Shown here: positions 1 to 64,000 of the stretch, in pieces
How positions within the stretch are numbered: the first letter of the stretch is position 1
Layout of the letters: each line of letters begins with the position of its first letter
NCBI RefSeq assembly: GCF_000194135.1
Contig: NC_015318.1
Coordinates: 386,501-450,500, forward strand
Length of the DNA stretch: 64,000 nt
Origin: Hippea maritima DSM 10411
Lineage (GTDB): Bacteria > Campylobacterota_A > Desulfurellia > Desulfurellales > Hippeaceae
Reading direction: 5' to 3'
Translations under genes and position numbers: made by a program
Notes under the pieces: generated by a model
What the model was told of the DNA's origin: nothing
Database searches by the model: none
Seen by the model: the letters and a program-made list of their open reading frames with translations, nothing else

Positions 1-485
1 TTTCCTTTGCTTTTTACTTCAATATAGACCCTGTGGTAGGTGCATTTATTGCCGGACTTGTCATATCTATTTCTTTTGCTGATTTAGAGATGATAAAAGA
101 AGATGTTGGAACTATAGGTTTAGGTTTTTTTATACCGCTGTTTTTTGTCTATACTGGTGTAAATGTAAAGATAAATTTTCAAGATTTACCCTTTGTAGGG
201 ATCGTTGTTGTTTTGATGTTTTTGTCTCATTTAGGTAGTGTAATTGTTTTTTATTTTAATAAATTTCCCCTACCTAGGTCTTTGATATTGTCTTTAAATC
301 TTTCAAAAGGCGTGAGTATGGTGGTTTTAATTATGACTTTGGCAAGGGCTGAAGGTTTGGTAAATCAAAGAACATTTTCTACTGCTATTTTGATTGGTAT
401 TGTAGCTGAAATATTTTACACTATTGTGTTCAAAAATCTTTATGGAAAATTCTTATCAAACGCTACAATGAATAAAATAAAATAA
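1..485 (+). CDS. Cation:proton antiporter (CPA2/Kef-NhaS type), C-terminal part
   Basis: Integral membrane exchanger, only its C-terminal ~160 residues are inside the window; the frame is open from base 3, so the gene starts upstream. The motif GAFIAGLVIS and the later stretch GFFIPLFFVYTGV match the conserved helices of the Na+/H+ exchanger domain of CPA2 proteins. At least four hydrophobic segments are visible and no cytosolic TrkA-N domain follows, so this looks like a short Na+(K+)/H+ antiporter ending with the membrane domain. The ion is not decidable from this fragment. The next gene begins about 60 bases later on the same strand. Confidence 0.8.
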   Translation, partial: SFAFYFNIDPVVGAFIAGLVISISFADLEMIKEDVGTIGLGFFIPLFFVYTGVNVKINFQDLPFVGIVVVLMFLSHLGSVIVFYFNKFPLPRSLILSLNLSKGVSMVVLIMTLARAEGLVNQRTFSTAILIGIVAEIFYTIVFKNLYGKFLSNATMNKIK

Positions 486-545
486 ATTTTGAAACATTTT
501 AGAAAATAGTATAAAATTTTATATATTTCTTGTGTGGAGGTTTAT

Positions 546-1346
546 ATGAATATTAACTTTGACTATTGGCTAAATTTGTCTATTGCTTATGGAATAAAGT
601 TAATCTTTGCCATTGCCATATTCATTATAGGTAAATGGGTTTCTAAATGGCTTGTTGATATTAGTAAAAAGTTGATGGTTAAGGCTAAAGTTGAGCAAAC
701 CTTAATAATCTTCTTAGGGAATCTTATATATGCCTTACTAATGGTCTTTGTTGTGCTTGCTTCGCTTAGCAAGCTTGGAATAAATACAACTTCTTTCATA
801 GCTATATTGGGAGCATTAGGTTTGGCTGTTGGTTTGGCTTTGCAGGGAAGTTTGGCCAATGTGGGGGCGGCGGTTTTGATAATAATATTTAAACCTTTTA
901 GGGTTGGAGATTTTGTCGATGCTGGTGGCGCATCGGGTAGTGTAGAGGAGATAAATATGTTTTCAACAATCCTAAGATCGCCAGATAATAAAATCATAAT
1001 TTTGCCCAATTCAGCCATAGTTGGTTCAAAGATAATAAATTATTCGGCAAAGCCACTCAGGAGGGTTGACTGGGTATTTGGTATAGGCTATGAAGATGAT
1101 TTGAGAAAGGCAAAGAGTGTACTTGAAAATATCATTCAGTCTCATGAAAAGATATTAAAAGACCCTAAACCTTTGATTGCCGTATCTGAGCTTGCAGATA
1201 GTAGTGTTAATTTTACTGTAAGGGGATGGGTAAGGACTCAGGATTATTGGGATGTGTACTTTGATATCATAGAGAAAGTAAAGCTGACATTTGACCAAGA
1301 GAGGATATCTATACCTTACCCCCAGCTCGATATACATCAAAAATAA
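546..1346 (+). CDS. mscS: Small-conductance mechanosensitive channel, MscS family
   Basis: Inner-membrane channel that opens on hypo-osmotic shock. The 266-residue length is close to E. coli MscS (286). Two N-terminal membrane helices are followed by the glycine/alanine-rich pore helix (ILGALGLAVGLALQGSLANV, about residues 80-100), then the beta domain starting FKPFRVGDFV and a C-terminal alpha/beta domain. I chose the ATG at 546 because GGAGG lies 5 bases upstream; an in-frame GTG at 534 would sit on top of that ribosome site. The neighbouring antiporter suggests an ion or osmotic homeostasis group, which is inference. Confidence 0.93.
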   Translation: MNINFDYWLNLSIAYGIKLIFAIAIFIIGKWVSKWLVDISKKLMVKAKVEQTLIIFLGNLIYALLMVFVVLASLSKLGINTTSFIAILGALGLAVGLALQGSLANVGAAVLIIIFKPFRVGDFVDAGGASGSVEEINMFSTILRSPDNKIIILPNSAIVGSKIINYSAKPLRRVDWVFGIGYEDDLRKAKSVLENIIQSHEKILKDPKPLIAVSELADSSVNFTVRGWVRTQDYWDVYFDIIEKVKLTFDQERISIPYPQLDIHQK

Positions 1347-1355
1347 GAGGTGTTT

Positions 1356-2165
1356 ATGAGATTAGTCTTAATATTGTTTATATTTATCTTGACTTTTCCT
1401 GTCCAGTCAATGGCAGATTGGAAAAGTGTTTTGGGTAATTTTATGAATAAGAAAGTAGAACAGGAACAACAAGCTCAATCCACATTTGCAGGCAGACCAA
1501 CATATCCAGAAAAGGTAGGGGCGTTGAAACAAGCTTTAAGTTTCGGAATTAAGTATGCGATTAATAACCTATCCAAGCCCAATGGTTTTTTAGCTAATCC
1601 AAAGGTTAGGATACCCGTTCCAGATAAATTAAAGGGTGTTGCCAGTTTTTTGAGAAAGGCCCATCAAGGTAGGTTAGTGGATAACTTTGTAGAGCAAATG
1701 AATCATGCAGCGGAAAAAGCCACACCAAAAACATTTAAAGTTTTTTCACATGCATTAAGGCAAATGACAATAAGCGATGCTACCCAAATACTAAAAGGTA
1801 AAGACACGGCAGCAACTGAGTATTTTAAGAGTAAAACTTATGCTGAGCTTGTGGAGATTGTAAAACCTATAATAAAAGAAAGCACATCTAAAACCAAGAC
1901 TACGATGTATTACAAGCGTATGGTTGAGGTTTATAAAAAGTACAAAACCCCTTTTAGTAAAATGCAAAAATACTCCAGTATTTTAAAGGGAAGAGACTAT
2001 CAAAGGAGAAGCCAACCTCCTGAAGATTTGGATGATTACATAGCCCAAAAAACAGTTGACGGCATATTTAAAATGATAGCCGAAGAAGAAATAAAGATAA
2101 GGAAAGACCCTCTTGAAAGGAGTACGAAGCTTCTTAAGAAGGTCTTTGGTAGTTTATCTAAATAG
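1356..2165 (+). CDS. Hypothetical secreted/periplasmic protein
   Basis: I do not recognise this family. The start at 1356 follows GAGGTG; an upstream GTG at 1350 is less likely. The first ~22 residues form a signal peptide (one Arg, a leucine/phenylalanine core, then PVQSMA before a predicted cut ahead of D). The mature ~247 residues are rich in Lys and predicted helix, have no cysteine and no obvious repeats. It follows mscS by 9 bases, so the two are probably co-transcribed. A role at the envelope is the most that can be inferred. Confidence 0.7.
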   Translation: MRLVLILFIFILTFPVQSMADWKSVLGNFMNKKVEQEQQAQSTFAGRPTYPEKVGALKQALSFGIKYAINNLSKPNGFLANPKVRIPVPDKLKGVASFLRKAHQGRLVDNFVEQMNHAAEKATPKTFKVFSHALRQMTISDATQILKGKDTAATEYFKSKTYAELVEIVKPIIKESTSKTKTTMYYKRMVEVYKKYKTPFSKMQKYSSILKGRDYQRRSQPPEDLDDYIAQKTVDGIFKMIAEEEIKIRKDPLERSTKLLKKVFGSLSK

Positions 2166-2227
2166 GTGTAATCTGTAGATTTATTTCACCATTTTTATAG
2201 TGTTGGAAAAAAAATTATCAATTAGCC

Positions 2228-2263
2228 TTGACATTTTAAGCCAATTAGTTATATTATTACTAA
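2228..2263 (+). promoter_or_regulatory. Promoter of the nifS-nifU operon with overlapping inverted repeat
   Basis: TTGACA (2228-2233), 16 bases, then TATATT (2250-2255) reads as a good sigma-70 promoter 30 bases before nifS. An inverted repeat TTAGT (2245-2249) / ACTAA (2259-2263) brackets the -10. Because an Rrf2-family gene closes this Fe-S locus, this is a candidate operator for it; the operator role is inference. Confidence 0.6.
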
Positions 2264-2284
2264 CTTTTTTTAAGGAGGTGGGGG

Positions 2285-3457
2285 ATGGAAGTTTATCTTG
2301 ACAACAACAGTACCACGCCAATGAATGAAGAGGTCAGAGAGGTTTATCATGAACACGAAAAATTCTATGGCAATGTGAACTCAATTTATCAAAAGGGAAT
2401 AGAGACAAGAAAACTATTGAGCAAAGCCTACGATGTGATATATCCAGCTATTGGTGCAAGGGATGAAGATGACATTATAATCACATCATCAACAACAGAG
2501 GGCAATAATGCCGTCATAAAAACATTCCTCTACAATTTTCTTCAGGGTAGCGAAAAGAAACACATAATAACCACGGTTGCTGAGCACAGCTCCATAAAGG
2601 CACCTTGTGCATTTGTGAAAAAATTTGGCATGGAGGTAACTTACCTCTACACGGATGAAAACGGCAGAATAGATCTGCAGGAATTAGAAGACTCTATCAG
2701 AAACGATACAGCCCTAATCTCTGTTCTTTTTGCAAGCAACGAAAGTGGCGCTATACAGCCTATAAAAGAGATAGGTGAAATCTCTAAAAAATATGAAATA
2801 CCTTTTCACTGCGATGGTGCTCAGGCTATATCAAAAGCCAAAGTAGATGTTAAAGAGTTAGGTGTGGACTATTTTACATTTTCAGCCCATAAATTTCATG
2901 GACCAAAGGGTATTGGTGGGCTCTATGTAAGGAATGGATCCCCTTTTATTCCTTTGATTCACGGCGGCAACCAGATGGGCGGCAAGAGGGGAGGTAGTAT
3001 AAATACTGCAGGCATCGTGGCTATGGCGAAAGCTATGGAGCTTGCCAATAAAAATTTAAATAAGATGTACTTTGAGGTTGCTAAACTAAGGGATAAGCTT
3101 GAGGATGCTATATTAAAAATACCAGACACAAAGAGCTATGTTGACAAAAAATTCAGATTGCCAAACACGGTTATTGCCTCGTTTAGAGGTATAGAAGGAG
3201 AAGCAATGCTCTGGGAGTTGAATCAGTCGGGAATTTATGCTGCAACAGGCAGTAGTTGTTCGTCTGAGAGGCTTCAGGGAAGCGAAGTGCTTGAAGCTTT
3301 GGGTGAGGATCCAGAAATAGCACACACAGGTATAATTTTCTCATTAAGCAGATTTACAAAGGAAGACGAAATTGATTATGTAATAGATAAACTACCCAAA
3401 ATCGTAGATAAACTCAGAAATATCTCGATGACCTATGCCAAAGTAAAATCGAGTTAA
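2285..3457 (+). CDS. nifS: Cysteine desulfurase, NifS/IscS type
   Basis: PLP enzyme that takes sulfur from cysteine as a persulfide and passes it to the Fe-S scaffold encoded next. The N-terminus VYLDNNSTTP is the family signature; the PLP lysine is in SAHKFHGPKGIG (about residue 204), and the persulfide cysteine lies in the loop ATGSSCSSE (about residue 325). At 390 residues it has normal length. A strong site, AAGGAGGTGGGG, precedes the ATG. The short active-site loop and the pairing with a three-domain NifU fit the NifS/NifU housekeeping system known from Campylobacterota. Confidence 0.95.
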   Translation: MEVYLDNNSTTPMNEEVREVYHEHEKFYGNVNSIYQKGIETRKLLSKAYDVIYPAIGARDEDDIIITSSTTEGNNAVIKTFLYNFLQGSEKKHIITTVAEHSSIKAPCAFVKKFGMEVTYLYTDENGRIDLQELEDSIRNDTALISVLFASNESGAIQPIKEIGEISKKYEIPFHCDGAQAISKAKVDVKELGVDYFTFSAHKFHGPKGIGGLYVRNGSPFIPLIHGGNQMGGKRGGSINTAGIVAMAKAMELANKNLNKMYFEVAKLRDKLEDAILKIPDTKSYVDKKFRLPNTVIASFRGIEGEAMLWELNQSGIYAATGSSCSSERLQGSEVLEALGEDPEIAHTGIIFSLSRFTKEDEIDYVIDKLPKIVDKLRNISMTYAKVKSS

Positions 3458-3469
3458 TAAGGAGGGTGT

Positions 3470-4438
3470 ATGGCAAGAGAAGATTTAATTACAGGAAATA
3501 TTTGGGAGGAATACTCCAGTAAAGTTATAGATAGAATGAGTAATCCGAGATTTTTAGGGGAATTCTCAGAAGAGGATGCAAAAAAGAGAAACGCAAAACT
3601 TGTGGTTGCGGATTTCGGCAGTGAAGCCTGTGGCGATGCAGTAAGATTATACTGGCTTGTTGACTCAAAAACAGACAAGATCTTAGATGCAAGGTTTAAA
3701 TCGTTTGGGTGCGGAACGGCAATTGCAAGCAGTGATGTTATGGCAGAACTTACAATAGGAAAAACAATAGATGAGGCGATGAAAATCACAAATCTTGATG
3801 TAGAAAAAGCTCTAAGGGATGACCCAAATAAACCAGCATTTCCACCTCAGAAAATGCACTGCTCTGTAATGGCTTATGATGTTATAATCGAAGCCGCCTC
3901 AAAATATAAAGGTGTAGACCCAAAGAAAATCAAAAACAGCGAGATAGTTTGCGAGTGTGCAAGGGTAACAAAGGGAGAAATAGAAGAAATCGTTAGAAAA
4001 TACAAAGTAAAAACGGTTGAGGAACTCCAAAAATACACAGATGCCGGTAAATACTGTAAAAGCTGTGTAAAACCAGGTGGGCATGAGGAAAGATCTGTTT
4101 ATCTCGTTGATATAATAAAAGAGGTTAATGATAAAATGAAAGAGGAAGAATTAATTAAAAAGGCAGAAACCAGTAATTTTGACGAGATGACATTGTTGAA
4201 TAAAATTAAAAACATCGAAAGGGTGTTAAGGGAAGATATAAGTTCAATTTTGGCTATGGACGGTGGCAGTGTTGAGCTTGTGGATGTAAGAGAAAAGGAA
4301 AATGAAGAAGTTAAGGTTTTAATAAAATATCTCGGTACTTGCTCTGTATGTAATGCTGCAGCTCTTACCATGCATATGATAGAACAAACGCTGAACGAAA
4401 AATTAGAGACTGATAAAATAAAGGTTGTTCAAATTTGA
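3470..4438 (+). CDS. nifU: Three-domain Fe-S scaffold protein NifU
   Basis: Assembles Fe-S clusters with the upstream desulfurase, 12 bases away. Three domains are visible: an IscU-like N-terminal scaffold (about residues 5-130) with its three cysteines in EACGDA, FGCGTA and MHCSVM; a central [2Fe-2S] Bfd-like domain (about 150-205, IVCECARVTKGE and YCKSC); and a C-terminal Nfu domain with CSVC (about residues 285-320). This is the full-length NifU architecture of diazotrophs and of Helicobacter/Campylobacter, where it is the general scaffold. No nitrogenase genes are seen here. Confidence 0.95.
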   Translation: MAREDLITGNIWEEYSSKVIDRMSNPRFLGEFSEEDAKKRNAKLVVADFGSEACGDAVRLYWLVDSKTDKILDARFKSFGCGTAIASSDVMAELTIGKTIDEAMKITNLDVEKALRDDPNKPAFPPQKMHCSVMAYDVIIEAASKYKGVDPKKIKNSEIVCECARVTKGEIEEIVRKYKVKTVEELQKYTDAGKYCKSCVKPGGHEERSVYLVDIIKEVNDKMKEEELIKKAETSNFDEMTLLNKIKNIERVLREDISSILAMDGGSVELVDVREKENEEVKVLIKYLGTCSVCNAAALTMHMIEQTLNEKLETDKIKVVQI

Positions 4439-4819
4439 TCAAAAATCTTTAAGTTTTACAGAAAGAAAAAGCTTATCTATATCTTTATTTAATTGGGACC
4501 AAATATCCCGTGCCTTGCAAATATCCATCAATTCACACCTGTAATCATCATCCATGCAGGGGGCAAGTTTAACGCCCCCTGTGAAAATATCTATGAGCTC
4601 TTTTAAAGTAAAATCGGGGTTTAGTATGGTATATCCACCATTCGGACCTTTTTTGCCTTTAATTACTTTCTCTTTTTCCAATTTAGCCGCGAGCTGTTTT
4701 AGGTAGTTTTCAGATATGTGAGTTTTTTCTGATACCTCTCTTAGAGTTATTGGTTTGTTACTATTTTTTATTTCTATCAATAATCTCAGGCTGTAGCGAA
4801 CCTTTGTCGGAAATTTCAT
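4439..4819 (-). CDS. Rrf2-family transcriptional regulator (IscR-like)
   Basis: Winged-helix regulator, convergent with nifU. The start MKFPTKVRYSLRLL matches the usual Rrf2 N-terminus, so I take 4819; the frame stays open to 4894 but no start there has a good ribosome site, and the region beyond overlaps the promoter of the opposite gene. Three cysteines in the order C-x6-C-x5-C (APCMDDDYRC...C) resemble the cluster ligands of IscR, so it is probably an Fe-S sensor of the adjacent nifS-nifU genes. That regulatory link is inference from position and from inverted repeats in both nearby promoters. Confidence 0.85.
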   Translation of the reverse strand: MKFPTKVRYSLRLLIEIKNSNKPITLREVSEKTHISENYLKQLAAKLEKEKVIKGKKGPNGGYTILNPDFTLKELIDIFTGGVKLAPCMDDDYRCELMDICKARDIWSQLNKDIDKLFLSVKLKDF

Positions 4820-4887
4820 AGGCAAATCATACATTGGGGATGAAATTTTGTCAAACGGCGATTTTTTCATTGGAAACAGTTTGGGGC

Positions 4888-4931
4888 TTGACAATCACAG
4901 GTTGTTTCTATATAGTTAGAAAAATGCTAAC
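4888..4931 (+). promoter_or_regulatory. Promoter of the MoaE-like gene with GTTAG/CTAAC inverted repeat
   Basis: TTGACA (4888-4893), 17 bases, TATAGT (4911-4916). Immediately after it lies GTTAG (4915-4919), 7 bases, CTAAC (4927-4931). The repeat words resemble those at the nifS promoter, though with different spacing. A shared Rrf2 operator is possible. Confidence 0.55.
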
Positions 4932-4957
4932 TTTTAAAGTACATTGGAGGTGTGCTC

Positions 4958-5317
4958 GTGGTAAATCTTTCTGAGCAAATTCAGAACATTAAGAAACAAG
5001 CAAGCGCAGATAATCTTGGTATGATTCTTGTTCATAATGGCGTTGTGAGGGCTACTTCAGCAAATGGGGATAAAATATCTAAAATTTCCATAGATTATGA
5101 TGATAGTGAATTGAAAACAGTTATTAATGAATTTGAAAAATTAAAATCTGTTGAAAAGGTGTGGGTCTGGATTAATAGGGGAATGCTGAGAGTTGGTGAT
5201 GATGTTATGTATGTAATAGTTGCAGGAAATAAGAGAGAAGAACTTTTTCCTATTTTTATTGATTTTGTAAACAGAATAAAGGCCATTGTGAAAAAAGAAG
5301 AAATTTTACGGAGGTAA
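4958..5317 (+). CDS. MoaE-like protein (divergent molybdopterin synthase large-subunit family)
   Basis: About 119 residues. The pattern of a glycine then a hydrophobic strand ending NGVVR near residue 28, and the later block NRGMLRVGDD followed by a basic helix with FVNRIKAIV, resembles MoaE, where the comparable block reads HRVGRLxVGD. The usual PIWKKE-type catalytic segment is replaced by VKKEEIL, so catalytic competence is doubtful. GTG at 4958 has GGAGG 7 bases upstream; the GTG at 4952 is too close. It ends 3 bases before the next gene. It may be a sulfur- or cofactor-related accessory protein rather than true MoaE. Confidence 0.6.
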   Translation: MVNLSEQIQNIKKQASADNLGMILVHNGVVRATSANGDKISKISIDYDDSELKTVINEFEKLKSVEKVWVWINRGMLRVGDDVMYVIVAGNKREELFPIFIDFVNRIKAIVKKEEILRR

Positions 5318-5320
5318 TAA

Positions 5321-6730
5321 ATGAAAAAGTATGATGTTATTGTTATTGGCATGGGTCCTGCAGGTATGGCTGTAGCAAATATTGCACACGCTGCAGGTAT
5401 GAGTGTGTTAACGGTGGAGAAAAACAAGGTGGGCGGTGAATGCTTGAATTGTGGCTGCATACCGAGTAAAGCCATTTTAAAAACAGCGCAGATTAAAAAT
5501 GATATTGAAAATCTTGAAAAGTTCGGTCTTGAGTTATCTGGGAATGCAAAAATAACAAGTGCATTAGAATTAATAAGGCGTAAAATAGATACTATAGGAA
5601 AAGCGAAAGCTACAAAAATGTTTGAGAATGTAGATAGTATAGTAAGTCAAGGCGAGGCTACATTTGTGGATGAACATACAATTAGGGTTAAAGACAATTT
5701 GTATAAGGGTAAGTTTATATTTATAGCAGTTGGCTCTGAGCCTTCAATACCCAATATTAATGGTTTAAGTGAAATAGACTATTTGACGAATAAAAATCTG
5801 TTTAAACTCGAAAATATACCAGAGAGCCTGGTTATTATCGGTGGAGGTGCAATAGCTTGTGAGATGGGACAAGCTTTTAGGAGATTAGGCGCGAAAGTTT
5901 CCTTAATAAATATGGACGATCATATCATACCTTCAATTGACAAAGATGTGGCTTCTGTTTTAGATGAAAAACTAAGGAATGAAGGTATAGATATCTTTAA
6001 CGGCACAACAGTGGATGAATTTCAAAAAACGTTGAATAAAATAGAAGTAAGTTTTTCGAACAAAAAGTTAGTTTGTGATAGGGTTTTAATAGCAGCAGGA
6101 AGAAAGCCGGCAATAGATAAACTAGGATTGGATAGAATTGGCATAAAATATACAAAATATGGCATTGATGTTGATGAATTTAATAGAACTAATATTAAAC
6201 ATATATATGCTATTGGCGATTGTAACGGCAAGAGTTTGTTTTCCCATGCAGCCATGCATCAGGGCATGCTCTCAGCTATGCACATGATAAAATCAACTTC
6301 CCCATGTTCATTGAAAAGAAGCGGATATGTTGTTCCGTTTTCCATATTTACAGATCCTGAGATTGCCCATGTTGGGTTAACTGAAAAAGAAGCAAAAGAA
6401 AAGAACATAGAATTTAGAGTGATAAAGGAATACTACAGAGACTACGGCAGAGTCTTGATAGATGGCAAAGATGATGGCTTTATAAAAATCATTGCAACGC
6501 CTAAAGGAACAATTTTAGGAGTTAGCATTGTTGGGGATGCAGCAAGTGAATTAATTACAGAGTGGGCAATGGCTTTGCAGTTTAATATAACTTTGGATGA
6601 AGTTGCTATGACGCAGCATCCATTTCCTGCGGTTTCCCTATTGAACATGAGGGCTGCGCAAAAGTTTATGATGGGAAAGTTTTTAGAACAAATGAAGAAA
6701 AGAAGGGTTGGAAAGTCAGAAATAGCTTAA
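5321..6730 (+). CDS. FAD-dependent pyridine nucleotide-disulfide oxidoreductase (dihydrolipoamide dehydrogenase/MerA-like)
   Basis: Class I flavin disulfide reductase, 469 residues. The first FAD motif GMGPAGMAVA is at residues 10-20, the redox pair is in ECLNCGCIPSK (about 40-50), the NAD site GGGAIACEMG is near residue 178, and the second FAD motif AIGDCNG near 306. The C-terminal interface helix has HPFP in place of the usual HPTLSE, so the catalytic His is present but its partner Glu is absent. No lipoyl enzyme complex is nearby, so the substrate is unknown. Translational coupling to the MoaE-like gene suggests a shared, undefined role. Confidence 0.85.
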   Translation: MKKYDVIVIGMGPAGMAVANIAHAAGMSVLTVEKNKVGGECLNCGCIPSKAILKTAQIKNDIENLEKFGLELSGNAKITSALELIRRKIDTIGKAKATKMFENVDSIVSQGEATFVDEHTIRVKDNLYKGKFIFIAVGSEPSIPNINGLSEIDYLTNKNLFKLENIPESLVIIGGGAIACEMGQAFRRLGAKVSLINMDDHIIPSIDKDVASVLDEKLRNEGIDIFNGTTVDEFQKTLNKIEVSFSNKKLVCDRVLIAAGRKPAIDKLGLDRIGIKYTKYGIDVDEFNRTNIKHIYAIGDCNGKSLFSHAAMHQGMLSAMHMIKSTSPCSLKRSGYVVPFSIFTDPEIAHVGLTEKEAKEKNIEFRVIKEYYRDYGRVLIDGKDDGFIKIIATPKGTILGVSIVGDAASELITEWAMALQFNITLDEVAMTQHPFPAVSLLNMRAAQKFMMGKFLEQMKKRRVGKSEIA

Positions 6731-6758
6731 AGATGACCGACTTTTGAATATTTGTCTG

Positions 6759-6789
6759 GGTGGATGTGCCATCATAAGGCACACCCACC
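6759..6789. terminator. Terminator-like hairpin between convergent genes
   Basis: A 12-base stem with one mismatch (6759-6770 and 6778-6789) and a 7-base loop separates the converging oxidoreductase and arginine decarboxylase genes. It is stable and well placed to end transcription from both sides, but neither strand shows a clean run of T after it. Confidence 0.55.
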
Positions 6790-6839
6790 AAGACTGTCTT
6801 TGTCTTCTTAATCTCATGAATTGAGCAGTAGAACTTCAT

Positions 6840-7313
6840 CTATTCCCACCATAGTACTACACAGGCAAATACTGCACCGTGTTCTTCAACTACATGGTCG
6901 ACTGCTATGCTTTCAATTCTGTCTATCTCAAAACCTCTGTATTTCATACCCCACTCGGCCATTTTTCTTACCTGCTTTTCGGCTTCCTCTTTTGTTATGT
7001 CGTAATCCTCAAACTCCATAATCAGGCCATTCTTTGTGGGATCTTTCGGTATGGCTATTGCCACTGCTGCTGCTATTCTTTGTCCTTTTTTACTGGATGT
7101 TAGCGCTGCATAGGCAACAGGCACTAAATCCCCCGGTGGTAGTTCTATGTATTCCTTTTTCTTACAGGATGGGGGAAGAATGGAACTCATCTTTACTAAG
7201 TTTGTATTTCCAACGCCGCTTTCTAATAAGGCTACATCAAATGCATTCAAGGGGCTGAAGCCTTCAGCTTCTGCTGCTTTAATTGCATAAATGTTGGGAG
7301 CCCTATTGAACAT
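6840..7313 (-). CDS. pdaD: Pyruvoyl-dependent arginine decarboxylase
   Basis: Converts arginine to agmatine for polyamine synthesis. At 157 residues it matches the archaeal/chlamydial PvlArgDC family. The self-cleavage serine is in KMSSILPPS (about residues 41-49), which makes the N-terminal pyruvoyl group. AGGAGG lies 8 bases before the ATG. It follows the AdoMet decarboxylase gene by 27 bases on the same strand, so one transcript probably supplies both agmatine and decarboxylated AdoMet. Confidence 0.92.
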   Translation of the reverse strand: MFNRAPNIYAIKAAEAEGFSPLNAFDVALLESGVGNTNLVKMSSILPPSCKKKEYIELPPGDLVPVAYAALTSSKKGQRIAAAVAIAIPKDPTKNGLIMEFEDYDITKEEAEKQVRKMAEWGMKYRGFEIDRIESIAVDHVVEEHGAVFACVVLWWE

Positions 7314-7340
7314 GTATGGTTTCCTCCTAAAATTAAAAAA

Positions 7341-7763
7341 TCAAACAAAAGCAGCGCTATTGTTTTCTCTTTTTTGTTGTTCTATTAAAAACGGCTTGAA
7401 ACTCAAGTTCTCTATATCTAAAACCCCTCTTAATACCTCTTTTTCCTCTGTTTTTGAGGGTTTTAGAACGGTTTTTAAATACTCGTGGGCTTTCCATGGA
7501 TTGGATGAATCACCACAGGTAAAAAAGTCAACTGCTGCAAAGCCGTATTCAGGCCATGTATGGATAGCTAAGTGGGATTCTGCGACGATTACAACGCCGC
7601 TAACTCCGAAGGGTTCGAAGGTTCTAAATGAGGAAGAAATAACGGTGGCATTAGCTGCTTTAGCAGCCTCAATGAGGTGATTCTCTAAAGCCTTTGGGTC
7701 GTTTAAAAGTTCCTTTTCACATCCAAAGTACTCAGCCAAAACGTGTCTTCCGAGTGCCTTCAC
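7341..7763 (-). CDS. speH: S-adenosylmethionine decarboxylase proenzyme (SpeH type)
   Basis: Provides the aminopropyl donor for spermidine. The short prokaryotic class 1B form is seen: self-cleavage at the Glu-Ser bond in ESHLAIHTWPE (about residue 63) generates the pyruvoyl serine, and the Cys in FFTCGD (about residue 83) is the conserved catalytic one. The start is GTG at 7763 with AGGAGG 8-9 bases upstream. A spermidine synthase is not in the window. The last ~20 residues are variable and rich in Gln, Lys and Asn. Confidence 0.93.
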   Translation of the reverse strand: MKALGRHVLAEYFGCEKELLNDPKALENHLIEAAKAANATVISSSFRTFEPFGVSGVVIVAESHLAIHTWPEYGFAAVDFFTCGDSSNPWKAHEYLKTVLKPSKTEEKEVLRGVLDIENLSFKPFLIEQQKRENNSAAFV

Positions 7764-7798
7764 TCATGTGCCCTCCTTTTTTCTTTTAAAAGTTTTCT

Positions 7799-7883
7799 CA
7801 TGCCTTTTCAGGCATGGCAACAGTTGGATTTTATACCATTGTTTTGGGGATTATGCAAGTTTAAAGGGGATCTTAAAACTTGC
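7799..7883 (-). promoter_or_regulatory. speH-pdaD promoter, leader hairpin and inverted repeat
   Basis: Read on the minus strand: TTGCAT (7858-7853), 17 bases, TATAAA (7835-7830) forms a promoter about 65 bases before speH. An 8-base inverted repeat (GCAAGTTT at 7855-7862, AAACTTGC at 7876-7883) overlaps the -35 and could be an operator. The transcript leader carries a hairpin with a CATGCC/GGCATG stem (7799-7816). No known riboswitch was recognised. Confidence 0.5.
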
Positions 7884-7899
7884 TTTTCTTGATAAGAGA

Positions 7900-8368
7900 G
7901 TGGTTTTATATTAGATTAGAAACACACTTAATATTAAAGGAGTAGAATTAATGTTAGGCAGATGGAAATTCAAAAGGGACAATGTTTGATATACTTATTA
8001 CGTTTTTTATTTATTCTATCATTTGATAGAGATGAAAAAATAGAAGAGATTTTTGAAGAAGAAAACATCATATAAATTGATTATGAAGAATTTAAAGAAG
8101 ATTTAAGAAGAGAGGGTATTTTTGAGGAATTAAAAAACTATGCCCTGAAAAACTACCCCCGGCATCAGCAGAGCTGAGAAGTTTAAAAAAATTAAAAGAA
8201 GAAAAAGCTTTAAAAATCCATATGCATTGTTCTTGCAACGTTATCAACTCGGTACAAGTAGAAGCGACTCAGATATTTTGAATTATGAATTGGATGGTTG
8301 GTCGTTGGTAATTGGCGATTTGGATTAGTTGTAGGATTGAAGTAATCTAAAATTCATAATCCAAAACC
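7900..8368. other. Gene-poor, decayed region before the transposon
   Basis: No intact gene. A start with ribosome site (AAAGGAG, ATG at 7951) stops after 12 codons. Farther on, about 8025-8180, short glutamate/lysine-rich coding-like stretches in one frame are separated by stops, as expected of a decayed small gene. The family cannot be named. The transposon starts at 8369. Confidence 0.45.
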
Positions 8369-8425
8369 TGCTAAAGCTACAATAAACTCCCCACCAAAAG
8401 GGCTTATAAATTCCCCACCCTTTTG
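8369..8425 (+). repeat. IS21 left terminal repeat
   Basis: Terminal TGCTAAAG followed by two CCCCACC-containing motifs; the inverted partner is at 12138-12194. The two ends share TAAATTCCCCACCC exactly. Confidence 0.8.
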
Positions 8426-9372
8426 GTAGCATGCCCTAATCTTTTTAAAAGATGGAGGGTAAATAAAATTGTTGGGGGTTTGTATGTATTACTCGGTAAA
8501 AGCACTACTGAGTATTGGGAAAAATGTCTCACAGATTGCAAGAGAGCTAAAGATTGACAGGAAAACAGTCAGAAAGATTAAGAAAAAGGTAGAAAGTGGG
8601 GAGATTGAAACACCCACCATCAAAAGGAAAAGTATCCTTGATCCATACAAGGATGAAATCATTGAGTATTTAAAAAGTGGTCTCTCCGCTGTTTTAATCC
8701 ACCAGAAGTTAAAAGAAAAGCATAGTCTAAATGTAAGCTATAGCTCTGTGAAACGCTACATCAGGAAGCTAAAGCCAGGTGAGCCCTTCATCCCCTTAAT
8801 AAGCCCACCTGGCCAAGAAGCCCAAGTAGATTTCGGCTATGCCGGTTATTTCTATAATAGCAGAAGAAAAAAGAAAGTAAAGTACTGGATATTCTCAATG
8901 GTTTTGTCCTATTCGAGGTACAGATACTATGAGCTTGTGGATAACCAAAGTATACCGACATTCATAAACTGCCATATCAATGCATTTGAATATTTCTCTG
9001 GTGCACCAAAGGCTATAAAGATAGACAACCTAAAAAGCGGTGTATTGCATGTTAACTTCTATGAGCCTGAAATTCAGCATGAATATGCAAGGATGCTTGA
9101 GTATTACAACTCCTCTGCTGTTGCCTGTAGGGTGAGAAAACCAAATGAGAAGGGCAAGGTAGAATCCAGCATAAAATACATAAAGAACAACTTTCTAAAA
9201 AGCATAAGAGCGGAAGGAATAGAAGACATAGACACAGTCAAAGAGAAGCTTTTATTCTGGCAGGACAACATCTGTAATGCAAAGCTACACGGCACAACAA
9301 GAAAAATACCGAAGGATGAGTTTCTCAATGTAGAAAAGGAAAAACTCAACAGATTGCCAGATAGAAGATATG

Positions 9373-10751
9373 GAGACATCCCCTAATTTTTGTGTCTCTC
9401 TCATCATACCAAATCCCTCCTCACTCTTCAACTCCCTTCCCAAACTTAGCAACAAACATCTGATTCAGTTCATATCTTTTAGCCTTAATCAGAGGATTAA
9501 CATTCCAGGTTTTGTGTAATTTATCTGTTGCAATGAAAAGGGCAACATTTAGGATATCCATGGACTGGAAGAACCCTCCTTTCTTTAGCCTTTGTTTTTC
9601 AAAGGATGAATGTACAGATTCAACAGTGTTTGTTGAATTGATGTACTTTCTTATTACCTCAGGGTACTTTAAGAAGGCAAGGAGTTCTTCTTTTCTTGAG
9701 TCTAAATATTTGGTGTAGGTCTTGTATTGGTCTTTGAATCTGTCAATTATCTCTGTTTTGAAAATCTCTATCCCTTTTTCAAAGGTATCACAGGAGTATT
9801 TAATCTCCTTGAGCTTTTTGTTCACATATGAGGCATCCTCCTTTTTCATATGCTTGTATACGTTTCTTGATGCATGAACTGTGCATTTCTGAATATCCGA
9901 GTAAGGAAAGAAGGCTCTTATTGCCTCTGAGATTCCGTTGAAATCATCACAGATGAACATTAAGACCCTTTTCATTCCCCTGTTGATTAAATCCTGGAAT
10001 ACTTCCATCCAGGTGGATCTGTTCTCACTACCAAAGAATGAGTAATATCCAAGGAGTGTTTTTTGAGCATTTGTGTCTATCCCTACAACAGTGTAAACGA
10101 CAGCTCTCTTTACCCTTTTATCCTTTTCATCCTTTACCATACAGTGATAGGCGTCTATGTATAGAAAATAGTAGTTTTCCTGAAGTTCTTTGGATTTAAA
10201 TTCAAGCATCTGTGTCTTTATGTATTCAAATATCTCATCGTATGCTTTTTCACTAAAATCCAGTCCTCTCAATTTCATCTTGTGCACGATTTCCTGTTTT
10301 GAGTCTCCATTGATTAGGAAGGAGAAGATTAAATCCTCAAAGCTTTCATCATACCTTTGATATTTGGGAGGGAGAAGATGAGAGCGGAAGTTTCCGCTCC
10401 TTGTTCTTGGGACATCCAAATTCAGTTTACCAAGGCCTGTGTTTAGGCTCCTTTTGTAGGTTCCATTGCCTTTGTCTTCTGGGTTCTCAAGTAAGTACTC
10501 GTATCTTTCCTTACCCATTATCTCAATAAGTAGTCCTTCCATTAGGGTGGCCAGTTTATTCTTTCCGTATTCATCCAACTCCTTTACTACATCCATATCC
10601 ATGTTTGAGATTATCTCCTTAAGCATCTTTCTGTTCATCTCTTAAAGCTCCTCCATACTTAGCCTAATTTCAGAGTTCATTAGAACAGTTCATTAAACCC
10701 CACTCCATTTTAGTAGGTTTGTGGGGGAGACACAAAAATATTTTAAGTCCC
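9373..10751 (-). mobile_element. IS256-family insertion sequence inside istA
   Basis: A complete 1,379-bp element. The 8-base target duplication AAGATATG is present at 9365-9372 and 10752-10759. Imperfect terminal inverted repeats of about 25 bases share TTTTTGTGTCTC at their inner ends. It carries one transposase gene on the minus strand. The intact duplication and open transposase frame indicate a recent insertion. Confidence 0.92.
9421..10638 (-). CDS. IS256-family (Mutator-type) transposase
   Basis: 405 residues, full length for the family. The DDE triad is seen as Asp in YIDAYHC (about residue 168), Asp in FICDDFNG (about 233) and Glu in NTVESVHSSFEKQR (about 340). The N-terminal part includes the usual DVPRTRSGNF segment. 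GGAGG lies about 10 bases before the ATG. The frame has no defects, so the element may still be mobile. Confidence 0.93.
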   Translation of the reverse strand: MNRKMLKEIISNMDMDVVKELDEYGKNKLATLMEGLLIEIMGKERYEYLLENPEDKGNGTYKRSLNTGLGKLNLDVPRTRSGNFRSHLLPPKYQRYDESFEDLIFSFLINGDSKQEIVHKMKLRGLDFSEKAYDEIFEYIKTQMLEFKSKELQENYYFLYIDAYHCMVKDEKDKRVKRAVVYTVVGIDTNAQKTLLGYYSFFGSENRSTWMEVFQDLINRGMKRVLMFICDDFNGISEAIRAFFPYSDIQKCTVHASRNVYKHMKKEDASYVNKKLKEIKYSCDTFEKGIEIFKTEIIDRFKDQYKTYTKYLDSRKEELLAFLKYPEVIRKYINSTNTVESVHSSFEKQRLKKGGFFQSMDILNVALFIATDKLHKTWNVNPLIKAKRYELNQMFVAKFGKGVEE

Positions 10752-11338
10752 AAGATATGAGACCTACGATATTGCAAAAAGAACTGTAAACACCTACTCC
10801 CACATCTATTACAGGTACAACTACTACTCTGTGCCTGAAAAATACATATCAGAAAAGCTCAATATTAGGTCAAATGGAAATATAATGGAGATCTATGATT
10901 CATCGTTCAACTTAATAGCCACACATGAGCTTTCTCAATCAAAGGGTGAGTTCATAACAAAGGAAAGCCATAAACCCAAGATGAAGAAAAATCCCACAGA
11001 TTCAGAATACACCACCATGACGCTTGATATAGGTGAAAGCGCCTACCTGTTCTATAAAAGGCTAAGAAAAGAGAAACCTGCCTCATATCACAGGGTAATG
11101 AGAGGTGTAATGTCTCTTTCAAAGGGATACCCCAAAGAGACAATGGAGCTTGCATTCAAAAGGGCAATTGATTTCAACTGCATAAGCTATTCCTCTTTAA
11201 AAAGCATACTGAAGAATGAGCTCTACAACATTCCCTACGACAAACCAGACTCACCCATAGCCTTAGGTTTTTATAACCCACTAAGAGCTTACGATGAAAT
11301 GACAGATATAAAAGCAGATATGAAAACAGACATTATGA

Positions 11339-12133
11339 GTGGTGAGTGAAATGAAAGGGGTGGAAAATGTAAAAGATATGAAAAACATAGAAAGAAGACT
11401 AAAGGAGTTTAAACTCTCTGGCATTGCAAAGACACTTGAGGCAAGGAACAGGTATGCCATTGATAATAATCTGACATACATAGACTTCTTAAAACTCCTA
11501 TTAGAGGATGAATACATAAACAGGCAGAGCAACTCATTTAGAAAAAGACTTACAAAATCAAAGCTTGACACAACAAAGACTTTAGATAGCTATGATTTCA
11601 CATACCAACCAAAGCTAAACAAGAAAGAACTCTTAGACATTGCATCCTGCAGGTTCATAGAGGAGAAGAAAAACATCATATTCATGGGCAATCCTGGAGT
11701 TGGTAAAACCCACCTTGCAAATGCGATAGGATTAGAGGCCCTAAAACAGGGATATAAGGTCTTGTTCATCCATACCAACGATTTAATCCTAAAGCTCATA
11801 TCTGCAAGGGGAGATGGAACCTACACCTCAATACTGAACCAGATTCTATCATCTGACCTTCTGATAATAGATGAAGTAGGCTTTAAAAAGATCCCATCCA
11901 ACTATGTGGATGAGTTCTTTGAAGTGATAAGGAGAAGATATGAAAAGGGTTCAATTATAATCACCACTAATAGACCATTTGAGGAGTGGGCTAATATATT
12001 TTCAGATGCCGTTTTGGCCTCTGCCATAGTTGATAGACTTGTCCATCACTGCCATATATTCAAGATAACAGGTGAGAGCTATAGAATTAAACACCTAAAG
12101 GAGGCAAAAGATAATCAAAACAGTTTAAATTAA
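11339..12133 (+). CDS. istB: IS21 helper ATPase IstB
   Basis: AAA+ ATPase that works with IstA in target selection and strand transfer. Walker A GNPGVGKTHLA is at about residue 120 and Walker B LLIIDEVGF at about 180; an arginine-rich sensor region follows (RRRYEKGSIIITTNRPF). Length 264 is typical. The first codon is ambiguous: overlapping GTG codons at 11339 and 11342 and an ATG at 11351 are in frame, all overlapping or touching the end of istA, as usual in IS21 elements. Confidence 0.93.
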   Translation: MVSEMKGVENVKDMKNIERRLKEFKLSGIAKTLEARNRYAIDNNLTYIDFLKLLLEDEYINRQSNSFRKRLTKSKLDTTKTLDSYDFTYQPKLNKKELLDIASCRFIEEKKNIIFMGNPGVGKTHLANAIGLEALKQGYKVLFIHTNDLILKLISARGDGTYTSILNQILSSDLLIIDEVGFKKIPSNYVDEFFEVIRRRYEKGSIIITTNRPFEEWANIFSDAVLASAIVDRLVHHCHIFKITGESYRIKHLKEAKDNQNSLN

Positions 12134-12137
12134 CAAT

Positions 12138-12194
12138 CCAAGGGGTGGGGAATTTAAATGACCCAAAGGTGGGGAAATTTGGTTGACTTTAACA
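12138..12194 (-). repeat. IS21 right terminal repeat
   Basis: Inverted partner of 8369-8425, ending CTTTAACA on the plus strand, with two GGTGGGG motifs. Confidence 0.8.
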
Positions 12195-12945
12195 TTATAG
12201 CATCAGAGAGACCAGATAGTCCGTCTATAGCAAATATGAGGACATCCTCTACACCCCTGTTTTTTATCTCATTCAATACAGAAAGCCAGAATTTGGCAGA
12301 TTCTGTGTCTTGTATCCATATGCCAAGACAGTCTTTCTTACCCTCTAAATCAACTCCAATAATGGCATATACAGCTGTGTTTCTTACCATTCCATCCTTT
12401 TTTACTTTAAAGAAGAGAGCGTCAAGAAAGATGATTGAATAAATTTTAGATAATGGCCTATTTTGCCACTCTCTTGCTTTTTCTAAAACCTTATCTGTTA
12501 TTCTACTTATTGACTCCTTTAAAAAATCAAGTCCGTATATGGATTCCATATGCTTCTGTATATCGGTTGTCGTCATACCCTTTGCATACATGGATATGAT
12601 TGTCTCTTCAATACCGGATATGTCTTTTTGTCTCTTTGGCACTATCTTTGGTTAATAGAGTGCGTTTCTGTCCCTTGGGACAGTTAAATCTATCTCACCA
12701 AAGGTTGATTTTGCCTTCTTTTCGGTGTATCCGTTTCTTGCATTACCATTTTTCTCTTCCTTTTCTTCACCTTTCCTGTTTTTCCTCTCGTATCTTTCAT
12801 ACCCTAAAAGCTCTGTTAGCTCTCCCTCATAGATCGTTTCTATTGCATCCTTTATCATTCTTCTGAAGATGGCGTTTAAATCTTCTTGATTTGACAGCTT
12901 TCCCTGTTTCATGAGCTTTCTTATCTCTTCCCTGTTCACAAGCAT
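12195..12945 (-). pseudogene. IS256-type transposase, truncated and with an internal stop
   Basis: An older relic of a different IS256-family element. The N-terminal piece (12945-12652) reads to IDLTVPRDRN, then a TAA stop at 12654-12652; the frame continues after it with PKIVPKRQKDISG. Intact relatives have a Glu at the stop position (GSFEPKIV), so this is probably a nonsense change. The protein continues through the first catalytic Asp (IIFLDALFFKV) to about the second (FAIDGLSG), and is then cut off by the IS21 right end at 12194/12195. The C-terminal half is missing. Confidence 0.85.
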
Positions 12946-12965
12946 AAATAAATCCTCCTTTTTCT

Positions 12966-13032
12966 GACAGAAGCAAGGCTTCTGTCCTTATTTTTATCCA
13001 ATACCGGATAGATAATCAAACTATCTGGTATT
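12966..13032. promoter_or_regulatory. Two hairpins in the leader of the IS256-type relic
   Basis: A perfect 9-base stem (GACAGAAGC at 12966-12974, GCTTCTGTC at 12978-12986) is followed on the plus strand by CTTATTTTT, so it can act as a terminator against transcription entering from the left. A second stem, AATACCGGATAG with CTATCTGGTATT, spans about 13000-13032 with one mismatch. Confidence 0.5.
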
Positions 13033-13172
13033 AACTGTCAGTTAGGAGGATTTACACAGTTTGTGAGACAGAGCCGTTTTTACTCTACCTATGAGGCATT
13101 GAAACAATTACTTTGTCAAATACGTTCTTGAGTGGGAAACAGTGGAAATAACAACTAAAATCCACACCCTTT

Positions 13173-13268
13173 CGGAAAGTATTTTTCACATAGTGCTGGA
13201 AAGCAGTTTTCCCATACCTATGGAAAACAGAATTCACACCCCTTTGGAAAATAGAATCCCCATACATT
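13173..13268 (+). repeat. Four tandem 24-base repeats, probable end of a second IS21-like element
   Basis: Units start at 13173, 13197, 13221 and 13245; each begins CGGAAA or TGGAAA and ends with a C/A-rich tract. Units diverge at many positions but the 24-base period is exact. A fifth, longer relative is at about 13143-13172. The array directly follows an istB remnant, where IS21 elements carry their repeated transposase-binding sites. Confidence 0.7.
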
Positions 13269-13893
13269 CAGATGGTTCCAACCTCCTTTCTATTTGATAG
13301 TCTGTAAGATTCACCATCAAGTGTAAAAATATGGGCATGGTGTAGTAATCTATCAAGCATAGCTGTTGTCATAATCTCATCACCCATCATCTTGGCCCAT
13401 ACGGCAAAAGACTTATTTGATGTGATAACAATTGACTGTTTCTCATACATTTCACTGACAAGATTGAAAAACAGGTTTGCCTCTTTTCTCTCTATGGGGG
13501 TATAGCCTATCTCATCAATGATTAAGAGGTCGCTTTTTAGTATTTTGTTCAACCTGAATCCTGATGTTCTCTGTAAATCTGCTGTTTTTAGAATCTTCAT
13601 CAGGTTTGATATTCTCTCAAAGCAGACAGAATACCCCTTCCCAATAGCCTCAAAACCAAGAGCTATTGCAAGGTGGGTCTTTCCAAGGCCTGGAGGACCA
13701 AAGAACAGTATATTTTCCTTCTTATCAATCCAGGCAAAATCAAGCAGTTGCGATATTTTGCTTTTTGCAATACCTTTAACCCTACCGAATTCAAATCCCT
13801 CAATACTCTTCTTTATAGGGAAGTGTGCTGCTGAAATACTCCGTCTATACTTTCTTTGAGCTTTGTCCTCTAACTTTATACTTAGATTGCATT
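13268..13893 (-). pseudogene. IstB-type ATPase, 5'-truncated
   Basis: A different IstB from the intact one at 11.3-12.1 kb. The frame is open from about 13893 to the stop at 13268-13270. It contains Walker A FGPPGLGKTHLAIALG (about 13680) and Walker B LLIIDEIGYTP, then the usual C-terminus DRLLHHAHIFTLDGESYR. About 50 N-terminal residues and the whole istA partner are missing, and no start codon fits. With the tandem repeats downstream it forms the remnant of a second IS21-type element. Confidence 0.8.
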
Positions 13894-13916
13894 ATTTTCT
13901 GCTTGTATTTTTTATA

Positions 13917-14291
13917 CTACCACTTTTCTTTTATTATTTCGTTCCTTTTCTTCTTATACTCGTCTGAACTGATAAGCCCGTCTTTTTTAAGGGCCTCAAG
14001 ATCTCGCAGTTTGGATGCAAAATTCGATTCGCCGTTAACCTGCAAACCATTAACTTCTGCAACCTCTATTTTGCCGTTTTTTATTTTTCTCAAAGTATTT
14101 ATAGCATTCACAACAAGGGCTATACATGCTATTTCCCATATAAACACAAAAATTGACATATAAGGGCGTACTTCCCTATCCACAATAAATAACAGCACAA
14201 TTCCTAATATCATAAAAATAGGCAGCATAATTAACTGGGCTGTGAATATTGTTTTTACCGGTTTTGCCGATATTTTAATTTTTTTTGACAC
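13917..14291 (-). CDS. Small membrane protein with C-terminal SHOCT domain
   Basis: 124 residues. Two hydrophobic helices (about residues 18-38 and 44-65) are followed by a linker and a C-terminal SHOCT motif, KLRDLEALKKDGLISSDEY (about residues 94-112), a short oligomerisation element common at protein ends. No ribosome site stands out before the ATG at 14291. Function is unknown. It is last in a leftward run of secreted and membrane proteins and may belong with them. Confidence 0.75.
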   Translation of the reverse strand: MSKKIKISAKPVKTIFTAQLIMLPIFMILGIVLLFIVDREVRPYMSIFVFIWEIACIALVVNAINTLRKIKNGKIEVAEVNGLQVNGESNFASKLRDLEALKKDGLISSDEYKKKRNEIIKEKW

Positions 14292-14408
14292 CTGCTACAT
14301 CCTTTTTAAAAACAACTTTTTACTGATATTTGTTATAATCCAATATAAATACGTACAAAAAGCAAATTAAACTACTGTTATTTTTTCCATAAATTTTTAC
14401 AAAGCATT

Positions 14409-14780
14409 TTAATATTGTCTGCAGTATGTATAAGACATACAATTAAAATTAGAGTTTGTGTAGCATTTGCAATCACAGTTATTAAGATAAGGTGCTCCTA
14501 TAGGGCAGCATACATACGGATTTCTATCGGTTCCTCCGCAGGTATATGTCATGCAAGTCAAAGCACCTGGGCATGGATTGTTGTAAGCTACAGATAACAC
14601 AGAGATCGGCTTTTTATAGCTATTTGCTATATCATAAAATATGCCAATATCAGTTTTTGCAGCATTGAGAGACATATCAGTACTATTAGAATAATTTAAC
14701 ATATAGCAGTTTTTTGTATATGAAATAGAGGGTATAACTAACATAAATGCTGCTAATACTATTATTATTAACAACTTCAT
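14409..14780 (-). CDS. Small secreted cysteine-rich protein
   Basis: 123 residues with a clear signal peptide (MKLLIIIVLAAFMLVIPSISY). The mature part carries 11 cysteines, mostly in the last 60 residues (for example CMTYTCGG, YVCCPIG, NCDCKC), and is rich in Tyr, Asn and Ser, as expected of a disulfide-stabilised exported protein. I do not recognise the family. AGGAGG precedes the ATG by 7 bases and overlaps the stop codon of the broken gene upstream, so the genes are co-transcribed. Confidence 0.75.
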   Translation of the reverse strand: MKLLIIIVLAAFMLVIPSISYTKNCYMLNYSNSTDMSLNAAKTDIGIFYDIANSYKKPISVLSVAYNNPCPGALTCMTYTCGGTDRNPYVCCPIGAPYLNNCDCKCYTNSNFNCMSYTYCRQY

Positions 14781-14790
14781 TTTAAACCTC

Positions 14791-15120
14791 CTAATTTGTT
14801 AACGGCGATGAGACTGTATTTAGATGTAATTTTTTATTAAATCGCCGGGTTTTTAATAGTTTCGGAGTATAATGTTTTCCCTCACCGCTTAAATAGCTTA
14901 GAATTGAATCACTTGGCATATTGAAAACTACGCCTGAATTTTGTTTTACATTCTCCAAATTAGAAGCATTTAAAGTATTGCTTCCGAAATCATTTGCCTG
15001 CTGGGCTTGCTCATATGCACTGTCAGTAAAACTTTCCTTGAGAAGTAAAGACAGGTGGAACCGATAATGCGATCAACATTACTGCAGCTGCATAAAATAA
15101 TACGGTCTTTTTAAATAAAT
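14791..15120 (-). pseudogene. Small secreted protein, frame-broken
   Basis: Not recoverable as one open frame. Directly after GGAGG comes a signal-peptide-like stretch with no standard start codon (LFKKTVLFYAAAVMLIALS), then VPPVFTSQ. Near 15035 the frame stops, while another frame continues for about 80 codons (SFTDSAYEQAQQANDF ... TVSSPLTN) to TAG at 14793-14791. A single-base indel rejoins them into a protein of about 110 residues without cysteine. Both the lost start and the shift suggest decay. It sits exactly between two intact genes of the operon. Confidence 0.65.
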
Positions 15121-16842
15121 TTAGTTACCTCCTTTCACTAATAATTTAGAAATGCACGCTTTGGAGCATTCCTCTTTTGTTTTAAAAGGAACACTGCCCC
15201 CACAACCTCCCCAGATAAACGGTTTGCATATATTTTCTTGTTTGTTGTAATAGTATCTCCAAAATAGAGCTTCGCACGGGCCTCTATCGTAATATAAAAA
15301 ACAGCGTTTATTTTTACGTTTATCCAGTATGCCTCCCCATTCAACCGCAGTAAAGCCAACTCTTTTAGGAGTTACGATTTTCTGCTCAGAAAGTATTATC
15401 TTTTTAGACAGCGGCTTGAAGTAAAATATAAATCTTAAAAAAGTATCCGGTTTTGGTTTAATTTCAATATTCATGTGCTTGTTTAGAAAATCACCACTCA
15501 ATAGTTTTATTTCATAGTATTTTGCTTTTGGCAGTTCCTTGAGCCAATACTCTTCAAATTGTAATTTTTCTTTTTTGTTTAATCCAATTTTGAATAAGTA
15601 TGTATCAAACCATTTTTTTAGATTTTGGTATTCTACGACCCATCCGCTTTTGGGTAGTGTTAAAGAGTTTAACTGAGCTTCGTACATAAGATAGTCATAC
15701 CCACCTGAAATATTGCCGCTCGGATACGCTGTAATTTTCCAGATGTGTGAATATGGAGGCACAGTTTTTGTAATCTTCCCATCAATATTAAGCAGGATGT
15801 TTATATTTAATTTCGTTTTTGGATAGAGGTAGATGGCCGGTTTTTTTACAGGCGGTTTGTTGCCTACTGCATCTTCCCACGGAAAGCTATGATATACGGA
15901 AGAATCATTGTTAGAGGTATATCCAATGGCTTTTTTGTATTTATTCGTTATATCAACAAAAATATCATTCTTAAATTTATAACTACCCCCGTAACTTAGC
16001 ATTTGAATGAAGATACTTTTATTTTTGAAAAAATTCTTGGCGTCCGGCAAAATACGGTTAAATTCATCTATAGTGATACTATCTGATGTAGTTGCTCTTA
16101 AATATTTTACACCCAGGCATCCTTCATAAAGAGATTCAAGCGGGTTGCAGACTGTTCTTGGTGATATAAGAATCAGATCAATTATACCGGATCCACCAAA
16201 TGTATTTGACGTTATTAAAGGATAGTATAATTTCTTGCTGTGAAATCTATACTCTATAGGCTGAACAAAGCGCTGTTTTTTGTTTACCTTTACCAAATCA
16301 AAGGCAAAATAGTTTATTCCTTTATTTAGATAGCTGTTTACTACCATTTCAACTTCTGGATAGCTATTTTTTACAGGCAATCCTTTGCTTTTAAAGAAAT
16401 CATTAATCCACTCTCTGAGATGTTCTGTACTATTAATTTTAATTACCGTTAAATCGTGTGCCCCTATTTTTTTGTTTAGTTTAATTTCAACACTCTTAGT
16501 TGTTGGTGTGACGCCTTTATATTGAATTATAAATTGCAAATTGTGTTTCTTTACAACTTTTATTATATTTTTGAAACTATCTTTGGGCGCAAGTTGTACT
16601 CTGGGTTTAGAAGGAAAAGGTATAAATCTTAGAATATGACTGCTGCTGCCAGACTGCAAATCTGTTCCTAGGATCAAAACCTCTTCATTGAGATTGTAAA
16701 AAATAATTGCTTTTTGGCTGTTTTCTTGAACCTTTGCGCCATATGCCACTATTCTTCCCATGTCCGCATAAGCAGGTATATTCACTATTAAAAGGAACAA
16801 AATAGATAGCAGTGTAATTTTTTTAAGTATGTGTTCAGTCAT
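15121..16842 (-). CDS. Secreted multidomain protein with C-terminal Kunitz/BPTI-like domain
   Basis: 573 residues with a signal peptide ending at about residue 26 (NIPAYA before D). The N-terminal ~200 residues resemble DUF2330-type exported proteins (QKAIIFYN; LRFIPFPSKPRV). Residues ~330-505 form a second module that starts KKPAIYLYPKTK and ends GFTAVEWGG, a pattern I know from uncharacterised bacterial exported proteins. Residues ~511-566 are a Kunitz fold: cysteines 514, 523, 539, 547, 559 and 563 have intervals 8-15-7-11-3 (BPTI 8-15-7-12-3), with the GPC, RYYYN and FIWGGC motifs. The P1 position is Glu, so trypsin inhibition is unlikely. It starts 3 bases after the upstream gene. Confidence 0.8.
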   Translation of the reverse strand: MTEHILKKITLLSILFLLIVNIPAYADMGRIVAYGAKVQENSQKAIIFYNLNEEVLILGTDLQSGSSSHILRFIPFPSKPRVQLAPKDSFKNIIKVVKKHNLQFIIQYKGVTPTTKSVEIKLNKKIGAHDLTVIKINSTEHLREWINDFFKSKGLPVKNSYPEVEMVVNSYLNKGINYFAFDLVKVNKKQRFVQPIEYRFHSKKLYYPLITSNTFGGSGIIDLILISPRTVCNPLESLYEGCLGVKYLRATTSDSITIDEFNRILPDAKNFFKNKSIFIQMLSYGGSYKFKNDIFVDITNKYKKAIGYTSNNDSSVYHSFPWEDAVGNKPPVKKPAIYLYPKTKLNINILLNIDGKITKTVPPYSHIWKITAYPSGNISGGYDYLMYEAQLNSLTLPKSGWVVEYQNLKKWFDTYLFKIGLNKKEKLQFEEYWLKELPKAKYYEIKLLSGDFLNKHMNIEIKPKPDTFLRFIFYFKPLSKKIILSEQKIVTPKRVGFTAVEWGGILDKRKNKRCFLYYDRGPCEALFWRYYYNKQENICKPFIWGGCGGSVPFKTKEECSKACISKLLVKGGN

Positions 16843-16845
16843 GGC

Positions 16846-17199
16846 CTATTCCCAGTTAACACATTCACGGCTGACGCACACCTTTTTAGTGCAATACTTC
16901 GGGACATCCTCGCATATTATACCTGCGTCTGATTTCCAGCATTTCCTTGTGCTTCCGCACTGAAACTGTTCGTTAACCCAATGTGTGCATCTATAGCTCA
17001 CACATTTTGGTGTATGGTGATATGTATCTGTTGATGTTGAGGGCGGATTGGCAGGAGCTGGCGTGGGCGTAGGAAGATCGGAGTCTGAGACAGAGCCACT
17101 TTGGCCGTTTGTATACCAAGATCCGCCAGCATGACTAATTGAGGTAAACGTAAATAATAATAGGGAACTCATAAAAAATACAAGCATTAGTTTTTTCAT
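16846..17199 (-). CDS. Small secreted cysteine-rich protein with Pro/Thr linker
   Basis: 117 residues. A signal peptide (MKKLMLVFFMSSLLLFTFTS, ending SHA before G) is followed by a Ser/Gly-rich segment, a Pro/Thr-rich linker (TPTPAPANPPSTSTD) and a C-terminal module with 8 cysteines, including CVSYRCTHW and CVSRECVNW, which look like a duplicated half-motif. Family unknown. AAGGAG precedes the ATG by 6 bases. Immediate coupling to the Kunitz-domain gene suggests they act together outside the cytoplasm. Confidence 0.78.
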   Translation of the reverse strand: MKKLMLVFFMSSLLLFTFTSISHAGGSWYTNGQSGSVSDSDLPTPTPAPANPPSTSTDTYHHTPKCVSYRCTHWVNEQFQCGSTRKCWKSDAGIICEDVPKYCTKKVCVSRECVNWE

Positions 17200-17223
17200 A
17201 ACTTAACTCCTTCTAAAAAAGTT

Positions 17224-17276
17224 TTGCTGCGGACATTTCCCGTTACTGCAGCCCCTATTAAGGGTGACCGCAGCAA
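17224..17276. repeat. Inverted repeat in the intergenic part of the secreted-protein operon
   Basis: TTGCTGCGG (17224-17232) and CCGCAGCAA (17268-17276) form a perfect 9-base stem around about 35 bases, just before the ribosome site of the gene at 17199. In the transcript it could act as a processing or attenuation structure. It does not match a known family. Confidence 0.5.
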
Positions 17277-17311
17277 CGAGAAAAAGGAATTCAGGGATTT
17301 CCGTAATAGAT

Positions 17312-17544
17312 TCAGCAGCTTTTTCCTCCACAAACACCACTTCCTCGTTCATTGTTATTGTAGCATGCTGTTCCGTCTTTTTTATTACTGCTTTTCTGTA
17401 GTTGTATTCTGTTTACAGAGTAGTTACCTGCAATAATTACCGGTGATTTTGATATGAAATTTTCAGAGTGCGCTGTCTTGGCATGTGAAATGTTCCATGC
17501 AAAAAAAACAGATAATAATAAAAAAATAAAACAACTTTTTTCAT
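17312..17544 (-). pseudogene. First gene of the secreted-protein operon, frameshifted in a T7 run (possible phase variant)
   Basis: ATG at 17544, preceded by AAGGAG, begins MKKVVLFF and then hits a run of seven T (minus strand, about 17520-17526). With eight T the frame would continue into LLLSVFFAWNISHA, a normal signal peptide, and a mature ~55-residue protein ending GSGVCGGKSC at 17312. As written, the frame stops after about 35 codons. Its span is one base short of whole codons. This could be decay, a sequencing error or slipped-strand phase variation. The mature protein has three cysteines. Confidence 0.65.
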
Positions 17545-17580
17545 TTTTACTCCTTTTAATGTCCTTAACCCTTTATTAAA

Positions 17581-17609
17581 AATATACTTATGCCGCCTCC
17601 ATTTGTCAA
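17581..17609 (-). promoter_or_regulatory. Strong promoter of the secreted-protein operon
   Basis: On the minus strand TTGACA (17609-17604), 17 bases, TATATT (17586-17581): near-consensus sigma-70. It lies about 37 bases upstream of the first ATG and is the only good promoter found for the run down to 14409. Confidence 0.75.
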
Positions 17610-17680
17610 GACAATTTTCTTTAATTTAACCAGATAGGTCCAAACATACTTACCACCTAAAGCAAATAGAGGTAATATCT

Positions 17681-17917
17681 ATGTCTGAGAATGAGAATGA
17701 TAGAAAAGAGAGTGGAGGCACCAACATGGAAGTGAAGAGAATAAGAAAGATAGTAGGGGCAGAAAACCTGAAAGTAGGTTTTCTGCCCGTTAAATCTTTC
17801 TCTTTCTCAAGGGCTGATGCAGCCCACATCCTCTTTTGCATATTCAAATCACTGGATTTGAATATAATAGGAAGACCCATAAAATTCCTAAAGGGATGGA
17901 GGCTGCATCATGGATAG
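17681..17917 (+). CDS. Short open frame upstream of transposase, carrying two perfect hairpins
   Basis: 78 codons, overlapping the transposase start by 8 bases. It may be the first frame of a two-frame insertion sequence or not translated at all; no domain is recognised. The DNA holds a perfect 13-base stem (GGGCAGAAAACCT at 17757-17769 with 17776-17788) and a perfect 11-base stem (17840-17850 with 17855-17865). Such structures fit regulation of transposase expression. Confidence 0.35.
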   Translation: MSENENDRKESGGTNMEVKRIRKIVGAENLKVGFLPVKSFSFSRADAAHILFCIFKSLDLNIIGRPIKFLKGWRLHHG

Positions 17918-18865
17918 TATATACCACACTTTGAGAAAATCAAACCCTGCAAGTGCAAGAATTTTGGTCAGAAAGGTTTTAGAGAAAAACAACGGCAATG
18001 TCTCAAAAACAGCAAGAATACTTGGCATATCAAGGGCTACAGTGAGAAGGGCAAGGGATGGAGAACTAAATGACTTATCAAGAAGACCAAAGAACATAAG
18101 AAAAAAGATAGGCTGTTCTCTTGAAAAACTCATTGTTGAAGAGGCAAAAAGCACAGGGTACAGATACAGGCTTCTAAGCTATTACCTAAAGAACAAATAC
18201 TCCATAGAGATAAGCGAAAACACAATAAAGAAGGTTTTAAAGAGAAACAGGGTGAGGAAAAAGAAAATAAGGACTCTAAACAAAAACAGAAGGCATCTTT
18301 ATGATTATGAACACCTGACGCCCTTTAGCCACCTTCAGATAGACACAAAACACATACTGGATGAAACATCTCTACCAAAGAGCGTGTATAGACACATAGA
18401 GAAATACGACCTGCCAAAATATGAATGGAACGCAATAGATGTAAAAACGAGAATGAGATTTACAGCTTACTCCCATACTCTTTCTGCATCCTTTGGATTT
18501 GCTTTTATCCTTTTTGTCGTACTGTGGTTAAAGCTGCACAATGTAAGGGGAAAAATAAACATAAGGTTGGACAACGGTTCTGAATTTGCATCCTCAAGCA
18601 GAAGAAAATTGGATGAATACAACGAATTCTTTTCAAAACTGAATGTAGAGTTAAAACCCATACCACCAGGTGCAAAACACCTCCAGGCTATAGTTGAAAA
18701 CTCACACAGAAAAGACGATGAATCCTTGAATATAGTAAGGTTTCCAACCTTACTACTGGAAGATATCATAAGGGTGATAAGTATGTGTGGCCTATCTGGT
18801 TCATTTGTTGCAAAAAAATTTGACAAATTGTTCGGTTTGAATATACTTAGTTTCGCAAGCATTGC

Positions 18866-18875
<10 letters not shown>
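17910..18875 (+). pseudogene. Integrase-core (DDE) transposase, 3' end lost at tRNA-Asn
   Basis: 321 codons. An N-terminal helix-turn-helix (GNVSKTARILGISRATVRRA, about residues 30-49) precedes an rve-type catalytic core with Asp in LQIDTKH, Asp in RLDNGSEFA and Glu in AIVENSHRKDDE. It resembles IS481/ISNCY-type enzymes. The open frame runs 10 bases into the tRNA-Asn gene, so the native C-terminus and the right terminal repeat are missing. It is therefore a truncated remnant. Confidence 0.75.
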
Positions 18876-18941
<66 letters not shown>

Positions 18942-19183
18942 TTTTGATGGCTGTTTCAAACTCATTCAATGTCTCCTTCCATCTTTCCCGCACAAGGGAG
19001 AAGGCAGGAAAAATAAAACTCTCTCTTTCACCTATTCTGGATTAATGTTCAAACCTACCTTCCCCGATCTAAAAAGGAAAAATTTTTTAAAAATGGATTT
19101 GATTTTTTGCTTTTATTTGCTATACCTTATCATGCAATATTAAAAGGTAGTAAACTCTGACAGGTTAAAAAAGAGTTAAACCT
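18942..19183. other. Non-coding start of the tRNA-Asn island
   Basis: AT-rich, with no open frame of note. A run of A/T around 19075-19130 may include the promoter of the helix-turn-helix gene that follows. Confidence 0.4.
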
Positions 19184-19390
19184 TTGATAGAAGGGTTTGA
19201 AGAAATAATGACCCATCAGGAGACAGCAAAATATTTAACAATAGGAAAATCTTTGTCTTATAAAATGGGGAAGGGAAGAAAAAATCCCGCCGTGAAAATT
19301 GCTAATCAATGGAGGTTTATAAAGGAAGATATTGATAGGTGGTTGCAGGAAATAAGAAATAAAGAAATTGTTTCCAACAAAGAAAAATAA
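19184..19390 (+). CDS. Helix-turn-helix (excisionase-like, HTH_17) protein
   Basis: 68 residues. MTHQETAKYLTIGKSLSYKM, basic residues, then QWRFIKEDIDRWL is the typical MerR-like small domain found in excisionases and plasmid or island regulators. The TTG at 19184 or the ATG at 19208 could start it; neither has a good ribosome site. Its place next to a tRNA-bounded island fits a recombination-directionality or regulatory factor, but no integrase gene is present. Confidence 0.7.
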   Translation: MIEGFEEIMTHQETAKYLTIGKSLSYKMGKGRKNPAVKIANQWRFIKEDIDRWLQEIRNKEIVSNKEK

Positions 19391-19494
19391 ATTTTTTTCT
19401 CTTTGCATTCTTTCTTAAAAGCCGAAAGTTTGAGGGCGGGGGAACTTTTTGGTATTTATGAAGATGCGGGCTTCTCCGCCACATTATTATTTCT

Positions 19495-19588
19495 GTATAA
19501 CGTTTTGTGGGTATCTGAAGTCCGAGCCGATAGGCGAGGATTTGGGCGGAGTGCCAAAGGCACGGAGCCAGATACCCGCTTGTTAAGT
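19495..19588. repeat. attC-like structured site 1
   Basis: Outer arms GTATAAC (19495-19501) and GTTAAGT (19582-19588; fits GTTRRRY) enclose a perfect 9-base stem, GGGTATCTG (19509-19517) with CAGATACCC (19569-19577), with two inner hairpins (GCC-GATA-GGC and GTGCC-AAA-GGCAC). 34 bases are identical to site 2 at 22065-22155. This matches the general layout of integron cassette recombination sites. Confidence 0.6.
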
Positions 19589-19711
19589 GACACCGTTAGG
19601 GGCAAGGTGCGAAGCACCGCAGAGTGCCCGCCGTCGCCTGAATTTAATAATATTCAACTAATATTTCTAAATTTATTAACAAGTTTAAATGTTGCTTTAT
19701 GTTCTTGGTTT

Positions 19712-20848
19712 TCAATATTTTATCTCCTTGAATAATATTTTCTGTTTATTGCAATCAATACTGAATTCTATATATCTTAAAGGTAAAATGCTATTTTTGC
19801 TATTAAAAGTCTTAAATGCTTTGATAAGTTCTTTATAGTTTTGTGTTGTTTTATCTTTTATTTCTCTCGAAATTATCATAGGCTCAATATCAGATGGACG
19901 ATTTGGTAAATAATATTGTTCAATCCAATCAACATATCTTTGCAATTGTGTTACTATTTCGGGATAAGCTTCAACTGATTTTAGTTCAATAGGAACAACT
20001 TTCCTATTTTGATCGTTGATTGAAAGCATTATGTCAATTCTTTGCATCCCAACACCACAAGACACTTCATTTCCTATCCATTCTATTGTCTGATTAAGGA
20101 ACATAGGAAGTTTTTCTAAATTTTGCAGTATATAAGCTTGAAGATGAACTTCAAACTGTTTTTTTGTACAGTATTTCTCAATTAATCTTGGTAAAATATT
20201 TATAATTTCTTTTCTTCCGTTATAACTGAAAAATTTAGTGCTAACTTCTATTTTCTGTGTAATTTTATTAAAAGTGTAACTCTGACCTTTTATACTTTTT
20301 CTGTTATTTTTATTACGTATTAAATTTATCAACCTTTCACTTTCATAGATTGTTATCATGGTATTACCGCGATTACCTTTTAGTTTACGATAAATTAAAC
20401 TCCATAACATCTGGTTAGGTGAATGAATGTATTTTATTTCATCTAGGGCCTCCCACTCAGTAACACCTTCTGGATATACTTGATGTGGTTCAATTATTGT
20501 TCTAAAAGTTAAAGATTTACCTAAACTTGATTTTAAGAATTGTTTATTATCATTATTATCTAAAAATGAAGGTGCTTCTTTTACTTTGAAAACACCATAA
20601 AATTTACCTTCTCTAATTCCCTCCCTAAAATTTTGTTGCAAGTAAAATATTGCGTAATCACCAGTCCTAACCCTTTGACTATCAGCAATCATTCCTACTA
20701 AGTTGTTTTCAGTTTGAGGATTAAGAGAGCTGCTTTTTTTATTGTTAAAATCTATTTTATGCTCTTTTGCACCGGTGCCAGCAAACATATATTCTAAATG
20801 ATATTTAAATGTAGTTGTATCTACAATAAATACATGTGTTGTTGCCAT
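19712..20848 (-). CDS. Probable restriction endonuclease (PUA/EVE-like N-domain plus PD-(D/E)XK nuclease)
   Basis: 378 residues, 2 bases after the methyltransferase gene, so a restriction-modification pair. The N-terminal ~150 residues (DYAIFYLQQNFREGIREGKF; YGVFKV) resemble PUA/EVE-type modified-base-reading domains. The C-terminal half has the NucS/DUF91-like nuclease core: Asp in RIDIMLSI, E-x-K in PIELKS, and QLQRYVDW. GAGGGG lies 6 bases before the ATG. The specificity is not predictable. Codon usage is AT-rich with many Asn and Ile, like its partner, consistent with joint acquisition. Confidence 0.72.
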   Translation of the reverse strand: MATTHVFIVDTTTFKYHLEYMFAGTGAKEHKIDFNNKKSSSLNPQTENNLVGMIADSQRVRTGDYAIFYLQQNFREGIREGKFYGVFKVKEAPSFLDNNDNKQFLKSSLGKSLTFRTIIEPHQVYPEGVTEWEALDEIKYIHSPNQMLWSLIYRKLKGNRGNTMITIYESERLINLIRNKNNRKSIKGQSYTFNKITQKIEVSTKFFSYNGRKEIINILPRLIEKYCTKKQFEVHLQAYILQNLEKLPMFLNQTIEWIGNEVSCGVGMQRIDIMLSINDQNRKVVPIELKSVEAYPEIVTQLQRYVDWIEQYYLPNRPSDIEPMIISREIKDKTTQNYKELIKAFKTFNSKNSILPLRYIEFSIDCNKQKILFKEIKY

Positions 20849-20850
20849 GG

Positions 20851-21993
20851 TTATCCCCTCTTTTTAAAAATTAATACATACTCATGCTTAAACACATAAA
20901 ATCCTCCTACTAAAGCACGATATCTCCAAAGTTCTTTCTGATTCCTTTTTGCTCTTGTTTCTTCAAAGTTTTTCACTATTATGCTCTTTAATACAAATTT
21001 TTCTCTTTTTAAAACTTCATTCATTACATAAAACCCTAATGGGATCCATTCTCCTTTAGAATATTTATCGCCTATCACAATACCTAAATATCGTCCTTCT
21101 TCCAATACCGGTAGAACATTATCTAAAACTTTACCAAACATTTCCAAAAACTTATCTACTGTTTTCGCATTTGACAAATCGTCTGGATTATTACTAAATT
21201 TTATTATGTCATGGTATGGTGGGTGTATAATGACAAGCTGAATCTTTTTTACATTTTTTTCTTCCAGAATTTTTTTTAAGTCAATTTGTGTGCTATCCCC
21301 TGTAATAATATCAGTAGTCACATTAAACCTGTTCGGCTCTTTTTCTATCAATTTTTTTGCTTTTTCTACCACATCTGGGTTTATCTCTATTCCAATACCA
21401 TTCCTACCTAACCTGCGACATTCTATTAATGTCGTCCCAGAACCAACAAGTGGATCTAAAACCCAATCTCCTTTTTTAGTATATCTTAACATTAATTGAT
21501 GTGGTATCTGAGGAATAAAATTGCCCCAATACCAGGCATGGTGTGCTCCAGAAGTATCTCTTTTATCAAATATCCATAAGCTGTCTGTAATTATTTCATC
21601 ATATTCTTTCCATCTATTGAGATTTATATCATTTATCTTATTCGTTTTAATCTCTGTCAATGCTTTTTTTAATCTATTTATATAATATCTTGTCCTTTCT
21701 AAAGTAAGTGTCTCCTCAATCTGCGTTAATTCATTTATTAAATAGTTATATTTTATTTCAATTGTATCGCCATTCTTGTCAATATTTAAAATACCAATTT
21801 TATCTTTATTTGTAGAAGTTAGATTTGATTTCAGTTCTTTTAGTTTTATCTTCAATTCTTGAATATTTTGTATTCTAATTAAATTATCTAAAATTTCTAA
21901 GAATTTTGATTTGTTAATTATAATGCTTCGATTTGAGAATGCTCGACTTTTCTCTTTAAATAATGTTTCTTGAATATGCTTCTTTTTCTGCAT
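20851..21993 (-). CDS. DNA methyltransferase (N4-cytosine/N6-adenine type)
   Basis: About 380 residues. The AdoMet-binding motif I DPLVGSGTTLIE (about residue 180) comes before the catalytic motif IV IHPPYHD (about residue 255), with a target-recognition region after it. The N-terminal ~120 residues are helical and Lys-rich. I take ATG at 21993, 6 bases after GAGAGG; an upstream in-frame ATG at 22008 overlaps that site. It is first in the pair with the nuclease. Family comparison suggests N4C or N6A methylation of host sites; which base cannot be said. Confidence 0.88.
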   Translation of the reverse strand: MQKKKHIQETLFKEKSRAFSNRSIIINKSKFLEILDNLIRIQNIQELKIKLKELKSNLTSTNKDKIGILNIDKNGDTIEIKYNYLINELTQIEETLTLERTRYYINRLKKALTEIKTNKINDINLNRWKEYDEIITDSLWIFDKRDTSGAHHAWYWGNFIPQIPHQLMLRYTKKGDWVLDPLVGSGTTLIECRRLGRNGIGIEINPDVVEKAKKLIEKEPNRFNVTTDIITGDSTQIDLKKILEEKNVKKIQLVIIHPPYHDIIKFSNNPDDLSNAKTVDKFLEMFGKVLDNVLPVLEEGRYLGIVIGDKYSKGEWIPLGFYVMNEVLKREKFVLKSIIVKNFEETRAKRNQKELWRYRALVGGFYVFKHEYVLIFKKRG

Positions 21994-22064
21994 TTTTAAC
22001 CTCTCCATAAAGTTATTGAAATTACTTTCTTTTTAAATCTTCCCAAGGCGACGGCGGGCATTTC

Positions 22065-22155
22065 ACTTAACGTGTTGCGGGTATCTGAAGTCCGAGCCGA
22101 TAGGCGAGGATTGGGGCGAAGGCGTAAGCCGTAGCCAGATACCCTCTTGTTGTCC
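22065..22155. repeat. attC-like structured site 2
   Basis: Outer arms ACTTAAC (22065-22071; fits RYYYAAC) and GTTGTCC (22149-22155), the same 9-base stem (22079-22087 with 22136-22144) and the same 34-base block as site 1. The second inner hairpin differs but keeps pairing (GGC-GTAA-GCC). TCACTTAAC here is the exact complement of GTTAAGTGA at site 1. Confidence 0.6.
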
Positions 22156-22201
22156 GAGTGCGTCAGCACCGAAGCGAAGCGGAGAGTTCGGCTCGGCGGC
22201 A

Positions 22202-22401
22202 TCAACATCTCTCCTTGAAAAAATCAATTATATCATTGATAATCTTCTTAAAGTGTTTTGTCTTTTCTGTTTCTTCAAATGGAAGAAACATGTATTCACC
22301 ATAGTTAATTGCAAGTTTTCTTTTTACCATATCTAATTCGGCAGATAAATTTTTACCACTAAGGGTCTTATCCGTTGTTAATTTTAAGTTTGTATCTTTT
22401 A
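22202..22401 (-). pseudogene. C-terminal fragment of an unknown gene, cut by the IS1634-like element
   Basis: An open frame of 65 codons enters from the insertion sequence and stops at 22202, only 47 bases before attC-like site 2 in its reading direction. The text (KRKLAINYGEYMFLPFEETE, then IINDIIDFFKERC) matches nothing I know. The distance to the site is what a cassette gene would show. Confidence 0.5.
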
Positions 22402-24287
22402 CCCCTCATTCCGCACCTCTTTCTCCATTTATACCATAAAACCCCATATAATTACTACCCAATAGTTCCAATATCAGCCTATGCTTGTTTTCCAACCCAA
22501 CAATCTGCTCTTGCCCATTAAGTAAGAGTAGATGTATAGCAAAGAAGTTCTCAAACACCCATCTTGCAGTGGGATTCTGAATGGGTTTGCCAAGTTGATT
22601 GGGAAAGGATTTGTTTTGATTTTTAAGCTCACTTCTTATTCTGTATTCCAAGGCAGAATAGACAAGCAAAGAGAGTGTCATTATCATAAGCATTGCTTCA
22701 ATGCGTTTTGGGTTCTTTAGAAACATGGCATCGCTTAAAAACTCTGGTGATTTTAAGAACCTAAAGCCCCTTTCTATTCTCTGTTGAGATTTATACTCAT
22801 CAAGCAGTTCCTTGGCAGACAGTGTCATATCATTGGTTGCAAGGATAAAAAGGCCACTCTTTTGGTTCTGTTTTTGTTTTAGGTATTCTTCATTTGGCTT
22901 GGTCTCTATAATCCAGTAGTATTCATAGTGGTCTGGTTTAGCATTTGGTTTTGGTCGTCCTCTTGTTTTGTATTTGGGCTTTGATATGAGTTTAGCCTCT
23001 GATATCATTATGCATTCTAACTTCTTTGTTTTTTCTTCAAATGCTTTTCTTGCATCAGCTTCACAGAAAAATGCTCTCTTTTGTAATTTCTCAATGAGTT
23101 TTGTTTCCTGTTTTTCTTTTTCTTGATACTCTTTCTTTATCGTTTTGTCCCCTCTTGATTTAGCATAACTGCTTTTGTATAAAACCCACTGTTGTTTCAT
23201 TCCTTCATAATCTACTGTGTACTGGATAGCCTGATAGTTCTCATCAAGCTGAATAAATTCCTCTTCATTGTGGTTTTTGAGTATCTCTTTTGCCTGTTTT
23301 AGTTTCGATGGAACCCTTGAGATGAAAAGCATGTTGTTTTTCTTAAACTCTTCCATTGTTTTAGAACTAAAGAGGGCTGCATCGGCTATCACCTTTGTCT
23401 TTGTATTATTAGCATTCTTTAAAGAGTTAATATGCTCCTTTACTATATTGGCAAATGCCTGTGTATCTATTTTATTACCATCTGCAGGCTTCATCCATAT
23501 GGGAATGCCTGCTTTGTGTTCTACTATAAGATTTAAAACCACCTGATTGAGCTCTGGATGGTGGTCTCTGCTGTATCCCTGGGTGATAAAGACTGGGGTT
23601 GGCTCATACTCTTCTTCTTTTCCTCCTTTTCCCCATTTTCCTTCACTGTTATTTCCCTTTTCTTCTTTTCCATTTCTTTCTTTTACTTTTCCTTTTTCTT
23701 TTTCTTTTTCTTCTTTCGTCTTTTGGTTTGGATACTTACCGTCAAGATGAAAGCTTGTGCTGTCTAAGTGTATGGTAGAGGGTGTAAGGTTCAGTATTTT
23801 GAGTGCCCTGCTTGCTATCTTTTCATACAGTTCACTTACGCCGTATTCAAAGAGCTTATCTAATGTTCTACCAAGTGCATCATCGTTGAACCAAGGGAAG
23901 TCAACATCCCTTCCGAATAATCTCTTTAGTGGTTTGTCTTTGAAGAAGAGAGGAGTTAGGTAGAGTTGCTTGTTGACATAACCAAGACCGTTAAGGATCA
24001 TTGCCTTTGTTGCTTCGCCATAGCTTAGGTTCTTTGATTTGCTTGATGATGGTATTTCATCATCTATGGTTTCTGCTATCTTTAGTTCGTCTATCATACC
24101 AGCTATTAGTCCTAAGTGATCCATGTTCTTGATAACTGCTTTTTGTTGTAACATTTAAATACCCCCTCTTTTTAGAGGGAGATGTAAGCATTTTCTGTTC
24201 CGTTTATTCTAAGACCCTTTTCATTCTTTTACTCTGTGCATTTGGGTTTGGTCAAATAAAATAGAGGTTTGGGTGCGGAAAGGGGGG
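22402..24287 (-). mobile_element. IS1634-like (IS4-superfamily) insertion sequence
   Basis: About 1.9 kb. The ends share CCCC-N3-TTCCGCACC as inverted repeats (22402-22417; complement at about 24272-24287). TTAC borders both ends and may be part of a short target duplication. One long transposase gene fills it. Confidence 0.8.
22406..24154 (-). CDS. IS1634-family transposase
   Basis: 582 residues. The DDE core is recognisable: Asp in IHLDSTSFHLDG (about residue 129), Asp in VIADAALFSSK (about 251), and the C-terminal block QQRIERGFRFLKSPEF (about 485) with the IS4-type E and K. A lysine/glutamate-rich low-complexity insert lies at about residues 141-185. A G-rich ribosome site (GAGGGGG) precedes the ATG. 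The frame is intact, so the element may be active. Confidence 0.9.
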   Translation of the reverse strand: MLQQKAVIKNMDHLGLIAGMIDELKIAETIDDEIPSSSKSKNLSYGEATKAMILNGLGYVNKQLYLTPLFFKDKPLKRLFGRDVDFPWFNDDALGRTLDKLFEYGVSELYEKIASRALKILNLTPSTIHLDSTSFHLDGKYPNQKTKEEKEKEKGKVKERNGKEEKGNNSEGKWGKGGKEEEYEPTPVFITQGYSRDHHPELNQVVLNLIVEHKAGIPIWMKPADGNKIDTQAFANIVKEHINSLKNANNTKTKVIADAALFSSKTMEEFKKNNMLFISRVPSKLKQAKEILKNHNEEEFIQLDENYQAIQYTVDYEGMKQQWVLYKSSYAKSRGDKTIKKEYQEKEKQETKLIEKLQKRAFFCEADARKAFEEKTKKLECIMISEAKLISKPKYKTRGRPKPNAKPDHYEYYWIIETKPNEEYLKQKQNQKSGLFILATNDMTLSAKELLDEYKSQQRIERGFRFLKSPEFLSDAMFLKNPKRIEAMLMIMTLSLLVYSALEYRIRSELKNQNKSFPNQLGKPIQNPTARWVFENFFAIHLLLLNGQEQIVGLENKHRLILELLGSNYMGFYGINGERGAE

Positions 24288-24598
24288 TTACTATTTGCAA
24301 CCTATATTTTACTTTTTTTAAACATTTCGTTTTATTCTCAAATAATAATGATTTTCTAAGATCTTCTATTATCGGTTAATCTTTTTTTAACTAAAATATA
24401 CCAAATAAAAATAAATAATCAAAGATATTTTCAAAAAATTTTTCCTCTTTGTGGCAGGTTCGAGTTGATTACATCATTCCAGAATAATAGAAAGAAAAAG
24501 GTTTATTTGCCCTGATTTTTATCTTTTGTGGATAAGTATGAAGAACACTTGATAAGTTCGAAATAGCTATTTAAATAGGGGAGCCATTTAGAGCTTTT
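24288..24598. other. AT-rich non-coding stretch with candidate att repeat
   Basis: No gene is seen. GGGGAGCCATTT at 24578-24589 repeats the 3' end of tRNA-Asn plus three following bases (18933-18944). This may mark the right edge of an island that integrated at tRNA-Asn. Confidence 0.5.
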
Positions 24599-24638
24599 AA
24601 TGAAACCAACCTCAGAAAATCCTGAGATTGGTTTCATT
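24599..24638. terminator. Long hairpin next to tRNA-Arg
   Basis: A 17-base stem with one mismatch (24599-24615 with 24622-24638) and a 6-base loop. It lies just past the 3' end of the minus-strand tRNA genes and could end their transcript, although the following T run is poor. Confidence 0.55.
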
Positions 24639-24650
24639 TCAATCTTTTCA

Positions 24651-24727
24651 TGGTGCCCCGAGCAGGATTCGAACCTGCGGCACCAGGATTAGGAATCCTG
24701 TGCTCTATCCTACTGAGCTATCGGGGC
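24651..24727 (-). tRNA. tRNA-Arg(CCT)
   Basis: Acceptor GCCCCGA with TCGGGGC, anticodon stem CAGGA/TCCTG with loop TTCCTAA (anticodon CCT), TΨC loop GTTCGAATC; CCA is encoded. Confidence 0.96.
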
Positions 24728-24791
24728 ACAGATGCCATAACAGGCAGGCAACTTCTATAATATTTACCTCTTTTTGTCAAGTTTTAAAAGA

Positions 24792-24866
24792 TGGTGGGCG
24801 GTACAGGTGTCGAACCTGTGACCTCTTGCGTGTGAAGCAAGCGCTCTTCCGCTGAGCTAACCGCCC
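24792..24866 (-). tRNA. tRNA-Val(CAC)
   Basis: Acceptor GGGCGGT with ACCGCCC, D-arm GCTCAGCGGAAGAGC, anticodon stem CTTGC/GCAAG with loop TTCACAC (anticodon CAC), TΨC loop GTTCGACAC; CCA is encoded. It is upstream of tRNA-Arg on the same strand, so they are probably one transcript. Confidence 0.96.
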
Positions 24867-24875
24867 TCTGTTTAA

Positions 24876-24904
24876 AAATTAATAGAAAAGCTTGACTTTG
24901 TCAA
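24876..24904 (-). promoter_or_regulatory. Promoter of the tRNA-Val/tRNA-Arg unit
   Basis: Minus strand TTGACA (24904-24899), 17 bases, TAATTT (24881-24876), ten bases before tRNA-Val. Confidence 0.65.
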
Positions 24905-24934
24905 TTATATTTATGGCTTATGTATTTTGGAGTA

Positions 24935-25699
24935 TTAGCTGTTTTTAATTCCCTTTACGTACAAGATTGAATAAGTTGAAGGTATTTTTCCAGAAGATGA
25001 ACTGAAGATTTCTTCATAGAGATTACAGAAGTTAACATAAGCCTGTTTTGTTACTCTTTTATAGCGCTTTGAGTATGTAGCACCGGTATTTTTATGTTGT
25101 TTTAGAAAATCCACAACCGAATTATAATAAAATGTATAATCTTTCCTTTCGAATTGCCATCTGAAGCCCCTTATTGATGTAAATAGTTCTTTATAGAAAT
25201 TTTCACTTTTAAGACTATATGTATGACCGAAATTGGTTAGGGAGTATATGTGCTCCATTTCTGCAAAAGTGCCCTTTATGAAAATGGAAAAATAAACCTC
25301 ACAACCTGATTTTGTTTCATTAAATAGCCTGGGAATTGAAATTTGCGGATTTTGTAGCCATTGCAATACACTTGATCCTACCATTAAATCAAAACTAAAC
25401 GTTTTTGTTAGTGGCAATGACTCTATATCTGCGTTTACAAAATTTATCCTTTTCAGTCTTTCTTTGGCCTTTTGAAGGGATTTTAAAGACAAATCAATAG
25501 CGGTGTAGTTTTTGAATTTTACCTTTTTTATTAAATAATCGGTGAAAAGCCCAACACCTATACCAAGCTCAAGAATATTTTCGTAGTAGTCTTTTTCTAT
25601 AAGGCGCACAAGTTTTAATGCTGCTATTCTTTGGATATTTGCATTTTGACAGTATGTAGTTGCAGCCTTGTCAAACGATTTTTTTAGTTGTGATTTCAT
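24935..25699 (-). CDS. bioC: Malonyl-ACP O-methyltransferase BioC
   Basis: Methylates malonyl-ACP so that fatty acid enzymes build the pimelate part of biotin. 254 residues; the AdoMet motif ILELGIGVGLFTDYL is at about residues 42-56, and an acidic residue (AIDLS) follows. The N-terminal FDKAATTY is the BioC signature. It overlaps the preceding esterase gene by 29 bases and is last in the bioB-bioF-esterase-bioC operon. The position in a biotin locus makes the assignment firm although class I methyltransferases are many. Confidence 0.9.
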   Translation of the reverse strand: MKSQLKKSFDKAATTYCQNANIQRIAALKLVRLIEKDYYENILELGIGVGLFTDYLIKKVKFKNYTAIDLSLKSLQKAKERLKRINFVNADIESLPLTKTFSFDLMVGSSVLQWLQNPQISIPRLFNETKSGCEVYFSIFIKGTFAEMEHIYSLTNFGHTYSLKSENFYKELFTSIRGFRWQFERKDYTFYYNSVVDFLKQHKNTGATYSKRYKRVTKQAYVNFCNLYEEIFSSSSGKIPSTYSILYVKGIKNS

Positions 25700-26267
25700 A
25701 ACAGATTTGGTTTATTGTGTTTTCATCTAAATAATGCGGTTTGTTATCCAGGATTATTGGTTTTTCTGTAATTCTAAAGGCTTCTTTAAATGGCACTATC
25801 CTATCTTTTTTTCCATGAACTACGTGAAGGTTGCTTGGATTGTGAGTTTCTTGAATCCTTGAATATTTCAAGAATTCTAGACCTTTTAGCAAAGATTCTT
25901 TATTGAATTCTATTGGTTTGTAGATTGCACCAGCTTTTTTCAAAAATGCTTCTAATACTATTTGAGGGTTTACTCTAAAGTTTTCAATCATTATGTCTAA
26001 AATCTTTTTATTGGTAAAATCCATAAAACATCTAAACGGAGAAATAAGAATTATATGACTGAAATTATCTTTTATCTTATCGATGTGTTTCAGCATTATA
26101 TGCCCACCGGTTGACCATCCTATGATAATCTCTTCCTGGTTTTTTCTTAGATATTTAACAATATTTTCTTCATCCCACTTTCCATTAAACGGAACCAAAA
26201 AGGGAAAATTTTTGGATATGTTCGGGTAGAGATAGTCAAATCCAGCCCAACCCGATACAAAAATCAC
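25671..26267 (-). CDS. Pimeloyl-ACP methyl ester esterase (BioG/BioH-like)
   Basis: Small alpha/beta hydrolase, 198 residues, lying between bioF and bioC as expected for the enzyme that frees pimeloyl-ACP from its methyl ester. The nucleophile elbow is GWSTGG (about residue 51), the acid is in HGKKDRIVP (about 155) and the His in NKPHYLDE (about 177). The N-terminal FVSGWAGFDY recalls BioG. Which named subtype (BioG, BioH, BioV) it is cannot be fixed by eye. It overlaps bioF by 4 bases. Confidence 0.82.
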   Translation of the reverse strand: MIFVSGWAGFDYLYPNISKNFPFLVPFNGKWDEENIVKYLRKNQEEIIIGWSTGGHIMLKHIDKIKDNFSHIILISPFRCFMDFTNKKILDIMIENFRVNPQIVLEAFLKKAGAIYKPIEFNKESLLKGLEFLKYSRIQETHNPSNLHVVHGKKDRIVPFKEAFRITEKPIILDNKPHYLDENTINQICYEITTKKIV

Positions 26268-27424
26268 AGGTATTGCCTCATTTGCCCAAAAACTTCAATG
26301 ATTTTATCTAATTCGTTATCTGTTATATCAGCCCGGAGTGATATTCTTAACCTGTCCGTGTTTTTTGGAACAGTCGGTAGTCTGATTGCAGGTGCATAAA
26401 TCCCGTTGCTTATAAGAAAATTTCTTAATCTGAATAGTTTTTCTCTGTTTGGTATTATAACTGGTATAATCTGGCTTTGCGAATTTAGAATATCGTAGCC
26501 CATTGCTTTTAGGCTTTTTCTAAGTTTCTCCGACATAGAAAGCAATCTTTTCGATAGTTTATCATTTTTCTTTATGAGTTTTAAAGCTTCAAGATTTGAG
26601 GCAATAACAGAAGGTGGAAGGCTTGTTGAATAGATAAACCCCCTTGCTTTGTTTATTAGGTAGTCTATTATGAGTTTTGAGGAGCAAACATAAGCCCCGT
26701 ATGAGCCTAAAGCCTTGCTGAATGTACCCATATTAATATGAATTTGCTTAACTAAGCCCAATTCATGCACAACTCCTCTTCCATGACCAAAAATACCTGT
26801 TGCATGTGCCTCATCTACCATCACCAAAGCACCATACTTGTCTGCTATAGCTGCTATCTGTCTTAGGTTTGCAATATCACCGTCCATACTAAAAACGGTA
26901 TCTGTAACAATTAATTTTTTGGGCGTTTGGCATTTTTTTATGAGTTTTTCTAAATGGTCTATATCGTTATGTTTGTATCTTATGTGTTTTGCTAAGGATA
27001 ATCTTGCACCATCTATTATACTTGCATGGTTTAGCTTGTCTGAAAAAATTGTCCACTCTTTATCACAAAGGGCAGGAATTACAGAAACATTTGTCACATA
27101 ACCACACCCGAAGACAATACATTTCTGGTATCCTTTAAAGTTGGCAATTTCTAGTTCAAGTTCATCGTATAAGGAGTAGTTACCCGTGACTATTCTTGAT
27201 GCGGATGATGAACATCCAAATATTGAAATTCCCTCTTTTGCTTTTTCTATTAACCTTTTATTTTTTGATAAACCTAAATAATTATTCGATGATAGGTTTA
27301 GGCACTTTTTTGCGTTGATTGTTATATATTTTTCTGCACCGGCATCTATTTGCGGAATCGAGCGCAAAAGATTATCTTTTTTTAACTCTTTTAGTTTATT
27401 TTCAAAAAAAGACTCATAACTCAT
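26264..27424 (-). CDS. bioF: 8-amino-7-oxononanoate synthase
   Basis: PLP enzyme that condenses pimeloyl-ACP with alanine in the first ring step of biotin synthesis. 386 residues, normal length. The conserved NYLGLS is at about residue 47, DEAHATGIFGHGRG at about residue 204, and the PLP lysine in MGTFSKALGSYGAY at about 236. The gene overlaps bioB by 4 bases and the esterase by 4 bases, so translation is coupled. Confidence 0.96.
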   Translation of the reverse strand: MSYESFFENKLKELKKDNLLRSIPQIDAGAEKYITINAKKCLNLSSNNYLGLSKNKRLIEKAKEGISIFGCSSSASRIVTGNYSLYDELELEIANFKGYQKCIVFGCGYVTNVSVIPALCDKEWTIFSDKLNHASIIDGARLSLAKHIRYKHNDIDHLEKLIKKCQTPKKLIVTDTVFSMDGDIANLRQIAAIADKYGALVMVDEAHATGIFGHGRGVVHELGLVKQIHINMGTFSKALGSYGAYVCSSKLIIDYLINKARGFIYSTSLPPSVIASNLEALKLIKKNDKLSKRLLSMSEKLRKSLKAMGYDILNSQSQIIPVIIPNREKLFRLRNFLISNGIYAPAIRLPTVPKNTDRLRISLRADITDNELDKIIEVFGQMRQYL

Positions 27425-28380
27425 ACCAAGCTTAACCCTATACTGTTTATATCTTCTAAATCTGAATCTACATTGAAGCCCTTTGTGGTTAGGTAGTCTC
27501 CAACCATCAATCCAGATGCGCCGCAGTTTAAAACCCGCTTTTTACTTTTTGGTTTAAATACAGTGTTTCTTCCACCGCAAATACGAATGTGCTTATCAGG
27601 CAAGATGAATCTGTAAATCGCTACTATTCTTAATGCTTCTTCTTCTGTTAAGATAGGTTGACTCTCAAGAGGAGTAGATTTTATAGGGTTTAAAAAGTTT
27701 ATTGGTATGGATGGTACATTGAGTTCTTTTAAAGTCATTGCAAGTTCAATTCTATGCTCCCAGTTCTCACCTACACCGAATATACCACCGCTACAAACAT
27801 AAAGCCCAATATCTACGGCCGTTTTTATACTTTCTATGTCCTCTTTGTAATCGTGTGTCGTGCAGATATTTTTAAAGAAACTTTCTGCAGTTTCTAAATT
27901 GTGATGAAGCCCTTCAAGTCCAGCTTTTTTTAGCCTTAAAAGTGTTTCTCTATCTACTATGCCAATAGATACATCCGGTAGAAGATTTAATTTTTTCACT
28001 ATTTTTATTGCTTCTTCTAGTTTCTCTAAATCTCTTTTGGAGGGTGATTTTCCGCTTGTAACAATGGAAAATCTTTTAACGCCTTTTGCTTTTAATTTCT
28101 TTGCTTGTTCATATATGTTTTTTACTTCTATGAAGTCGTACTCTTTAATGTTTGTTCTATAATGTGAAGATTGAGCGCAAAATTTGCAGTTTTCCGAACA
28201 CTTTCCGCTTTTTGCGTTGATAATTGAGCAAAACTCTACAATTGATTTAAAAAAATGATTTTTTATTCTTAAGGCAGCTTTACAGATCTCGTTGAGGTTT
28301 GGATATTTAATCAAGAAGAATAACTCATCTTTGGACAAACTCTCTTTTTTTATTGCTTTCTCTATTAACTTGTTAATCAT
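27421..28380 (-). CDS. bioB: Biotin synthase
   Basis: Radical-SAM enzyme that inserts sulfur into dethiobiotin. The radical-SAM cluster cysteines are in CSENCKFC (about residue 58) followed by AQSSHY. The [2Fe-2S] site residues appear as later Cys and the Arg in HIRICGGR (about residue 260). 319 residues is normal. AGGAGC precedes the ATG. First gene of the leftward biotin operon; it starts 96 bases from divergent bioA. Confidence 0.96.
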   Translation of the reverse strand: MINKLIEKAIKKESLSKDELFFLIKYPNLNEICKAALRIKNHFFKSIVEFCSIINAKSGKCSENCKFCAQSSHYRTNIKEYDFIEVKNIYEQAKKLKAKGVKRFSIVTSGKSPSKRDLEKLEEAIKIVKKLNLLPDVSIGIVDRETLLRLKKAGLEGLHHNLETAESFFKNICTTHDYKEDIESIKTAVDIGLYVCSGGIFGVGENWEHRIELAMTLKELNVPSIPINFLNPIKSTPLESQPILTEEEALRIVAIYRFILPDKHIRICGGRNTVFKPKSKKRVLNCGASGLMVGDYLTTKGFNVDSDLEDINSIGLSLV

Positions 28381-28447
28381 AATTGCTCCTAAAATTAAAC
28401 ATCTTTTGTTGAATTTTAAATTAAATTGTGTTATTTTGCAAGAAAAA

Positions 28448-28475
28448 GTTAACTTTAAAATTTATGGAGGTTAAC
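28448..28475 (+). promoter_or_regulatory. BirA-like operator covering the bioA ribosome site
   Basis: GTTAAC (28448-28453), 16 bases, GTTAAC (28470-28475), the right copy followed directly by AA. Bacterial BirA operators have the form TTGTTAAC-N(14-16)-GTTAACAA. It lies in the 96-base divergent region; the bioA ribosome site GGAGG (28466-28470) is inside it and the right arm touches the start codon. A possible bioA promoter (TTGAAT, 17 bases, TATTTT) is just upstream. Confidence 0.65.
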
Positions 28476-28476
28476 A

Positions 28477-29814
28477 ATGAAGTTTAATCCAAGAAATTAT
28501 CTTATTTGGCATCCATGCACCCAGATGAAAGACCATGAAGAATATCCATTGATAAAAATAGTAAAAGGCGAAGGGGTTTATCTATATGACGATAAGGGTA
28601 ATAGGTATATAGATGCAATATCCTCATGGTGGGTTAATATTCTGGGTCATTCCAATGAGAGATTAAACGAGGCATTGAAAAGGCAGGTTGATAGGCTTGA
28701 GCATGTGATATTTGCAAACTTTGTCCATGAGCCGGCATTAAAATTGACTGATAAGCTTTTGAGGATTGCCCCAAAAGGCCTAAGTAAGGTGTTTTTTGCC
28801 GATAATGGTTCAAGTGCTATAGAAGTGGCGATGAAAATGAGTTTTGGCTATTTTAAAAATAAGGGCAAGATAAAAAACAAGTTTGTGTATTTAGATTGTG
28901 GATATCATGGTGAAACTTTGGGCGCATTATCTGTGTGCGGTGAAGAACTTTACAGTCAGATGTATAAAGAGATAATGATAGAAAATATAAAAGTGAAAGG
29001 ACCAGATTGTTTTAGGTGTCCATTTGGCAAAACAAGGGAGAACTGTAATGTTGAATGCTTTAGTTTTATGGAAGAGGCTTTAGTTAGGAATAAAGACACG
29101 ATAAGCGCTGTTTTGATTGAGCCTATTGTTAATTGTGCTGGTGGATTTAAAATATATCCTCCTATTTATCTAAAAAAACTAAGGGATTTAACACAAGAGC
29201 TTGACATACACCTTATAGCTGATGAAATAGCGGTGGGATTTGGAAGAACGGGAAAGATGTTTGCCTGTGAGCATGCAGGAATTACGCCCGATTTTATGTG
29301 CCTTTCAAAGGGTTTGACAGGTGGTTATATGCCATTATCTGTGGTTTTGACAAATGATGAAATCTATGATACCTTCTATGGAGATTATGTGTCGTTAAAA
29401 GCATTTCTTCATTCACATAGTTATACAGGAAATCCTCTTGGGTGTGCCTTGGCGTCTGAGGTGTTAGATATATTTGAAGAGGATGATTTGCTAAATAAAA
29501 ACAGGTCCAAACAGGATCGCCTAAAAAATAGGGTTATCGAGAAATTCTCAAACTATAAATACTGCGGTGAGGTAAGGTCTATCGGTTTTATAACGGCTGT
29601 TGAGCTTGTTAAGGACAAAATCACCAAAGAGCCATTTAATTGGAAGGAGCGTTTGGGTTTTAAAATTTACAGAAATGCACTTAAAAAGGGCGCACTTTTA
29701 AGAAATTTAGGTGATGTAATCTACTTTATGCCTCCCTATGTAATAACAAAAAAGCAGATTGATGAATTGGTTAACATTGCATTTGATAGTGTTGTGGAGG
29801 TATTAGGTGAGTAG
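28477..29814 (+). CDS. bioA: Adenosylmethionine-8-amino-7-oxononanoate aminotransferase
   Basis: PLP transaminase that uses AdoMet as amino donor to make 7,8-diaminopelargonate. 445 residues. The N-terminal IWHPCTQM and the SSWWVN motif (about residue 45) are typical of BioA. The Asp-contact region IADEIAVGFGRTG is at about residue 248 and the PLP lysine in CLSKGLTGGYMPLS at about 280. An internal cysteine-containing segment (CFRCPFGKTRENC, about 180) is also common. The end overlaps bioD by 8 bases. Confidence 0.96.
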   Translation: MKFNPRNYLIWHPCTQMKDHEEYPLIKIVKGEGVYLYDDKGNRYIDAISSWWVNILGHSNERLNEALKRQVDRLEHVIFANFVHEPALKLTDKLLRIAPKGLSKVFFADNGSSAIEVAMKMSFGYFKNKGKIKNKFVYLDCGYHGETLGALSVCGEELYSQMYKEIMIENIKVKGPDCFRCPFGKTRENCNVECFSFMEEALVRNKDTISAVLIEPIVNCAGGFKIYPPIYLKKLRDLTQELDIHLIADEIAVGFGRTGKMFACEHAGITPDFMCLSKGLTGGYMPLSVVLTNDEIYDTFYGDYVSLKAFLHSHSYTGNPLGCALASEVLDIFEEDDLLNKNRSKQDRLKNRVIEKFSNYKYCGEVRSIGFITAVELVKDKITKEPFNWKERLGFKIYRNALKKGALLRNLGDVIYFMPPYVITKKQIDELVNIAFDSVVEVLGE

Positions 29815-30415
29815 AAGGATTATGATTTTCGGCTCTAATACCGGAGTAGGCAAAACAGTTTTTTCTGCACTCTTATCCGATGAATTAAAAGGTAAGGGCT
29901 ATAAAATAGCATATATAAAACCTATACAGACAGGCTATCCAAACGATGATGATTCAAAATATGTAAGAAATATAACGGGCTTATCCGAAGAAGATGCTTT
30001 TTGTATCCTAAAAGAACACAAACCTGTAGCACCGGCTGCCATTTTTGAGAGTATACCGATTGATGAAATAGATAGAGTTTTGGGCAGGTTTGATAATTAC
30101 GATTTTTTGGTTATTGAAACAGCAGGCGGAATTTGCTCTCCTGTGGACAAAAGACTTTTAAATTTCCATCTTTCTAAACTGCTAAAAGTGGAATATAATG
30201 TTATAGTGATACCACATAGACTTGGTTGTATAAATGATGCTTTGTTGGTGGATTATCTGGCTAAAAAAGAAGGAATCGATTGCTGCTTTGCCATGAACGA
30301 TTTTTTTGAGTCGAATATACAACAAAAGAATATAGAGCTTATAAATTGGTTTAGCGAAAATAGGGTGTGTTGTAGATTTAAAGACAAGATAGAGTGGCTT
30401 TATGAGCTTATGTAA
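29807..30415 (+). CDS. bioD: Dethiobiotin synthetase
   Basis: ATP-dependent carboxylase that closes the ureido ring. 202 residues. P-loop GSNTGVGKTVFSALL is at about residues 8-22, the substrate lysine in IKPIQTGYP at about 38, and TAGGICSPVD at about 105. The start GTG at 29807 overlaps the end of bioA, so the two are translationally coupled. Length is slightly shorter than the usual 215-225. Confidence 0.95.
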   Translation: MSRRIMIFGSNTGVGKTVFSALLSDELKGKGYKIAYIKPIQTGYPNDDDSKYVRNITGLSEEDAFCILKEHKPVAPAAIFESIPIDEIDRVLGRFDNYDFLVIETAGGICSPVDKRLLNFHLSKLLKVEYNVIVIPHRLGCINDALLVDYLAKKEGIDCCFAMNDFFESNIQQKNIELINWFSENRVCCRFKDKIEWLYELM

Positions 30416-30433
30416 AAAAGTAATTATTTTTTC

Positions 30434-30461
30434 TTGACATCCAAGAAAGTTTAAATATAAT
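30434..30461 (+). promoter_or_regulatory. Promoter of the oxidative-defence operon
   Basis: TTGACA (30434-30439), 16 bases, TATAAT (30456-30461); both hexamers match consensus. Starts 31 bases before the ogg gene. Confidence 0.75.
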
Positions 30462-30491
30462 ATTTAGCAATTAATAAAAATTGAGGTAGTA

Positions 30492-31127
30492 ATGCTTAAG
30501 ACGATTTTTGAGGTTCATGAGAAGCTAAAACCCCAAATAGAGAAGAAACTTTTAGAATTTAAAATGGTTTGGATGGATTCTGATGAGAGAATTTTAGAGG
30601 AGTTACTATTCTGTCTTTTAACTCCACAATCAAAGGCCGAAAAGGCTTGGCAGATAATCGAGGATTTGGAAGCAGAAGGAAAATTGCTTGATTGTGATGA
30701 AGATGAGTTAGCTGAGAGGTTTAGAGGTGTTAGGTTTAGAGTGAATAAGGCAAGGTATGTAAAGGAGGCATTAGAGAAGTTTGTAGAAAAGGGTAAGATT
30801 ACTTTGAAGTCTAAACTGTCTAAATTTAGCTCTCAAAAAGAGGCACGAAAGTGGTTAGTTGACAATGTTAAGGGAATGGGGTATAAAGAATCAAGTCACT
30901 TCTTGAGAAACATAGGGAAAGGAGAAGAGCTTTCAATATTAGACAGGCATATCTTAAGGGCGCTTTTAAGCGTGGGCTTAATAGATGCTATTCCGAAAAC
31001 AATTACACCAGATAGGTATCTTGTGTTGGAGGAAAAGATGAGGGAGTTATCCAATAGAATTAATATACCTTTAGCTCATCTGGACTTTGTTTTATGGCAG
31101 ATTCAGACAAATAGGATATTTAAATAG
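30492..31127 (+). CDS. ogg: N-glycosylase/DNA lyase (8-oxoguanine glycosylase, Ogg2 type)
   Basis: Base-excision repair enzyme removing 8-oxoguanine and cutting the abasic site. 211 residues, matching the archaeal/bacterial Ogg2 group. The helix-hairpin-helix VKGMGYKESSHFLRNIG (about residues 129-145) holds the lyase lysine, and the catalytic Asp is in ILDRHILRALL (about 153). Being first in an operon of oxygen and peroxide detoxifying proteins agrees with repair of oxidised DNA. Confidence 0.88.
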   Translation: MLKTIFEVHEKLKPQIEKKLLEFKMVWMDSDERILEELLFCLLTPQSKAEKAWQIIEDLEAEGKLLDCDEDELAERFRGVRFRVNKARYVKEALEKFVEKGKITLKSKLSKFSSQKEARKWLVDNVKGMGYKESSHFLRNIGKGEELSILDRHILRALLSVGLIDAIPKTITPDRYLVLEEKMRELSNRINIPLAHLDFVLWQIQTNRIFK

Positions 31128-31136
31128 GAGGCAGCA

Positions 31137-31841
31137 ATGGATTTAAAGGCAATGCATAAGTTAAGTTATGGAGTTTATATAGTATCATCATTAAAAGATG
31201 GAAAATATAACGGCCAGATAGCAAATACCGTATTCCAGATATCATCTAATCCTGCCAGTGTAGCTATAAGTATAAACAAGCAGAATCTAACGCATGAGTT
31301 CATAGAAGAATCTAACCTGTTTTCTGTTACTGTTTTAAAACAGGAAACCCCCATGAAATTTGTAGGTAGATTTGGATTTAAATCTGGTAGAGAAATAGAT
31401 AAGTTTGATGGCATAGATTTTAAGGTCATAGACGGTGTTCCTGTAGTGGTAGAAAATGGTGTTGCATACTTAATAGCTAAGGTAGTGGATAAGATTGATG
31501 CTTTTACTCATACTGTATTTGTGGGCAAGCTTATAGATGCCGGTATATTAGACAAAGCAAACCCAATGACTTATGCTTATTATCATGAAGTAAAGAATGG
31601 TAAATCACCCAAGACGGCTCCAACCTATATAGAAGAAGATAAGAAAGGAATTAAAGATAGAGGAGGAGAGATGAAGAAGTACAGATGTATTGTATGTGGA
31701 TATATTTATGATCCACAATTAGGGGATGAGGAAAATGATATAGAGCCCAACACGCCATTTGAAGATTTACCTGATGATTGGACATGCCCCATATGCGGTG
31801 CATCAAAGGAAGATTTTGAGGAGGTAAAAGAGGATGATTAA
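31137..31841 (+). CDS. hrb: Flavin reductase-rubredoxin fusion (high-molecular-weight rubredoxin)
   Basis: 234 residues. Residues 1-165 are an FMN-binding split-barrel flavin reductase domain ([19 protein letters not shown]), and residues ~180-232 are rubredoxin with CIVCGY and CPICGAS as the iron site. This fusion is known as Hrb, which passes electrons from NAD(P)H to flavodiiron protein. The next gene encodes that protein and overlaps by 8 bases, so the pairing is clear. GGAGG lies about 6 bases before the ATG. Confidence 0.93.
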
Positions 31842-33018
31842 AAGACTCAAGGAGGGTGTTTACAATGTCGGTGCCATCGATTGGGATAGAACCCTTTTTG
31901 ATGAAATAGTGCCAACCCCACAAGGTACAAGTTATAATGCTTATTTAGTTATTGGAAAAGACAAAACGGCTTTAATTGATACGGTTGAGCCTCAGAAGTT
32001 TGATGAGTTAAGGAAGAATTTAGAGGATCTCGACGTTAAAAAAATTGACTATTTAATCTCAAACCATACTGAGCAAGACCATTCAGGCAGCATACCTATG
32101 ATACTGGATATGTATCCAGAGGCTCAACTGATAACCAACGAGAAGTGCAAAGGCTTTGAGATGGATCTACTTCACATCCCTGGGGATAAATTCACCGTAA
32201 TAAAAGAGGGGGATGAGATTGATTTAGGTGGCAGGACACTTAGGTTTATTATGACACCATGGGTTCATTGGCCTGAGACGATGAGTACATACCTTGTTGA
32301 GGATAAAATACTCTTTAGTTGTGATTTCTTTGGCTCACATGTGGCAACATCCTATACCTTTGCCAAATATTACGATAAGGTTTATCATGAGGCTAAAAGA
32401 TACTATGCAGAGATTATGATGCCATTTAGGAATTTTATCGAGAAAAATATAAAGAAGGTTGAGGCTTTAGATATTGATATGATTGCACCAAGCCATGGCC
32501 CTGTTTTTGATGATCCTGGGTACATTATAAATGCATACAAAGAGTGGATAGACCCTAAGCCGTCAAACATGGTCTTGATTGCTTTTGTTTCGATGCATGA
32601 AAGCACCAGAAAGATGGTTGAGTTTTTAGCCGACGAGCTTGAAAAGAGGGGTGTTGATGTAAAGATAAGAAATTTAACCACATCAGATGTGGGTGAGATA
32701 GCAATGGATTTGGTTGATGTGGCAACCATTATTATTGCAACACCAACGGTGCTTGCTGGAGCCCATCCCAATGCGGTATATGGGGCATATCTGGCTAATG
32801 TTTTAAGACCTAAGGCTAAATTTGCAGGCATTATAGGTTCGTTTAGCTGGGGAGGCAAAGCTGTTGATGTTATAAAGTCCAACCTTTCCTCTTTGAAGGT
32901 TGAGTTGCTTGAACCTGTATTGCTTAAAGGTTTACCCAATAAAGAGGGTTATGAGAAGCTTAAGGAGTTTGCTCAGCTGATTTATGAAAAACACAAAGAG
33001 GCGGGACTGGTAAAATGA
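31834..33018 (+). CDS. fprA: Flavodiiron protein (FprA type, oxygen/NO reductase)
   Basis: Reduces O2 to water, or NO, with electrons from rubredoxin. 394 residues. The metallo-beta-lactamase-like domain has diiron ligands in [10 protein letters not shown] (HxExDH, about residues 78-87), a histidine in PWVHWPET, and an Asp in CDFFGSH. The C-terminal flavodoxin domain begins near residue 250 ([16 protein letters not shown]). It overlaps both its neighbours (hrb by 8 bases, peroxiredoxin by 4), so the set is one translated unit. Confidence 0.96.
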
Positions 33019-33665
33019 AGAAGGCTATAGATTTTTGCTTACCGGATCATGAAAATAAGCAGCACTGCCTTGATGAATTTAAGGGTAAATGGATTGTGCT
33101 TTATTTTTATCCCAAAGACAATACAAGCGGCTGCACCAAAGAGGCGGTTGAGTTCTCTCAGAAGAAGGATGCATTTGATAAGTTTGATGCTGTAATTATA
33201 GGTATAAGCAAGGATTCACCAAAATCACATGCTAGATTCATAGAAAAGCACGATCTTAACATACTGCTTTTGAGCGATGAGGAGCATAAGGTTTTGGAGG
33301 CCTATGGTGCCTGGGGCAAGAAGAAGAACTATGGTAAAGAATATTACGGAACGATAAGGAGCACATTTTTGATTGACCCTGAATTGAATATTGTTAAAGG
33401 GTGGAAGAATGTACGCGTCAGTGGACATGTGGATAAAGTTTTGCAGGAGCTTGAAAATCTCAACAACCAAACTATTAATAAAACTGAAGCGGTAAGTGAA
33501 GAGAGTGTTATTGAGCTTCTTAAAGATAAACCGCTAAAGACAAATGATCTTGCTAATATGCTAAATGCGGATAAGAAAGAGATTGAAAAGCTTATAAGAA
33601 AACTAAAGAAAGAGGGCAAAATAGAAAGCCCTAAAAGATGTTACTACCAAGCTAAGGAGGTTTAG
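33015..33665 (+). CDS. bcp: Bcp-type peroxiredoxin with C-terminal winged-helix extension
   Basis: Thiol peroxidase, 216 residues instead of about 150. Residues 1-150 are peroxiredoxin: YFYPKDNTSGCTKEA carries the peroxidatic cysteine (about residue 45); the second Cys that many Bcp proteins have five residues later is absent. Residues ~160-216 (VIELLKDKPLKTNDLANMLN; KKEIEKLIRKLKKEGKI) look like a small winged helix. This is an unusual addition and could bind DNA or a partner. Overlaps fprA by 4 bases. Confidence 0.88.
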   Translation: MKKAIDFCLPDHENKQHCLDEFKGKWIVLYFYPKDNTSGCTKEAVEFSQKKDAFDKFDAVIIGISKDSPKSHARFIEKHDLNILLLSDEEHKVLEAYGAWGKKKNYGKEYYGTIRSTFLIDPELNIVKGWKNVRVSGHVDKVLQELENLNNQTINKTEAVSEESVIELLKDKPLKTNDLANMLNADKKEIEKLIRKLKKEGKIESPKRCYYQAKEV

Positions 33666-33666
33666 G

Positions 33667-34170
33667 ATGATTTCTAAAAGGATGGAGGAAGCGCTGAACA
33701 ATCAAATAAATGAGGAGTTGTATTCCGCTTATCTGTATCTGTCCATGTCTGCGTGGTTTGATTCTATTGGACTGAAGGGTTTTGCCAACTGGATGATGGT
33801 ACAATACAAGGAGGAGACAGATCACGCTATGAAATTATTTAATTATTTAGCAAGACAAGGTGCAAAGATAGAGCTTAAGGCAATTGCTGAACCACCTAAG
33901 GAGTGGAAGTCCCCTCTTCATGCAATGGAGGAAACCCTGAAGCATGAGCAGCATATAACTAAATGCATCAACGAACTTGTTGATTTGGCTGAAAAACTGA
34001 AGGATAGGGCAACATACAATATGTTACAATGGTTCGTCGATGAGCAGGTTGAGGAAGAGGAGAACGATAGGGATATAATCGATAAACTCAAACTTGTTGA
34101 GGATAGCAAACACGGGATTTTGCTTGTGGATAAAGAGTTGGCCCAAAGGCAGTATACACCCGAGGTGTAA
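33667..34170 (+). CDS. ftnA: Ferritin
   Basis: Iron storage four-helix protein, 167 residues. The ferroxidase ligands are seen in NEELYSAYLYLSM (Glu 17), EETDHAMK (Glu and His, about 50-53), and in later helices (MEETLKHEQ; QWFVDEQVEEE, about 94 and 127). It keeps free iron low, in line with peroxide and oxygen removal by the flanking genes. AAGGAGG precedes the ATG. Confidence 0.95.
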   Translation: MISKRMEEALNNQINEELYSAYLYLSMSAWFDSIGLKGFANWMMVQYKEETDHAMKLFNYLARQGAKIELKAIAEPPKEWKSPLHAMEETLKHEQHITKCINELVDLAEKLKDRATYNMLQWFVDEQVEEEENDRDIIDKLKLVEDSKHGILLVDKELAQRQYTPEV

Positions 34171-34191
34171 AAAATAAAAGGAGGTGTCGTT

Positions 34192-34575
34192 ATGACGCAG
34201 AAGTTACAGGTATGGAAGTGTGATGTTTGTGGCAATATTGTCGAGGTAATTCATGAAGGTGCTGATGCATTGGTGTGCTGCGGTCAGCCTATGAAACTTT
34301 TAGAGGAACAGACAGCCGACTCATCCACAGAGAAGCATGTTCCTTTTATCGCAAGAGAGGGAAATGCTTATGTGGTTAAGGTCGGCGAGAATCAAGCTCA
34401 TCCTATGGAGGAGAAGCACTATATAGAATGGATTGAGCTCATAGTAGATGGCGTTGTTTACAGGAAGTTTTTAAAACCTGGAGATGCGCCTGAAGCAAGA
34501 TTTGAAGTTCTTGAGGGTAAAGAGGTTTCTGCAAGGGAGCTTTGCAACATCCACGGTTTGTGGGCAAAGAAATAG
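34192..34575 (+). CDS. dfx: Desulfoferrodoxin (two-iron superoxide reductase)
   Basis: Reduces superoxide to peroxide without releasing oxygen. 127 residues. Centre I, desulforedoxin-like, has CDVCG (residues 10-13) and VCCGQP (29-30). Centre II has the EKHVPF loop with catalytic Glu, Lys and His, further histidines in [12 protein letters not shown], and the CNIHGLW Cys/His pair. It closes the defence operon and is followed by a strong terminator. Confidence 0.97.
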
Positions 34576-34584
34576 GGCAATAAA

Positions 34585-34622
34585 AAAAGGGAAGCTTTAT
34601 GCTTCCCTTTTGACTCTTTTTT
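34585..34622. terminator. Bidirectional rho-independent terminator
   Basis: A perfect 11-base stem AAAAGGGAAGC / GCTTCCCTTTT with a 5-base loop (34585-34611), A-rich before and T-rich after, serving both dfx and the convergent flagellar gene. Confidence 0.88.
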
Positions 34623-34631
34623 AACTAACCT

Positions 34632-34943
34632 TTAGGCTTTGATGTCTATTAGACTTCCTATCATTTCGTTTTGAGCCCTTATAACATTAACATTGGCTTT
34701 GTTTTGATCCTGGTTGCTTATCTGGTTTACCATCTGATCTGCGAGGCTTACATTATTGCCGTTTCTGTTGGGGGCTGCTTTTGATACTGTGGTTTTGGCT
34801 TCAACGCCACCACCCTTGGCTTCTTGATTGATAACATTTACCTGCTTATAGTTTTTTGTATTTATATTAGCTACATTGTTAGCCGTAATATCCTGCCTGT
34901 AAAACGCATTTTTAATTCCGCTTAACGATGTATTTATGTTCAT
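34632..34943 (-). CDS. Short flagellar rod-like protein
   Basis: 103 residues. The N-terminal stretch SLSGIKNAFYRQDITANNVAN is the rod/hook family signature, and the C-terminal MVNQISNQDQNKANVNVIRA with LIDIKA matches the conserved C-terminal helix (flg_bbr_C). The middle domain of FlgB/FlgC/FlgG is almost absent; FlgC is usually about 140 residues. Such minimal members occur in motile bacteria but their role is not clear to me. No other flagellar gene is adjacent. Ribosome site AGGGGGTGA. Confidence 0.75.
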   Translation of the reverse strand: MNINTSLSGIKNAFYRQDITANNVANINTKNYKQVNVINQEAKGGGVEAKTTVSKAAPNRNGNNVSLADQMVNQISNQDQNKANVNVIRAQNEMIGSLIDIKA

Positions 34944-35014
34944 AAGCTCACCCCCTTTTCTTTTTCACTTTTTAATAAACTTAACTCTTTTTGTTGTGAA
35001 TTCAATGGGGGATT

Positions 35015-35809
35015 TTATTTTTTTAGGCTCTCTATAACTATCTGGGCTGCTTTTTTGCCTGAATTTAACATTCCGCCGAATACAGGCCCCATTCTGTGAG
35101 AACCACTTACAGCAACTGCAGCCATGCCAGCCACTATTAGGCCTGGATATACCTCTTGAGTTTCCTCAATGGTTGACTGCTCTCCAACCTCAGCCCACAT
35201 AGGTTTTTCACCAATCACAACCCCTTCAGGTGTATTAAGCTTTATTCCTCCCTTGCGTGTTAAAATGTTGGCTATATCTGCATCATGTCCTGTAGCATCG
35301 ATTACGTATTTGCTTGTTACTACCAACGGATCTACAAGTAAGCCTGCCATATTAACAGTAGTCCAGCCGACAACGAGGCCATTAACCCTGTATTGTCCGT
35401 CTATCTTTTTAAATACGACATCCTCAACCTCTATAGCATTAAAAATCTTTGCACCTGCTTTAACGGTTTTTGATATGAGAGTGGTTGTAGCTTCTATAGA
35501 ATCCGCCGTGTAATAGCCATCTGTGTATTTTTCGTAGTTTATGCCGAATTCGTCTAAAATTTCCCTTCCTATCTCCTGTACGACTATTTCATTAAAAAGC
35601 ATTGCGCCGCCCCACATGCCGCCGCCAATGGTTAGCCTCTTATCAAATATAGCCACCTTTATATTGGCTTTTGCTAAATAGTATGCGCAAACCAATCCTG
35701 CAGGGCCACCACCAACAATGGTTACATCACACTCAAGGTAGTCAAGTAGTTTATTCATATACCTTTCTACTATGGCTCTTGAGATAACTCTTTCGTCTAA
35801 ATTATTCAT
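35015..35809 (-). CDS. thi4: Sulfide-dependent thiazole synthase (Thi4/ribulose-1,5-bisphosphate type)
   Basis: Makes the thiazole of thiamine from NAD, glycine and sulfide. About 264 residues. The dinucleotide fold is TIVGGGPAGLVCAYYLA (about residues 30-46), then GGGMWGGAML, and ATGHDADI (about 190), where yeast Thi4 has its sacrificial cysteine nearby; no Cys is present here, as in the archaeal enzymes that use free sulfide. SGSHRMGPVFGGM closes the site. ATG at 35809 is 8 bases after GGAGG; GTG at 35818 is less likely. No THI-box fits in the 12-base gap upstream. Confidence 0.92.
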   Translation of the reverse strand: MNNLDERVISRAIVERYMNKLLDYLECDVTIVGGGPAGLVCAYYLAKANIKVAIFDKRLTIGGGMWGGAMLFNEIVVQEIGREILDEFGINYEKYTDGYYTADSIEATTTLISKTVKAGAKIFNAIEVEDVVFKKIDGQYRVNGLVVGWTTVNMAGLLVDPLVVTSKYVIDATGHDADIANILTRKGGIKLNTPEGVVIGEKPMWAEVGEQSTIEETQEVYPGLIVAGMAAVAVSGSHRMGPVFGGMLNSGKKAAQIVIESLKK

Positions 35810-35821
35810 AAGATTCACCTC

Positions 35822-37366
35822 CTAATTTCTTCCTACATAATAAATGTGGTCTGGTAACTCAACCTTGGTTATTGTATATTTTATTAGGTTTTTGTGCCTT
35901 GAAATTATCAGGCCTTTTTTTGTTTTGCTTATTGGATGCATTTGCATTTTTAAATCCCTTTCAAGGTAGAAAAATAACCTCAAGTTTCCATCATCAGTCA
36001 TAACATACTTTGGTCGTTCTTGCAAAACAATTTTTGCTATTTTATGACCGAAATTTCTGTAGTTGGTGTAGTATGAGTAAAGATAGTACTTGTATGTTGT
36101 CTCAAAAAGAAATTTTAACGAAACAGAAAAGGCTATTAAACCAAGAAGTAGAGCGAATGATTGGGTAATGTCCTTTTTTAGTGCAAGTAATCCTGTTATT
36201 GCAATTATTAAACCGACTATACAACCAATATAGCTTGGGTTTTTTATAAACTCCCCACAGAATATAAATCCAATAAAAAAGAGTAATATTTCAAATATTA
36301 AAACACCTCTAAGTAATTTTTTGAAGTTCACTATTCCTTCTAAATATTCAAGCTCATAGTATAATATACCAAGAATAAATGAAGCTATGCCAAAAAGGAC
36401 AAGCGTGTATCTAATTCTACCATCTGGCAAGATTGCGTATACTAAAAAATTGGGTATAAATGCAGCCAAAAAGAAATCAAACAGTCTTTTTATTTGAGTT
36501 TCATTCTTTAATATCTCTCTAAATTCCAACCTGATACGTTTGTCCAAAAACAACAAAAGAGTAGCAGAAAATGGTAGGTAGTGAATAAAGAAACTTACAG
36601 GAAAGAAAAGAAAGTGGCCAACAACATCTCTTATCCGTTCTATGCTTAAAACCCTGTTTCCAGATGCCTGAAGGATAAAGCCTAAGGCATAATTGAGTCT
36701 GTGTATGTCGCCTTTTGATACCAGTAAAAGCCAGCCTAAAAATAAACCAACAATGAACAGACCACCCAATATTGTGTTTTTGGATAGTATGAGGCTTTTG
36801 TTCTTTCTTAATATGGCAAGGCTTATAAGCGTAAGATAGAAGTAATGAAGGGCAGGTAGGCCTTTGGTAAGCAGGGCTAACGCTGCAAAAACGCTCCCTG
36901 TGAATGTTTTTTCATGGAATATGCAAACCATTGAAGCAAATAGCAAGAACGAAAAAAACATATCTGTTTCTGCAAGCATACCATAGTGAAAATAGGCTAT
37001 ATACGATAACCCAAAAGAAAAGGCCCCAAATATGGCGGCCTCAAGTCCAACTGCATCTTTTAATGAAAATAGTATTAAAAGGAGAATGCCAAACATGGAT
37101 AAAACGGACACAGCCCTTGCTGAAAACTCATTTTCGCCAAATATTTTAAAGAATAAGGCTATAACTATGTTGTGCAATGGGGGTTTTCTAAAGTAATCCC
37201 TTCCCAGCACATGGGGTGTTGCATAGTCATGTGTATAATTCATCTCAAGTGCTATGATAGCCCTTCTTGGCTCTTCATGTTGAAAATACATCCTGCCCAA
37301 GTTGTAAAAGGCTGCAATCAGGTATATAGAAAAAAACAGAAGAAGGTGTTGCTTAGATATTCTCAT
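35822..37366 (-). CDS. Polytopic glycosyltransferase (PMT_2/ArnT-like)
   Basis: Membrane glycosyltransferase using a polyprenyl-linked sugar donor, 514 residues. The first loop has the acidic motif QHEEPRRAI (about residue 29), matching the DE-type catalytic motif of the GT-C superfamily, followed by GRDYFRKPPLHN. About ten membrane helices follow, then a short C-terminal globular part. Acceptor (lipid A, S-layer or protein) is unknown. It overlaps the shikimate kinase gene by 14 bases and lies 12 bases before thi4. Confidence 0.82.
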   Translation of the reverse strand: MRISKQHLLLFFSIYLIAAFYNLGRMYFQHEEPRRAIIALEMNYTHDYATPHVLGRDYFRKPPLHNIVIALFFKIFGENEFSARAVSVLSMFGILLLILFSLKDAVGLEAAIFGAFSFGLSYIAYFHYGMLAETDMFFSFLLFASMVCIFHEKTFTGSVFAALALLTKGLPALHYFYLTLISLAILRKNKSLILSKNTILGGLFIVGLFLGWLLLVSKGDIHRLNYALGFILQASGNRVLSIERIRDVVGHFLFFPVSFFIHYLPFSATLLLFLDKRIRLEFREILKNETQIKRLFDFFLAAFIPNFLVYAILPDGRIRYTLVLFGIASFILGILYYELEYLEGIVNFKKLLRGVLIFEILLFFIGFIFCGEFIKNPSYIGCIVGLIIAITGLLALKKDITQSFALLLGLIAFSVSLKFLFETTYKYYLYSYYTNYRNFGHKIAKIVLQERPKYVMTDDGNLRLFFYLERDLKMQMHPISKTKKGLIISRHKNLIKYTITKVELPDHIYYVGRN

Positions 37367-37862
37367 CTATCAACTCTTTTAGTTTTTCTGCTGCTATTGT
37401 GGCGTTTTTGAAGTGATTCTCGAATATAATGTCCGCATATCGTTCATACAGTGCTGTTCTTTCTTTGTACATCTCGGCTATCGTTTGGTCTTTGGGTTTT
37501 GCTAATCCCCTTAAGCTATAATCACCAAGCCTCTTTTTTATCTCTTCAAAGCTCACTTTTATGTAAACAACGAGACTTACATTTTTTAGATACTCCATAG
37601 CCTTTTTTGAATACACCACACTGCCGCCGGTTGATATGATGCTGTGTTCCGGGTTTAGTGATAGTATAGTTTCCTCTTCGATCTGTCTTAGCTTTAGATA
37701 TCCTTTACTATCCACTATTTGTTGAAGGGTTCTTTTGGTGTTGTTTTGTATGATTATATCTGTGTCTATGAAGTTGAATCTCATCATCTTGGCCAATATT
37801 ACGCCTATGCTGCTTTTGCCTGAAGAGGGCATGCCAATCAAAGATACATTCATGCGCCCCAT
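37353..37862 (-). CDS. aroK: Shikimate kinase
   Basis: Phosphorylates shikimate in chorismate synthesis. The P-loop GMPSSGKSSIGVILA lies near the start, FIDTDIIIQ (shikimate-binding Asp) at about residue 36, and STGGSVVYSKKAM at about 80. The lid is replaced by a basic region (RLGDYSLRGLAKP). I take ATG at 37862, 5 bases after AAAGG; ATG at 37853 is also possible. Length about 169 is normal. It overlaps the glycosyltransferase, probably co-transcribed. Confidence 0.92.
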   Translation of the reverse strand: MGRMNVSLIGMPSSGKSSIGVILAKMMRFNFIDTDIIIQNNTKRTLQQIVDSKGYLKLRQIEEETILSLNPEHSIISTGGSVVYSKKAMEYLKNVSLVVYIKVSFEEIKKRLGDYSLRGLAKPKDQTIAEMYKERTALYERYADIIFENHFKNATIAAEKLKELIDENI

Positions 37863-37933
37863 TTTAACCTTTTTCTTGAAAAATGGCAAAATTCATATAA
37901 ACTAAAAGGCGGTAAATTTGGGAGGTGTTTGGT

Positions 37934-38485
37934 ATGACTTACGATGAGGCAAGGAGTCTCCTTGAGACATACACAAAAAGTGAAAGCCTTTTGAGGCATG
38001 CAATCTGTGTTGAGACTGCTATGCGATGTTATGCTAAAAAGTTTGGAGAGGATGAAGAAAAGTGGGCTATTGTAGGTCTATTGCATGATTTTGACTATGA
38101 AAAATACCCGGATGAGCATCCATACAGGGGCGCGGAGATCCTGAAGGAAAAAGGGCTTGATGAGGATATGATAGAGGCTATTTTGGGCCATGCAAATTAC
38201 ACAGGTGTTGAAAGAAAAACATTGATGGCAAAGACACTGTTCGCCGTGGATGAGTTAAGTGGCTTTCTTTATGCGTATGCTTTGGTTAGACCCACCAAAA
38301 ACCTAAAGGATATAAAGCTAAAGTCGGTTAAAAAGAAGCTGAAGGATAAGGCATTTGCCAAGGGTGTAAACAGGGAGGATATAGAGCTTGGGGCAAAAGA
38401 GCTTGGTGTTGATTTGGGCGAACATATACTGTTTGTGGCTGAATGTTTACAGAATAACGCAAAAGCAATAGGACTTGAGGAATAG
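37934..38485 (+). CDS. HD-domain phosphohydrolase-like protein
   Basis: About 183 residues. The HD metal site is complete: SLLRHAICVE (about residue 21), GLLHDFDYEKYP (about 49), and a downstream LGHANYTG and TLFAVDELSG supply the later His and Asp. These HDIG-type stand-alone proteins are common; the substrate is unknown. GGAGG at 37921 is 8 bases before the ATG, preferred over GTG at 37925. It precedes efp by 14 bases. Confidence 0.85.
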   Translation: MTYDEARSLLETYTKSESLLRHAICVETAMRCYAKKFGEDEEKWAIVGLLHDFDYEKYPDEHPYRGAEILKEKGLDEDMIEAILGHANYTGVERKTLMAKTLFAVDELSGFLYAYALVRPTKNLKDIKLKSVKKKLKDKAFAKGVNREDIELGAKELGVDLGEHILFVAECLQNNAKAIGLEE

Positions 38486-38499
38486 AAAGGAGAAGGGTT

Positions 38500-39072
38500 A
38501 TGGCTGAGATGATTGCAACGAACGAATTTAAGAGGGGTGTTAAACTTGAGATAGAAGGCGATCCTTATGAAATTGTCGATTATGAGCATGTAAAGCCGGG
38601 AAAAGGACAGGCCTTTGTTAGGGTTAAGCTAAAGAATCTAAAAACGGAAAATGTGGTTGAGAAGACCTATAAGTCTGGAACAAAACTGCAGAAGGCCGAA
38701 GTTGAAGAAAGGATGATGCAGTATTTATATAAAGACAACGACGGTTATCAGTTCATGGATTTGAATACCTATGACCAATACTCGATTTCAGAGGATGTTA
38801 TGGGTGATGCAGCCAAGTTCATACAGGAGAACAAAGAAGCAACCGTTATGCTTTACAACGGCTTGCCTATCGGTGTGTCTTTGCCGAACTTTGTTGAACT
38901 TAAAATAGTTGAAACAGAACCTGGTTTTAAAGGCGATACTGCAGCAACAGGCACAAAGCCTGCAACATTGGAGACAGGTGCAGTTGTTCAGGTGCCGTTC
39001 TTTTTAAAGGAAGGCGATATTATAAAGATAGACACACGAACGGGAGAGTATGTAGAGCGCGTTAATAAATAA
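38500..39072 (+). CDS. efp: Translation elongation factor P
   Basis: Relieves ribosome stalling at proline runs. 190 residues with the normal three barrels. The modifiable lysine is at the loop KPGKGQAF (about residue 36), so a lysine-type modification is expected. The C-terminal TGEYVERV ends the third domain. GAAAGGAG lies just upstream. The stop codon overlaps the start of the transporter gene by one base (TAATG). Confidence 0.97.
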   Translation: MAEMIATNEFKRGVKLEIEGDPYEIVDYEHVKPGKGQAFVRVKLKNLKTENVVEKTYKSGTKLQKAEVEERMMQYLYKDNDGYQFMDLNTYDQYSISEDVMGDAAKFIQENKEATVMLYNGLPIGVSLPNFVELKIVETEPGFKGDTAATGTKPATLETGAVVQVPFFLKEGDIIKIDTRTGEYVERVNK

Positions 39073-40202
39073 TGAGAGTTTTAACAAACCCATTTTTTCT
39101 TCTAATCTCCATTGCTCTTGCGCATTTTGTTAATGATTGGTATTCGCTTTTAATAGCGCCGGCGATTCCTTTAATTAAAAAATCCTACGGCATAAACTAC
39201 CTACAATCGGGCATGCTTCTAAGCGTGCCCTATTTTCTATCTGCTATTTTACAGGCTCCGATTGCCCATTTCTCTGAAAACTACGCAAAAAGGAAAACGG
39301 TTCTTATAGGCGGTTTTTTGATACTCTCTTTATCCTATCTTCTGTTTTATCTGTCCAATTCCTACTATTCAGCTCTTTTTGCTACTATTCTTATAGGTAT
39401 AGGGCTTGGGACATATCACCCACAGGGTATGGGGATCTTGAGCAGTGTATTTAAAGAAAAGAAGGGTATGGCCATAGGATTAAACGGTGTGGGTGGTGCA
39501 TTGGGTTATTTCTTTGCTCCCATCTCAATGGGTTATCTGTTGTCCCTATATGGCACAAAAGCCTTTTTGATTGTGTCTATACCGGGATTTGTTATAGCTG
39601 TTATACTTTTTATCTTTGTAAAAATAGAAGAGCAACCCATAAAAACATCGTTTAAAAGCACCATAACAAAAGACCTGCTTATGCTTGGCCTTGTTGCGAT
39701 TGTTATACCGTTTTTTTCAAGGGGTATCTCATCCTTTTTGCCTGCGTATTTTTATGCTAACGGGTCAAATATATTGGATGCCAACCTGAAGGCTTCGGTT
39801 ATGTTGCTTGCGGGCCTTATAGCTCAACCTTTGGGTGGTGCCATATCGGATAAGATAGGGAGAAAACAGACTATTTCTATCAGTTATTTTATGATGGGTG
39901 TGTTTTTGGCTTTGTTTATATCAAAGCCCAGCTTGATTTTTCTGTTCTTTATGGGGTTTTTTATGTCTCTTTCCATTCCCGTTAGACACGCTTTTGCGGC
40001 TGAGGTTGGCGGTAAGAAGGTAAACTCAAATATTGCTGTTGTTTTCGGAATGGTGATGGTGGGTTCATCTATTGCTCCCAGCATTGTTGGAGCTTTGGCA
40101 GACCATTTTGGATTTAAGGTTGCCTTCGGTTTCAATGTGGCGATTGCAATAGCAGGAAGCCTGCTCGTATGGGCGATTAAAAAACCACACAAGCAGGCTT
40201 AG
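39072..40202 (+). CDS. Major facilitator superfamily transporter (Fsr/fosmidomycin-resistance-like)
   Basis: 376 residues with about 12 membrane helices. The first helix ALAHFVNDWYSLLIAPAIPL matches the Fsr group, and the loop between helices 8 and 9 (GGAISDKIGRKQT) is the conserved MFS loop. Probably an efflux carrier for an unknown compound. It is translationally coupled to efp, though a functional link is not evident. Its stop is 4 bases from the convergent amt gene. Confidence 0.85.
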   Translation: MRVLTNPFFLLISIALAHFVNDWYSLLIAPAIPLIKKSYGINYLQSGMLLSVPYFLSAILQAPIAHFSENYAKRKTVLIGGFLILSLSYLLFYLSNSYYSALFATILIGIGLGTYHPQGMGILSSVFKEKKGMAIGLNGVGGALGYFFAPISMGYLLSLYGTKAFLIVSIPGFVIAVILFIFVKIEEQPIKTSFKSTITKDLLMLGLVAIVIPFFSRGISSFLPAYFYANGSNILDANLKASVMLLAGLIAQPLGGAISDKIGRKQTISISYFMMGVFLALFISKPSLIFLFFMGFFMSLSIPVRHAFAAEVGGKKVNSNIAVVFGMVMVGSSIAPSIVGALADHFGFKVAFGFNVAIAIAGSLLVWAIKKPHKQA

Positions 40203-40206
40203 GTTT

Positions 40207-41502
40207 TTAGAGTTCGAATCCTTTTTCGGTGTGTATTGCTATATCCAGACCCTTGATCTCATCCTCCTCATCGACCCTTAAGCCACCGGTTAGAATCGAT
40301 GTTGCCTTTACAGAGATAAATGTGCCTATAGCCACAAAAACAATCGTTGCAACAACGCCTATAAGCTGAATAACTATCTGGTGGCTTCCGCCGTAGATTA
40401 ATCCCCTTGCGAAATTTACTTTTGGATCAGCGAATAACCCTATGGCTATCATGCCCCATATACCGTTTAGACCATGCACACCAAATACATCCAATGAATC
40501 ATCATACCCTAATTTGTACTTTAGATATCCCGTTGCAACCCAGCTTATTAATCCTGCTATGAATCCTATTGCGATAGCGCCTGTATTGTTAACAAACCCA
40601 GCTGCAGGCGTTATGGCAACAAGACCAGCAACTGCTCCAGATACAAAGCCCAGAATTGTTGGGTGTCTGTGAATAGACCAATCCATTATCATCCACGATA
40701 TTGCCCCCATTGCACCTGCTGTGTTTGTCGTTAGGAATGCATTTGATGCCAATGCTCCCGATGAGATGGCGCTTCCGGCATTAAATCCAAACCATCCAAA
40801 CCATAAAAGTCCTGCACCGAGTGCGGTTAGAGCTATTGATGAGGGCTGCATGGAAATTTTCCTAAAACCTTTTCGTTTGCCTATCATTAATGCAAACACC
40901 AATCCTGCAATTCCCGAGTTGGTTTCAACAACCAAGCCGCCGGCAAAATCTGCTATACCCATTTTTGCAAGCCATCCGCCGCCCCATACCCAATGTGCAA
41001 GCGGTGTATATACAATGGTTGACCAAATAATGCTGAACACCACCCATGAACTGAATTTGACCCTTTCAACAATAGAGCCGCTAATGAGCGCTGTGGTTAT
41101 AGCAGCAAATGTTAGCTGAAAAGCAGCAAAAGCAAGCACAGAAACATGGGTTGAGTCAAACACGATATTTATATTTGTGCTCATTAAGAGATACCTGAGG
41201 TTGCCTATTATGCCGTTTATATCTGTTCCAAAAGCTAAGCTAAACTGAAATATGACCCACAAAACACTAACTATTCCATAACTTACAAACGACATGCCCA
41301 TGGTGTTTAAAACGTTTTTACTTCTCGACATGCCCCCGTAGAACAGTGCAAGCCCCGCTGGCGTCATCATCATAACAAGCGCAGCGGATATTAAAACCCA
41401 GGCTGTGTCTCCTGAATTGATACTTGCATTGGAAGCAAAGGCAAGCGAGGGCAGGGCTAAAAATACTAATAAACCCGTCATAATTTTGCTAATAAATTTC
41501 AT
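40207..41502 (-). CDS. amt: Ammonium transporter Amt (copy 1)
   Basis: Trimeric ammonium channel of the inner membrane, 431 residues with a signal-like first helix (ending SLAFA). The twin pore histidines are visible as DSTHVSV (about residue 130) and VFGVHGLNGIWG (about 335); the aromatic gate and SGSIVERVKF are also conserved. It is last of the glnK-amt-amt operon. A 443-base part of it (40970-41412) is almost identical to copy 2, while the rest differs clearly. Confidence 0.96.
   Translation of the reverse strand: MKFISKIMTGLLVFLALPSLAFASNASINSGDTAWVLISAALVMMMTPAGLALFYGGMSRSKNVLNTMGMSFVSYGIVSVLWVIFQFSLAFGTDINGIIGNLRYLLMSTNINIVFDSTHVSVLAFAAFQLTFAAITTALISGSIVERVKFSSWVVFSIIWSTIVYTPLAHWVWGGGWLAKMGIADFAGGLVVETNSGIAGLVFALMIGKRKGFRKISMQPSSIALTALGAGLLWFGWFGFNAGSAISSGALASNAFLTTNTAGAMGAISWMIMDWSIHRHPTILGFVSGAVAGLVAITPAAGFVNNTGAIAIGFIAGLISWVATGYLKYKLGYDDSLDVFGVHGLNGIWGMIAIGLFADPKVNFARGLIYGGSHQIVIQLIGVVATIVFVAIGTFISVKATSILTGGLRVDEEDEIKGLDIAIHTEKGFEL
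40970..41412. repeat. 443-bp tract almost identical to 42479-42921 (amt gene conversion)
   Basis: Direct repeat with 42479-42921. I see one difference, in the sequence GACCA(A/G)ATAATG, giving 442 of 443 matches, third codon positions included. On both sides identity drops abruptly to that of diverged paralogues. Confidence 0.93.
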
Positions 41503-41715
41503 CCAAAACCCCCCTTTGATATTTAGACCATTTATAGCATAATATATTCCAATGCTGTGAATACAGTAAATATTATTTATTTAATTTATTAAATTATATA
41601 TTATACGAATTTTGTATATAAAAATGACAATGTATACACAATTATGTTAATATTTTAATGTAATGATGTCGTAAACAGCGCTATGCTTAAAATAACGCTG
41701 TTTACGTATGGAATA
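41503..41715. other. AT-rich gap between the two amt genes
   Basis: 213 bases without a gene. A possible stem AACAGCG / CGCTGTT (about 41675-41702) follows copy 2 in its reading direction and may be a partial terminator. Confidence 0.4.
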
Positions 41716-43011
41716 TTACAGCTCAAATCCTTTTTCTGTATGTATTGCTATATCGAGTCCTTTTTCCTCGGATTCTTCATCAACTCTTAGCCCGTTTGTT
41801 AGCAGCGATGTAATTTTTACAATAATAAATGTTCCGACTGCCGAATAGGCAATTGTTGCCAAAACCGCTACAAGCTGAACAAAAAGCTGGTTAGAATTGC
41901 CGTATAAAAGGCCTTTTGCTCCGCCTATCGCGGGATCTGCAAAAATACCAGTAGCAAGTGCTCCCCATATGCCGTTTAATCCATGAACCCCGAATGCATC
42001 CAAAGAATCGTCATAGCCAAGTTTATATTTTAAGTAACTTGATCCGAACCACCCCAAAACACCTGACACTGCTCCTATTATCAGTGCTCCTAAGATGTTT
42101 ACAAATCCTGCAGCCGGTGTAATAGCTACAAGACCGGCCACAGCACCCGATGCAGCACCAAGCATTGTGGGATGTTTATGAGCAACCCATTCAGTAGACA
42201 TCCAGCTTATTGCTCCTATAGCTGCTGCAGTATTTGTTGATAAAAAAGCAGAACCTGACAAGCCGTCTGCGGCAAGTTCACTTCCGGCATTAAATCCAAA
42301 CCATCCAAGCCACAAAAGTGCAGCGCCAAGAACAGTTAAGACTATTGAAGCCGGCGACATTGCTATTTTCTTAAACCCTCTTCTTTTGCCGAGCATAAGA
42401 CAGAATACTAAACCCGCTATACCTGCGTTTATGTGGACTACCGTTCCCCCCGCAAAATCCAGTGTGCCTAATTTTGACAGCCATCCGCCGCCCCATACCC
42501 AATGTGCAAGCGGTGTATATACAATGGTTGACCAGATAATGCTGAACACCACCCATGAACTGAATTTGACCCTTTCAACAATAGAGCCGCTAATGAGCGC
42601 TGTGGTTATAGCAGCAAATGTTAGCTGAAAAGCAGCAAAAGCAAGCACAGAAACATGGGTTGAGTCAAACACGATATTTATATTTGTGCTCATTAAGAGA
42701 TACCTGAGGTTGCCTATTATGCCGTTTATATCTGTTCCAAAAGCTAAGCTAAACTGAAATATGACCCACAAAACACTAACTATTCCATAACTTACAAACG
42801 ACATGCCCATGGTGTTTAAAACGTTTTTACTTCTCGACATGCCCCCGTAGAACAGTGCAAGCCCCGCTGGCGTCATCATCATAACAAGCGCAGCGGATAT
42901 TAAAACCCAGGCTGTGTCTCCAGAGTCAATGGATTTTGTGGCTGCAAATGCAATAGATGGTATAACCCATAAAAACAGTGTCAAACCCACCAATCTTTTA
43001 AATGATTTCAT
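41716..43011 (-). CDS. amt: Ammonium transporter Amt (copy 2)
   Basis: 431 residues, same architecture as copy 1, with pore histidines in DSTHVSV and AFGVHGLNGIWG. The start at 43011 has AAGGAGG 5 bases upstream; the longer frame from 43032 overlaps glnK. It follows glnK by 10 bases, the usual glnK-amt pairing in which PII plugs the channel when nitrogen is plentiful. Residues ~20-170 are encoded by the tract shared with copy 1. Confidence 0.96.
   Translation of the reverse strand: MKSFKRLVGLTLFLWVIPSIAFAATKSIDSGDTAWVLISAALVMMMTPAGLALFYGGMSRSKNVLNTMGMSFVSYGIVSVLWVIFQFSLAFGTDINGIIGNLRYLLMSTNINIVFDSTHVSVLAFAAFQLTFAAITTALISGSIVERVKFSSWVVFSIIWSTIVYTPLAHWVWGGGWLSKLGTLDFAGGTVVHINAGIAGLVFCLMLGKRRGFKKIAMSPASIVLTVLGAALLWLGWFGFNAGSELAADGLSGSAFLSTNTAAAIGAISWMSTEWVAHKHPTMLGAASGAVAGLVAITPAAGFVNILGALIIGAVSGVLGWFGSSYLKYKLGYDDSLDAFGVHGLNGIWGALATGIFADPAIGGAKGLLYGNSNQLFVQLVAVLATIAYSAVGTFIIVKITSLLTNGLRVDEESEEKGLDIAIHTEKGFEL
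42479..42921. repeat. Partner of the 443-bp tract at 40970-41412
   Basis: Lies in amt copy 2 at the corresponding position, offset 1,509 bases. Confidence 0.93.
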
Positions 43012-43021
43012 TCCAACCTCC

Positions 43022-43468
<447 letters not shown>

Positions 43469-43517
43469 TCACAAAAATGTTAATTAGAATACAATAATGT
43501 AATAATCTATTTAAATC

Positions 43518-43546
43518 TTGACAAAATAGGCGATCATGTGGATACT
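43518..43546 (+). promoter_or_regulatory. Promoter of hisS-aspS
   Basis: TTGACA (43518-43523), 17 bases, GATACT (43541-43546), 23 bases before hisS. Confidence 0.65.
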
Positions 43547-43569
43547 CGTTGTGTTTTTGGAGGTAGCAG

Positions 43570-44802
43570 ATGGAAATTTTGAGAGGTTTTAAAGATATAT
43601 TACCGCAGGATATAAAAAAATGGCAAAAACTTGAAAAGGTAGCCAGAGAAACACTTGAGTCGTTTGGTTACAAGGAGATCAGAACTCCGATTTTAGAGAA
43701 AACATCCCTTTTTGCAAGGAGTGTGGGTGAGACCACGGATATAGTTGAAAAGGAGATGTACATATTCTTGGACAAAAGCGGCGAATCTGTAACACTCAGG
43801 CCCGAAGGTACAGCAGGCACGGTAAGGGCTTTTATCGATAACCACCTTGAGAATTACCCTTTTAAAAAGTACTACTACATTGGTCCTATGTTCAGGTACG
43901 AAAGACCTCAAAAAGGTAGATTGAGGCAGTTTCATCAGATAGGCATAGAGGTGTTTGGCATAGATAACCCAGCGGTGGATGCTGAGGTGGTTTTGGTTGA
44001 CAAGATCATGCTTGACAAACTCAACATAAGCGATCTGAGGATAGAGATAAACAACATAGGTTGTCCTGACTGCAGGCCGGAATACTCAAAAAGACTCAAA
44101 GAGTATTTTCAATTGCATAAGGGTGAGCTTTGCGATGACTGTAGAAGGAGGCTTGATAGGAATCCTCTGAGAATTCTCGATTGTAAAAATAATACTTGCT
44201 CTCAAATTGCCAAAGGTGCACCAAAGATTATAGAGTTTGTGTGCGATAGCTGCAAAAACCATTATGAAAAAGTTAAAAATAACCTTACAGCGTTGGGCAT
44301 AGAATTTGAGGAAAATCCACATCTGGTAAGGGGACTTGATTATTACACAAAATTTGTTTTTGAGATAATTACAGACAAACTTGGAGCCCAAGGAACGGTT
44401 TCTGCCGGTGGCAGATATGACAATCTTGTTGAGCAGCTGGGTGGTAAGCCCACAAGCGGTATAGGTTTTGCATCGGGTTGTGAGAGGCTTATAAATTTAA
44501 TGGATGAAGACGAAACTCAAGGTATTGATTATTATATAGCCAATTTGGATGAGGATGTTTATGCTATGGATATAGCAAGAAAGCTCTCTTTAACAGGCAG
44601 AAGCGTGTATGTTGAGTATGAAAGCAGAAGCCTAAAATCGATGCTGAAAAAGGCTGATAAGATGAATGCCCGTTTTGTTGTTATAGTTGGGGAGAACGAA
44701 AAAAATAAAGGGATCATTATTGTTAAGGATATGGAAGACTCAACCCAAGAAGAGAAACAGGTAAATAAATTTATAGAAGATGAGGTGGCAAGATGGCAAT
44801 AG
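43570..44802 (+). CDS. hisS: Histidyl-tRNA synthetase
   Basis: Class II synthetase, 410 residues. Motif 1 lies in the first 60 residues, motif 2 is [17 protein letters not shown] (about residues 107-123), the His A motif is [14 protein letters not shown] (about 257), and motif 3 is [12 protein letters not shown] (about 297). The C-terminal anticodon-binding domain begins near 320. GGAGG lies just before the ATG. It overlaps aspS by 10 bases. Confidence 0.97.
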
Positions 44803-46580
44803 GCTCACTGAAAAGAACCCACTACTGCGGCGATGTTAGGGCAGATGATATAGATAAGGAGGTTGTGCTTTTTGGCTGGGTTCAGAATTGGAGGGATCAC
44901 GGGGGCGTTATCTTTATAGACTTAAAGGACAGGGAAGGTATAGTTCAGATAGTATTTGACCCTTCTGTGGATGAAAAGATACACCAGGAGGCCTCAAAGC
45001 TTAGAAGCCAGTACTGTATAGGTGTTAAGGGAAAGGTTAGACATAGACCTGAAGGTACGGTAAATCCAAACCTTAAAACCGGTGAGGTTGAAGTTGTTGT
45101 AGAGAAGTTGGAGGTATTTTCTGAATGTGAGAATCTGCCATTTCCAGTTGAAGAATATGTGCACGTAAATGAAGAGGTTAGGCTAAAATATAGATATTTA
45201 GACCTAAGAAAGCCCCACATGCAGAGAAACCTAATTATGCGTTCTAAGGCTGCATTTGCTGCGAGGAATTATCTGCATTCACAGGGGTTTATTGAAATAG
45301 AGACGCCTATTTTGACTAAATCAACACCAGAAGGCGCCAGAGATTTCCTTGTTCCAAGTAGATTGTCTCCGGGTAGGTTTTACGCACTACCACAATCTCC
45401 GCAGTTGTTTAAGCAGCTACTTATGGTCTCTGGGTATGATAAATATTACCAGATAACCAAGTGTTTTAGGGATGAGGATTTACGTGCAGATAGGCAACCT
45501 GAGTTTACCCAGATCGACCTTGAGATGAGCTTTGTTGAAGAGGATGATGTAATTGAAGTAACCGAAGGTATTCTTGCAAGTATATTTAAAGAGGTAGCGG
45601 GTATTGATATAAATCCCCCATTTAAGAGGATCTCATACCAGGAGGCAATGGATAGGTTTGGTTCAGACAAACCAGATATGAGGTTTGGCCTTGAGCTTAA
45701 AAAACTCACAGATATTGTTGAAAATACAAACTTTAAGGTATTCAGGGATGTAGTTGAAAAAGGCGGTATAGTTTACGGGCTAAATGCCAAGGGTTGTATT
45801 GATTTTACAAGAAAGGAGATAGATGATTTAACTAAACTTGTTTCTATATATGGTGCTAAAGGTCTTGCTTGGATCAAGGTTAAAGCAAATTATGAGCTAC
45901 AGTCACCCATAGTTAAGTTTTTCTCCAAAGAGGAGATTGATGGTATCTTGAAAAGATTGGATGCAGAACCAGGGGATCTGCTGTTCTTTATGGCGGATAC
46001 GCCAAAGGTTGTTTATGACTCGTTGGGCGCATTGAGACTTGAGATCGGAAGAAAGTTGAATCTAACCAACGGTGATGAGTTTAACTTTGTCTGGGTTGTG
46101 GACTTTCCACTTTTTGAGTGGAATGAGGATGAAAACAGATGGGAGGCTATGCATCATCCGTTTACATCACCTAAGCCGGAGGATTTAGAATACTTAGAGA
46201 GCGATCCTGCAAGGGTTAAGGCAAGGGCGTATGATATAACATTAAACGGTGTTGAGATAGGTGGTGGCAGCATCAGGATTCACAGAAGTGATGTTCAAAA
46301 GAGAATGTTTAAGGCTTTGGGCATCTCGGATGAGGAGGCTCAGGTTAAGTTTGGCTTTTTGATTGAGGCGTTAAAATACGGTGCACCCCCACACGGTGGA
46401 CTGGCGCTGGGCTTTGATAGGATTATGACCTTGATACTCAAGGAAAAATCCATAAGGGATGTTATAGCTTTCCCCAAAACTCAGAAAGGTGTTTGTATGC
46501 TTACAGATGCCCCAAGTGAGGTTGATGAGAAGCAGCTCAATGAGCTTTCGATAAGGGTTAGAAAACCCAAGAAAGACTAA
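44793..46580 (+). CDS. aspS: Aspartyl-tRNA synthetase
   Basis: Class IIb synthetase of bacterial type, 595 residues. The N-terminal OB fold binds the anticodon ([13 protein letters not shown]), motif 2 is [17 protein letters not shown] (about residue 218), a GAD insert lies at about 290-420, and motif 3 is [12 protein letters not shown] (about 533). The IA-type FPKTQKG follows. Whether it also charges tRNA-Asn depends on whether GatCAB is encoded elsewhere. Confidence 0.97.
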
Positions 46581-46583
46581 AAC

Positions 46584-46615
46584 AGGCGGCCTGTCCGCCT
46601 TCTTTCCTTTTTTAT
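46584..46615 (+). terminator. Rho-independent terminator after aspS
   Basis: AGGCGG / CCGCCT stem with a 5-base loop (46584-46600), followed by a T-rich tail. Confidence 0.85.
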
Positions 46616-46681
46616 TTTAATTTAAATATATTTTTTGTTATACTCCATGTTTGAGAATAAATTATGTGTAAGGAGAAGGTT

Positions 46682-48031
46682 ATGGAGAGGAAGATACTTT
46701 TAAAAGAGGATGAAATGCCGAGGTATTGGTATAATATTCTGCCGGATATGCCCACACCTGTTAAACCACCGATCAATCCTAAGACGATGAAGCCTATAAA
46801 TCCGGATGACCTTAAAGCTATATTCCCATCAGAGATTATAGAGCAGGAGATGAGTAGTCAAAGGGAGATCTCCATACCGCAGGAGGTGTTAGATATTTAT
46901 GCTATCTGGAGGCCGACGCCTTTGGTTAGGGCTTACAATCTTGAGAAGGCCTTAGGAACACCGGCAAAGATTTACTATAAAAACGAATCGGTCTCTCCTG
47001 CTGGAAGCCACAAACCCAATACGGCTATAGCACAAGCCTACTACAATAAAAAGGAGGGTATAACGACCCTAACAACAGAAACAGGCGCAGGCCAGTGGGG
47101 TTCTGCTTTGGCGTTGGCAGGCGCTTTGTTGGGGTTAAATGTCAGGGTCTATATGGTTAAAGTTAGCTATGAGCAGAAACCCTTTAGGCGTTCGATGATC
47201 CATCTATGGGGAGCTGAGGTCTATCCATCGCCCAGCGATAAGACCGAGGCTGGCAGAAGGGCCTTAGAGGAAAACCCTGATAACCCGGGGAGTTTGGGTC
47301 TTGCTATCAGCGAGGCGGTTGAGGATGCAGCAACGCATGATAACACCAATTATGCCTTAGGTAGTGTTTTGAATCATGTTCTGCTCCATCAGACTGTGAT
47401 AGGCCTTGAGGCTCAAAAACAGTTTGAAAAGATAGGCGATTATCCAGATGTTATATTTGCACCATGTGGTGGCGGCAGTAATCTTGGTGGTGTGGGTTTG
47501 CCCTTTATTAGGGATAAGATAAACGGCAAGGATGTTAGGGTTGTGGCAGTTGAGCCTGCAAGCTGCCCGACATTGACCAAGGGTATATTCACATACGATT
47601 ATGCGGATGTAGCTATGATGACCCCCTTGCTTTATATGTACACATTGGGGCATAAATTTATGCCACCCAGCATTCATGCTGGTGGTTTGAGATATCACGG
47701 TGATTCGCCCATTTTGAGTCAACTAAGAAAAGATGGATTGTTGGATGCTGTTGCCTACAATCAAACAGAGGTGTTTGAGGCAGGCGCTCTGTTTGCAAAA
47801 ACAGAGGGTATAGTTCCTGCGCCTGAGACATGTCATGCAATAAAAGGGGCAGTAGATGAGGCCTTAAAAGCTAAGGAAGAGGGTAAAGAGAAAACTATAC
47901 TGATAAACTTCTCCGGTCATGGACACTTTGATATGACCTCATATGATAAGTTTCTATCTGGGGAGATGAAGGATTACGAATATCCAGAAAAAGAAATTAA
48001 AAAAGCCTTAGATTACTTACCTAAGGTTTAA
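46682..48031 (+). CDS. trpB2: Tryptophan synthase beta-like protein TrpB2
   Basis: PLP enzyme that condenses indole with serine. About 449 residues, longer than TrpB1 and with the TrpB2 N-terminal extension ([13 protein letters not shown]). The PLP lysine is in [10 protein letters not shown] (about residue 112), then [11 protein letters not shown] and the phosphate loop CGGGSNLGG (about 270). ATG at 46682 follows AAGGAG by 6 bases; an ATG at 46664 in frame contains that site. It stands alone, without trpA, as TrpB2 often does, perhaps for indole salvage. Confidence 0.93.
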
Positions 48032-48060
48032 ACTTAAATTAGTAAGAGAGTTATTAGGGT

Positions 48061-48088
48061 TTGACTTTTGAAATGATGGCTGTATAAT
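48061..48088 (+). promoter_or_regulatory. Promoter of the psrABC-like operon
   Basis: TTGACT (48061-48066), 16 bases, TATAAT (48083-48088), about 50 bases before the catalytic subunit gene. Confidence 0.7.
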
Positions 48089-48140
48089 GTTTTGGGTTTT
48101 GAGTAAAACATAGGGAATTAATTATGGCGGAGGTTGAATT

Positions 48141-50939
48141 ATGATCTCGTTGAATAGAAGAGACTTCTTGAAGCTCTCCTCTTTGGTTGGTGGCGGTTTA
48201 CTATTTTTTAGACCATCTGCCAAAGCCGGTCTTTACACACCCCACTATGAGAAGCCGAAGGGTGAGATTAAGTATTATCCAAACATCTGTAGTTTCTGCT
48301 CAACAGCTTGCGACATTAAAGTTAGAACAAGAGTTGATGGAAAATTCAAAAAACCCCAGAAAATTGATGGAAACCCCAACTCCACATTAAACAGAGGCAG
48401 GATCTGTGCGAGGGGTCAGTCTGGAATTAGAACCGTTTACAATCCTGATAGAATTAAATACCCGCTTATAAGGGTTGAGGGTTCTAAGAGGGGTGAGTGG
48501 AAATTCAGAAAAGCCACCTGGAAAGAGGTGGAGGAATATATTAGGAAGAAGGTTCAGGAACACAACATACAGCCTCATGAGTTTGCCATCTTTGCAGGTC
48601 AGAGGGCTTGTGCTTATGAGAGATTGGGGGCATTCGCTTTCTTGGCATCTATTGGTTCTCCCAACATGATTGGCTCCCCTATGCAACAATGCGTTATGGC
48701 TGAGCATGCCGGAGCCAATGCCACTGTTGGAACTATGACATCCCACGATGAGATTTTGGTTGACATGGATAACACCAAGGTTATGTTAGTTGTGGGCAGT
48801 AATGCCGCTTTAACCGGTATTTCCGTTTCAAGGGCTGTTAGATTTGCACAGGGTAAAAGAAACGGAATGAAAGTTATCGTTGTTGACCCGAGGATGAGTG
48901 AAACTGCATCGAAGGCCGACAAGTGGATTCCTGCAAAGCCTGGAACAAACATGCCATTCCTGATGGCTGTTTTGAGGCTCATCATCAAGAATGAGTGGTA
49001 TGAAGAGGAGTTCTTAAGGAGACACACAACCGCACCGTTCCTCGTATTCGATAACAACGGCACACCTGAGGCATTTGGTCAGAATGCTAATCCAGAGGCA
49101 TTGCCATTTGCTGAGAAATACTATGTGTACGATGAGTTTTCAGGTGAAGTTGTTGAGGTTGAGGGCTTCACAAACGACAATATAGGCAATAAGAAGATAA
49201 AACCAGCTCTATTTGCACCAAAGGGTTTAACATTCCAGGGCAAGCCGGCCAAGACCGCTTTTGATTATCTGTGGGAAGCGGTAAAGGATGCAACGCCTGA
49301 GTGGGCTGCAAAGTTGTGCGATATACCCGCAAAGGATATAGAAGAGACAGCCGAGATGCTTGGCACGATCAAACCTGCGAATGTCTATCTTGGATGGATG
49401 GACGGAAGGTATGAGGATGTTGTTCAGGCAAGGAAGGCCGCAGCTATCATAAATGTCTTAATTGGAGGCGTTGATAGACTTGGCGGTTGGATTTATACAC
49501 CTGAATTGAGAGAGGGTATGGAGAGGTTCCACAAGGCCTATGAGTCTGGTCAGCTTAAGAATCCTATGAATCTGCTGATGGCCACAGCTATGGCTCCCGG
49601 TTTGCTTGGAATGACAGGCAAGCTTGAGGGCATGATGTATTCCGGTAAATTCCCGATGTTTAGGGGATATCCTCACTTCTCAAGAGCCTATTTTGATTAC
49701 AGGGCAAAGAAAGAGGGCAAGAAGGGCATACCGTTCTCACTCTTTACCAATGCAGGCTTCCAGGAGGCCGTTGAGGGTAAGCTAACCTGGAACGGTAAAC
49801 CCTATCAAATAAAATTTGCTTATATCTATTCGACAAACCCATTGAAGGATTACTATGGATATAAGAGCTGGGTAAAGACATTTACAAACCCCAACCTGAA
49901 GCTGGTTGTTGTGGATGAGATTTTGCCATCCGACATGGCGGCATTTGCCGACGTAATATTGCCGGATAAGACGTACCTTGAAAAATACAGTTCAATCATG
50001 CCTGATGGTCCTAACAGCGATATGGCAATAAGAATGAGGTTCCCAAGCGTAAGTCAGATTGGCGATGTTAAAGGTGGCGATGAAGTATTCTGTATACTAT
50101 CCAATGCTATAGCTGGTAAAAGAGGCGGCGATTACTTCTCAGCATCTATGATAATCAGCCAATTTACCGGCTGGGATATGAAGACCGTATCCAAGGAATA
50201 CGCACTTGCCTGGAGGGGTAAGAAACCGCTGTATAAGGCAAACAGAGACATTGCTTTGTCTGAGGTATCAAAGAAGCTCGGCATGACAAGCAAACAACTT
50301 GAGAAGGCTCTGGAAGAGAAGGGTGTTTTGATTCTTAAGAAGAAAGAGGAATTGATGGAAGAGGCTGGAATGCCTTATAAGCTTCCTGTTCCCACATTCT
50401 CGGGAAGGGTTGAGATATACTCTACACTCTTTGCTCACTTCAATCACGCATACGGTGTAGATCCGCATTGGGATCCTATACTGAAATTCATACCATTTGA
50501 ATACAAGAAGGGTGCTGGATTGGATTATAAACCAACAGGCAATGAGTTCTTCTTCGCATTTGGTAAGGTGCCTGAGATGACATACCTGACAACGGCCGAT
50601 AACCCGCTGTTGCATGCCCTTGTTGAAAGGCACAAAGAGGAGAATTACGGCTTCTGGATGAATCCAAAATCAGCTGCAAGGCTTGGCCTCAAAGAGGGCG
50701 ATAAGATAGAGGTTGAAAACACCGTATCCGGACAAAAGGTAAAATCCTTTGTTCACATAACAGAGGGTATAAGAGAGGATACGGTATATGTAATGAGTGA
50801 TTTCGGCTTTCAGAATAAGAAGCTTACCTATGCTTCCGGTAAGGGTGTGGATTTAGGTAGGCTTATACCTTATAGATTGGGACCGGTTACAGCTTCTGCT
50901 ATGAGCTGTCAGTTTACGGTCAAGATAAGAAAAATATAG
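48141..50939 (+). CDS. psrA: Molybdopterin oxidoreductase catalytic subunit (polysulfide/thiosulfate reductase-like)
   Basis: Exported Mo-bisMGD enzyme of the DMSO reductase family, 932 residues. The twin-arginine signal LNRRDFLKLSS starts the protein. [4Fe-4S] ligands are CSFCSTAC (about residues 51-58) and the Cys of GRICARGQ (about 90). The likely Mo ligand is the Cys in PMQQCVMAEHAG (about 180). VDPRMSETASKADKW and the C-terminal GDKIEVENTVSG bind the cofactor. With B and NrfD-type partners it fits energy-conserving reduction of sulfur compounds, although arsenate or tetrathionate reductases share this layout. Ribosome site GGAGG. Confidence 0.9.
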   Translation: MISLNRRDFLKLSSLVGGGLLFFRPSAKAGLYTPHYEKPKGEIKYYPNICSFCSTACDIKVRTRVDGKFKKPQKIDGNPNSTLNRGRICARGQSGIRTVYNPDRIKYPLIRVEGSKRGEWKFRKATWKEVEEYIRKKVQEHNIQPHEFAIFAGQRACAYERLGAFAFLASIGSPNMIGSPMQQCVMAEHAGANATVGTMTSHDEILVDMDNTKVMLVVGSNAALTGISVSRAVRFAQGKRNGMKVIVVDPRMSETASKADKWIPAKPGTNMPFLMAVLRLIIKNEWYEEEFLRRHTTAPFLVFDNNGTPEAFGQNANPEALPFAEKYYVYDEFSGEVVEVEGFTNDNIGNKKIKPALFAPKGLTFQGKPAKTAFDYLWEAVKDATPEWAAKLCDIPAKDIEETAEMLGTIKPANVYLGWMDGRYEDVVQARKAAAIINVLIGGVDRLGGWIYTPELREGMERFHKAYESGQLKNPMNLLMATAMAPGLLGMTGKLEGMMYSGKFPMFRGYPHFSRAYFDYRAKKEGKKGIPFSLFTNAGFQEAVEGKLTWNGKPYQIKFAYIYSTNPLKDYYGYKSWVKTFTNPNLKLVVVDEILPSDMAAFADVILPDKTYLEKYSSIMPDGPNSDMAIRMRFPSVSQIGDVKGGDEVFCILSNAIAGKRGGDYFSASMIISQFTGWDMKTVSKEYALAWRGKKPLYKANRDIALSEVSKKLGMTSKQLEKALEEKGVLILKKKEELMEEAGMPYKLPVPTFSGRVEIYSTLFAHFNHAYGVDPHWDPILKFIPFEYKKGAGLDYKPTGNEFFFAFGKVPEMTYLTTADNPLLHALVERHKEENYGFWMNPKSAARLGLKEGDKIEVENTVSGQKVKSFVHITEGIREDTVYVMSDFGFQNKKLTYASGKGVDLGRLIPYRLGPVTASAMSCQFTVKIRKI

Positions 50940-50953
50940 TCGGAGGCTAAACG

Positions 50954-51562
50954 ATGGCAAGATATGGAATGGTGATGGATGTTAGCTCCTGTTTGGGATG
51001 CAGGGCTTGTATGGCAGCTTGCTCCCAATGGAATCAGACGCCGTTCTGGGCTGAAGATTTCGAGGGTAAGTGGAGAACAAGGGTAACACCCCTTGAAGAG
51101 GGTAAATTCCCCAATGTTAGAAAGGTTTTCTTCCCGACGATATGTATGCACTGCGAGAATCCGCCCTGTCATTCTGTTTGTCCAACCGGTGCTACATACA
51201 TAAACAAGGACGGTATCGTCTTGATCGATTATGACCTGTGCTTGGGTTGTGGTTATTGTATAGAGGCATGCCCATACGATGCAAGGTATGAGTATGAGAA
51301 AGAAGACCTTGAAAAGGATGAGTTCTACTTCGGTGAGGATGCAAGACACCATCAGGTTCATATAGATAAGTGCACATTCTGTGTGGATAGGCTTGAAGAG
51401 GGCTTAGAACCCAGCTGTGCAGCAACATGTGTGGGTCATGCAAGGATATTCGGCGATTTGGACGATCCGAACTCCGAGGTAGCAAAGCTTGTTAACTCTG
51501 GAAAGGCTAAACCTTTGGGCGAGTATATGGGCGCTAAACCAAAGGTTTACTATATAAAGTAA
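50954..51562 (+). CDS. psrB: Four-cluster ferredoxin subunit (PsrB-like)
   Basis: Electron transfer subunit, 202 residues, without its own signal and therefore probably carried out by the Tat signal of PsrA. Four sets of cysteines bind [4Fe-4S] clusters: CLGCRACMAAC, CMHCENPPCHSVCP, CLGCGYCIEACP and CTFCVDRLEEG with CAATC. This links the membrane quinol subunit to the molybdenum centre. GGAGG lies about 8 bases before the ATG. Confidence 0.94.
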   Translation: MARYGMVMDVSSCLGCRACMAACSQWNQTPFWAEDFEGKWRTRVTPLEEGKFPNVRKVFFPTICMHCENPPCHSVCPTGATYINKDGIVLIDYDLCLGCGYCIEACPYDARYEYEKEDLEKDEFYFGEDARHHQVHIDKCTFCVDRLEEGLEPSCAATCVGHARIFGDLDDPNSEVAKLVNSGKAKPLGEYMGAKPKVYYIK

Positions 51563-51573
51563 AGGAGGGGAAA

Positions 51574-52443
51574 ATGGATTTAGTACAACAGCATACATGG
51601 GGATGGTTTATCGCTATCTACCTGTTCTTCGGTGGTCTTGGCGGGGCCACTATGGCTTTGGGTATATTGGGTGAGATGAGATTCAAGATGGGTAAATGGT
51701 TTGGAATAGGAACCGCTCTTTTGGGTCTTGCTATTCTGAGTTTTGGTCTTATCTGGCTGGTGTTGGATCTGATTGATCCGTTTAGATTCCTGTTGGCCTT
51801 CTGGGTTAAAGGTATTGGGCATTCCTGGATCGCACGCGGTATGGTTATAATTAACGGTGCTTATATCTTTGGCGTTTTGTATGCTTTGGCTGCATTTTAC
51901 GGTTGGGAAACATTCAAGAAATGGATGGGTTATCTTGCTATGTTCTGTGGATTTGGCGTTACAACATACACAGGTTTGCTGCTCAATGCCAATGTTGGAA
52001 TCCCATTCTGGCACACACCTGCTTTGCCTGTTCTGTTTACCGTTAGTGCATTCTCAACAGGTTGTGCTTTGTTGATGCTTGTTCTTGCTGCAATGAAGTC
52101 TCACGAGGCTGAACATTTCTTCCACTTTATAGAGGGTTTTGATATATTCCTGATATCTCTTGAATTGCTGGTAATATTTGCATACTTCGATTTTGCAAGA
52201 TTGGGAAATGCAGCGGTTATGAAGAGCGCTCAGTTGTTGCTTGCTAACCCTATGTTTACAATTGGATTCCTTGTTATAGGTCTTATTACCCCTCTTATAC
52301 TTGAGGCTTATGCTTCAACAAAACAGCACTCCAAGGGCTTGGCTGCATTTGCATCTGTTTTGGTATTGATCGGAGGGTTCCTGTTGAGGTATCTGATTGT
52401 TTGGGCTGGAGTATTCCAGTATCCACACGGTCTTGCAGGCTAA
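51574..52443 (+). CDS. psrC: NrfD/PsrC-type membrane anchor
   Basis: Quinol-oxidising integral membrane subunit, 289 residues with eight predicted helices. The N-terminal WGWFIAIYLFFGGLGGATMA is characteristic of NrfD proteins. It completes the ABC complex; a terminator follows directly. AAAGGAGG precedes the ATG. Confidence 0.92.
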   Translation: MDLVQQHTWGWFIAIYLFFGGLGGATMALGILGEMRFKMGKWFGIGTALLGLAILSFGLIWLVLDLIDPFRFLLAFWVKGIGHSWIARGMVIINGAYIFGVLYALAAFYGWETFKKWMGYLAMFCGFGVTTYTGLLLNANVGIPFWHTPALPVLFTVSAFSTGCALLMLVLAAMKSHEAEHFFHFIEGFDIFLISLELLVIFAYFDFARLGNAAVMKSAQLLLANPMFTIGFLVIGLITPLILEAYASTKQHSKGLAAFASVLVLIGGFLLRYLIVWAGVFQYPHGLAG

Positions 52444-52453
52444 CAAATAACAT

Positions 52454-52490
52454 GTCCGGCTCCACAAGGGGCTGGACTTTTCTTTTTATT
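52454..52490 (+). terminator. Rho-independent terminator after psrC
   Basis: A 10-base stem with two wobble pairs (52454-52463 with 52468-52477), ACAA loop, then TTTTCTTTTTATTT. Confidence 0.88.
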
Positions 52491-52514
52491 TGATTAAAAT
52501 TTATGATGCTTTGA

Positions 52515-52590
52515 GCGGATGTAGCTCAGGTGGTAGAGCGCAAGCTTCCCAAGCTTGATGTCGCGGGTTCGAGTCCCGTCATCCGCTCCA
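52515..52590 (+). tRNA. tRNA-Gly(CCC)
   Basis: Acceptor GCGGATG with CATCCGC, anticodon stem CAAGC/GCTTG with loop TTCCCAA (anticodon CCC), TΨC loop GTTCGAGTC; CCA is encoded. Confidence 0.96.
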
Positions 52591-52609
52591 TTTTAACCTT
52601 TCTTATTTC

Positions 52610-52638
52610 TTGACCTAAATTATTTTTTCATATATTCT
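52610..52638 (+). promoter_or_regulatory. Promoter giving a probable leaderless psiE message
   Basis: TTGACC (52610-52615), 17 bases, TATTCT (52633-52638). The ATG is at 52646, so transcription would start at or next to it, and no ribosome site is present. Confidence 0.55.
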
Positions 52639-52645
52639 TACCACT

Positions 52646-53089
52646 ATGAAAGTAGACTTGGTTAAGAAGGCTATGGATCTTGTTTTGTATGCCCTCTCCA
52701 TTCTAATACTTATTATTATTCTTTTTTACTTAATAAAGCTTATCTTTGATTTGAAGGATGTGGTTTTGGCCTTTCCGCCATCCAATAAAACTATGTCTAA
52801 AGCTGTAGAAGAGGTGCTAAATCTATTTGTTTTAATAGAATTTTTCAGGGGTACACTATCTTATTTTGACTTTGATAGAATAAAATTATCCTATATAGCC
52901 GATGCGGCCATAGTCTTTGTATTGAGAGAGGTTATGATAGCAACATTCTATCATAAATTGGACTTTAAGATGGCCATGGCATACTCTGTTGTTGTACTAT
53001 CTATTATAGTATTGAGAACGTTGACAATAATCTATACACCCGATTTAAATAAACCGGTAAGGCTAAAAAAAACCAGACAGGAGAAGTAA
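52646..53089 (+). CDS. PsiE-like membrane protein
   Basis: 147 residues with four membrane helices (about residues 10-32, 53-65, 82-100, 108-126). The loop between the first helices and the LREVMIATFYH block resemble the phosphate-starvation-inducible PsiE family, whose function is unknown. The C-terminus is basic (RLKKTRQEK). The gene precedes proS by one base, so it belongs to that transcript. No Shine-Dalgarno sequence is seen. Confidence 0.7.
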   Translation: MKVDLVKKAMDLVLYALSILILIIILFYLIKLIFDLKDVVLAFPPSNKTMSKAVEEVLNLFVLIEFFRGTLSYFDFDRIKLSYIADAAIVFVLREVMIATFYHKLDFKMAMAYSVVVLSIIVLRTLTIIYTPDLNKPVRLKKTRQEK

Positions 53090-53090
53090 G

Positions 53091-54827
53091 ATGCGTTACT
53101 CGGAATCGTTTATATACACGCTAAAAGAGGATCAAAAGGAAGCTGCAATTGTTAGTCATAATTTACTTTTAAGAGGTGGTTTTATACTTAAGCTTGCAAG
53201 TGGTATATACAACTATCTTCCTCTTGGTCTTAGAGTAATTAGGAAGGTTTCGGATATTGTAAGGGAAGAGATGAATAAGGCCGGTGCTCAAGAGATACTT
53301 ATGGCTGCTATTCAGCCGGCTGAGTTGTGGAAGGAATCTGGCAGATGGAATGATTACGGCAAGGAGCTTCTGCGTATAAAGGATAGAGGGGATAGGGATT
53401 TTGTTTTTGGTCCGACACATGAGGAGGTTGTTACCGACATTGTCAGGCGTTTTGTGAAAAGCTATAAGCAGATGCCTCTTAATCTGTATCAGATACAGAC
53501 CAAATTCAGGGATGAGCTGCGCCCAAGATTTGGTTTGATGCGCGGCAGAGAATTCATTATGAAAGACGCATACAGCTTTGATAAGGATGAGGCAGGGATG
53601 GATGTAAGCTATGAGAAGATGAATATTGCTTATCACAATATTTTTAGGCGGTGCGGATTGGCTTTCAGAAGCGTTGAGGCTGATACCGGTTCTATAGGTG
53701 GCAAGGACTCTGAAGAATTTATGGTTTTAAGCCAAACTGGTGAGGATGAAATAGTAATTTGTGATAGCTGTGAGTATGCCTCTAATGTAGAGAGGGCTAC
53801 AAGTATTGTAGAAGATGAGCCAGCCCAGGAGATAGAATTGAAAGAGGTTGCAACGCCGGGTAAGCAGACTATTAAGGATGTTTGTGAGTTCTTAGGCTCA
53901 GACCCTAAGTTTTCAGCCAAAGCTTTGGTCTATAAGAATGAAAAGGACGAGGTGTTCTGTTTCTTTGTTGAAGGTGATGATGAATTGAACTTAATTAAGG
54001 CTATGAGAGCAACGGGCAGCGTTGAACTTGAGATGGTTAGTGATGATGAGCTTAAAAAACTCGGCCTTGAAAAGGGCTACATAGGGCCTGTTAACTTTCC
54101 CAATAAGGATGTTAAGGTGCTCTGCGATGAAAGGATAAAGCATAGAAATAACCTTGTTGTTGGTGCTAATGAGCCTAATTACCACCTAATGGGTGCAAAG
54201 TTCGGCAGGGATTTTGAATGCGATACGGCCGATTTGAGGGTTGTAAAAGAAGGTGAACTATGTCCGAGATGTAAAAAAGGAACCCTGAAAAAGATTAGAG
54301 GTATAGAGGTTGGGCATATATTCAAGCTTGGCCAGAAATACTCAAAGGCTATGAATGCCACCTTTTTAGATGAAAATGGCAGAAGCGTTCCCTATTACAT
54401 GGGTTGCTATGGTATAGGCATTGGAAGAACAGCTCAGGCTGCGATTGAACAGAACCACGACGAATACGGTATAATCTGGCCTATTTCCATTGCGCCGTTT
54501 GAGATAGAGATTGTCTCGCTCGATACGAGGAATAAAGAATTGGTTGAGTTCTGTGATATATTGTATGAGCAAATGAAGAAAGAGGGTTTTGATGTTTTAT
54601 ACGATGATAGGGACGAGCGTGCCGGTATTAAATTGAATGATATGGATTTGATTGGGATACCCATAAGGGTCATAGTGGGTAAAAAGGCTTTCGAGAAGGG
54701 AGAGGTTGAGGTTTCCTTGCGTAGAGATAGGCAGAAACAATCTGTTGAGAAAGATGAAGTATTGGAGAAGGTAAAAGAGCTTAGAGATATGCTTTATAGT
54801 GAGATTGAGGAGGGAAGAGATGGATAA
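53091..54827 (+). CDS. proS: Prolyl-tRNA synthetase
   Basis: Class II synthetase of bacterial type, 578 residues. Motif 2 is FRDELRPRFGLMRGREF (about residues 140-156). The editing (INS) domain lies between motifs 2 and 3 (about 225-395), and motif 3 is MGCYGIGIGRTAQA (about residue 440). The C-terminal anticodon domain begins IAPFEIEIVSL. The gene end overlaps the start of the aminopeptidase by 8 bases. Confidence 0.97.
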   Translation: MRYSESFIYTLKEDQKEAAIVSHNLLLRGGFILKLASGIYNYLPLGLRVIRKVSDIVREEMNKAGAQEILMAAIQPAELWKESGRWNDYGKELLRIKDRGDRDFVFGPTHEEVVTDIVRRFVKSYKQMPLNLYQIQTKFRDELRPRFGLMRGREFIMKDAYSFDKDEAGMDVSYEKMNIAYHNIFRRCGLAFRSVEADTGSIGGKDSEEFMVLSQTGEDEIVICDSCEYASNVERATSIVEDEPAQEIELKEVATPGKQTIKDVCEFLGSDPKFSAKALVYKNEKDEVFCFFVEGDDELNLIKAMRATGSVELEMVSDDELKKLGLEKGYIGPVNFPNKDVKVLCDERIKHRNNLVVGANEPNYHLMGAKFGRDFECDTADLRVVKEGELCPRCKKGTLKKIRGIEVGHIFKLGQKYSKAMNATFLDENGRSVPYYMGCYGIGIGRTAQAAIEQNHDEYGIIWPISIAPFEIEIVSLDTRNKELVEFCDILYEQMKKEGFDVLYDDRDERAGIKLNDMDLIGIPIRVIVGKKAFEKGEVEVSLRRDRQKQSVEKDEVLEKVKELRDMLYSEIEEGRDG

Positions 54828-56187
54828 GAAGCAGATAGAGAAGTTAAAAAATAAACTTGAATATAAAAACGGCAGTGGCTGGAAAGGCGAGTCATATAAG
54901 AATGAGGTTTTTGAGTTTTCTGAAAAATATAAAGAGTTTATAGGCTGTTGCAAAACAGAAAGGGAAACAGTTAGATTCGTTGGAGATGAATTTAAAAAAA
55001 GGTCAAAGAAAAGTGATTTCTTTATGGTAAACAGGGGTAAGAATGTAGCCCTTGTTAGACTTGGAGATAAATTCGGTATGAAACTGGTGGCAAGCCACAT
55101 AGATACACCAAGAATAGATCTAAAACAGAATCCTTTGTTTGAGGATGTTGGTATTGCTATGTTCCATACCCACTACTACGGTGGCATAAAGAAATATCAA
55201 TGGTTTAATATACCTCTTGCTATCCACGGTGTTGTTGTTAAATCGGATGGTGAGATTTTAGAGATTACTGTGGGTGAAGATGATAACGATCCAGTTTTTA
55301 TTATACCTGACCTTTTACCGCATCTATCCCATAAGATTATGAACGATAAGAAGGTAAAAGATGCATTTGATGCCGAAAAAATGAACCTAATTGTTGGTAG
55401 TATACCCTTAGACGATGATGAAAAGGATACGGTTAAGCTCAGCGTACTTAAGATTTTAAATGAAAAATATGGTATAGTTGAGGAGGATTTTATATCTGCT
55501 GAACTATCAGTAGTGCCCTCATTTAAGCCCAAAGATGTAGGTTTTGATAAGGGGCTTTTAGCCGCATACGGACATGACGATAGGATATGCGCTTTTTGCT
55601 CTAAAGAGGCCTTTTTTAAGTCTCAGGTTAATTCAAAGACAATTGTTGCCCTTATGATAGACAAAGAGGAGATAGGTTCAGATGGTAATACAGGTGCAAA
55701 ATCAAGGTTCTTATTGGATGTAGTTGTTGAGATACTAAAGAAACAAGGGATTGAACCCAATTTTGAGCATATAGGTGAGTTTTTGAAAAAGTCTGAGGTT
55801 CTGAGTGCTGATGTTAACGGTGCTGTTAATCCAATGTATAAAGAAGTTCACGAGAAGGACAATGCAAGTTATATAAACCACGGCGTTGTTTTGACTAAAT
55901 TCACCGGACATGGTGGTAAATATATGGCAAACGATGCTCACGCTGAATTTGTTGGCAAGATAAGGAGAATATTTAACAATGCTGGGGTTAACTGGCAGAT
56001 TGGAGAGCTTGGTAAGGTTGATGAGGGTGGAGGAGGAACGATAGCAAAATACTTGGCCGCTTGGAATATGGATGTTGTTGATTGTGGTCCAGCTTTGATA
56101 TCTATGCACTCTCCATATGAGATAGCATCAAAAAGTGATTTGTTTGAGACATATAAAGCCTACAAGGCTTTCTTTGAAAGTGATTAA
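54820..56187 (+). CDS. M18-family aminopeptidase
   Basis: Zinc aminopeptidase, 455 residues. Metal ligands appear in ASHIDTPRIDLKQNP (about residue 83), DDRICAF, DKEEIGSDGNTGAKS (about 288) and the C-terminal SMHSPYEIASKSD (about 427). It is the clostridial/thermophile branch of M18, related to ApeB. ATG at 54820 lies 5-6 bases after GGAGGG. Its stop overlaps the next start by one base. Confidence 0.92.
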   Translation: MDKKQIEKLKNKLEYKNGSGWKGESYKNEVFEFSEKYKEFIGCCKTERETVRFVGDEFKKRSKKSDFFMVNRGKNVALVRLGDKFGMKLVASHIDTPRIDLKQNPLFEDVGIAMFHTHYYGGIKKYQWFNIPLAIHGVVVKSDGEILEITVGEDDNDPVFIIPDLLPHLSHKIMNDKKVKDAFDAEKMNLIVGSIPLDDDEKDTVKLSVLKILNEKYGIVEEDFISAELSVVPSFKPKDVGFDKGLLAAYGHDDRICAFCSKEAFFKSQVNSKTIVALMIDKEEIGSDGNTGAKSRFLLDVVVEILKKQGIEPNFEHIGEFLKKSEVLSADVNGAVNPMYKEVHEKDNASYINHGVVLTKFTGHGGKYMANDAHAEFVGKIRRIFNNAGVNWQIGELGKVDEGGGGTIAKYLAAWNMDVVDCGPALISMHSPYEIASKSDLFETYKAYKAFFESD

Positions 56188-58292
56188 TGAGCAAGCAAGA
56201 ACAATTTCTAAAAATAATAGAGGGACTACATAACTGCGCCAACCGCCGTGATGGGTGGAGTCCTATATTAAAAAATATAGCCGAGTTTTTCAATGTAAGC
56301 TCTGCTTTCTTTGCCGAAATTATAGATGAGAATGTTATGGAATGTTATTCATCTGAAGAGGAATACAACAACTGTAAAATTCCAAAGATGTCTGTAGCAT
56401 CAGAGACAATAAAGACTAAAGATAGTATAGTTGTAATGGATTATGAAAATAGTAAATATTCAGATGGCTTTTGGTCTGATAAAGGTGTTAAATGCATAGC
56501 CAGTGTTCCGGTTATTTTTTCTGATAGGGTTTTTGGCGCATTACAACTCGTTAGATTTGATGAGTCTAAGAAGTTCTCCGCAAGACAACTTGAGCTTTTA
56601 AAGGCCATAGCCAGGGTTATGTCTTTTGCTCTCTATTATCATGCCAAAGCCAAATCGACCGATACTATACTATCCTTGATGCTTAAAGAGTTTGAGTTTT
56701 TTTATAACCAGAAGCTTCCAGATTATTTTGATAAAATAGAGCTTGAAAGATGGATTTCATCCTATCTAAAAAACATATTGAATATTACAAAGGCTACAGC
56801 TGTGGGGTTTGTCTTTCCTGAGGAAAATATCTATGCTGTTGTTAATAAAACAAACAATAATTCAAAAAATATATTTTATACCGATAACGATGAGGTTAAG
56901 GACTGGATTTTATATAAAATGTGGGAAAAATCCATAGGTGATGTTATAGAGGCAAGCCAGCTTGAGGATTATGGCATTACACATTCAAATTTAATGAGAA
57001 ATTTTCAGATAAAATCGGCACTTTTTGTCCCTGTAAAATACAACGATAGGGTAATTGTGGCTATGGGGTTTGGTTTCAGTGAGCCTATAAATATAGACCA
57101 CGATTTTAAGCTTGCCCTACAGAATTCCGCAGCTCATCTTGCATTTATGCTTGTTGCCGCAAAAAACCTATCCACGCTCAACAACAAACTCATAGATACT
57201 GAGGAGAGTTTTCTTGAATCGTTTATTTTAATGATGGAAGCTAGGGACGTATATACCAAAGGTCATTCAAAGAGAGTAGCTTTATACGCAAAAGCCATAG
57301 CAAAAGCTCTTGGATATTCTCAAAAGGACCAGGATTTAATATATTTGGCAGGGATCCTTCACGATATAGGTAAAATTGGGATTCCAGATAACATACTTCT
57401 AAAGCCGGGTAAACTGACACCTAACGAGTATAGAATAATAAAAAATCACGCTGAGTTTTCTTATCAGATAATAAAAAACATAAAAAAGTTTGAGGATATA
57501 GCTGAGTTCGTCAGGTATCACCATGAAAGGTGCGATGGTAGCGGCTACCCAAAAGGTTTGATGTGCGATGAGATACCAGAGGGTGCAAGGATTTTGGCTA
57601 TAGCAGATGTATTTGATGCCATAACCTCAACAAGACCTTACAGAAAAAAGCTTTCTGTGGATAGAGCTTTAGATGTATTGATTGAAATGGGGAAGGGGCT
57701 TGACCAGAGTATAGTCGCAAAGGTGCTTGAAGTTTTGAGGGAAAGTTACTATCAGATAGAGGATTATCAAGAAAGTAGGGAGTTTGTGCCTGAAGAGATA
57801 GAGGAAATAAGAAAGCGTATATTCACAACTGATTATATGACAGGTCTTTTAAGGAGAAAACAATTTATAGAGAAAGCATCAAAGTATATTGATGAACATA
57901 GGAAATTCTGGGTTTTTTATTTTGATATAAAAAATTTAAGCTACCTAAACTACAGTTATTCAATGGATATAGGCGATAAGATTATAATACATACGGCTGA
58001 AGCGTTAAAATCATTAAAAGAGGTTAAATTATTAGCCAGAGTTGAACCTGATGCTTTTTATTTTGTTTATGAAAGTGATATAGAGCCGGCTGTTTTTGCT
58101 GTAGATATAAAAAAGCATGTTAAAGCTTATGTTACAGAGCAGCTGTCCAAAGAAGAATTCTTTATGAGTAGCTGGAGGAGAGTAATAAACTACTATGTTT
58201 CGTTCTCTGAATACATACCAGGAAAAACTGTCGAACAGATGATGTATGAATGTAAGCAAAAGAAGAAGGAATTTGAGGAGATGCTCTTATGA
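56187..58292 (+). CDS. GAF-HD-GYP cyclic-di-GMP phosphodiesterase with degenerate GGDEF-like tail
   Basis: 701 residues, cytosolic. Two GAF-like sensor regions (about 5-150 and 180-330) precede a complete HD-GYP domain (about 345-520): HSKRVALYAK, GILHDIGKIGIP, HHERCDGSGYP with the GYP motif, and IADVFDAITSTRPYR. The last ~150 residues look like a GGDEF fold (TTDYMTGLLRRKQF; YMDIG) but VEPDAF stands in place of GGDEF, so it cannot make c-di-GMP. Fits degradation of c-di-GMP under a small-molecule or redox signal. Confidence 0.88.
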   Translation: MSKQEQFLKIIEGLHNCANRRDGWSPILKNIAEFFNVSSAFFAEIIDENVMECYSSEEEYNNCKIPKMSVASETIKTKDSIVVMDYENSKYSDGFWSDKGVKCIASVPVIFSDRVFGALQLVRFDESKKFSARQLELLKAIARVMSFALYYHAKAKSTDTILSLMLKEFEFFYNQKLPDYFDKIELERWISSYLKNILNITKATAVGFVFPEENIYAVVNKTNNNSKNIFYTDNDEVKDWILYKMWEKSIGDVIEASQLEDYGITHSNLMRNFQIKSALFVPVKYNDRVIVAMGFGFSEPINIDHDFKLALQNSAAHLAFMLVAAKNLSTLNNKLIDTEESFLESFILMMEARDVYTKGHSKRVALYAKAIAKALGYSQKDQDLIYLAGILHDIGKIGIPDNILLKPGKLTPNEYRIIKNHAEFSYQIIKNIKKFEDIAEFVRYHHERCDGSGYPKGLMCDEIPEGARILAIADVFDAITSTRPYRKKLSVDRALDVLIEMGKGLDQSIVAKVLEVLRESYYQIEDYQESREFVPEEIEEIRKRIFTTDYMTGLLRRKQFIEKASKYIDEHRKFWVFYFDIKNLSYLNYSYSMDIGDKIIIHTAEALKSLKEVKLLARVEPDAFYFVYESDIEPAVFAVDIKKHVKAYVTEQLSKEEFFMSSWRRVINYYVSFSEYIPGKTVEQMMYECKQKKKEFEEMLL

Positions 58293-59686
58293 TAGATAGG
58301 GTTATTGAAATTTTTGAAGAGATATCTAATATTCCGCGGTGTTCTAAGAACTGCTTTGCCATATCTTCCTATCTGTGCAGATGGGCTAAAGAAAATGGTT
58401 TTGAATGCAGGCAAGATGATGCTTTGAATGTGTTTATAGATGTACCTGCTTCTGCTGGATTCGAGAAAAAGCCTGTTGTAGCCCTTCAGGGACATATGGA
58501 TATGGTGTGTGTAAAAAGGGAGGATTCGAATCACGATTTTGACGAAGACCCAATAAAGGTTTATAGGAATGGCGATTGGCTAAAAGCAGATGGTACTACG
58601 TTGGGAGCCGATAATGGAATAGCTCTGGCTCTGGCTATGGCTATAGCTATGGACAAAAGCCTTGAGCATCCTCCTCTTCAGTTGATATTTACAGCGGATG
58701 AGGAGATTGGTTTGATTGGGGCCTCAAAAATAGATAGTAAAATGATTAAAGCCGACGAGCTTGTTAATATAGATTCGGAAACCGAGGGCGTGTTTGTTAT
58801 AGGGTGTGCAGGTGGTGAGGATAGCGAGCTGTCGATGGATATATACAGAAGGAATGAGAGAAGAGGTGAACCGTTTAAAATAGTGGTCTCAGGCTTGCTT
58901 GGCGGTCATTCCGGAATGGAAATAAACAAGAATAGGGCAAATGCAATAAAGGTTATAAATGAGATTTTAAAGGATGTTTTTGATTTTGTTGAGCTTGCCT
59001 ATCTTCACGGTGGCAGGATGAGAAATGCCATACCAAGCAGCGCTGAGGCCTGGGTTTATGTTAAGGATCTAGATGGTCTAAAGGGTGGGATATCCTTTAT
59101 GAGTCAGAAATTTAAGAGTCAATACTATCAAGAGGATATAAAAATAGACATAATTGAAGCAAATTTTGATAAGAAACCTATTTCCAAAGCTGATTTTTCG
59201 ACAATTATAGAGCTTATAGACAAGCTGCCACACGGAGTCTATAGGATGTATGATGATAGAATCCCTATGATATCCGATAACCTCGCAATAGTTGATATGG
59301 ATGAAAATAAGCTGAGCATAGCTACAAACCAAAGGAGCCTAACAGAGGAAGGACTTGATGAGATTATGGGCATTATAGAGAAGATAGCAGGAGAGTTTAG
59401 CTGTTCATTTGATAGACACAGCAGGTACTCATCATGGACCCCCAACAGGGATTCAAGACTATTAAAAAAGGCTATTGGTCTGTGGAGTGAAATGTATAAG
59501 CAAAAGCCCATGGTTGAGGTTATACATGCAGGTTTGGAGTGTGGCATAATAGGTTCAAAAAAGAAGGGAATAGATATGATTTCTTTGGGGCCGAATATAG
59601 AGAATGCCCATACACCGGATGAGAGGTTGAGCATCTCATCCACCGAAAGGGTTTATAAATTTATTTGTGAGCTTTTGAAGAGATGA
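58289..59686 (+). CDS. pepD: Aminoacyl-histidine dipeptidase (M20, PepD)
   Basis: Zinc dipeptidase for Xaa-His and related dipeptides, 465 residues. Metal ligands: LQGHMDMVC (about residue 77), GADNGIALA (about 115), ADEEIGLIGA (about 145) with the general base Glu, and VIHAGLECGIIG (about 412). Overlaps the HD-GYP gene by 4 bases (ATGA) and mobB by 4 bases. Amino-acid scavenging is the likely role. Confidence 0.94.
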   Translation: MIDRVIEIFEEISNIPRCSKNCFAISSYLCRWAKENGFECRQDDALNVFIDVPASAGFEKKPVVALQGHMDMVCVKREDSNHDFDEDPIKVYRNGDWLKADGTTLGADNGIALALAMAIAMDKSLEHPPLQLIFTADEEIGLIGASKIDSKMIKADELVNIDSETEGVFVIGCAGGEDSELSMDIYRRNERRGEPFKIVVSGLLGGHSGMEINKNRANAIKVINEILKDVFDFVELAYLHGGRMRNAIPSSAEAWVYVKDLDGLKGGISFMSQKFKSQYYQEDIKIDIIEANFDKKPISKADFSTIIELIDKLPHGVYRMYDDRIPMISDNLAIVDMDENKLSIATNQRSLTEEGLDEIMGIIEKIAGEFSCSFDRHSRYSSWTPNRDSRLLKKAIGLWSEMYKQKPMVEVIHAGLECGIIGSKKKGIDMISLGPNIENAHTPDERLSISSTERVYKFICELLKR

Positions 59687-60189
59687 GACCGTTTTTTATT
59701 GGGTTTGTTGGCCATTCCGGTATGGGTAAGACAACCCTAATAGAGAAGTTGATAAAGCGTTTTTCTCAAGACGGGTATGTTGTTGGTGCCATAAAGCATG
59801 ATGCCCACGAATTTGAGATCGACTATCCGGGTAAGGACTCATACAGAATGAAACATGCGGGGGCAAAGCGGGTGGTTTTATCCTCGGCGCAGAAGTTTGC
59901 CTTGATAGAGGATAGGGATGAGGAAAAGGATTTAGACCAGATAAAGGAGCTTTTTGACGATTGCGATATTGTGTTTGTTGAGGGGTATAAGCTTGGTGAT
60001 ATAGTCAAGATTGAGGTTCACAGAAAAGAAAAGGGAGATAATTTGCTCATCAATCAGGGAGTTGAAAATATAGTCGCCGTTGCATCGGATGAAAAACTCA
60101 ATTTGCCTGTTAAGTGCTTTGATATAGACGGTATTGATGGCTTGGTTTCTTTTATAAAGACCTTCTTAAAACACAATGAGAATACTTAA
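59683..60189 (+). CDS. mobB: Molybdopterin-guanine dinucleotide biosynthesis adaptor MobB
   Basis: 168-residue GTPase that assists MobA in making bis-MGD. P-loop GHSGMGKTTLIEKL lies at about residues 11-24; IKHDAHEFEID and the Walker B-like DIVFVEGYK (about 95) are typical. The cofactor is needed by the PsrA-like enzyme elsewhere in the window; moaA lies 3 kb downstream in the same run of genes. Confidence 0.93.
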   Translation: MRPFFIGFVGHSGMGKTTLIEKLIKRFSQDGYVVGAIKHDAHEFEIDYPGKDSYRMKHAGAKRVVLSSAQKFALIEDRDEEKDLDQIKELFDDCDIVFVEGYKLGDIVKIEVHRKEKGDNLLINQGVENIVAVASDEKLNLPVKCFDIDGIDGLVSFIKTFLKHNENT

Positions 60190-61216
60190 CATAGAATCGG
60201 CCACTAACTTTTCCGGTGGCGTTAATCAGACGATTATAAACTGCCTGGGCTTGAGAGATAGGGGGCATGAGGTTTACCTTGCCTGTGTTTACAATTCCCC
60301 TATACATAAAAGATTAAAGAATGAAGGAATAGGCTTTGTATTTATTGATGAAGACAGGGTTCTGTATTCTGCTGGGGTTATTAGAGGTTTTTTAAAGAAC
60401 AACCGTATCGACATTGTGCATACGCATCATTCTAAAGGTCATGAAATAGGCTTGTGGGCGTTGATGTTTAGGAAAAAGGAGAAACTTGTTGTTCAAAGGA
60501 GCGTTCTATTTCCCACAAGAAACCTGTTTAAATACCTAAACCCACGCATAGACCTATTTATTGCGAATTCAAATGCCGTAAAAGATGTTCTGGTCAAGCA
60601 TTTTGTGAACCCCAGCAAGGTAAGGGTTGTCTATTCTGCTGCAAATGCGGATAGGATTAGAAGAATCGACAGAGAAGAAATTAGAGAAAGGTTTGAATTT
60701 AAGGGTTTTGTCTTTGGTGTTGTTGGCAATTATTCCCATTTTAAAGGGCATGATCTATTGCTTGAAGCTTTTTTTAGTCTTGGTGATAACAGCTCCATGC
60801 TTGTTTTGATCGGTAAGGATACAGAAAAACTAAAAACTAAGGCCGAGGCTTTGGATATATCGGATAGGGTTAAGATATTGGGTTTTAGGCCTGATGCTGT
60901 TGAGATTATGAATGGGTTTGATGCTTTGGTTGTGCCGTCTTTTAAGGAGAGCTTTCCAAATGTTGTTATAGAGGCTTTTCTTCTGGGTATTCCCGTTGTG
61001 GGGAGTGCTGTTGGCGGCGTTGTTGAGCTTTTATCTCAAAACAGGGGTGTTTTAGCCCAGCCCAACCCATCCTCTTTGAGGGATGCTCTAAAAAGGGTTA
61101 TGAATATCGACAGAAAACCTATGATTGATAGGGCTTATAGGTTTGCTTTGGATAACCTTCTAAAGGAGAAAAAGATAGAAAGGCTTGAGACTGTGTATAA
61201 GGAGCTTTTAGAATGA
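60176..61216 (+). CDS. Glycosyltransferase family 4
   Basis: Cytosolic GT-B enzyme, 346 residues. N-terminal SGGVNQTIINCLGL gives the acceptor side, and VVPSFKESFPNVVIEAFLLG (about residues 244-263) is the GT4 E-x7-E donor motif. Neighbouring lpxL-like and gmhB genes point to lipopolysaccharide core assembly. The acceptor sugar is unknown. It overlaps mobB by 14 bases and the acyltransferase by 4. Confidence 0.88.
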   Translation: MRILNIESATNFSGGVNQTIINCLGLRDRGHEVYLACVYNSPIHKRLKNEGIGFVFIDEDRVLYSAGVIRGFLKNNRIDIVHTHHSKGHEIGLWALMFRKKEKLVVQRSVLFPTRNLFKYLNPRIDLFIANSNAVKDVLVKHFVNPSKVRVVYSAANADRIRRIDREEIRERFEFKGFVFGVVGNYSHFKGHDLLLEAFFSLGDNSSMLVLIGKDTEKLKTKAEALDISDRVKILGFRPDAVEIMNGFDALVVPSFKESFPNVVIEAFLLGIPVVGSAVGGVVELLSQNRGVLAQPNPSSLRDALKRVMNIDRKPMIDRAYRFALDNLLKEKKIERLETVYKELLE

Positions 61217-62031
61217 GGTTTGTTTATGGTTTTTTAAGGCTTTGGCCTCTTTGCTGTCTGAAAGCTCTGTTTAGGACAGTCGTTTTGCTTGTTTACCTTA
61301 TCCTGTCAAAGCGCAGGAGGATTACGCAAAACAACATACGGTATGCCATAGGGGGTGATTACAAAAAACTGGCCTTGAGAAGCTATCTGTATTTCGCCGA
61401 TATGGTTGCCTTTAATGTGAAATACCTTCAGAACAGGGCTTTCATAGAAAAACACTTCAATATAGAGGGCTATGAAAATTATTTAAAGGCAAAGTCTTTA
61501 GGGAGAGGGGTTATATTTACTACTGCCCATTTTGGCAACTGGGAGATGCTTGTCTGCGCTTTTGCTGTGCTTAAGGAACCTATAAATATCATGGTAAGAC
61601 CAATTGATAACAAAAGCGTCGATGAGCTTGTAGAATCTATTCGGTCATCCTGCGAAAATAAGGTGTTATCCTCACGTATGAGTGCTTTTGAGTTCATCAG
61701 GATGTTAAAAAAGGGTGAGGTTTTAGGTATTCTGATAGACCAGGCAGGTGGTGATGGTTCTTTTAAGGTGAATTTTTTTGGCAGAAAAGCCAAGGTTAGT
61801 GAGAGCGTAGGGGTATTTGCTTGCAAGCTCGGTGTGCCTGTTTTACCTGCTTATTTAAAAGAAGAGAATAATAGCTTTACAATAGTGATCGAGAAGGCTA
61901 TCCTATGCGATAGGGATAAACCCAAAAGAGAGGCTATTCAGGAGGTTATGGATAGGGTTTATGAGCGGTTTGAGGCATGGATCAAAAGCCAACCACATAA
62001 GTATTTCTGGATGCATAACAGGTGGAAGTAA
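61213..62031 (+). CDS. Lipid A acyltransferase (LpxL/HtrB family)
   Basis: Inner-membrane late acyltransferase of lipid A, 272 residues. One N-terminal membrane helix is followed by the catalytic motif TTAHFGNWEML (about residue 103; H-x4-E). ILIDQAGG and FFGRKAKVSE follow as in the family. Shorter than E. coli LpxL (306), as in many Campylobacterota and Desulfurella relatives. Its stop overlaps gmhB by one base (TAATG). Confidence 0.9.
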   Translation: MRFVYGFLRLWPLCCLKALFRTVVLLVYLILSKRRRITQNNIRYAIGGDYKKLALRSYLYFADMVAFNVKYLQNRAFIEKHFNIEGYENYLKAKSLGRGVIFTTAHFGNWEMLVCAFAVLKEPINIMVRPIDNKSVDELVESIRSSCENKVLSSRMSAFEFIRMLKKGEVLGILIDQAGGDGSFKVNFFGRKAKVSESVGVFACKLGVPVLPAYLKEENNSFTIVIEKAILCDRDKPKREAIQEVMDRVYERFEAWIKSQPHKYFWMHNRWK

Positions 62032-62558
62032 TGAAGGCTGTGTTTCTGGATAGGGATGGAACGATCATAGAGGATGTTAATTACTTAAGCAGGCTTAAGG
62101 ATATAAGGCTTATAGACAAAGCGAAAGAGGCGCTTGAGATATTCAAAGAAAACGGGTTTAAAATTATTGTTGTTTCCAATCAGTCTGGTGTTGGGAGGGG
62201 GTATTTTTCCTCAGATTTTGTTAAAGAAGCCAACGATATCATAAATAGGATGGTTGATGGTTTGATTGATGGGTTTTATTTCTGCCCGCATCTGCCTGAG
62301 GATAATTGTTCATGCAGAAAACCCAAAACCGGTATGGTCGATGCTGCCATAAGGGATTTTAATCTCTCAAAAGAGGGTTCGTTTGTAATAGGAGATAAAG
62401 AAAGTGATGTTGAGTTAGGTATAAATGCAGGCATTGAGCCTGTGCTGATTTTAACTGGCTATGGTAAAAAATATAAAGACTCAACAAAAGCTAACTTAAT
62501 TTTTGAAAATATTTATGAGGCTGCAAAATGGATTTGCCAAAAGGGTTCTATGGAATAA
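62031..62558 (+). CDS. gmhB: D-glycero-D-manno-heptose 1,7-bisphosphate phosphatase
   Basis: HAD phosphatase of ADP-heptose synthesis, about 175 residues. The nucleophile motif FLDRDGTI (residues 5-12), VVSNQSGVGRG (about 48) and the zinc site CPHLPEDNCSCRKP (about 88-101) are all present; GDKESDVELG binds Mg. ATG at 62031 overlaps the previous stop; an in-frame GTG-type start at 62022 is less likely. It overlaps thiE by 31 bases. Confidence 0.95.
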   Translation: MKAVFLDRDGTIIEDVNYLSRLKDIRLIDKAKEALEIFKENGFKIIVVSNQSGVGRGYFSSDFVKEANDIINRMVDGLIDGFYFCPHLPEDNCSCRKPKTGMVDAAIRDFNLSKEGSFVIGDKESDVELGINAGIEPVLILTGYGKKYKDSTKANLIFENIYEAAKWICQKGSME

Positions 62559-63127
62559 TTGATGAGCGTTTTGGTTGTATTGACTCGGCCAAGAAGCTCA
62601 TAGATTTTGGCGCTAAAATTATACAATACCGATGTAAAAACAAAACCGATAGACAGATGTTGGAAGAGGCTGAGACGATCAGAAGACTCACGCTGAATGC
62701 CGGTGCTGTTTTTATAATAGATGACAGGGTAGATTTGGCACTTCTTGTTGGAGCAGATGGTGTTCATGTTGGGGATAAGGATTTTCCGCCATGCAGAATC
62801 AGAAAGCTCGCACCTAAAGGCTTTATTATCGGACTTTCCACACATAGTATTGATGATGTTAGGAATGCCTCATGCTGCGATTACATAGGTGTTGGCCCTG
62901 TGTTTGCAACCACAACAAAGGATAAGCCCCATCCCACATTGGGTGTTGAATTGGCTGAGGAGATGGTAAGGCAAAGCCCCTATCCTGCATTTTTGATAGG
63001 GGGCATAGCATTGGATAACATAGAAACCATAAAACACATACCGGCGTGGGGTTTTGTTAGTGTAAGGGATGTTTTGGCTAACGATAAAGCTCATTTTGAA
63101 AGGATGTTGGAAATATGGAACAGCTGA
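62528..63127 (+). CDS. thiE: Thiamine-phosphate synthase
   Basis: Joins the pyrimidine and thiazole phosphates of thiamine. TIM barrel of 199 residues. IIQYRCKNKTDRQ, FIIDDRVDLALLVGADGVHV (about residues 63-82), THSIDD, then IGVGPVFATTTK and LIGGIALDNI bind the two phosphates. The thiazole would come from the Thi4-type enzyme at 35 kb. Overlaps both neighbours; translation is coupled. Confidence 0.95.
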   Translation: MDLPKGFYGIIDERFGCIDSAKKLIDFGAKIIQYRCKNKTDRQMLEEAETIRRLTLNAGAVFIIDDRVDLALLVGADGVHVGDKDFPPCRIRKLAPKGFIIGLSTHSIDDVRNASCCDYIGVGPVFATTTKDKPHPTLGVELAEEMVRQSPYPAFLIGGIALDNIETIKHIPAWGFVSVRDVLANDKAHFERMLEIWNS

Positions 63128-64000
63128 TAGATAGGTTTGGCAGGCGCATAAATTATCTGCGCATATCGGTTACGGATAGGTGTAATTTTAGGTGTATCTA
63201 TTGTATGCCTAAGGATGGCATAGGCTGGAAGCCAATGAGTGAGATTCTAACCTATGAGGAAATATCTCTTTTTGTGAAGGCCTCAGCCGAGCTTGGTATA
63301 AACAAAATAAAGCTTACAGGCGGTGAACCTCTTGTTAGAAAAGGCATAGACAGACTTGTTGATATGCTTAAAAACATAGATGGTATAGACGAGATATCCC
63401 TTACAACAAACGGCAGTCTTTTAAAGAAATACGCAAAAGGCCTAAAGGCTGCTGGCCTTGATAGGATAACCATCAGTCTTGATACGCTAAAACCTGACAG
63501 GTTCAAACTGATTACACGGCTTGGCAATATAGAGGATGTGCTTGAAGGTTTTGATGTTTTGGAGGAGGTTGGCTTTGAGAATACAAAGATAAACACCGTT
63601 GTCATGAGAGGGGTAAATGATGATGAGGTGTTAGATTTGATGGAATTTGCCTTGAACAGGGGCGTTGATATAAGGTTTATAGAGTTTATGCCAACCGATG
63701 TTGTTAAGGATTGGCAGCGTTATTTTATAGGGGTGAATAATATAAGGCGTATAATAGAAGCCAGATATACCCTAAAACCGGCTGATAAAAAGAGTAATGG
63801 ACCATCTGTCTACTATAGTGTCGGTGATGGCTTTGTTGGTTTTATAACACCACTTTCTAAGGCTTTCTGTAGTGTATGTAATAGAATTAGACTAACAAGC
63901 GATGGAGTTATTCTTCCATGTTTAGGACATCCAGATAGGATATCCATAAAATCGGCAGCAAGAAGTCGCAATAAGAATGAGATTAAGAGCCTCATAAGGG
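63115..64000 (+). CDS. moaA: GTP 3',8-cyclase MoaA, cut by the window end
   Basis: Radical-SAM enzyme for the first step of molybdenum cofactor synthesis; 295 codons are visible and the frame is open at 64000. The radical-SAM cluster is CNFRCIYCMP (about residues 22-31), then LTGGEPLVRKG and the second cluster Cys in SKAFCSVCNRIRLTSDG (about 260), with a later Cys in ILPCLGHP. It begins 13 bases before thiE ends. Confidence 0.96.
   Translation, partial: MEQLIDRFGRRINYLRISVTDRCNFRCIYCMPKDGIGWKPMSEILTYEEISLFVKASAELGINKIKLTGGEPLVRKGIDRLVDMLKNIDGIDEISLTTNGSLLKKYAKGLKAAGLDRITISLDTLKPDRFKLITRLGNIEDVLEGFDVLEEVGFENTKINTVVMRGVNDDEVLDLMEFALNRGVDIRFIEFMPTDVVKDWQRYFIGVNNIRRIIEARYTLKPADKKSNGPSVYYSVGDGFVGFITPLSKAFCSVCNRIRLTSDGVILPCLGHPDRISIKSAARSRNKNEIKSLIR

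Follow-up and report, generated by a model that had tools for sequence, protein, structure and literature searches.

The window, i.e., the whole 64-kb stretch of Hippea maritima DNA analyzed here, carries on its minus strand a CDS (15121–16842) that starts with ATG and encodes a 573-residue protein. Translation of this open reading frame (ORF) and a Pfam scan divide it into an exported DUF2330 module, a middle domain and a C-terminal Kunitz domain. The hydrophobic N-terminus of the translation is a predicted signal peptide (residues 1–26; 16765–16842, minus strand) with cleavage near PAYA/DMG, and the mature part opens with ADMG, which does not vary among relatives. The DUF2330 module (residues 27–306; 15925–16764, minus strand) is assigned by its match to PF10092, its identity to relatives and its position in a clade, while the middle domain (residues 329–507, KKPAIYLYP...GFTAVEWGG; 15322–15858, minus strand) has no Pfam entry and is defined by relatives elsewhere; we coined the name “IYLYP” for it from its motif. 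The Kunitz/BPTI domain (residues 514–563; 15154–15303, minus strand), with six cysteines and the bacterial “WGGCGGSVPF” form, is identified by PF00014, AlphaFold2 and Foldseek, and alignment to BPTI and bacterial domains places the predicted P1 residue, Glu524 (15271–15273, minus strand), in the reactive-site loop GPC-E-A. The DUF2330 match and the recurrence of the middle domain agree with the initial annotation, which described an exported protein with two further modules of uncharacterised function. The host strain, H. maritima MH2T, is a free-living anaerobic thermophile from submarine hot vents (PMC3156395).

The gene lies between two small ORFs encoding exported Cys-rich proteins, neither of which has a Pfam match or relatives in the fetched loci. 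The upstream one (117 residues; 16846–17199, minus strand) lies only 3 bp before the CDS start and is therefore probably co-transcribed; the downstream one (123 residues) occupies 14409–14780 on the same strand. Pfam further reveals, on one side of the gene, an insertion-sequence block (8469–13600) with an IS21-type rve and IstB, a Mutator transposase and broken copies, in which a Mutator transposase split into two ORFs and a truncated IstB (12154–12945 and 13268–13600) represent decaying insertion sequences. Amid these transposase fragments, Rfam gives a single CRISPR-DR2 match (13076–13105, minus strand) just above the gathering score, perhaps a remnant or a chance hit; no CRISPR repeats are described in the genome paper (PMC3156395). 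On the other side of the gene, an integrase-like ORF (17910–18875, plus strand; Fis-type HTH by Pfam, rve below cut-off) terminates 10 bp inside a tRNA-Asn gene (18866–18941, ARAGORN). At 19498–22121, a restriction-like nuclease (NucS/YhcG-type, below cut-off) is paired with a DNA methylase between two direct repeats of 54 nt that share 93% identity and lie 2570 bp apart; the arrangement looks like a mobile cassette. PADLOC found nothing, and the 64-kb window contains neither a protease gene nor a serpin gene to indicate a target. Around the site, gene order shares bioB alone with the complete genome of a congener.

The C-terminus is a genuine Kunitz/BPTI domain, chance being excluded. PF00014 matches residues 514–563 with 46.9 bits (E 3e-12; curated cut-off 21), the only such match in the whole 1,694,430-bp genome, and a phmmer search against PDB sequences retrieves 117 distinct sequences at E ≤ 0.01, led by SmCI (1e-23). 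AlphaFold2, run with a 36-row alignment, predicts the domain at a pLDDT of 90–95, and the best 50 PDB matches in Foldseek are all Kunitz domains, with rmsd values mostly of 1.1–2 and TM-scores by target up to 0.86. Both the profile score and the predicted fold, which superposes on Kunitz domains in the PDB, thus bear out the identification made from the sequence at first reading. Recounting likewise gives the spacing 8-15-7-11-3 noted there, with cysteines at 514, 523, 539, 547, 559 and 563 (BPTI has 12 at the fourth step), and the P1 residue directly after GPC is Glu524, as had been stated. The Pfam scan of the protein gives no match to the soybean-type Kunitz family (STI, PF00197), a β-trefoil of about 180 residues.

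The initial annotation implied that such a domain is an animal oddity in a bacterium, a view that our survey does not support. We searched GTDB genomes with a degenerate DNA signature of the Kunitz core that ignores what comes after GGC; it matched at least 117 genome stretches, some of them spurious, with more than 110 bacterial Kunitz proteins among the matches listed. Among these, we classified 115 bacterial and archaeal domains. The xGxVPF form, one residue short past GGC as in Hippea, is the majority form (83 of 115 among the matches listed), and the GNxNNF form, shared by the eight animal domains compared, accounts for the other 32 listed, with the reservation that many relatives are MAGs and that GNxNNF matches in MAGs could include eukaryotic contamination. 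The VPF set among the matches listed includes cultured Alcanivorax, Hymenobacter, Runella and Marichromatium as well as two Campylobacterota MAGs (L024 and L080), and a signal-peptide-like N-terminus is present in 80 of the 82 scorable VPF-type proteins listed. VPF-type Kunitz proteins also occur in two archaeal (Woesearchaeota) MAGs, L056 and L099. Other architectures encountered in the survey are a Planctomycetota contig carrying eight or more Kunitz motifs (L032), a Saprospiraceae protein with six tandem Kunitz domains (L118) and a Neomarinimicrobiota Kelch-dockerin-Kunitz protein (L107). In a tree built from all columns, every VPF row falls on one side of a single branch (SH-aLRT 86), and without the defining columns the form still requires 8 changes vs 34 expected by shuffling; the VPF form thus appears to cluster in the tree, its single origin not being proven. 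In both trees, the Hippea row lies nearest to the L113 and L039 Kunitz domains.

Bacterial Kunitz domains are scarcely mentioned in the literature searched, and a paper devoted to them suspects transfer from animals (PMC11511053). The idea that a vent bacterium recently acquired an animal Kunitz exon finds some support in the patchy occurrence: a PF00014-type domain is found in one of the 25 genomes of the phylum set and is absent from the 24 others, including eight congeners; this makes it an accessory trait in Hippea. Mobile elements surround the gene, and hydrothermal vents teem with animals. However, the Hippea domain is 63–66% identical to its nearest bacterial relatives vs at most about 47% to the animal domains examined, its shortened VPF form groups with bacteria, and the DUF2330–Kunitz fusion is present in other phyla. 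We therefore reject such a transfer as highly improbable. On sequence grounds, the Hippea domain appears to belong to a distinctly bacterial lineage.

The first module connects the protein to a wider set of inhibitor fusions. PF10092 matches residues 29–212 only marginally (25.5 bits vs a cut-off of 24.7), with relatives scoring similarly (L039, 25.4) or below the cut-off (L113, L165 and L154), and a structure prediction of DUF2330 alone reaches a pLDDT of only 49.5. Over the module, the Hippea protein is 44–49% identical to L039, L113 and L081 and 50% identical to L154. In L039 (Syntrophaceae UBA6087), L113 (Deltaproteobacteria SL3-B22.2) and L081 (an Elusimicrobia MAG), DUF2330 is followed directly by a VPF-type Kunitz domain, and L165 (G744) is a fourth such case. 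In L154 (G091), a serpin (346 bits) takes the place after DUF2330, and its reading frame stops short of the last strand, perhaps through a frameshift or a sequencing error. The DUF2330 tree unites the Hippea module with these five in one clade (97/97), and DUF2330 proteins without an inhibitor fall outside it. Four of those outside end differently, two of them in an F5/8C-like part that scores below the cut-off; L147 and L158 have no such C-terminal addition. The inhibitor-bearing clade is sporadic, occurring in one of 295 Elusimicrobiota genomes and in three of 42 genomes in the class of G025. The initial annotation regarded the fusion itself as new; this does not hold for the DUF2330–Kunitz pairing, which is present in at least four other genomes, while the three-part combination with the middle domain appears unique to Hippea. 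DUF2330 is not mentioned by name in the literature searched, and its link to protease inhibitors is undescribed there; the Hippea protein adds a new combination to a known inhibitor family.

The middle domain, too, recurs in other exported proteins, and in three other genomes it keeps company with protease inhibitors. It is 48–51% identical to proteins in L155, L156 and L157, from three of 395 sampled genomes in the phylum of G025, and tblastn locates relatives of 30–33% identity in a protein of a Ruminococcus plasmid and in a faecal phage. This domain was the only part of the protein to be matched when plasmids and phages were searched by tblastn and viral contigs were scanned with the whole protein, and degenerate searches of viral contigs for it returned no relatives. 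Neither this domain nor DUF2330 has a solved-structure relative, the middle domain being without any PDB match. Three clusters, a small sample, could be counted. In L155, the middle-domain gene lies 26 bp past an ankyrin-Kunitz gene; in L156, an ankyrin-Kunitz gene precedes it by 2.6 kb, with an IS110-type transposase-like gene (identified by eye) in between; and in L157, two middle-domain genes flank a complete serpin gene (430 bits), whose product is 49% identical to the DUF2330-fused serpin of L154. Homologous exported proteins of ~1000–1200 residues adjoin the inhibitor genes of L154 (5181–8801), L156 (11942–15016) and L157 (13434–16655), with 72% identity between L156 and L157 and 32–33% to L154, and those of L154 and L157 carry a PDZ domain. 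In L039 and L113, an exported ankyrin-repeat gene follows the DUF2330-Kunitz gene, overlapping it by 4 bp in L113. The exchange of Kunitz and serpin on one DUF2330 clade and in the same type of cluster points to exported protease inhibition, and this swap between unrelated inhibitor folds provides the strongest argument for protease inhibition by the Hippea Kunitz domain.

From the P1 glutamate, the initial annotation considered a non-trypsin target, or a structural or binding role, likely; the survey does not sustain reading this residue as a sign against inhibition. Among the matches listed, 14 of 83 VPF-type bacterial domains have Glu or Asp at P1, and all four DUF2330-Kunitz relatives, the nearest ones, have Lys; about 100 of the 115 classified domains have Ala at P1′. 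In the GNxNNF bacterial loci (e.g., L037, L057, L091 and L040), P1 is Asp or Glu in 21 of 32 listed, and many of these acidic loci come from Myxococcota and other deltaproteobacterial MAGs. The P1 glutamate of Hippea suggests that the target may have changed; it would disfavor trypsin and favor a Glu-accepting enzyme. Few well-known S1 proteases suit a glutamate at P1.

We propose that the gene product is probably an exported multi-domain anti-protease whose Kunitz domain acts as a canonical inhibitor of an S1-type serine protease. The signal peptide would direct the protein to Sec export, and, as expected from fold and spacing, the six cysteines would form three disulfides. A candidate disulfide former is a VKOR-like protein encoded in the genome, which scores 26.8 bits against a Pfam cut-off of 27.5 and contains CYFC and CPHC motifs. 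Outside the cytoplasm, the Kunitz domain would block an S1-type serine protease by the standard mechanism, with its Cys-Glu-Ala loop entering the active site and Glu at P1 presumably shifting the target away from trypsin-like enzymes, while the DUF2330 and middle modules may place the protein at the cell surface. Export, the VKOR-like protein and the canonical P1 loop would all fit protease inhibition. The protein may have arisen from a DUF2330-Kunitz protein by insertion of the middle domain, which elsewhere neighbors Kunitz or serpin genes.

Some Kunitz domains are not inhibitors, those of certain animal proteins serving in binding or structure instead, and we know of no measured inhibition by a VPF-type domain. 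The Hippea domain could accordingly be a disulfide-stabilized binding or structural module, such as an adhesion tail, a reading to which the P1 glutamate, the variability of P1 across bacteria, the fusion to surface-type modules and the Kelch/dockerin or ankyrin fusions elsewhere lend some weight. Against it, Kunitz and serpin domains alternate within one DUF2330 clade and one kind of gene cluster, the GxC-P1-Ala loop with its prevalent P1′ Ala is retained, and P1 is basic in related modules, so that we consider this reading unlikely. An inhibitor might instead keep one of the cell's own periplasmic proteases in check rather than a foreign one, and in a Gram-negative cell with a periplasm, where S1-family HtrA enzymes are general, targets for such housekeeping would be at hand. 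Yet the sporadic distribution, both in the phylum of Hippea and in the DUF2330 clade among Elusimicrobiota, and the abundance of insertion sequences nearby favor an accessory role of the interaction type, making housekeeping control improbable. Returning to an exported anti-protease, we tentatively extend it, with somewhat more doubt than confidence, to a broader scheme in which the DUF2330 clade is a bacterial carrier for interchangeable inhibitors within a modular, transfer-spread anti-protease locus that also comprises ankyrin proteins, the IYLYP domain and the large, partly PDZ-bearing protein; Hippea would have fused three parts and changed Lys to Glu.

These findings outline a widespread bacterial Kunitz group with its own sequence form, and the two unrelated inhibitor folds swapped on one module offer a way into the function of the uncharacterised DUF2330 family. 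If the proposal is true, antiprotease defence would count as an exported function of free-living anaerobes. The Kunitz domain, coming from an organism that grows at 40–65 °C, may also serve as a stable scaffold.

The only experimental bacterial precedent found is F6W77 of Acinetobacter baumannii, whose Kunitz domains inhibit in vitro according to P1, with Arg directed to FXIa/FXa and Leu to elastase (PMC11511053). Like the Hippea protein it is an exported bacterial Kunitz protein, but it consists of five tandem Kunitz domains with Arg or Leu at P1 and lacks DUF2330 and the middle domain. The DUF2330-Kunitz proteins (L039, L113, L165 and L081) share with Hippea the signal peptide, the DUF2330 module and a C-terminal VPF-type Kunitz domain, yet differ in lacking the middle domain, in their P1 Lys and in a ~21-residue insertion within DUF2330. 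The DUF2330-serpin of G091 resembles Hippea in having no such insertion, whereas a serpin stands where Hippea has the middle domain and the Kunitz domain. Compared with the Kunitz/BPTI family at large (PF00014; MEROPS I2), the Hippea domain retains the six cysteines, the GPC loop, RYYYN and GGC, and its predicted fold superposes with an rmsd of about 1.2–1.6; however, it is one residue shorter past GGC (GGSVPF for GNxNNF), carries Trp in place of Tyr35 and Glu at P1, and lies C-terminally in a large bacterial protein destined for export.
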